Assembly: GCA_018831055.1 (NCBI GenBank)
Contig: JAHJRE010000084.1
Span: forward strand, 1 to 32,509
Source of the DNA: Bacteroidota bacterium
Lineage (GTDB): Bacteria; Bacteroidota; Bacteroidia; Bacteroidales; B18-G4
Reading direction: 5' to 3'
DNA length: 32,509 nt
The translations under genes were made by a program, and so were the position numbers. The notes under the pieces were generated by a model, which did not search any database, was not told where the DNA came from, and saw nothing but the letters and a program-made list of their open reading frames with translations. This document shows positions 1-32,509 of this stretch, piece after piece (within the stretch, counting starts at the first letter, position 1; each line of letters begins with the position of its first letter).

Positions 1-1199
1 GGCAGGAACATGATGCCGAAATCGGTAGTGTTGGGCGGGTCAATATACTTTTCGTGAATGTCGCGTGCCATTTTTTTAATAGTGGTTTCGAGCAGTTTTT
101 GTGCTGCTTCAATCTGATGAATGTCACCGGTATCGTAAGCAGATTGCAGTTGTTCGTAAATGTCGCGTGGGAACTTGGCATCCACCGGGAGCCAGACCAC
201 GTTGCTGAAATCATCTCTTCCCGGCAGTTTAATAGCAAACTCAACGCTTTCCTGGCTGCCGGCTTTGGTTTTTACGTTGGCTTCATATTGCTCCGGCGCC
301 AGAACTTGCTCCAAAAGCATGGCCAGTTGTACTTCCCCAATTCCTCCCCTCATTTTAACATTGCTCAGCACACGCTTCAGTCCTCCTACATCCTGAGCCA
401 ACGTTTGCATCTCTCCCAGTCCTTTCTGCACACTCTCCAGTTGTTTGCTGACAATATCGAACGACTGCCCAAGCCGTTCGCTAAGGGTTTTTTGAAGTTT
501 CTCGTCAACGGTCTGGCGCATTTCCTCCAGCCGTTTTTCCGTACTCTCTATCAGTTTGTTTTGTTTTTCCTCAAGATGTGTAAATTTCTCCCGCTGTAAA
601 TTGTTGAACGATTCAACATTTTTCTCAAAGGTATCCTGGAAATCCTTAAATGTCTTTGTAATGGATTCACGCATCTGCTTACTGTCTTCTTTGGCCTGCA
701 GATTTATTTTGTCGAGTTGGTCAACAGTCTTAAAAGTAAGGGTTGTCAGTTCATTTTTCAGGTCATTGAATTTGTTTTTCTGTTCCTCAGAAAACTCTTT
801 AAGGTTTTTGGTAAGTGATTCACGGTTAGCATTATTGTTTTCATCAGCTTTGTCGATCAGGCGTGTAATCCTTTCTTCCAGGGTTTTGTTTATTTTTTCG
901 AGGCTTTGCTGGTTCTTTTCCGATATTTCCCGGAAAGTATCTGCCATTTCCTTACGAAATTCACGCAGGGTATTGTTTAGTTCTGTCCGGTTTTCTTTGG
1001 CAATGGCAGCGCTTTCTTCCCGGTTGAGCTTAAATTCTTCCTTCTGACGGGTTTCAAAGTTTTGTACGCTCTTGTTGAGTTCTTCCAGCTTTGGTTCCAG
1101 TGCCTGAAGCCCTTTATCTCCATGTTTTTTTCCCAGGAAATATACCATCAGGATATTGAGAATGAGCAGGGCAATGATTATGTATAGGAATATTTCCAT
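1..1199 (-). CDS. rmuC: RmuC-family DNA recombination protein (5' part, cut by window edge)
   Basis: RmuC proteins carry an endonuclease-like fold and limit recombination between inverted repeats; this role is family knowledge. The frame opens with ATG at 1199 on the minus strand and reads without a stop to base 1, giving 399 complete residues. The start encodes a short hydrophobic anchor (MEIFLYIIIALLILNILMVY). A long coiled-coil rich in Glu, Lys, Gln and Asn follows to roughly residue 230. The conserved core comes next, with GGIGEVQLAMLLEQVL, VWLPVDAKFP and the terminal stretch KYIDPPNTTDFGIMFLP, all characteristic of RmuC. The rest of the nuclease domain lies outside the window. The gene points away from the tRNA pair, and bases 1200-1329 hold no other recognisable feature. 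Membrane anchoring is inferred from the N-terminal segment. Confidence 0.93.
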   Translation of the reverse strand, partial: MEIFLYIIIALLILNILMVYFLGKKHGDKGLQALEPKLEELNKSVQNFETRQKEEFKLNREESAAIAKENRTELNNTLREFRKEMADTFREISEKNQQSLEKINKTLEERITRLIDKADENNNANRESLTKNLKEFSEEQKNKFNDLKNELTTLTFKTVDQLDKINLQAKEDSKQMRESITKTFKDFQDTFEKNVESFNNLQREKFTHLEEKQNKLIESTEKRLEEMRQTVDEKLQKTLSERLGQSFDIVSKQLESVQKGLGEMQTLAQDVGGLKRVLSNVKMRGGIGEVQLAMLLEQVLAPEQYEANVKTKAGSQESVEFAIKLPGRDDFSNVVWLPVDAKFPRDIYEQLQSAYDTGDIHQIEAAQKLLETTIKKMARDIHEKYIDPPNTTDFGIMFL

Positions 1200-1329
1200 A
1201 TTACTGAAAATTAATTGATTTTAAATGAGGTATTATACCAGGTTTTATCAGTGAGCAAGGTAATAAAAATCTCCGAGGTGTTTCGCGAATCCTGGATGTC
1301 TTTAAAATCAAAAATCCTTATTAAATTAT

Positions 1330-1358
1330 TTTGCACAACAGAAAATTTTTTATATTTG
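1330..1358 (+). promoter_or_regulatory. Bacteroidetes-type promoter for tRNA-Gly
   Basis: TATATTTG at 1351-1358 matches the phylum's -7 consensus TAnnTTTG exactly. TTTG at 1330-1333 is a plausible -33 element, 17 bp upstream, which is a little shorter than the usual 19-21 bp spacing. The tRNA begins 18 bp after the -7 box. Confidence 0.72.
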
Positions 1359-1376
1359 CACTCCCTTTCCGGGTAT

Positions 1377-1449
<73 letters not shown>

Positions 1450-1455
1450 CAAATT

Positions 1456-1495
1456 AATTCGATATCAACAAGCCAAACGATATCGAATTTTTTTT
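1456..1495 (+). terminator. Hairpin plus T-run after tRNA-Gly
   Basis: AATTCGATATC at 1456-1466 and GATATCGAATT at 1479-1489 form a perfect 11-bp stem with a 12-nt loop. The stem runs directly into eight T residues, as an intrinsic terminator would. The stem is AT-rich, so termination may be incomplete. That matters because tRNA-Leu follows with no obvious promoter of its own. Confidence 0.7.
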
Positions 1496-1500
1496 GCCCC

Positions 1501-1530
1501 CACACTCACACTCACACCCACACTCACACT
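1501..1530 (+). repeat. Hexamer tandem repeat (CACACT)x5 between two tRNAs
   Basis: Five consecutive 6-bp units, four CACACT and one CACACC (third unit), fill the gap between the tRNA-Gly terminator and tRNA-Leu. A CCCCC tract precedes them. No promoter motif is visible inside the repeat. Confidence 0.9.
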
Positions 1531-1536
1531 CATCTC

Positions 1537-1622
1537 GCCCAGGTGGTGGAACTGGTAGACACGTTGGACTTAAAATCCAATGACCAGTGATGGTCGTGCG
1601 GGTTCAAGTCCCGCCCTGGGTA
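1537..1622 (+). tRNA. tRNA-Leu (anticodon UAA)
   Basis: An 86-nt class II tRNA. The acceptor GCCCAGG pairs with CCTGGGT (first pair G-U). The anticodon arm TTGGA-CTTAAAA-TCCAA gives anticodon TAA. The long variable arm GACC-AGTGAT-GGTC is typical of tRNA-Leu. The T arm is GCGGG-TTCAAGT-CCCGC and the discriminator is A. CCA is not encoded. Confidence 0.97.
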
Positions 1623-1639
1623 CAACCAGATAAAAAAAG

Positions 1640-1676
1640 CCTTGTAAGTATATCTCTTACAAGGTTTTATTTTTTT
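1640..1676. terminator. Bidirectional terminator between tRNA-Leu and mutS
   Basis: CCTTGTAAG (1640-1648) pairs perfectly with CTTACAAGG (1656-1664) around a 7-nt loop. It is followed by TTTTATTTTTTT on the plus strand. A run of seven A residues at 1632-1638 becomes a T-run on the minus strand, so the hairpin can also end the convergent mutS transcript (stop codon at 1719). Confidence 0.85.
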
Positions 1677-1718
1677 GCTTCTTTTCATGCCCTCATTGAA
1701 GAACTCAGAGTTGACGGA

Positions 1719-4334
1719 TCACGAATCAAGCAACCTCTTTATTTCATTCAACTTCATTAGTGCTTCCACGGGAGTGAGAGTATTAATATCGGTATTCAGG
1801 ATGTCTTCCTTTATCTGCAGCAACAGCGGATCATCAAGTTGGATAAAGCTGAGTTGAAATTCGTTGTTTGATTTTCCGGTTTTCTTTCCTTTTTTGGTGA
1901 GTTGCTCATTACTGTGGGATTTTTCCAGTTGTTCCAGGATGTCATTTGCCCGGTTAACAACGGTTTTTGGCATGCCGGCCATCCTGGCTACATGAATGCC
2001 GAAGCTATGTTCGCTTCCTCCTCTGGCGAGTTTACGCAGGAAGATGACCTCATTATTTACTTCCCTGATGCTGATATGGTAGTTTTTTATCCTGGAAAAT
2101 GAAGTTGCCATTTCATTCAGTTCGTGATAATGCGTTGCGAACAGAACCTTGGGTTTGAAGAGCGGATGTTCATGCAGGAATTCGGTGATGGCCCAGGCAA
2201 TGGAAATACCATCGTAGGTACTGGTACCCCGTCCGATCTCATCCAGGATGATGAGGCTGCGGTCGGAGACATTGTTCAGGATGCTGGCTGCTTCGTTCAT
2301 TTCCACCATGAATGTCGATTCACCTGATGAAATATTGTCGGAAGCCCCTACGCGGGTGAACACTTTATCGACCAGCCCTATTTTTGCCTTCTCTGCCGGC
2401 ACGAAACAACCCATTTGCGCCATCAGTACGATCAAAGCGGTTTGTCGCAAAAACGCCGATTTCCCTGACATATTGGGGCCGGTCAGTATGATGATTTGTT
2501 GTTTATCATTGTCGAGGAGAACGTCATTCGGTACATAATCTTCTCCCAGTGGCAATTCCTGCTCAATTACAGGATGGCGGCCTTTATGTACATTTATGAT
2601 ATGCGATTCACTTATTTCCGGGCGTGCATATTTATAATTATTGGAAGCTTCTGCAAAAGATCGGAGACAATCAAGGCGTGCAATGATATTGGCATTGAGC
2701 TGGACTGCAGGAATATATTCATTCAGATCGCTCACAAGTTGCTGGAAAAGCTTGATTTCCAGTGCCAGGATCTTTTCTTCGGCAGTCAGGATTTTTTGTT
2801 CGTATTCTTTCAGTTCGTCGGTTATATATCTCTCGGAGTTAACCAGGGTTTGTTTCCGGTGCCATTCCGGGGGAACTTTATCCTTATGGGTATTGGTTAC
2901 CTCCAGGTAATAACCGAACACAGTGTTATATCCGATCTTGAGTGAGGATATTCCGGTGCGTTCTGTTTCGCGCCTTTGTATATTTTCAAGGTAGTCTTTT
3001 CCTGAAAAAGCCAGGTTTCTGAGTTCATCCAGTTCTTCATTTACTCCTTTCCTGATGACTCCTCCTTTTGACGGGATGGCAGGAGGATCTTCTTCAACTT
3101 CCTTTTCAATGCGGTTTCTTGCAGTGAAGCATGGATTTAGTTGTTCCGAAAGTCGTTGAAGCACGGGATGTTGTGCTTCCTGGCATAATGACTTTATTTT
3201 CTCAACCGCATTGAGTGCACGTTTTAGCTGGACAACCTCCCTGGGGTTAACTTTTCCCAGGGCAACGCGGGAAATGATTCTTTCCAGGTCACCGATAAGC
3301 CTGAGTTCGCGTGCGAGGATTTGTGCAGTGTCACCATTATGTATAAAAAAACCAACGGTGTCAAGTCTTTCTTCTATGGGTTGCTTTTCTTTCAGAGGCA
3401 GAACGATCCAGCGTCGAAGCATTCGTCCCCCCATGGGGGTAAGTGTTTGATCAAGAACCTCCAGCAGGGTGCGGGCATTTTCATTAATGGGATGTATCAA
3501 TTCAAGATTGCGGATAGTGAACCGGTCGAGCCAAACGAAACGCTCTTCCTCTATGCGCGAGATGCTTTGGATATGGCCTGTTTTTTCATGGTGCGTTTCT
3601 GCCAGGTAGTGCAGTGCCGCTCCAGCAGCAATAATGGCGTCATTGAGTTCCTCAATCCCAAAACCCTTAAGAGACATGGTCCCGAAATGCCGTGTCAGCA
3701 GTTCATGGGCAAAATCATGCGTAAATACCCAGTCGTCGAACGTATTTGTGTAAAACTTATGCCCGAAAACTTCATTAAAACGCTGCCTTTTGCTTTTTTG
3801 CAGGATAACTTCATTGGGTTTAAAGGTCTGGATCAGCTTGTCGATATATTCATTGGGTCCCTGAGCTACATAAAATTCTCCGGTTGAGATATCCAGGAAA
3901 GAGACCCCTGATACGGATCCGTTCAAATGAAGCCCGGAAAGGAAATTATTTTCTTTTTGCTGGAGAACATTTTCACTGATGGCGACACCCGGGGTGACCA
4001 TTTCCGTTACTCCTCTTTTTACAATAGTTTTTGCCAGCTTAGGATCCTCGAGCTGTTCGCAGATAGCTACCCTCTGACCTGCCTTCACAAGTTTGGGAAG
4101 GTAGGTATCGAGGCTGTGGTGAGGAAATCCGGCGAGCTCGACATAGGAAGCTGCTCCATTGGCCCTTTTGGTCAGGACAATTCCCAGGATTTTCGATGCT
4201 TTTACAGCATCTTCTCCAAATGTTTCATAGAAATCTCCCACCCTGAATAACAGCAATGCGTCCGGGTATCGCGTTTTAATAGCGTTATATTGCTTCATTA
4301 GCGGGGTCTCTGCTATTTTCCTTTCACCGGCCAC
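1719..4334 (-). CDS. mutS: DNA mismatch repair protein MutS
   Basis: MutS recognises mismatches and small loops and recruits MutL. The 871-residue product has the normal family length. The mismatch-reading Phe-X-Glu motif is present as [11 protein letters not shown] (F35, E37). The core and clamp domains contain the usual [12 protein letters not shown] and [15 protein letters not shown] stretches. The ATPase domain has Walker A GPNMSGKS starting at residue 619, Walker B with LDEIGRGTS (D698, E699), and downstream [13 protein letters not shown]-terminal extension with a basic Lys/Gly linker and an acidic helical tail matches the MutS dimerisation region. The start at 4334 gives the expected N-terminus just before the TPLMKQY motif. 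The gene is monocistronic here and shares a short divergent intergenic region (4335-4543) with the methyltransferase gene; no convincing promoter was seen there. Confidence 0.98.
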
Positions 4335-4543
4335 CGTAAAACTGGTTTAATAAAACTTTAAATTCCTGCATACCATAATCTATACCTCCCTGCTTTCATA
4401 AAAACCGGGATGCTGTATGAAGAATTTCAAAATACAAGCATGAAGTAAAAACAAAAATACTTTATTTTGCAGGTCAAGCCCGGATTTTAACCGGCAAGTA
4501 TTCAACAAAAACCATGTTTTTTGTTGATAACTCATTCATCGTT

Positions 4544-5089
4544 ATGAGGAAACTGGCTAATAGCGAACTTAACCGTTTATCGTTAGAGGATTACCGTAAC
4601 GCTTCCAAGATGCCGGTCATTATTATACTCGATAATGTCCGAAGTCTGAATAATATTGGTAGTGTTTTCAGGTCAGCGGATGCCTTCCGTGTAGAAGCTA
4701 TCTATTTGTGTGGGATCACCGCCCGTCCCCCGCACCGGGAAATATCCAAAACAGCATTGGGAGCAACAGAATCGGTGAAATGGAAGTATTTTGAAGAAAC
4801 GATCCAGGCAGTTAATGAATTGCAGAAAAACGGATATCGCATCGTTGCCATTGAACAGGCTGATGATAGCATCATGCTGGATAAATGGAATCCTGATCCG
4901 GAGGAAAATATTGCTGTTGTTTTTGGTCATGAGGTTAATGGAGTGCAGGACAATGTTGTGGAGGGGGCAGACTTATGTGTAGAAATACCCCAATTTGGAA
5001 CAAAACATTCTATAAACATTGCCGTCAGTGCCGGGATGGTCATATGGCAGCTTTTTTTGGCATATAGAGATTTTTTGTATGAAAAATAG
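4544..5089 (+). CDS. TrmH/SpoU-family RNA 2'-O-methyltransferase
   Basis: A small SPOUT-fold enzyme that transfers a methyl group from S-adenosylmethionine to a ribose 2'-OH in tRNA or rRNA. The three SpoU motifs are visible: NVRSLNNIGSVFRSADAF, the SAM-loop segment VVFGHEVNGV, and the knot segment IPQFGTKHSINIAVSAGM. An in-frame ATG at 4514 would add ten residues (MFFVDNSFIV). I prefer ATG 4544, since MRKLANSELNRLS looks like the usual family N-terminus and the extra residues do not. About 181 residues is typical of the short, single-domain members such as TrmL or TrmH, but substrate and position cannot be read from sequence. A putative mobile repeat element begins 11 bp after its stop codon. 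Confidence 0.9.
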   Translation: MRKLANSELNRLSLEDYRNASKMPVIIILDNVRSLNNIGSVFRSADAFRVEAIYLCGITARPPHREISKTALGATESVKWKYFEETIQAVNELQKNGYRIVAIEQADDSIMLDKWNPDPEENIAVVFGHEVNGVQDNVVEGADLCVEIPQFGTKHSINIAVSAGMVIWQLFLAYRDFLYEK

Positions 5090-5139
5090 GTTAATGTATT
5101 ATGAGTATCGGGAAAGATTACTATCAAGTTACAGGCGCC

Positions 5140-5244
5140 AGGTTACAGGGTACAGGTTGCAGGTTGCAGGGTGCAGGTTACAGGGTGCAGGTTACAGGGT
5201 GCAGGTTGCAGGGTGTAGGTTTCAGGTTGCAGGGTGCAGGTTGC
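5140..5244 (+). repeat. Heptamer tandem repeat, 15 units of AGG(G/T)T(A/G/T)(C/T)
   Basis: Fifteen uninterrupted 7-bp units starting at 5140. The variants are AGGTTGC, AGGGTGC, AGGTTAC, AGGGTAC, AGGGTGT and AGGTTTC, with variation limited to positions 4, 6 and 7. A degenerate unit AGGTAGT follows. Open frames through this tract give artificial proteins with YRLQVAGCRLQ-like repeats and are not genes. Confidence 0.95.
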
Positions 5245-5277
5245 AGGTAGTTTGGGTGGGAGCTTTGAGTTTTGAGT

Positions 5278-5312
5278 TGTAACCTGAAACCTGAAACCTG
5301 AAACCTGAAACT
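5278..5312 (-). repeat. Inverted heptamer array (TGAAACC units)
   Basis: Five 7-bp units from 5278: TGTAACC, three copies of TGAAACC, then TGAAACT. The complement is (AGGTTTC)n, a variant that also occurs once in the forward array at 5217. The two arrays therefore face each other and could pair into a long imperfect hairpin. Two copies of TTTGAGT (5264-5277) lie in the spacer. Confidence 0.92.
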
Positions 5313-5513
5313 TTGCTTCCATGTTTCCCGATACTCATTTAATGTAATAAGCATTGAAACAATAAAAGTTATTTTCACGTATGAACATTGATCATTAAAA
5401 TATTGTTAAATAAACCGGGCAATAGATATGTTTCCGGGGTGTTTTTTTATATTTTTGCAGGATTATTAAACAAAAAAAAAGCATCCGTTATTTTCTATTT
5501 TGATTTTATATCG

Positions 5514-5521
5514 TATATTTG
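5514..5521 (+). promoter_or_regulatory. -7 promoter box for the OmpA-type gene
   Basis: TATATTTG is an exact TAnnTTTG match 50 bp before the ATG at 5572. No good -33 TTTG is found at the normal distance. A second -7-like sequence, TATTTTTG, lies at 5450-5457. The rest of 5339-5513 is AT-rich with nothing else recognised. Confidence 0.55.
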
Positions 5522-5571
5522 TGATATAGAGGATAATTGCTACATTTTCAAATAATTAAAAATTAAGAATT

Positions 5572-8070
5572 ATGAAAAAGAATTACAGTGCTGCCTTGAA
5601 GTTCCTGGCTATCATTCTTTTTGGTGTTCTGCCCATTCTAATGATGGGACAGGAAGCCGGAGATAAAGCCTCGAAAAAATCTACCTCTTTTTCCCGTTAC
5701 TGGTTTGCTAATATCAACGCGGGAATAAGTCTTGCCCACACTGATGTTTCAAATAATCTGGTGCTCCCTCCAACAGAAACCTGGCGGATGGGCTTTGGTG
5801 CCAATGCCGGATGGCAATTTCTGCCATTTTTGGGTGCTCGTGCACAGGTATCCGGTGGTTGGTTGAATGGTGAAAAATCAAAAATGGCTGAGCATAATTA
5901 CAGAGATGTATACTTCGATGCCGATTATTTTGATTATCACCTGGCCGGAACAATCAGTTTTACCAATATGTTATTTGGATATAAGGAAAGACTTATCAAT
6001 TTTTATGGTATCGTCGGATTTGGTCAGATACAGTTCAAAACGAAACTTAAGGATTCTGAAACCGGTTTCCTTTATGCAAAAAACGGATATAGCGGAGATG
6101 TTATCGGACCAAGCGGAAAAGGAGATAAATCAGGCTTTTTCAACAGAACAATGGTTTGGTCTGTTCCCGCAGGTATAGGATTTGCTATCCGTGCTTCCGA
6201 AAAAGTGGATATCACCCTGGAAAGCCAATGGAAATGGACAGATACTGAGCGCCTTGACGGAGTCATCGTAAAACGCGATTATCCTGTTAAAAACGATATG
6301 TACAGCTATACCAGCCTTGGTATTACATACAAATTCGGTTTTTCCGGTGGTTTAAAGAAAATGGAAAAGGATTTCGAACTGGTTACGCTTAAAGCTACTC
6401 CGGATCCTGTGGAAGCTATCGGCGATTCCGTTGAAATTACATTTTCCGGTACGGTTCCTCCCAAGTATTTCGATAAGAAATCCGCAATGTACCTTGTCCC
6501 AGTCCTTACCTGGCCAGGCGGCGAAGCTGTATATGATCCAATCACTCTGAAAGGTGAAGATGTTATAGGTGAAGGACAGATGATCAATTACAAGAATGGC
6601 GGCTCATTCAGCTACAAAACAACAGTTCCCTATGAACCTGGTATGAACGCTTCCGACCTTGTGGTTGTTCCCGTGATCTATCAGGTTAAGGAGAAGACAT
6701 ATGCCAACAAAGATGAGATCAAGGAACAGGCAAAGTTTGTTGAACTGCCGGCCCGCAAACTTGCTGATGGTGTTATTTACACCTCCCGTATGATCATGAA
6801 TGATCAGCTAACCATTGCTGGTGCTCATGGCTATCAGAAAGAGGTCATTGTTACCAAAAAGGCTATGATATACTTCTTTGTTAACCGCTTTGATCTAAAT
6901 TGGAGAGCTCCTCTGAACAAGCTTGACGAGAACAAGAGCAAACTGACCGAGATATCTGAGTTTATCGCCGGTGGATGGAAAATCCGCGACATTCAGATCG
7001 ATGGTTGGGCATCTCCCGAAGGTGAAGAGACATTTAACAACGACCTCTCTGAAAAGCGTACAAATACTACGTACAATTACATGATTGCCGAGATTAAAAA
7101 GATTGCCAAGAAAAAAGATTCAAGGGTAGCTATCAAAGACCCAAAGACAGAGATCACATTTAATCTTAAATGGCATGGTCCGGACTGGGAAGGCTTCCTG
7201 GCCAATGTTCAGCAATCGAATGTTAAAGACAAAAATGCCATCCTGAATGTTATCCGTAGCGCTGCTCCGAGCAAACGCGAAGAGGAGATCCGCAACATGA
7301 TCCTGATCTATCCTGAGATAGAAGAAAATATGCTGCCTCCATTGCGTCGTACCGTTATTGCAGTTAACTGCTACGAACCGAAACGTCCGGATGAGCAGAT
7401 CAAGGCTTATGCAATGCAATATCCTGATTCCCTTAAAGTGGAAGAATTGTTGTATGCTGCAACTATGTACGATGATAACGAAAGTAAGCTGAAGATTTAC
7501 AAGACTACTTTCTCCATTTATCCGAATTGCTGGACCGCCTATAACAATGCCGGTGATGCTGAACTGGCAATGGGTAACGTAGCCGGTGCTGAATCAATGT
7601 TCCGCAATGCCGACAGCAAATCCCCGAATAACGGAATTGTTAAGAACAATCTCGGAGTTATTGAATGCCATAAAGGAAACTATGAAAGTGCTGAGTCATA
7701 CTTCAAGAATGCACAGCAATTGGGTGAGAATGTTAATTATAACCTCGGAACCCTTGAGATCCTGCATGGTAACTTCAGCAAAGCATTACAACTTTTCGGA
7801 AGCACAAAGTGCAAGTACAATGTCGGACTGGCCCAGCTCATGAGTGGCAATACCAGTGCAGCAGAAAGTACACTGAAATGTGCTCCGCAACATCCTGAAA
7901 CATATTATCTGCTCGCTATCGTTGGTTCACGCACCGACAATACCAGCCTGATGTATGAATATCTTGGCAAAGCAATCAGTGGGGATCCTCAACTGGCTGC
8001 CCGTGCAAAAGACGACCGCGAATTCATTAAGTATTTTAATGCTCCTGAATTCCAAGCTATTGTGCAATAA
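5572..8070 (+). CDS. Outer-membrane beta-barrel protein with OmpA-like domain and C-terminal TPRs
   Basis: An 832-residue envelope protein in three parts. A signal peptide (about residues 1-26, MKKNYSAALKFLAIILFGVL then PILMMG) is followed by alternating amphipathic strands up to about residue 260 (RYWFANINAGISL to YTSLGITYKFGF), consistent with an eight-strand-type barrel. A beta-rich middle region (about 265-415) leads into an OmpA/MotB-like segment whose GWASPEGEE motif lies at 478-486, followed by NNDLSEKRTNTTYNYM. This segment is expected to bind peptidoglycan. Residues of about 640-820 form tetratricopeptide repeats (AYNNAGDAELAMGNVAGAES, then NNLGVIECHKGNYESAESYF). Similar barrel/OmpA/TPR proteins are common in Bacteroidetes, but their specific role is not known to me. 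A strong terminator follows, so the gene is probably transcribed alone and may be abundant. Confidence 0.85.
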   Translation: MKKNYSAALKFLAIILFGVLPILMMGQEAGDKASKKSTSFSRYWFANINAGISLAHTDVSNNLVLPPTETWRMGFGANAGWQFLPFLGARAQVSGGWLNGEKSKMAEHNYRDVYFDADYFDYHLAGTISFTNMLFGYKERLINFYGIVGFGQIQFKTKLKDSETGFLYAKNGYSGDVIGPSGKGDKSGFFNRTMVWSVPAGIGFAIRASEKVDITLESQWKWTDTERLDGVIVKRDYPVKNDMYSYTSLGITYKFGFSGGLKKMEKDFELVTLKATPDPVEAIGDSVEITFSGTVPPKYFDKKSAMYLVPVLTWPGGEAVYDPITLKGEDVIGEGQMINYKNGGSFSYKTTVPYEPGMNASDLVVVPVIYQVKEKTYANKDEIKEQAKFVELPARKLADGVIYTSRMIMNDQLTIAGAHGYQKEVIVTKKAMIYFFVNRFDLNWRAPLNKLDENKSKLTEISEFIAGGWKIRDIQIDGWASPEGEETFNNDLSEKRTNTTYNYMIAEIKKIAKKKDSRVAIKDPKTEITFNLKWHGPDWEGFLANVQQSNVKDKNAILNVIRSAAPSKREEEIRNMILIYPEIEENMLPPLRRTVIAVNCYEPKRPDEQIKAYAMQYPDSLKVEELLYAATMYDDNESKLKIYKTTFSIYPNCWTAYNNAGDAELAMGNVAGAESMFRNADSKSPNNGIVKNNLGVIECHKGNYESAESYFKNAQQLGENVNYNLGTLEILHGNFSKALQLFGSTKCKYNVGLAQLMSGNTSAAESTLKCAPQHPETYYLLAIVGSRTDNTSLMYEYLGKAISGDPQLAARAKDDREFIKYFNAPEFQAIVQ

Positions 8071-8093
8071 TTTATCTTATCATAATTCTTAAA

Positions 8094-8127
8094 AGAGAGG
8101 CTGCCGTTTGGTAGCCTCTCTTTTTTT
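8094..8127 (+). terminator. Intrinsic terminator after the OmpA-type gene
   Basis: AGAGAGGCTGCC (8094-8105), loop GTTT, then GGTAGCCTCTCT (8110-8121), a 12-bp stem with one G-T pair, followed by a T-run to 8127. It lies between two convergent genes. Confidence 0.93.
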
Positions 8128-8144
8128 ACAGAATAGATAAATAT

Positions 8145-8777
8145 TTACAAATCAATCTCATTCATACCTTCGGGAAGATCTTCCTGAATAATTGTCAACA
8201 GTTTTTTAAACTTTTCCGGTTCCATGATCAGGTCATGGTGGGCAATATCAATGCTTAATACTCTTATCCCGGGATGCTGACGGAAATAGCTGATGTATTT
8301 ATCATGGATAGATTGCAGGTAATCAATCGGTATACCCCGTTCATAATCCCTTCCCCGGATTTTAATCCTTTTTTCGACAATTCCTGGAGTAGAATGCAGA
8401 TAAATGATTAGATCGGGCTTGGGAAGGGTTGGATATATAATATCGAATAACCTCTTAAACAGTCCAAATTCAGATGAATTCAAAGTAACACCCGCAAAAA
8501 TCCATGATTTATCAATAAAATAATCTGCTATTATTGTTTTGTCAAATAGAGCAGGGGTAGATGTCTTTTCCCGTATTTGCTGGTAACGGTCCGCCAGAAA
8601 TGACAGTTCGAGAGTAAAAGCATAGCGCGCAGGATCCTGATAGAACTTAGGCAGGAAGGAGTTGTCTTCAAACCGTTCCAATAGAAGTGATCCCTGCACG
8701 GATGATGCCAGTTTCATGGCTAAGGTGGTCTTTCCTGATCCAATATTTCCTTCTATGGCGATAAACCTGTAATTCAT
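8145..8777 (-). CDS. Deoxynucleoside kinase
   Basis: Phosphorylates deoxynucleosides with ATP in nucleotide salvage (dNK family, P-loop fold). The N-terminus carries the P-loop FIAIEGNIGSGKTTLA. It is followed by the LERFEDNSFL stretch, with the acidic/basic ER pair near the substrate site, the family helix LELSFLADRYQQI, and the lid-region sequence KRIKIRGRDYERGIPIDYL. The frame extends upstream to 8822, but I place the start at 8777. That ATG overlaps the stop of folK as ATGA, and MNYRFIAIEGNIGSGK is the normal family N-terminus. The resulting protein is about 210 residues. Which deoxynucleoside it prefers (dA, dG or dC) cannot be told from sequence. It is co-transcribed with folK by translational overlap. 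Confidence 0.9.
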   Translation of the reverse strand: MNYRFIAIEGNIGSGKTTLAMKLASSVQGSLLLERFEDNSFLPKFYQDPARYAFTLELSFLADRYQQIREKTSTPALFDKTIIADYFIDKSWIFAGVTLNSSEFGLFKRLFDIIYPTLPKPDLIIYLHSTPGIVEKRIKIRGRDYERGIPIDYLQSIHDKYISYFRQHPGIRVLSIDIAHHDLIMEPEKFKKLLTIIQEDLPEGMNEIDL

Positions 8778-9286
8778 CTTGATAGTGAAGGTTTGGTAAT
8801 TGAAAGGTATGGAGTAACCCATGAATTATCCCGGCATGAATCAAGCAATTCGCTAATGGACTTGTGAATGACAGGATGTTGGAAATTTGGTAAAATTTCG
8901 TTCAATGGAATCAGGATAAACCTTCGATCCTGAATAAGAGGGTGGGGGATTACGAGGTTTCCTTCGAGGATGACTTTGTTTCCGTAAAACAAAATATCCA
9001 GATCTATGATCCTGGATTCATATCCGTTCATGCTTCGTTCGCGCCCCATTTCCTTCTCAATTTTGAGAAGCTGATCAAGCAAGTCGCCTGGCATCATATT
9101 GGTCTCCAGTTCAATAACTTGATTCAGGAAGTTGCTTCCCGGGTAAAATCCCCAGGGCTCTGTTTCATAAACAGAACTTTGTTTCAATATGTTGCAGCCC
9201 AGGCTCTGAATCCTGAAACTTGCTTCTTTCAGGTTTTGTAACTTGTCGCCAAGATTGGTCCCTATGGATATTACCCCTTTATTCAT
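8774..9286 (-). CDS. folK: 2-amino-4-hydroxy-6-hydroxymethyldihydropteridine pyrophosphokinase
   Basis: Transfers pyrophosphate from ATP to 6-hydroxymethyl-dihydropterin, the step before dihydropteroate synthase in folate synthesis. Family hallmarks are present: SIGTNLGDK at the N-terminus, SSVYETEPWGF, NQVIELET, the ATP-binding EKEMGRER with SRIIDLDILFYG (the metal-binding DLD), and IPHPLIQDRRFILIPL. The frame could start at 9322, but I prefer ATG 9286 (MNKGVISIGTNLGDK). It gives about 170 residues, the normal size, and a -7-like promoter box sits at 9302-9309, inside the longer frame. The TGA stop overlaps the start of the deoxynucleoside kinase, so the two are translationally coupled. Confidence 0.95.
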   Translation of the reverse strand: MNKGVISIGTNLGDKLQNLKEASFRIQSLGCNILKQSSVYETEPWGFYPGSNFLNQVIELETNMMPGDLLDQLLKIEKEMGRERSMNGYESRIIDLDILFYGNKVILEGNLVIPHPLIQDRRFILIPLNEILPNFQHPVIHKSISELLDSCRDNSWVTPYLSITKPSLSR

Positions 9287-9301
9287 GATGTTTGCGATAG
9301 C

Positions 9302-9309
9302 CAAAAATA
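9302..9309 (-). promoter_or_regulatory. -7 promoter box for folK
   Basis: The minus strand reads TATTTTTG here, an exact TAnnTTTG match. It lies 16-23 bp upstream of the preferred folK start at 9286. The -33 region is only T-rich. If used, it would leave a very short leader and rule out the upstream ATG at 9322. Confidence 0.45.
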
Positions 9310-9398
9310 CAATAAGAAGCACATATTTAATAAAAACTTAATTTCTTTTTTGCTTCAAATTTGTTAATATTGCATAACATCAATAAATATTTACGGTT

Positions 9399-11174
9399 AT
9401 GAAGCAATTTTTTAAGTTCATGTTTGCATCGATGCTGGGTACGGTACTCACATTGGTGATTGTATTTTTTATAATTATGGGTATGATCACGGCATTTATC
9501 TCCATGGCTGATCAACAGACAGTTATGGTTGATCAGAATACTGTATTGAAGATTACCCTCGATCAACCTATACCCGAAAGAACTCCTAAATCTCCATTTG
9601 GTAATTACGATATGGCTTCCCAGGAATTTAAAAAGCCGGTAGGGCTGAATGACATTTTGGCCAACATTGAAAAGGCTACCCGGGATGAAAAGATTAAGGG
9701 TATTTTTATGAATCCTTCTATGATTCCTGCCGGCATTGCAACCATCCGGGAGATCCGGGATGCTTTGCAGGAATTCAAAAACTCAGGCAAATGGATTATA
9801 GCCTATAGTGATGCCTATTCTCAATCGGCTTATTACCTTGCTACTGTGGCCGATCAGATATATCTGCATCCACAGGGTTTTATAGATTTTCGTGGTATGC
9901 ACATCGAATCCATGTTTCTGAAAGGAACACTCGAAAAAATCGACGTGGAGCCGCAACTTATAAGACACGGTAAATTCAAAGGTGCCGGTGAAATTTTCAC
10001 GAGAGAGGACTATAGTGCTGAGAATCGGGAGCAGCTTGACCGCATTATTTCCACGATCTGGAATGACATGCTACCGGCTTTTTCTGAGGCGAGGGGAATA
10101 AGCATAGAAGATCTGAACAAGGCTGCTGATGAGCTTTCGGTGTTTTTTAATCCTAAGAGTGCATTGGAAATGAAGTTTGTCGACAAACTTGTTTATATGG
10201 ATGAGGTTCTGGCGGATATGCGCACACGCCTGGGTATTGCAGAAGATGAGGATATTAACTCATTGTCGCTCTCAAAATATACACATGCCCCTCAACCGGA
10301 AAAGGCTGAGTTTACCAGAGATAAGGTTGCTGTGATTTATGCCGTGGGCACTATTGCTCAAGGGGAAGGTGGTGAAGAGAACATAGGTTCTGCCTCCCTT
10401 TCTAAAGCGATCAGGAAAGCCCGGCTGGATGATAATATTAAGGCTATTGTAATGCGTGTAAACTCTCCCGGTGGGGATGGAGTTGCCTCCGATGTAATCT
10501 GGAGAGAGGTAAAACTGGCAAAAGAAACAAAGCCATTTGTTGTTTCCATGGGGGATGTGGCTGCTTCCGGAGGTTACTGGATCAGTTGTGCCGCAGATAA
10601 GATCCTCGCAGATCCTTCTACCATTACCGGTTCTATCGGGGTTTTTGCTTTGATCCCAAACATGCAGGGGATGTTCAACGAAAAGCTCGGGATGACCTTT
10701 GATCACGTAAAGACCAATGCTAATGCCGATTTCCCGTCGGTTACAAAGCCTCTTTCCTCTTTCCAGCGGGCCAAAATGGAAAATGAAATAGACCGCTTTT
10801 ACCAGGTATTCCTGGAAAGGGTTTCTTCAGGCAGAAATATGAGCATAGAAAAAGTGGATGAAATCGGACAGGGGCGTGTATGGTCAGGTATTGATGCCCT
10901 TGAGATTGGACTTATCGATGAATTTGGTGGTTTGCAGGAAGCGGTTGACCTTGCAGCTTCCATGGCCGGATTAACCAATTATAAGATAAAAAACCTTCCT
11001 GAATTGAAAGATCCCCTGGAACAATTGCTGAAGGAAATGACCGGCGGCGCTGCCGTTCAAAAACAGATAAAGGAAGAACTCGGGGAATTCTATAATTATT
11101 ATGAATACGTGAAGTACCTTTCAGAACATCAGGGCGTCCAGGCTAGATTGCCGTTTGAGTTCAGAATGAATTAA
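9399..11174 (+). CDS. sppA: Signal peptide peptidase SppA (long, 67K type)
   Basis: Membrane-anchored S49 serine protease that degrades cleaved signal peptides. The 591-residue protein has one N-terminal membrane segment (about residues 8-33) and two tandem S49 domains, as in the long bacterial form. The Ser/Lys dyad is split between the halves. The lysine is K194 in RHGKFKGAGEIF, by analogy with the GTYKSA motif of the E. coli enzyme. The nucleophile is S390 in GDVAASGGYWIS. The second domain also shows RVNSPGGDG and ADPSTITGSIGVF, as expected. Both catalytic residues are therefore present. It stands alone between divergent folK and a shared terminator with the convergent PFOR gene. Confidence 0.96.
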   Translation: MKQFFKFMFASMLGTVLTLVIVFFIIMGMITAFISMADQQTVMVDQNTVLKITLDQPIPERTPKSPFGNYDMASQEFKKPVGLNDILANIEKATRDEKIKGIFMNPSMIPAGIATIREIRDALQEFKNSGKWIIAYSDAYSQSAYYLATVADQIYLHPQGFIDFRGMHIESMFLKGTLEKIDVEPQLIRHGKFKGAGEIFTREDYSAENREQLDRIISTIWNDMLPAFSEARGISIEDLNKAADELSVFFNPKSALEMKFVDKLVYMDEVLADMRTRLGIAEDEDINSLSLSKYTHAPQPEKAEFTRDKVAVIYAVGTIAQGEGGEENIGSASLSKAIRKARLDDNIKAIVMRVNSPGGDGVASDVIWREVKLAKETKPFVVSMGDVAASGGYWISCAADKILADPSTITGSIGVFALIPNMQGMFNEKLGMTFDHVKTNANADFPSVTKPLSSFQRAKMENEIDRFYQVFLERVSSGRNMSIEKVDEIGQGRVWSGIDALEIGLIDEFGGLQEAVDLAASMAGLTNYKIKNLPELKDPLEQLLKEMTGGAAVQKQIKEELGEFYNYYEYVKYLSEHQGVQARLPFEFRMN

Positions 11175-11180
11175 AAAAAA

Positions 11181-11209
11181 AGGCTGTCAAACGACAGCCT
11201 TTTTTTTTA
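11181..11209. terminator. Bidirectional terminator between sppA and PFOR genes
   Basis: AGGCTGTC (11181-11188), loop AAAC, GACAGCCT (11193-11200), followed by a T-run and preceded by an A-run. It fills the space between the two convergent stop codons (sppA ends at 11174, the PFOR gene at 11210). Confidence 0.93.
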
Positions 11210-14749
<3,540 letters not shown>

Positions 14750-14854
14750 TTAGGACTTTATACAAAGCGTAATACGGGCACGAAATTACTAAATAATATT
14801 TACCTCAAAATCAATTTTACCTACCCGTTTATTATTTATACTGATTTTAGATTG

Positions 14855-14902
14855 TTCCCGTGAAAACGTAATTTACTATATTTGTCTACCTTTACACGGG
14901 AA
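14855..14902. promoter_or_regulatory. Spaced inverted repeat flanking the DHOD-like gene promoter
   Basis: TTCCCGTG (14855-14862) and CACGGGAA (14895-14902) are exact inverted copies; extending inward, 11 of 12 positions match. They sit about 40 bp apart, centre to centre, on either side of the TATATTTG box at 14877-14884. The left arm would lie outside the transcript, so a DNA operator is more likely than an RNA hairpin. The region also serves the divergent PFOR gene. Confidence 0.5.
14877..14884 (+). promoter_or_regulatory. -7 promoter box for the DHOD-like gene
   Basis: Exact TATATTTG, 52 bp before the ATG. TTG at 14852-14854 is a possible -33 element at 22-bp spacing. No clear promoter was found for the divergent PFOR gene in the rest of 14738-14936. 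Confidence 0.65.
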
Positions 14903-14936
14903 TAAAAGATATTGAGAATAATTAAACTGAATTTAT

Positions 14937-15950
14937 ATGGATTTAAGCGTTAACTATATGGGAATCAGGCTTAAGAATCCCATTATTGTAGGGGCAAGTA
15001 ACCTCGTAACTGATTTGGATGCACTCAGGAAACTTGAAGACGCAGGTGCAGCTGCCATCGTATATAAATCACTTTTTGAGGAACAGATTCATCTGGAGAA
15101 TCTTGAGAACTATGGTGCCGAGGAAGACTATGCAAGCCGGCACGCCGAAATGTCTTCATCCATGTTCCCGGATATGGGAGATGCCGGTCCTGATGCCTTT
15201 CTGCTTAAATTAAGGAAAGCCAAAGAAAGCATAGGGATACCCCTGATCGCAAGTCTGAATGCAGTGTATGAAGAAACCTGGGTGGAATATGCACAAAAGA
15301 TCGAGCAAACCGGTGTTGATGGACTGGAAGTGAATTTTTATGCCGTTCCAAAAGAGTTTCATATCGATGGCAGGTCAATTCTTACAGAACAACTGGATAT
15401 TCTGCAAAAGGTAAAAGAAAGCGTAAAGCTTCCTATTGCTGTTAAGTTGAGTCCTTTCTATACAAATATCCTTTACACAATAGCTGAAATGGATAAATCA
15501 GGCGTGGATGCATTTGTGTTATTCAACCGCTTGTTCCAACCTGAGATTGATATCGACCTGGAAGAGCATTATTTTCCTTATAATCTCAGTAATCAGAATG
15601 ATAACAGGCTTTGTCTGCGCTTTGCCGGCTTACTTTTTGGTCAGACCAATGCCAAGATTTGCGCCAACAGTGGAATTTATACAGGTGAAGATGTGATCAG
15701 CATGATACTTGCAGGTGCCGATACCGTTCAGGTTGTAAGCACCCTCTATAAAAACGGAATTGACCAGATAAAGGTAATGTTGGATGAGGTTCAGGCATGG
15801 ATGGAAAAAAAGAATTACCAAAAACTGGATGATTTCCGGGGCAAACTCTCCAAAAAGGAACTAAAAGATCCATTTACATACAAGCGTGCTCAATACGTTG
15901 ATATATTGATGCACTCCAACGAGATATTTAAAAAATATCCCCTTATCTGA
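14937..15950 (+). CDS. Dihydroorotate-dehydrogenase-like FMN oxidoreductase lacking the catalytic Cys
   Basis: A TIM-barrel flavoprotein of 337 residues related to class 1 dihydroorotate dehydrogenases. Recognisable parts are MGIRLKNPIIVGASNLV at the N-terminus, the lysine segment AVKLSPFYTN, and the C-terminal FMN-phosphate region CANSGIYTGEDVISMILAGA. In class 1A enzymes the active-site loop reads ELNLSCPN. Here the aligned segment is EVNFYAVP (residues 131-138), with alanine at 136 where the catalytic Cys would be, so dihydroorotate is unlikely to be the normal substrate. The gene lies between the PFOR and indolepyruvate oxidoreductase genes. I recall similar DHOD-like proteins beside nifJ in other anaerobes, which suggests a role in ferredoxin-linked metabolism. 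The true reaction is unknown. Its stop overlaps the convergent iorB stop by 8 bp. Confidence 0.85.
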   Translation: MDLSVNYMGIRLKNPIIVGASNLVTDLDALRKLEDAGAAAIVYKSLFEEQIHLENLENYGAEEDYASRHAEMSSSMFPDMGDAGPDAFLLKLRKAKESIGIPLIASLNAVYEETWVEYAQKIEQTGVDGLEVNFYAVPKEFHIDGRSILTEQLDILQKVKESVKLPIAVKLSPFYTNILYTIAEMDKSGVDAFVLFNRLFQPEIDIDLEEHYFPYNLSNQNDNRLCLRFAGLLFGQTNAKICANSGIYTGEDVISMILAGADTVQVVSTLYKNGIDQIKVMLDEVQAWMEKKNYQKLDDFRGKLSKKELKDPFTYKRAQYVDILMHSNEIFKKYPLI

Positions 15951-16530
15951 TAAGGCTTTTTTCGGCGTAATCCCGACCTGCTCTTAGTGCTTTGATGTTC
16001 GATTCCAGCACAGCAGTTCCTTTTTTGCCAAACAGTATCTCCAACCCCTTTTCCAGGTGGCTGATATCCATATCCATGAAAGGTGCTGCAGCTCCCAGGA
16101 CTATGATATTTGTGGCACGAGGTGCTTCTATTTCCTTTGCAATGGCATCGGCATCAATGATCACATGGTTCTTTACTTTTTTTATTTCATTGAGGATTTG
16201 TTCCATTTCGGGATAGTCCGGGATGTTTATATGTGGATTAGCATTGGCAATAAGCCATCCGTCATGGTATAGCATTTGTGTGTAGCGCAATGATTCCATG
16301 GGTTCTATGGAGATGATCATGTCTGCCTTACCCTGAGGGATAAGGTCTGAAAAAATCTCATCCGTAGAAAGCCGGAGATGTGATTGCACTGCTCCGCCAC
16401 GTTGGCTCATTCCATGCACCTCCGCCTGTTTAAGATGCAAACCTGAGTCTATCGCTGCCAGTCCTATAGCTGCAGCCATGGTTAAAATTCCCTGGCCGCC
16501 TACACCTGCTAAAATGATATCCTTTTTCAT
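15943..16530 (-). CDS. iorB: Indolepyruvate:ferredoxin oxidoreductase, beta (gamma-type) subunit
   Basis: Small subunit of the enzyme that oxidatively decarboxylates aryl-pyruvates, made by transamination of Trp, Phe and Tyr, to aryl-acetyl-CoA with reduction of ferredoxin. The 195-residue protein begins with the 2-oxoacid oxidoreductase gamma-domain signature DIILAGVGGQGILTMA. It continues with AEVHGMSQRGGAVQSHLRLS, both diagnostic of IorB. It follows iorA by 15 bp in one operon. Its last codons overlap the convergent DHOD-like gene by 8 bp. The sequence CCTTATCTGATAAGG over the joint, followed by TTTTTT on the plus strand, could act as a weak terminator for the opposing gene. Confidence 0.94.
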   Translation of the reverse strand: MKKDIILAGVGGQGILTMAAAIGLAAIDSGLHLKQAEVHGMSQRGGAVQSHLRLSTDEIFSDLIPQGKADMIISIEPMESLRYTQMLYHDGWLIANANPHINIPDYPEMEQILNEIKKVKNHVIIDADAIAKEIEAPRATNIIVLGAAAPFMDMDISHLEKGLEILFGKKGTAVLESNIKALRAGRDYAEKSLIR

Positions 16531-16545
16531 TCGCCACTAATGGGT

Positions 16546-18165
16546 TTATGCTTGTTGTTCCTGTTTTTCTTTATGCTTTGCCCGCATTCTTTTGTTCAGT
16601 GTTTGTATACATTCCCTGCGGGGGATGATAACCGATACTCCCGGATACTCTAGTTCCTTCATGATGACTTTGACGTTTTCTTCATGGTATTTGGGAAGAG
16701 GTTTGATCACCTTTATATGTTCTTCTTTAACTCCAATCCCTTTACAAATATCTTCGATCTTACCAAAGGCGGCGGAGGTTTGTCCTCCGGTCATTCCGGT
16801 TGTTGAATTATCCAGGATCATCACAACGATAGGGGAGTTATGGTTTACTGCGTCCAATAGCCCGGTCATTCCTGAATGAGTAAAAGTAGAATCTCCGATG
16901 GCAGCAATAGCCGGTACCAAGCCGGCGTCAGCAGCGCCAACGGCCATGGTGATAGAAGCTCCCATATCAACACATGAATTAATAGATTCAAGGGGTTTAA
17001 GGGCACTCAATGTGTAACAGCCGATATCGGAGAATACGCGTCCTTTTGTATATTTTTCCAACGCTTCATTCAAGGCAGTGAAAGCATCATGGTGGGCACA
17101 TCCTTTACAAAGCTTGGGGGGACGGCCTTTTATGATAACATTAATAAATTCTTCTACCTCCACATTCATTCCCAAGGCTTTACCCACAATGTTGGGGTTT
17201 AATTCTCCATCACGGGGCAGACGTCCGTTCAGCCTGCCATGTATGGCTTTGCCATATCCCAGATATCCTTTCAGCATTTCTTCAACGAAAGGGTATCCCT
17301 CCTCTATGATCAACAATTCTTCACATTCATCATAAATCTTTCGAATCATTTTTTCGGGAAGAGGATACTGACCGATTTTTAATACAGGATGAGGAACCTT
17401 GCCTCCCGGATAGTTTTCCCTGAGATAATTAAAAGCGATTCCGGTGGTGATTATACCCAGTTTCTTGTCAGGATGATCGATGTATTTGTTGAATCCTGAG
17501 TTTTCCGAAGCATACCTGAATTCGTCCTGTCGGTTTAGCAATAATTTATATCTTTTCCTTGCAATTGAAGGAAGGAGAATGAATTGAGTCGGATCGGAAG
17601 GTATTTGCATCGGGTTTTGCTCCTTATTGGGGATCCGGGTTACACCAGCCCGGCTATGTGCCAGGCGGGTTGTGATCCTTAATAGAACAGGAGTATCAAG
17701 TTTTTCCGAAAGATCAAAGCCATAGGAGACCATGTCGTATGCTTCCTGCTGGTTGGATGGTTCCAGGATTGGTATAAGGGCAAATTTCCCGTAAAACCTC
17801 GAATCCTGCTCGTTTTGCGAGGAATGCATGGAGGGATCATCGGCAGAAACGACCAGCAAACCACCATTGACACCGGTGATTGCTGAATTGATAAAAGCAT
17901 CTGCAGCTACATTCAAACCTACATGCTTCATGCAAACCATTGCACGCTTACCGGCATAACTCATGCCCAGCGCTACTTCCATTGCCGTCTTTTCGTTGGC
18001 TGTCCACCGGGCTATTATGCCCTTTTCACGTGCTTCAGCCGAAGCCTGAACATATTCCGTTATTTCTGTACTGGGAGTGCCCGGATATGCGTAGATCCCG
18101 GAAAGCCCAGCATCTATTGCCCCCTGGGCAATAGCTTCATCACCTAGCAAGAGTATTTTCTGCAT
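16546..18165 (-). CDS. iorA: Indolepyruvate:ferredoxin oxidoreductase, alpha subunit, without ferredoxin domain
   Basis: Thiamine-diphosphate subunit of indolepyruvate:ferredoxin oxidoreductase. The N-terminal pyrimidine-binding domain shows IYAYPGTPSTEITEYVQ and MKHVGLNVAADAFINSA. The C-terminal ThDP domain shows LCKGCAHHDAF (C353, C356), IGDSTFTHSGMTGLLDAV and LDNSTTGMTGGQTSA. The protein stops at residue 539 after VIIPRRECIQTLNKRMRAKH. Archaeal-type IorA continues here into a domain with two 4Fe-4S CxxCxxCxxxC motifs, and none is present here or just downstream. The shorter form may be normal in Bacteroidales, but it implies that electrons leave by another route or partner. The operon order is iorA-iorB. 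The ATG at 18165 is supported by a promoter box 38 bp upstream. Confidence 0.94.
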   Translation of the reverse strand: MQKILLLGDEAIAQGAIDAGLSGIYAYPGTPSTEITEYVQASAEAREKGIIARWTANEKTAMEVALGMSYAGKRAMVCMKHVGLNVAADAFINSAITGVNGGLLVVSADDPSMHSSQNEQDSRFYGKFALIPILEPSNQQEAYDMVSYGFDLSEKLDTPVLLRITTRLAHSRAGVTRIPNKEQNPMQIPSDPTQFILLPSIARKRYKLLLNRQDEFRYASENSGFNKYIDHPDKKLGIITTGIAFNYLRENYPGGKVPHPVLKIGQYPLPEKMIRKIYDECEELLIIEEGYPFVEEMLKGYLGYGKAIHGRLNGRLPRDGELNPNIVGKALGMNVEVEEFINVIIKGRPPKLCKGCAHHDAFTALNEALEKYTKGRVFSDIGCYTLSALKPLESINSCVDMGASITMAVGAADAGLVPAIAAIGDSTFTHSGMTGLLDAVNHNSPIVVMILDNSTTGMTGGQTSAAFGKIEDICKGIGVKEEHIKVIKPLPKYHEENVKVIMKELEYPGVSVIIPRRECIQTLNKRMRAKHKEKQEQQA

Positions 18166-18202
18166 ACCTTTTGTATTCTGTGTATGGGTTGTGCGTTGCC
18201 GA

Positions 18203-18210
18203 CAAATCTA
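18203..18210 (-). promoter_or_regulatory. -7 promoter box for iorAB
   Basis: The minus strand reads TAGATTTG, an exact TAnnTTTG match, about 38 bp upstream of the iorA ATG. A convincing -33 element was not seen. The remaining divergent region (18211-18300) is AT-rich with no other motif. Confidence 0.5.
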
Positions 18211-18300
18211 ACAAAAAAATATCTCCTGCTGCTGTGACTTGTCGCCTAATCCTGCTTATTTATAATTAATTTAATTAACTTAGCCGAAAATTTCAAAACC

Positions 18301-18912
18301 TTGAATTTTCTTGCCCATTCTTACCTCTCCGCCAATAACCCGGAAGTGCTTCTGGGTAATTTTTTTGCCGATGCCGTTAAAGGAAACCATATCGATAATT
18401 TCCCCCCTCTCGTGATCAGGGGGATTCGCCTGCACAGGATGATCGACAGCTTCACCGACAGCCATCCTGTTTTCCTGGAAAGCCGGCACAGAATACAGGA
18501 AAATTATGGAAAGTTCTCAGGCATTATCATTGATATTTTTTACGATCATTTTCTGGCCAAAGACTGGGAGAGGTATTCAAACAAACCGTTGAAAACCTAT
18601 TCTGCTTATGTTTATCAGTTGCTTATCAATAATTTCAGGATGCTCCCAAGCCGTTCGAAGCGAATTCTGCCATTTATGGTTTCTCAGGACTGGCTTTCAA
18701 ACTATGCTAATTTCAGGGGAATGGAAAGGGTTTTTGCCGGCATGGACAGGCGTACCGGCCATATCTCGGGTATGGATCATGCCGTGGAGGACCTGAAGGT
18801 TCATTATGAAGATATTGGAAATGATTTCCGTCAGTTTTTTCCGGAAATTATAGCATTTGCCTGCCATTTCCTGCAGGAGCATGACCTTTCCTGTGAGGGA
18901 GTTTTGCTGTAG
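18301..18912 (+). CDS. Acyl carrier protein phosphodiesterase-like protein (AcpH/DUF479 family)
   Basis: AcpH-family enzymes remove the 4'-phosphopantetheine group from acyl carrier protein. The 203-residue product has the family N-terminus MNFLAHSYLS followed by LLGNFFADAVKG. The putative metal and active-site region is RLHRMIDSFTDSHP, and IIIDIFYDHFLAKDW lies further on; the Asp/His-rich motifs are intact. The start is TTG, not ATG: the family N-terminus begins exactly at 18301 and no in-frame ATG is suitably placed. A TTG start may lower expression. In Bacteroidetes the actual substrate of these homologues has not been settled to my knowledge. The gene lies 82 bp before the histidine kinase gene on the same strand, and the two may be co-transcribed. 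Confidence 0.85.
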   Translation: MNFLAHSYLSANNPEVLLGNFFADAVKGNHIDNFPPLVIRGIRLHRMIDSFTDSHPVFLESRHRIQENYGKFSGIIIDIFYDHFLAKDWERYSNKPLKTYSAYVYQLLINNFRMLPSRSKRILPFMVSQDWLSNYANFRGMERVFAGMDRRTGHISGMDHAVEDLKVHYEDIGNDFRQFFPEIIAFACHFLQEHDLSCEGVLL

Positions 18913-18994
18913 TTTAATTCAAAACAATTTCATTCCGTTTCCCGGAAAACTTTAACTTTGAATTTCCTTTTCCTGTAAGCGAACTTTTATAAAA

Positions 18995-20209
18995 ATGGCC
19001 GAAATCATCGAAATTCTCAAAAAAGTTGACATTTTCAAAGAAATGGAATCCCATTTCCTGGAGGAAATTGCCGGTGTACTGGAAGAAGTTAATGTAAAAC
19101 GGCAGCAGAATATTATAAAAAAAGGTGATCCGGGAGATGCAATGTATATTATTGGTGAAGGCCAGGTTAGGATACATGATGGAAACCACGTTTTGTCAAG
19201 GCTTTCCGAATATAATGTGTTTGGCGAATACTCCCTGATTGATGATGAGGTCCGATCTGCTTCCGTTACCGCCGAAAAACAGTCTATCCTGTATAAACTC
19301 AACAGGAATGACTTTGATAAACTCGTTGCCAGAAATAAGGATATAACGCGTGGAATACTCCGGGTATTGATCCAGCGAATCAGATATATGAACGAACTGG
19401 AGGAAAAACTTGCAAGGAGTTATATTAAGATACAAAAGCAAAAAGCAGAGATTGAAGAGCAAAGTGAAAACCTCAGGATCCAGAAGCAAAAATTCGAAGA
19501 ACAGAATTTTGAGTTGCTCAATATTAACGAAGAAAAGAATAACCTTATAGGTGTTGTAGTTCATGGCCTTAAAAATCCACTGACCAGTTGTCTGACCATA
19601 GTTGATCTGCTTTATGCCGACGAGGAAAATTGCAATGGAGAGCAACGCGAATATCTGGACCTGATCCGTCGCTCCCTGTTTCGTATGAACAAAATGATCA
19701 ATGAGATACTTGATGTAAATATCATTGAATCAAGGGTATTGCAACTTAAGATCACAAAGATAAATCTGAGATCCATTGTCTCCGACATCCTGGGAAATCA
19801 CAGGTTGGCGATGGAACAACTTGGTCTTGAACTGGTTGAAGAAATGGACGACATATTTGCTGACCTTAATGAAGTCTATATTCTGCAGGTTGTCGACAAT
19901 TTGATCAGTAATGCTATCCGGTTCACTCCTTCGGGAAAAAAGATCCATGTGCTGGTGCTTAAGAAGGGGAAAGCAGCAAGGTTGGTTATAAAAGATGAAG
20001 GTGTGGGCATCCCATCTCATATGACGGAGGCTGTTTTTGATTTGTATCAGCAAAAGAAATCCATGCTTTCACAGGATGAACCTGACCCGGGACTGGGCCT
20101 GGCCATAGTTAAAAAGTATGTAACTGCTATGGCTGGTAAGGTTTGGTGCGAAAGTTCAGAAGGCAAGGGATCCTCTTTTATTGTTGAATTTCCTCTGTCT
20201 GCTTCATGA
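18995..20209 (+). CDS. Soluble cyclic-nucleotide-binding-domain histidine kinase
   Basis: A 404-residue protein with no membrane segment. Residues of about 1-125 form a cNMP-binding fold (GDPGDAMYIIGEGQVRI, then YNVFGEYSLIDDEVRSASV). A Lys/Gln/Glu-rich coiled coil spans about 135-185. A HisKA-like segment has H190 in VVVHGLKNPLTS. The HATPase domain has the N-box DNLISNAIRFTPSG (N306), G1 box DEGVGIP and G2 box GLGLAIVKKY. The residue after the phospho-accepting His is Gly191, where HisKA kinases normally have Glu or Asp, so autokinase or phosphatase chemistry may be altered. No response regulator lies nearby. Its stop is only 6 bp from that of the convergent permease gene, with no room for a separate terminator. 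The ligand and partner are unknown. Confidence 0.9.
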   Translation: MAEIIEILKKVDIFKEMESHFLEEIAGVLEEVNVKRQQNIIKKGDPGDAMYIIGEGQVRIHDGNHVLSRLSEYNVFGEYSLIDDEVRSASVTAEKQSILYKLNRNDFDKLVARNKDITRGILRVLIQRIRYMNELEEKLARSYIKIQKQKAEIEEQSENLRIQKQKFEEQNFELLNINEEKNNLIGVVVHGLKNPLTSCLTIVDLLYADEENCNGEQREYLDLIRRSLFRMNKMINEILDVNIIESRVLQLKITKINLRSIVSDILGNHRLAMEQLGLELVEEMDDIFADLNEVYILQVVDNLISNAIRFTPSGKKIHVLVLKKGKAARLVIKDEGVGIPSHMTEAVFDLYQQKKSMLSQDEPDPGLGLAIVKKYVTAMAGKVWCESSEGKGSSFIVEFPLSAS

Positions 20210-20215
20210 TGAAGT

Positions 20216-21442
20216 TTAATGTGATATTTTAATATCCAGTGCATTTCTTAAACCGTTTCCCATTATCATGAATGCAAGCACCATGAACATGATGGCAAGT
20301 CCGGGGAATATGGCAAGGTGGGCTGCATCCAGGATGATATACGGGTAATTTTCCCTGATCATGGTTCCCCACGATGGCATGGGAGGCTGGACACCTATTC
20401 CCAGAAAACTCAAACCGGCTTCTATTAATATGGCGGATGCGAAATTGGCGGAGGATATGACCACCACGGGCCCCATGATGTTGGGCAGGATATGCCGGAA
20501 TATAATCCTGAAATTAGAGAATCCCAGCGCCTTGCCGGCCTCCACAAACTCTTTTTCGCGAAAACTGAGTATTTGCCCGCGGACTACTCTTGCCACTTCA
20601 ACCCACATGGTTAGCCCTACCGCTACAAACACCTGCCAGAATCCTTTACCTAATGCAAATGTTATTGCAATAACCATCAAAAGCGTAGGGATAGACCAGA
20701 TCACATTGATAAACCATACTACCAGGTGATCAACCCAACCCCGGAAAAAACCGGCAAGCGCACCCAATGTTATTCCTATCACCAGGGAGATCAGTACGGA
20801 GATGAAACCAACCGATAAGCTTACGCGTATCCCGATAAGCAACATACTGAGCATATCTCGTCCGAAACGGTCACTTCCCAGTAAATACTGCTTTTTGATA
20901 ATGTGATTGTTAATTACCTTTTCCTGTAAATCGTTCAGGGTGAGAATCTCTGTTTTCCCTCCCTGAACCGGTATGTAAACCGTGTCGTTCGACAAAAGCA
21001 CCGTTTTTCCCGGTTCCAGAGGAAAAGCAATATCGGCAAGTTCAAAACTGTACTGAATGGGATCTGTTTCCGGCGGATCACTGTATTCATCGATGGTTAA
21101 TATCAGGCTGTCAATTTGGTAATTGTTGAAAGGAATCGAAAAATAGGGATATTTCTCTCCAAATACCATTGTATGGAACCAGGATGTCTTTACAGATGGT
21201 TCATTTTTAGTAATTAACAGCATTTGACAACTGAATCCGGGTTTTTTCGCTGCCAGCTCAATATGCTGGTCATTGGCAAAGGGTGAACGGTCAGGTGTGA
21301 TCTGATAACCCAATGCTCCCAGGATCATCGTGCAAAAAATAAACCATAATGCCGCATAACTTAAACGGTTCTTTCTGAAACGCTTCCATGCTATCCTCGA
21401 AAGCGATCCGCTACCTTCGTATTTTCTTTTCCTGAGGAACAT
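20216..21442 (-). CDS. OppC-type ABC transporter permease with enlarged periplasmic loop
   Basis: Inner-membrane permease of the peptide/nickel ABC importer family. The N-terminal region (SRIAWKRFRKNRLSYAALWF) matches OppC/DppC. The binding-protein-dependent transport domain begins at LLGSDRFGRDMLSMLLIGIRVSLSVG. It contains the ATPase-contacting EAA loop, EAGKALGFSNFRIIFRHILPN, and ends with the GLSFLGIGVQPPMPSWGTM motif. Between the first membrane helix and the core domain lies a loop of about 140 residues, much longer than in E. coli OppC, with sequence such as YFSIPFNNYQIDSLILTIDE. The frame reaches upstream to 21538, but ATG 21442 gives the normal N-terminus. No OppB, ATPase or binding-protein gene is adjacent, so its partners are encoded elsewhere. 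Confidence 0.9.
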   Translation of the reverse strand: MFLRKRKYEGSGSLSRIAWKRFRKNRLSYAALWFIFCTMILGALGYQITPDRSPFANDQHIELAAKKPGFSCQMLLITKNEPSVKTSWFHTMVFGEKYPYFSIPFNNYQIDSLILTIDEYSDPPETDPIQYSFELADIAFPLEPGKTVLLSNDTVYIPVQGGKTEILTLNDLQEKVINNHIIKKQYLLGSDRFGRDMLSMLLIGIRVSLSVGFISVLISLVIGITLGALAGFFRGWVDHLVVWFINVIWSIPTLLMVIAITFALGKGFWQVFVAVGLTMWVEVARVVRGQILSFREKEFVEAGKALGFSNFRIIFRHILPNIMGPVVVISSANFASAILIEAGLSFLGIGVQPPMPSWGTMIRENYPYIILDAAHLAIFPGLAIMFMVLAFMIMGNGLRNALDIKISH

Positions 21443-21639
21443 TTCAAAATTTTGATAAATGTAAGATATTTCTTTTGAGAACAGCGTTTGATATTTGTAG
21501 TCTGTTTGATGGATTTGAATCCTTAATATCCTTATCATTTCGGGGGATATAATTGAAAATCCCTATTGATAATTCAGTAATTTAGCTACGGTTTATTTTC
21601 CGATGAAGCAATTCAACGGAATTCTCAAATTCTGAAGCG

Positions 21640-22446
21640 ATGTCAGTGATCATAACCAGTATGAATAACCCCAGGGTAAGGGAATTGCAGAAGTTGTCCA
21701 AGCCCAGGGACAGGAAGGAGTCAGGTTTGTTTGTCATTGAAGGCCGGAAGGAGATCATGCTGGCCTTTGATCATGGTTATGATTTTGAATCTTTGTGGGT
21801 TTGTCGTGAGATCGGAGAAGCAAGCGAGTTTAACGATGTATCGGAACGGTTTTCCGCTATCGGTGTTCCTTTGATAGAAATATCTGCTCATGTATTCAGT
21901 AAGCTGGCTTACCGGGAAAACAGTGATGGGGTGCTTGGTGTAGCGCATGCGAGGAATCACAGTTTAAAGGATCTTGACTTACCCTCAACTCCGTTGGTAG
22001 TCGTTCTTGAAGCTGTGGAGAAACCGGGTAATCTTGGGGCAATCCTGCGGACTGCGGATGCTGCCGGGGTTGATGCGGTGATTCTCTGTAATCCGAGAAC
22101 CGACCTGTATAATCCTAATGTCGTTCGTTCAAGCATAGGTTGTCTGTTCTCACAACAGATTGCTGTGACATCTTCGGCATCTGCCTTAACTTTTCTCCGG
22201 GAAAGAGGTATCATAATTTATGCGGCATACCTGACTGCCCGATTGAAATATCATGAGGCTGATTTCCGGGGAGCCTCAGCTATTGTCATGGGGACTGAGG
22301 CGGATGGCCTTTCTGAGTTCTGGCTTAAAAACTGCGATCAGGGTATCATTATCCCCATGCGTGGCGCCATCGACTCGCTTAATGTATCGACATCCACAGC
22401 TATCATCGTTTTTGAGGCAATGAGACAAAGAGGTTTTGATGGGTAA
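21640..22446 (+). CDS. TrmH/SpoU-family RNA 2'-O-methyltransferase with substrate-binding domain
   Basis: The second SPOUT methyltransferase of the window, larger (268 residues) than the one at 4.5 kb. It has an N-terminal RNA-binding domain of the RlmB/TsnR type (SMNNPRVRELQKLSKPRDRK, then GLFVIEGRKEIMLAF). The SpoU catalytic domain follows, with EAVEKPGNLGAILRTADAAG, IVMGTEADGLSEFW and the knot IPMRGAIDSLNVSTSTAII. It methylates a ribose in rRNA or tRNA; the position cannot be read from sequence. tRNA-His begins 68 bp after its stop but has its own promoter box. The start at 21640 fits the family N-terminus. Confidence 0.92.
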   Translation: MSVIITSMNNPRVRELQKLSKPRDRKESGLFVIEGRKEIMLAFDHGYDFESLWVCREIGEASEFNDVSERFSAIGVPLIEISAHVFSKLAYRENSDGVLGVAHARNHSLKDLDLPSTPLVVVLEAVEKPGNLGAILRTADAAGVDAVILCNPRTDLYNPNVVRSSIGCLFSQQIAVTSSASALTFLRERGIIIYAAYLTARLKYHEADFRGASAIVMGTEADGLSEFWLKNCDQGIIIPMRGAIDSLNVSTSTAIIVFEAMRQRGFDG

Positions 22447-22490
22447 ATGGAAAATTTCTTTTTCAGTATTATGGAGGTACAAAAATTTTG

Positions 22491-22498
22491 TATATTTG
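22491..22498 (+). promoter_or_regulatory. -7 promoter box for tRNA-His
   Basis: Exact TATATTTG followed by CATCCC, 16 bp before the tRNA. The same TATATTTGCA core precedes tRNA-Gly at 1351, which supports its use. No clear -33 element. Confidence 0.65.
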
Positions 22499-22513
22499 CA
22501 TCCCTTTTAATAC

Positions 22514-22588
22514 GGTGCATGTAGCTCAGCTGGTTAGAGCATCGGATTGTGGTTCCGAGGGTCGTGGGTTCAAGTCCCATCTTGCACC
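22514..22588 (+). tRNA. tRNA-His (anticodon GTG)
   Basis: The anticodon arm TCGGA-TTGTGGT-TCCGA gives anticodon GTG. The extra 5' guanosine G-1 (22514) faces C73 (22588), the identity pair unique to tRNA-His. The T arm is GTGGG-TTCAAGT-CCCAT. The acceptor GTGCATG pairs with CTTGCAC except for a T-T mismatch at the sixth pair. The three bases after the discriminator happen to read CCA, but these merge into an A-run and the other two tRNAs lack encoded CCA. Confidence 0.96.
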
Positions 22589-22597
22589 CCAAAAAAA

Positions 22598-22626
22598 AGA
22601 GCTGTTAGGATAACAGCTCTTTTTTT
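22598..22626. terminator. Terminator after tRNA-His
   Basis: AGAGCTGTTA (22598-22607), loop GGA, TAACAGCTCT (22611-22620), then six T residues. The A-run before it allows it to serve the convergent DUF4340 operon as well. Confidence 0.93.
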
Positions 22627-22668
22627 ATCGGAGATCGGAGATCGAAGATCGAAGATCGGAGAACGGAG
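22627..22668 (+). repeat. Heptamer tandem repeat, six units of A(T/A)CG(G/A)AG
   Basis: Six uninterrupted 7-bp units: ATCGGAG twice, ATCGAAG twice, ATCGGAG, AACGGAG. The array fills the space between the tRNA-His terminator and the DUF4340 stop codon (22674-22676). TCGGAGATC in the array is also found inverted as GATCTCCGA (22682-22690) within the last codons of that gene, so a hairpin could form across its stop. The period is the same as in the 5140 array, with an unrelated unit. Confidence 0.92.
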
Positions 22669-22673
22669 AACCG

Positions 22674-23633
22674 TTATCTGAGATCTCCGAATTCAAAGAT
22701 TTTTTCAAACAGTTTTCCTTTGCTTCCGTCCCAGATGCTTCCAGGATTTTCACTGGAAGTAATATAATAAACTCCCAGGGTGTCGGCGGCGGGATAAGCA
22801 CTGATCAAAACCGGCTGGAAGGAGCCGCCTTCCAGGGTAAGACGGTAAATGGGCTCTATTCCGCTAATACTCACTGTATCAATAAATCCTGAGTTTCTCA
22901 TTTTAGCAATGGAACGAAGATATTTTACTGTTGCTGCGGAATCGGCCGGTTGTCCATTCAAAGTCCATTTCTTGTCTTGCAGTGATAATTCGTCCCTGGC
23001 TCCGGGTCTTTCAAAAGTAAGTTTCTCCAGTGCTTCGAAATCTTTGCCTACAAGGTTTTTATTTCTATAAAGCGATGATCCGTTGGTAAAATTCATTCGA
23101 AGTAAGCCGTCAAGCGCATATATATTTTTCTCTCCAACCGGCCTGACATAAGAGGTCATTTTGGTGTTCTGACGTGCTCCTACCATCGCATTCTGTTGAT
23201 CGTCTACCTTGTAAGAGAATTTGCCGATCAGTACCTCATCTATTATTTTGTCATCGATATAAAGACTTACCCGTATCCCGTTTGCTTCATCAACCTGGTA
23301 TTCCTCCCATTTATCTTCGCTTCGGGCAGGAACACTTTCTGTTTTCATTTTATCAAGCATATGCAGAACATTATTGATTGCATCCGCATCTCCTATGTAT
23401 TCTTTATCATTCGTCTTTACTGTCCAGGATGAGCTATCTGTCTTTATCAGTTTAAGTGGGTCAGTCTGACCCGGTTCGGTGATCTCAATCAGAGTAACCT
23501 GATCAGGCTCGAAATCCAGAACCTGTGACCGGAAGGTTCTGTCACCCTTACGGTTAAGTGTTACCAGGGCAACTATTGCGGCCAGTATTATGACCGCAAT
23601 CATTAAAATTGTAGTATTTAATTTCCTAAACAT
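22674..23633 (-). CDS. DUF4340 membrane-anchored protein of the GldAFG-like ABC operon
   Basis: A 319-residue protein with one N-terminal membrane segment (TTILMIAVIILAAIVALVTL) and a soluble region expected outside the cytoplasm. That region has repeated modules of the type seen in DUF4340 proteins: VLDFEPDQVTLIEIT, WTVKTNDKEYIGDADAINNV, and later LEKLTFERPGARDELSLQD with KWTLNGQPADSAATVKYLRS. No catalytic residues are recognisable. It is the last gene of a four-gene operon and overlaps the GldG-like gene by 8 bp, so the two are probably translated together and act as a pair. The family is typically found beside this kind of ABC system; its molecular function is unknown. Confidence 0.85.
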   Translation of the reverse strand: MFRKLNTTILMIAVIILAAIVALVTLNRKGDRTFRSQVLDFEPDQVTLIEITEPGQTDPLKLIKTDSSSWTVKTNDKEYIGDADAINNVLHMLDKMKTESVPARSEDKWEEYQVDEANGIRVSLYIDDKIIDEVLIGKFSYKVDDQQNAMVGARQNTKMTSYVRPVGEKNIYALDGLLRMNFTNGSSLYRNKNLVGKDFEALEKLTFERPGARDELSLQDKKWTLNGQPADSAATVKYLRSIAKMRNSGFIDTVSISGIEPIYRLTLEGGSFQPVLISAYPAADTLGVYYITSSENPGSIWDGSKGKLFEKIFEFGDLR

Positions 23634-25143
23634 AACCTTCCTCCATTCTTTTTGAGCGGATAATCCTCCTCCTCTGATATCTCAGTATTCCGTATATAAC
23701 AATCACTAATATGGGAACCAGGAAGTTCATCCACCGCATAAGTACTTTTTTTGCATCACTAACCTGATCCAGTGGTCTGGATGTCACTTCCTTGGTCCTA
23801 AGACCGATAAGCCCTGTCTCATCGGTCAGCCACTCAACGGAATTAACCATCAGGCTTACATTATCCGGTTGAACCTGCTGTGCACGTTGCCCTTCACCAT
23901 TGACCGGGAAATCACCGTCTCCGATAATAACGATTTTCGAGGGTGTATTTCCTGAAATATTTCCACTGACGATACCTGCAACAGGCGTACCTGGCCTTGT
24001 GAAATCGCTTTCGTTCCAGCGTTTGTTGATATCGAAATATACAGGAGTTGCCTGGGTGCCGGATTGTTTGCTCGACCATGCAATAGGTGTGAATTGTACT
24101 GTGGTGTCACCACTATAGCTGACAGGGCTTGCAAAAGGCAGTAATACAGATTCCAGTCCTTTGGTTATGGGATGGTTTTCAAAGTTTACCACAACCGGAA
24201 GATACGGAAATGGCATGGCTGTTGTCATGGTGAAGCCCATTTGCTGCTGCCTTACGCTAACGTTTCCACAACTGGCATCCACAATGAAATTGTCTTCAAC
24301 AACAATGCCTTTGTCTGCCAGCCAGCTTTCAAGTCCGGTACTGATGGGTTTTCCCGTGGCATTGCTCATATCGCCTTCCACACGGTTTAAAGCTATAAAT
24401 AGATTACCTCCACCGGCAAGATATTTATCAAGGTTGTTCAGGGCTTTCTGTGGGAAGGAATCCCTGGGAGCTACTATCATAAGAGCCTTGTAAGGTGCCA
24501 GATATACACCGCTGTCTGCAATATTTACAGGTACTATATCGTAAAGAATCTGCAACTGTTCATTAACCTGCTGGAGAGCATTCAACGAAGGACTTCCTTG
24601 TCCCTGGATATACCCGATCTTGGGTTTGTCTTTCACGGAAAGCTTTTTGATGGCTGTAGAAAGATCAAACTCCATTGACGATTCCGGCTGGATAAGCGGG
24701 ATAATTCCTTTTTCTTCTCCCAGCCGCAGAACTGCTCCCAGGTAAACCTTTTTCTGGGTCACCTGGTCTTTCTCCCTTGCATTAATGATGACAGGTCGTA
24801 TGCCGTTTTGCAAGGCCTGGTTTTCCATATCCTGGCTCTTGTTGGGATCAACAAATTCATACAGAATATTGCCTCCTGAAGCACTTGCATACTCCGAAAG
24901 TAGGTCACGGAAGTCGTTCTTGATCTTCAGAAACTGGGGAGGCAGATCCCCGGTGAAATAGGCGGTGATAGTGATGGTCTCATCGAGATCCTTTAAAATG
25001 CCTTTGGTTGCCTTGCTGAGAGAATACTGACCGTCTTCGGTCAGGTCTATCCTGAAAAAGAACTGATACGAAAGAAAATTGATCAGGATGATTACAACCA
25101 GGATCAGCAGGCTCTTGGAATTAATATTTTGTTTTTTCTTCAT
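23626..25143 (-). CDS. GldG-like ABC transporter auxiliary protein
   Basis: A 505-residue protein of the 'ABC-type transport system involved in gliding motility, auxiliary component' family (GldG). It has an N-terminal membrane segment (SLLILVVIILINFLSYQFFF) followed by the family's opening RIDLTEDGQYSLSKATKGIL. The long extracytoplasmic region includes YIQGQGSPSLNALQ and a Rossmann-like stretch (LDKYLAGGGNLFIALN). A C-terminal membrane helix (MNFLVPILVIVIYGILRYQR) comes before a basic cytoplasmic tail. The layout matches GldG. It sits 23 bp after the permease gene and overlaps the DUF4340 gene. None of the other gld genes needed for gliding is present here, so gliding cannot be assumed. Confidence 0.88.
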   Translation of the reverse strand: MKKKQNINSKSLLILVVIILINFLSYQFFFRIDLTEDGQYSLSKATKGILKDLDETITITAYFTGDLPPQFLKIKNDFRDLLSEYASASGGNILYEFVDPNKSQDMENQALQNGIRPVIINAREKDQVTQKKVYLGAVLRLGEEKGIIPLIQPESSMEFDLSTAIKKLSVKDKPKIGYIQGQGSPSLNALQQVNEQLQILYDIVPVNIADSGVYLAPYKALMIVAPRDSFPQKALNNLDKYLAGGGNLFIALNRVEGDMSNATGKPISTGLESWLADKGIVVEDNFIVDASCGNVSVRQQQMGFTMTTAMPFPYLPVVVNFENHPITKGLESVLLPFASPVSYSGDTTVQFTPIAWSSKQSGTQATPVYFDINKRWNESDFTRPGTPVAGIVSGNISGNTPSKIVIIGDGDFPVNGEGQRAQQVQPDNVSLMVNSVEWLTDETGLIGLRTKEVTSRPLDQVSDAKKVLMRWMNFLVPILVIVIYGILRYQRRRIIRSKRMEEGYV

Positions 25144-25166
25144 GGCTAAACACTTGCTTGATGGTT

Positions 25167-25886
25167 TTACAATCTGCTCTTTTCCAGGTTAGCTTCCGTG
25201 AGTATCATTCCCAGGAAGATCAATGACAGGAAGAAAACCAGGTCTCTGGAATCAATCACTCCCCTCGAAATGGAATCCATATGGGTGGAGACACTCAGAT
25301 AATCAAAGATCTGTCCCGGCAGTCCGGTAAGGTAACCGGCAGCAAAGGAAAAGATTACCTGGAAGAAAATTCCGATGAACAATGCCAGAAGGTAACCTAT
25401 AATCTGGTTCGTGGAGATACTGGAGGTAAAAAGTCCAATGGCAATGTAGGTGGCGCTCATCAGGATCAGACCCAGATAACCTGTCCAGATTGCTCCATGA
25501 TCAACCGGCCCCATACTGGCGATAGAAATGTAATAAGGCAAGGTCAAAGCCAGGGCAATGAGGATCAGTATCAGTGTCGCTAGGAATTTTCCCAGCACAA
25601 CCTGCCAGTCGGTGACAGGTCTTGTCAGCAGTAATTCTATAGTACCCGATCGCTTCTCCTCCGCAAACATCCTCATGGTTAGTCCGGGAATAAAGAAAAA
25701 CAAGGTCCAGTATGCAATATTAAAGAATGATTCCATGCTGGCCTGCTTGATGAAGAACACATCGGATCCCAGGAACCAGGTAAATAGCCCGCTAAATCCC
25801 AGGAAGGCCACGATCATGATGTAGGCCATCAGGGAATTGAAAAACATTCCCAGTTCACGTTTTGCTATTATCCAGATATTTTTCAT
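25167..25886 (-). CDS. GldF-like ABC-2-type permease
   Basis: A 239-residue integral membrane protein with about six predicted helices. It begins MKNIWIIAKRELGMFFNSLMAYI, typical of ABC-2 permeases, and has the cytoplasmic loop motif FAEEKRSGTIELLLTRPVTDWQVVLGKF, which contacts the ATPase. The length and the close GldG-like neighbour match GldF. The preceding ATPase gene ends 20 bp upstream. With that ATPase it would form the membrane core of an exporter or a mechanical transporter; the substrate is unknown. Confidence 0.9.
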   Translation of the reverse strand: MKNIWIIAKRELGMFFNSLMAYIMIVAFLGFSGLFTWFLGSDVFFIKQASMESFFNIAYWTLFFFIPGLTMRMFAEEKRSGTIELLLTRPVTDWQVVLGKFLATLILILIALALTLPYYISIASMGPVDHGAIWTGYLGLILMSATYIAIGLFTSSISTNQIIGYLLALFIGIFFQVIFSFAAGYLTGLPGQIFDYLSVSTHMDSISRGVIDSRDLVFFLSLIFLGMILTEANLEKSRL

Positions 25887-25906
25887 GGTTGTATATCTTT
25901 TTCCTT

Positions 25907-26836
25907 TTAATTCATGGTTAATTCACGGAACACATCTTCCAGCTTGGTTTCTGAGACTGTCATTTCCGTAAGAGCCCAGCGGTTTTTAACACATAGGTCG
26001 AATATGTTCCTGCGGGAAGAGGCATCTATCTTGCTTTGAACTTCATAGGAGTTCTCACGGTCACGGATGAAATCAACCATCTCAACACTGTCGAGGTTTT
26101 TTAGTGCTTCATAAATCTTATTCTTTTCCCCGTCTTCAATGGTGATTTGGAGAATCTCCTTGCCCTGGGCGTGTTTTCTGAGTTCTTTCGGTGTACCGTC
26201 GGCAACGATTTTCCCTTTATTTATTATCATGATCCGGTCGCAGGTAGCTTCCACTTCTGCAAGGATATGGGAACTCAGGATAACGGTTTTTTCCTTTCCA
26301 ATCCTTTTGATCAGCTCGCGGATCTCAATGATCTGGTTGGGGTCCAGCCCTGATGTGGGCTCATCCAGAATCAGCACTTCCGGGTCATGGATTAATGCCT
26401 GTGCTAACCCTACACGTTGCTGATAACCTTTGGATAATTCTCCGATATTCTTGTGTTTTTCTCCTTCCAGCCCGCACACACGGATCATATCCCGGATACG
26501 GTCTTTTACCTTTGCTTTAGGTATGCCATATAATTCGGCTGTGTAAGCAAGATATTCGATCACAGGCATTTCGGTGTAAAGAGGGTTGTTTTCAGGAAGA
26601 TACCCGATATGTTTCTTTACCTCTTCCGGTTGCGCGGATGTACTGAAATTACCAATACTGATCTTGCCATTTTCAGGCACCAGGAAAGTAGTGATTGCTT
26701 TCATGGTAGTGGTTTTCCCGGCGCCGTTCGGCCCCAGGAACCCTAACACCTCACCCGTTCTTACACGGAAGGAGATGTCATCTACAGCCTTTTGTGTGCC
26801 GTAGGTCTTGGTTAAATTTTCAACGATGATATCCAT
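25907..26836 (-). CDS. ABC transporter ATP-binding protein, GldA-like
   Basis: First gene of the four-gene operon. The 309-residue ATPase has Walker A GPNGAGKT at residues 35-42, the Q-loop in GYLPENNPLYTEMPV, signature LSKGYQQRVGLAQAL, Walker B VLILDEPTSGLDP and the switch His in ILSSHILAEVEATC. A C-terminal extension of about 90 residues (EILQITIEDGEKNKIYEAL onward) is like that of GldA and other ABC-2 exporters. It powers the permease encoded immediately downstream. The gene is divergent from the alpha-2-macroglobulin gene. Confidence 0.92.
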   Translation of the reverse strand: MDIIVENLTKTYGTQKAVDDISFRVRTGEVLGFLGPNGAGKTTTMKAITTFLVPENGKISIGNFSTSAQPEEVKKHIGYLPENNPLYTEMPVIEYLAYTAELYGIPKAKVKDRIRDMIRVCGLEGEKHKNIGELSKGYQQRVGLAQALIHDPEVLILDEPTSGLDPNQIIEIRELIKRIGKEKTVILSSHILAEVEATCDRIMIINKGKIVADGTPKELRKHAQGKEILQITIEDGEKNKIYEALKNLDSVEMVDFIRDRENSYEVQSKIDASSRRNIFDLCVKNRWALTEMTVSETKLEDVFRELTMN

Positions 26837-26900
26837 AGAAAATTCATTTTACGTGCAAAAAAAATAAAAAACTATCTCTTTGTAAAGCCACCCGGTTTTG

Positions 26901-26920
26901 TTTTAACAATTTTTAACAAT
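26901..26920. repeat. Perfect tandem 10-bp direct repeat in a divergent promoter region
   Basis: TTTTAACAAT occurs twice back to back between the GldA-like ATPase gene and the alpha-2-macroglobulin gene. One helical turn of spacing would place two protein-binding sites on the same face of the DNA. No exact TAnnTTTG box was found in 26837-26973, so its relation to either promoter is unclear. Confidence 0.55.
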
Positions 26921-26973
26921 GGCTTGTATTTGTTGTTTTTTTGGAGTAGGTTTGATGGAAAAGCGGCTAATTT

Positions 26974-29900
26974 ATGGAAAAATATTTAAACTTTCTCTTC
27001 GGCCTGGTTTTATTGGCCTTGCTGACCTATTGTGAGAGGACCGGTGTGTCATCTCCTGAGTCAGACCTGGAATTTTCAGAATATATCTCAGCATATACTT
27101 CCGGTGTGGTTTCCAGGAAGTCGCCTGTAAGGGTAGTGCTTGCTTTTCCTTTACAGATTACGCAAGATGCCCTTCCCAAAGATATTATCACTTTTAATCC
27201 CGATGTGAAAGGGCAGGTTATACTCCTGAATGACAGAACCATTGAGTTCAGGCCGGATAAGGATTTTCGACCGGGAACGGAATATACTGCCGTTTTCGAG
27301 CTGGGCAAAATTGCCGGGGTCAGCAACAAACTTATTAAATTCAGATTCTCCTTTCTGACAATTGAGCCTGCATTGTCTCTTTACAGCGATGGGATCAATA
27401 CCTATGATAAAACAGGATTAGTCTGGCTATCCGGATATATGCTCAGCTCTGATTTTATGAACGACAAGGTTGTTGAAAAGATCGTAAATGCGGAATTGAA
27501 CGGAACCGAATTGAAAATGCGCTGGACACATTCCCCGGATGGCCTTAATCATGGTTTCAGGATCGATAGTATTCCCCGTAAAAATGATGAGCAATTGTTG
27601 GTGATTTCATGGGATGGTCGTCAGGAAAACCTCGATTTTAAAGGCAAGGAAGAGATTTCTGTTTTCCCTGCCGGAGAATTTACAGTAACACGGGTAAGTG
27701 TAGTGCAGTCGCCAGAGCAATACATCAGTATCCGATTCTCCGATCCTCTCCTGAAAACACAGGATCTTACAGGATTGGTTTACCTGGCAGGAGGAGAAAA
27801 ACTTCGTTACCTGGTGGAAAGAAACGAAATCAGAGCTTTTCCTCTCAACCGTGAATCGGGTTCCAAAAGATTAATCGTGGGCAAAGGGATCCTCAATATC
27901 GATTCCAAACCATTGATGTTGCAGGAAGAAACAGAATTGCATTTCGATCCTCTGAAACCAGAAGTCCGTTTCCTGGGAAAAGGAGCTATTATGTCTGAGA
28001 CAGGCGGGCTTATACTGCCTTTTGAAGCAGTTAACTTAAAGGCTGTTGATGTGGAGATTATTCGAATATTTGAAGATAATATCGGTCAGTTTTTCCAGGT
28101 CAACCGCTTTGATGAGAATATGGAACTGAAAAGGGTAGGGCGGCCGGTTATGACGAAAAAACTCGATCTCGTTTCTGACCAACCCATCGATTATAACCGG
28201 TGGAACCGATTTTCCCTTGACCTTACCTCCCTTATCAATCAGGAACCCGGGGCAGTGTATAATATTCGCTTTTTGTTTAAAAGGTCTTATTCAATGTATC
28301 CCTGCAATGAGGCGACTTCCGGTGATAATGATTATTCTGAGGGTATGGATTGGGATGATGATGGCTATTACTACTGGTATTATTATCCGGATAATTATAA
28401 CTGGTATGAACGTGACAATCCATGCGATGTGTCTTATTATACCAGCGACCGGTTTCCGGTTCGCAATATCCTGGCATCGAACCTTGGTATTATTGCTAAA
28501 TCTGGCGATTTGAATGAGTTTACCGTTGCCGTTACGGATATTCTTTCAACCAGACCCATCAGCAAGGTAGATGTGATAATGTACAATTATCAAAACCAGG
28601 AAATTGCGAAAGCCGCTACCGACGCAAATGGATTCGCTAACATATCCTGCGGATCGAAACCTTATCTGCTTGTTGCCTCCAAAGGGAAGCAGAAAGGATA
28701 TCTCAGGGTTGATGATGGTAGTTCTTTGCTTCTCAGTAGCTTTGACATTGGAGGTTCAAAAACAGAAGATGGACTGAAGGGATTTTTATATGGGGAAAGG
28801 GGTGTATGGAGACCGGGAGATACTTTGTTTCTGAATTTTATACTGAACAAAGAAAATTCGGATCTGCCAGATGAACACCCGGTTACCCTTGAGCTCCTGG
28901 ATCCTCTGGGTAAGCTATGGAAAAGCAAGACTCTCAACAAGGGGGTGAGTGGTTTTTATGCATTTCCTATACCTCTTGATCCCGATGCGCCTACGGGAAG
29001 CTGGAGGGCCAATGTTAAAGTTGGAGGTGCCTTGTTTTCCAAACGTTTAAGGGTGGAAACCATTAAACCAAACCGGCTTAAGATTGATCTCAATTTTAAC
29101 AAAGCAATACTTTACAGCCCTGATGGATTATTCAGAGCAAGCATGGATGTTAAATGGCTGCATGGTTCCCCTGGAAAAAACCTGAAAGCATCGGTTGAAA
29201 TGATAGTTTCAGCTTCCGGTAAGGGATTCGATAGATTCCCGGATTATGTTTTCAATGACCCTTCAAAAGAATGGTACCCTTATCCTGTTAATGTTTATGA
29301 AGGCCAAACAAATGGAGAGGGTAAGGCTTTTTTTAATATGGAAATGCCCGGACACTCTTCGGCTCCGGGGATGCTTACCGCGAATTTCGTGACCAAAGCA
29401 TTTGAACCCGGGGGAAACTTCAGCATAAACTATAACAGCATACCTTATGCTCCGTATGGTTCCTTTGTCGGAGTGAAAATACCCCGGGAAAAAGAATCCA
29501 TGTGGCTATATACCGGTACAGATTATGATCTGCAAATTGCTTCGGTTGATTATATGGGTAAGCCCGTTAACAGGAGGGATTTGAAGATCAGCCTGTTTAA
29601 AGTAAACTGGAGATGGTGGTGGAATGCCTCCGACGACGACCTGGCAGCCTATTTTAGCAGCAGCTCTTTAGTGCCCTATCTTTCAGGAAGTATTAGTACC
29701 TATGATGGTAAAGGCTCCTTTACCTTTAATGTTGGTGAAAGCGATTGGGGACGGTATTTCGTACGGGTTGAAGATCGTATAAGTGGTCATAGCTGCGGGC
29801 AAACCATTTATTTCGATTGGCCCGGATGGCATGGGAACTCCAGGGAAGGTATGGGAGATGCGGCAGCTGTGCTCCTGGTTCAAGCGGATAAGGAAAAATA

Positions 29901-32484
29901 CGAGACAGGTGAGAATGCTCGTATCTCCTTCCCTTCGGATGGGAATGGACGCGCTTTGTTCACCCTTGAAAACGGTTCAGGGGTTATCCATGCTGAATGG
30001 ATCGATACCCGGGAAGAAAATACAAATGTCAGCTTTAGGGTAACTCCGGAAATGGCCCCCAATGTGTATGCTTATGTGACGTTACTTCAGCCTCATTCTC
30101 AAACCGGTAACGATCATCCTATTCGTATGTATGGCGTGATCCCTGTCATGGTTGAAGATGCCAACACCATCCTGGAACCGCAAATTAGAACACCTGAAGA
30201 GTTAAAACCCGGACAGGAGTTTACCATAACCGTTTCTGAAAAAAATAACAGAAACATGACTTACACCATTGCCATGGTTGATGAGGGTTTACTCGACCTG
30301 ACCGGTTTCAAGACCCCCAATCCCTGGGATGTGTTTTATGCCAGAGAAGCATTGGGAGTGAAAACCTGGGATATGTTTGAATATGTTTTGGGTGCCTATG
30401 GAGGCAGGTTTGAAAAGATTTTTTCTATCGGCGGGGATGAGGAGCTTGCCAGAAGCGGAAAATCCAGAATAAACCGTTTCAAGCCTGTTGTTAAAGTGCT
30501 TGGACCATATACCTTAAAGGGCAAGCGCGATGAACATAAGATCACAATGCCAGAGTACACAGGTGCTGTGCGTTTTATGGTTGTTGCCGGAAATGAAAGG
30601 GCATTTGGAGCTATCGAAAAAACGGTACAGGTTAAAAGTCCTCTGATGGTCCTCGCTACGCTTCCCAGAGTGCTGGGGCCAGATGAGGAGGTGATTATGC
30701 CGGTATCAGTCTTTTGTATGGATAAAAAAATTGAACAGGTGAGTGTGAAGCTTGCTGCCAGCGAGCATTTTATCCTGGATAAGGATTCCCAGTCATTGAT
30801 ATTTCAGGAACAAGGAGAGAAAAATATCGATTTCCGGCTGAAAGTTAAAAAGATGACCGGTGATGCCTGGGTTAGGATTAACGCGTTTAGCGGTAACGAA
30901 ACAGCTGAATATACCATAAACATTCCTGTCAGAAATCCTGCATTACCTGTTACCGAAACATTTTCAAAAGTAATTAAAGCCGGGGAGGAATGGGAGTATA
31001 AACCATCCCTGACCGGTGTCCCCGGAACCAATTCCTGTGTCCTGGAAGTTAGTGGGATTCCTCCCATGAGCCTCAGCCAAAGGCTGGATGACCTCGTTTC
31101 ATATCCCTATGGCTGCACTGAACAATTGGTATCTTCTGCCTTTCCTCAACTCTTCGTAGGTGAAATTTTGGAGGTCACCGGAGAAAAGGCTGCTCAGATG
31201 GGTAAAAATGTAAAAGACGGTATTAGTAAGATTGCTTCAAGACAACTTAGCAATGGAGGATTTGTATTCTGGCCCGGACAAACCTATGCTGATGACTGGC
31301 TGACCAGTTATACAGGACACTTTATTATGGAAGCCGAGAAGAAAGGCTTTACCTTGCCAGAAGGAATGAAGGCTTCGTGGGTTGATTATCAGAAAACAGC
31401 CTCCGATGACTGGACTCCGCTGCGCCGCGACAGGCATGGGATTATTTCCCAGGATGATTATATCCAGGCCTACCGGTTGTTTACCCTGGCTCTTGCCGGT
31501 TCTCCTCAATATGGGGCAATGAATCGACTGCGAAATTATGAAAAACGCTCTTTGCAGGCTTCCTGGGCGCTGGCCGGGGCCTATGCTGTTATTGGTCAGG
31601 ATGAGGCTGCCTCCTCACTCATCAAAGACATAAGTACGGATATTCCTGAATATGTTGGATTTTCGGAAAGCTTTGGCTCCAGCTTACGGGATAAGGCTCT
31701 TATCCTTATGGTCTTGTGTGCGATAGATGATGAAACGGAAGCAATAGTGCTGTTCAGACAGATTTCCGACGCTCTGTCATCGGGATCCTGGATGAGTACC
31801 CAAACCTGCGCATTTTGCCTCGCTGCCGCTGATAAATTTATAAACGATTTTCTTCCGGCAGGATCCAGGATCCGGTTTGATTATGGCTTTGATGGACAAC
31901 CCAAAGAAGAGGTGTCAACTCTTTCTGCAGTGTATAGTGTTGATTTTCAGAAAAAGGGAGAAAATTATGGGATGCTTAACCTTATTAACAAAGGAGAGGG
32001 GGCTCTTTATGCACAGGTAACCGAAAAGGGTATACCCCTGGGTGAATATACCGCAGCAGTGCAGCAAAATTTGAATATGAATGTGGTATATAAAGGAGAA
32101 GATGGTAATGTACTGGATGTTTCCAGGCTTGTCCAGGGAACGGTATTTTTTGCAGAGGTGAAAGTATCCAATCCTGGCATGAGAGGTACCTACACCGACA
32201 TGGCCATCTCACAGGTTGTGGCTTCCGGCTGGGAAGTTTTGAATTACAGGCTTGCCGGACTGGAGGGCAGCGGTAATGAGAGTGAATATAAATACCGTGA
32301 TGTTCGTGACGATCGTGTGATCACGTTTTTCGATCTTCCCCCCGGGTCAAAAAAATTTACGATTATGCTGATCGCGAATTATCCCGGCCGGTATTACCTG
32401 CCTTATACACTTAGCGAAGCAATGTATGACCATTCCATTTTTTCCAGGAATGAAGGCCGGTGGGTGGAAGTTACCAGGGAATAA
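26974..32484 (+). CDS. Bacterial alpha-2-macroglobulin-like protein with thioester
   Basis: A very large (1836-residue) envelope protein that in characterised relatives traps foreign proteases through a reactive thioester. The N-terminal hydrophobic segment ends at Cys20 (LLALLTYC); this could be a lipoprotein signal, though Tyr at -1 is atypical. Next comes a Big_5-like domain (RPDKDFRPGTEYTAVFELG). Macroglobulin domains follow, including RGVWRPGDTLFL (from about residue 609) and TIAMVDEGLLDLT (V1102), and MPEYTGAVRFMVVAG near 1192. The thioester motif is YGCTEQL with C1381 and Q1384, followed by helical repeats of the thioester domain (GGFVFWPGQTYADDWLTSY) and a receptor-like beta region. 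Residues 444-484 form an unusual Tyr/Trp/Asp-rich insertion bracketed by two cysteines. In many bacteria this gene is followed by pbpC; the window ends too soon to tell. Confidence 0.93.
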   Translation: MEKYLNFLFGLVLLALLTYCERTGVSSPESDLEFSEYISAYTSGVVSRKSPVRVVLAFPLQITQDALPKDIITFNPDVKGQVILLNDRTIEFRPDKDFRPGTEYTAVFELGKIAGVSNKLIKFRFSFLTIEPALSLYSDGINTYDKTGLVWLSGYMLSSDFMNDKVVEKIVNAELNGTELKMRWTHSPDGLNHGFRIDSIPRKNDEQLLVISWDGRQENLDFKGKEEISVFPAGEFTVTRVSVVQSPEQYISIRFSDPLLKTQDLTGLVYLAGGEKLRYLVERNEIRAFPLNRESGSKRLIVGKGILNIDSKPLMLQEETELHFDPLKPEVRFLGKGAIMSETGGLILPFEAVNLKAVDVEIIRIFEDNIGQFFQVNRFDENMELKRVGRPVMTKKLDLVSDQPIDYNRWNRFSLDLTSLINQEPGAVYNIRFLFKRSYSMYPCNEATSGDNDYSEGMDWDDDGYYYWYYYPDNYNWYERDNPCDVSYYTSDRFPVRNILASNLGIIAKSGDLNEFTVAVTDILSTRPISKVDVIMYNYQNQEIAKAATDANGFANISCGSKPYLLVASKGKQKGYLRVDDGSSLLLSSFDIGGSKTEDGLKGFLYGERGVWRPGDTLFLNFILNKENSDLPDEHPVTLELLDPLGKLWKSKTLNKGVSGFYAFPIPLDPDAPTGSWRANVKVGGALFSKRLRVETIKPNRLKIDLNFNKAILYSPDGLFRASMDVKWLHGSPGKNLKASVEMIVSASGKGFDRFPDYVFNDPSKEWYPYPVNVYEGQTNGEGKAFFNMEMPGHSSAPGMLTANFVTKAFEPGGNFSINYNSIPYAPYGSFVGVKIPREKESMWLYTGTDYDLQIASVDYMGKPVNRRDLKISLFKVNWRWWWNASDDDLAAYFSSSSLVPYLSGSISTYDGKGSFTFNVGESDWGRYFVRVEDRISGHSCGQTIYFDWPGWHGNSREGMGDAAAVLLVQADKEKYETGENARISFPSDGNGRALFTLENGSGVIHAEWIDTREENTNVSFRVTPEMAPNVYAYVTLLQPHSQTGNDHPIRMYGVIPVMVEDANTILEPQIRTPEELKPGQEFTITVSEKNNRNMTYTIAMVDEGLLDLTGFKTPNPWDVFYAREALGVKTWDMFEYVLGAYGGRFEKIFSIGGDEELARSGKSRINRFKPVVKVLGPYTLKGKRDEHKITMPEYTGAVRFMVVAGNERAFGAIEKTVQVKSPLMVLATLPRVLGPDEEVIMPVSVFCMDKKIEQVSVKLAASEHFILDKDSQSLIFQEQGEKNIDFRLKVKKMTGDAWVRINAFSGNETAEYTINIPVRNPALPVTETFSKVIKAGEEWEYKPSLTGVPGTNSCVLEVSGIPPMSLSQRLDDLVSYPYGCTEQLVSSAFPQLFVGEILEVTGEKAAQMGKNVKDGISKIASRQLSNGGFVFWPGQTYADDWLTSYTGHFIMEAEKKGFTLPEGMKASWVDYQKTASDDWTPLRRDRHGIISQDDYIQAYRLFTLALAGSPQYGAMNRLRNYEKRSLQASWALAGAYAVIGQDEAASSLIKDISTDIPEYVGFSESFGSSLRDKALILMVLCAIDDETEAIVLFRQISDALSSGSWMSTQTCAFCLAAADKFINDFLPAGSRIRFDYGFDGQPKEEVSTLSAVYSVDFQKKGENYGMLNLINKGEGALYAQVTEKGIPLGEYTAAVQQNLNMNVVYKGEDGNVLDVSRLVQGTVFFAEVKVSNPGMRGTYTDMAISQVVASGWEVLNYRLAGLEGSGNESEYKYRDVRDDRVITFFDLPPGSKKFTIMLIANYPGRYYLPYTLSEAMYDHSIFSRNEGRWVEVTRE

Positions 32485-32492
32485 AGCAGGAA

Positions 32493-32509
32493 ATGATGTT
32501 TCGGGGAAA
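32493..32509 (+). CDS. Possible start of a downstream gene (window edge)
   Basis: Two successive ATG codons at 32493 and 32496 follow AGCAGG by a few bases. They begin 8 bp after the alpha-2-macroglobulin stop, and only MMFRG can be read. Penicillin-binding protein 1C often follows this gene type, but the few residues here cannot show it. Confidence 0.25.

Follow-up and report, generated by a model that had tools for sequence, protein, structure and literature searches.

Directly behind an rRNA methyltransferase gene in a 32,509-nt stretch of Bacteroidales DNA (the window), facing arms of tandem heptamers are enclosed by inverted repeats, which raises the question of whether such an array is carried by a transposable element, spreads by itself or is a selected hairpin. 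The first-pass annotation had described a MITE-like cassette, and its coordinates and sequences were right: the segment at 5101-5338 is 238 bp long, has perfect 15-bp terminal inverted repeats (TIRs), contains heptamer arms and no credible gene, and lies between flanks, TTAATGTATT and TTAATGTAAT, that are identical at 9/10 positions. The segment and its immediate surroundings are composed as follows.

4514 to 5089, forward strand: SpoU-type rRNA methyltransferase gene, the upstream neighbor (PF00588, E 2.5e-32); its orthologue in genome G002 is 65% identical, making it a conserved anchor for the empty site
5091 to 5100, forward strand: left copy of the target-site duplication, TTAATGTATT in direct reading; the duplication is significant over 32 copies
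5101 to 5115, forward strand: left TIR, perfect over 15 bp, ATGAGTATCGGGAAA, with imperfect similarity continuing to about 5130
5128 to 5248, forward strand: forward arm, made up of ~16 CAGG(T/G)TN heptamers (15.7 copies by Tandem Repeats Finder, 16 units counted)
5249 to 5279, forward strand: spacer or loop, AGTTTGGGTGGGAGCTTTGAGTTTTGAGTTG, also heptamer-like (TTTGAGT); other copies have equivalent spacers
5280 to 5311, reverse strand: inverted heptamer arm, about 4 units of NAACCTG (Tandem Repeats Finder), which pairs with the forward arm
5324 to 5338, reverse strand: right TIR, perfect over 15 bp, TTTCCCGATACTCAT
5339 to 5348, forward strand: right copy of the target-site duplication, TTAATGTAAT
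5572 to 8070, forward strand: gene for a TPR-containing protein, the downstream neighbor, whose start served as the other anchor in the empty-site comparison (the G002 alignment reaches the start codon)

The segment begins 12 bp 3' of the methyltransferase gene and leaves 233 bp to the TPR-protein gene. The single open reading frame of at least 80 aa across it, an 87-aa TTG-started frame that covers 5019-5282 and partly coincides with the methyltransferase gene, was taken as spurious. By Tandem Repeats Finder, the tandem core of the forward arm (5139-5248) comprises 15.7 heptamers with 79% matches, and the inverted arm, scored at 5281-5311, comprises 4.4 heptamers with 100% matches. No perfect 15-bp inverted pair within 300 bp arose in 50 shuffles of the window. 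A further heptamer array (ATCGGAG x6) is present at 22627-22669 of the window without transposon ends.

The ends recur elsewhere in the 4.19-Mb host genome, a check that the first-pass annotation had proposed. The 15-mer end occurs exactly 15 times, and searches with a 20-mer from both ends (up to 3 mismatches) gave 84 matches compared to 0 for the reversed control. These matches fall into about 55 places and represent at least 55 dispersed, intergenic copies of a gene-less element; several single ends sit at contig boundaries, a place where repeats are expected. Both ends were recovered for 33 complete copies, whose lengths of 104-238 bp fall within the 50-1000 bp of MITEs. All of them share one order, namely TIR, CAGGTTN heptamers, spacer, NAACCTG heptamers and TIR, with the CAGG arm preceding the CCTG arm in 33/33. 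Family-wide, the inverted repeat extends over ~30 bp, is imperfect and has two alternative ends (ATGAGTATCGGGAAACATTAACACAAAGTT and ATGAGTATCGGGAATGATTAATATCAAGTT). Median pairwise identity among copies is 86%, and the copies are old. Forward units number 1 to 16 and inverted units 1 to 12 per copy, and the window copy is the longest of the complete set owing to its forward arm. Among element lengths, values of 1 mod 7 are favored (11/25 canonical copies; 141, 148, 155, 169 and 183 bp), a clustering that is partly due to shared descent; together with the varying unit counts, these lengths are compatible with gain and loss of whole units. At one contig end (L071:1-53), a family end leads into a different heptamer array (GGGGGCT).

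Outside of the host, the end pattern had a single, chance-like match in 40 relatives, and 84,980 scanned genomes contributed three contigs from two other MAGs, so that the pattern is essentially private to the host species. Viral contigs gave no match. An end match in G022 (L045) was dismissed as chance, having no partner end and reading like coding sequence.

The flanks of the copies were used to examine target duplication. Across the inner 8 bp, flanks of the same copy were 78% identical compared to 49% for shuffled pairs (z ~10), and exact 8-bp pairs were observed for 8/32 copies where 0.24 were expected. The match reaches 10 bp, less perfectly, and the flanks are 93.9% A/T compared to 57.2% in the surrounding DNA, describing an A/T-rich duplication of 8-10 bp. 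The number of TIR mismatches did not correlate significantly with the quality of the duplication (rho -0.21, p 0.25), and TIR decay was therefore dropped as a clock for duplication decay.

An empty site was located in G002, a genome of the same genus, at the position that the first-pass annotation had singled out, behind the methyltransferase gene. There, the same downstream gene lies a short intergenic distance behind the orthologue. Since a plain MAFFT alignment of filled and empty sites spread the gap over the element, the window flanks were instead joined with one duplication copy removed and compared to G002, which gave a score of 265 (37 when shuffled). This alignment crosses the junction uninterrupted up to the start of the TPR-protein gene, the duplicated stretch is single-copy in G002, and the site is without ends and without array alike. 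The orthologous site in G001 also lacks the element, with a less clean alignment than that of G002.

To identify elements with related ends, 393 genomes of the order were searched, which returned scattered single matches and ~1-kb elements in G343 (L147:1501-2510) and G336 (L169:214-1226). Both have similar ends and one transposase gene each (L147:1529-2506 in G343), encoding IS1595-family transposases (NF033547, E 9e-61; PF12762 plus zinc ribbon PF12760). The G343 IS ends agree with the consensus of the MITE ends at 25/30 and 24/30 positions, and IS1595 homologues in the order have ends mostly of the form ATGANTRTCSG. Among 13 IS elements with both ends, flanks were identical at 8/8 positions in 6/13 (z 5.4; the signal peaks at 10 bp), a duplication register common to the IS1595 elements and the MITE copies. 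Duplications of IS1595 family members are usually 8 bp (PMC8101967), and 8-bp A/T-rich duplications were demonstrated experimentally for ISEc69 (PMC7835479).

The transposase sought by the first-pass annotation, one whose element shares these ends, thus exists in other Bacteroidales; protein and Pfam profile searches of the 96%-complete, fragmented host assembly found no IS1595 transposase. IS1595-type elements often drop out of fragmented assemblies, and a host copy could be missed, as illustrated by G004 of the same family, where contig L134 holds an IS1595 left end and the first 28 codons of a transposase gene before being cut by the contig end.

Several findings uphold the MITE reading of the first-pass annotation: the family is dispersed and has a shared plan, its target-site duplication is solid, an orthologous site is empty, and IS1595 elements of other Bacteroidales have corresponding ends and duplications. 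On the other side stand the missing host transposase, the age of the copies, the non-significant correlation between TIR mismatches and duplication quality, and the share of common descent in the length clustering. Overall, the segment is very probably a non-autonomous IS1595-family MITE that encloses a captured heptamer hairpin, and it belongs to a new, well-supported MITE family with an unusual interior.

The relation of the array to these ends was assessed by following the heptamers alone. A pattern of three consecutive CAGGTTN units matched 458 times in the host genome compared to 0 for the control. When 20 array places were chosen for being away from known ends, 14 lacked an end even when 6 mismatches were allowed, and the remaining places resembled decayed or partial copies; the forward-then-inverted layout is also found in many end-less arrays. 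Across the order, CAGGTTN arrays were present in 42/247 genomes from many families (the reversed control was nearly absent), and comparison with the end search showed that most of these 42 genomes are without the ends. Ten array-rich genomes looked up in the results of that search (G083, G084, G091, G098, G110, G139, G163, G181, G186 and G220) have no match to the ends. A second heptamer unit, CCAGTAN, is patchily distributed (25/247 genomes), and in a sample of tandem repeats a period of 7 was dominant in several genomes of the host's family, with many different units. The heptamer array is therefore not bound to the IS1595-type ends, and an IS1595-type MITE with one captured heptamer hairpin is the best description of the element. 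The proposal that the array is moved as cargo accordingly stands for the complete copies, 33/33 of which contain it, but does not extend to the array at large, as most arrays inspected at a distance from known ends had no trace of these ends and many genomes have the array without the ends.

Two side observations concern heptamer arrays in other genomes. In G006, of the same family (L277-L281), such arrays are very dense (~160 per Mb; the units include CCAGTAT and TAGGCGG), and two genomes of the same genus are low. Patchy CAGGTTN/NAACCTG hairpins without IS1595 ends were also seen in unrelated families of the order (L309-L338).

Because CAGGTTN arrays are commoner than the ends, both in the host and across the order, the heptamer hairpin could be taken as the primary, self-spreading repeat, with the IS1595-like ends as passengers that bracket some copies. 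We consider this improbable: the duplication abuts the TIRs precisely on their outer side, the empty site lacks the ends and the array together, and inspection of free arrays revealed no ends common to them. Somewhat less probable still is that the copies are selected regulatory hairpins (i.e., terminators or RNA elements) spread by recombination rather than transposition. Their intergenic location and the strong predicted RNA fold of the whole window element (z -7.65) agree with such a role, and despite this fold a conserved terminator or RNA element was rejected as an identity. A crude ORF-based count placed 17 copies between tandem, 12 between divergent and only 1 between convergent genes (n=30), the unequal arms of the window copy (16 forward units, 4 inverted) mean that full pairing is not kept, and there is no reason to expect regulatory hairpins to be flanked by a target duplication. 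If the copies were palindrome elements of the REP/RAYT or another type, mobilized by a Y1 (IS200/IS605) transposase, they would likewise be short, intergenic, hairpin-forming and dispersed. This reading is ruled out by the presence of both TIRs and a target duplication and has next to no standing, as Y1 elements are not known to have TIRs of such kind or to duplicate their target. Judged by eye, the heptamer also does not fit an integron attC site (GTTRRRY/RYYYAAC).

For the IS1595-family MITE, the following course of events can be proposed. Degenerate heptamers (CAGGTTN facing NAACCTG) in a hairpin-forming array would have come to lie inside a progenitor, and the array, being enclosed, would be copied at every transposition. 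Mobilization by an IS1595 transposase is likely, and the enzyme would act in trans on the ATGAGTATCGGGAA.. ends. At the locus studied here, the element would have inserted into an A/T-rich site right behind the methyltransferase gene, with ~8-10 bp of target being duplicated. After or between insertions, the array may gain and lose whole 7-bp units via replication slippage. The transposase would either have been lost from the host or be missing from the assembly; as none was found there, ongoing mobility of the MITE is something we only infer.

Other hairpins have been found within ends of this type. In G154 (L163-L167), MITEs with ATGACTATCGGGAAAGATTA-type ends include some whose interiors are CATTGCGAGGAACGAAGCAATC-type hairpins, and the CATTGCGAGGAACGAAGCAATC hairpin has 21 matches in this genome, most of them at a distance from the end matches detected. 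In the Umea MAG (L132:5271-5462, L133:1-459), an element with the same ends surrounds a CCTCCTTTTGAAGGAGG hairpin. These varied interiors are few examples and constitute a lead. It is conceivable, though we hold it to be rather doubtful, that Bacteroidales IS1595-type ends recurrently enclose whichever hairpin-forming intergenic repeat abounds in the host, with heptamer hairpins being an independent, patchy repeat across families. If true, MITE capture would be a dispersal route for simple-sequence arrays. Many bacteria have heptamer arrays in excess, and what scatters one unit over a genome or over distant taxa is at issue. For one such array, the MITE family provides a concrete, testable vehicle: its ends are defined, its target duplication is known, a transposase family is a candidate for moving it, and an empty site has been located. 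Its reach is limited, since the same array is common without MITE ends.

Cyanobacterial STRRs, which the first-pass annotation had named, also have a 7-bp period. Their unit differs from that found here, where some arrays lie inside a transposable element. IS1595-family ISs of the ATGANTRTCSG-ended Bacteroidales subgroup resemble the MITE in terminal sequence and in the register of their A/T-rich target duplication, but are ~1 kb, whereas the MITE is 104-238 bp long, is without a transposase gene and has an interior unrelated to the IS. Facing heptamer arms within IS1595 ends were not found described in the open-access literature, to which the search was confined.

TAACTGA heptamers of Beggiatoaceae, Cyanobacteria and some Bacteroidetes are likewise intergenic arrays with a patchy distribution over distant taxa, and are absent at the same locus in near relatives; no transmission mechanism was evident (PMC4679880). 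They differ in their unit and in being almost exclusively direct repeats without ends (PMC4679880). The nearest precedents are the inverted heptamers of Xanthomonas and BrickBuilt of Porphyromonas. Published passages on GGGAATC/GGGGAYT arrays in Xanthomonas and Nostoc describe degenerate, intergenic and dispersed heptamers, with 70-75 cases of convergent inverted pairs in Xanthomonas (PMC4692102); the unit differs from CAGGTTN, and these passages make no mention of transposon ends (PMC4692102). BrickBuilt of Porphyromonas gingivalis is a MITE with an internal tandem repeat, present in 19 intergenic copies with no transposase inside, for which other strains have an empty site; its 23-nt unit runs in one direction, and its ends are IS5-type with variable short duplications (PMC4596501). 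The window element is not BrickBuilt itself, as both the ends (GAGACCTTTGCA in BrickBuilt) and the unit differ. It does share with BrickBuilt the make-up of a transposase-free, intergenic Bacteroidales MITE with an empty site and a tandem-repeat interior (PMC4596501), here with CAGG and CCTG units in 33/33 copies, and is distinguished by 7-nt units, two facing arms and IS1595-type ends.
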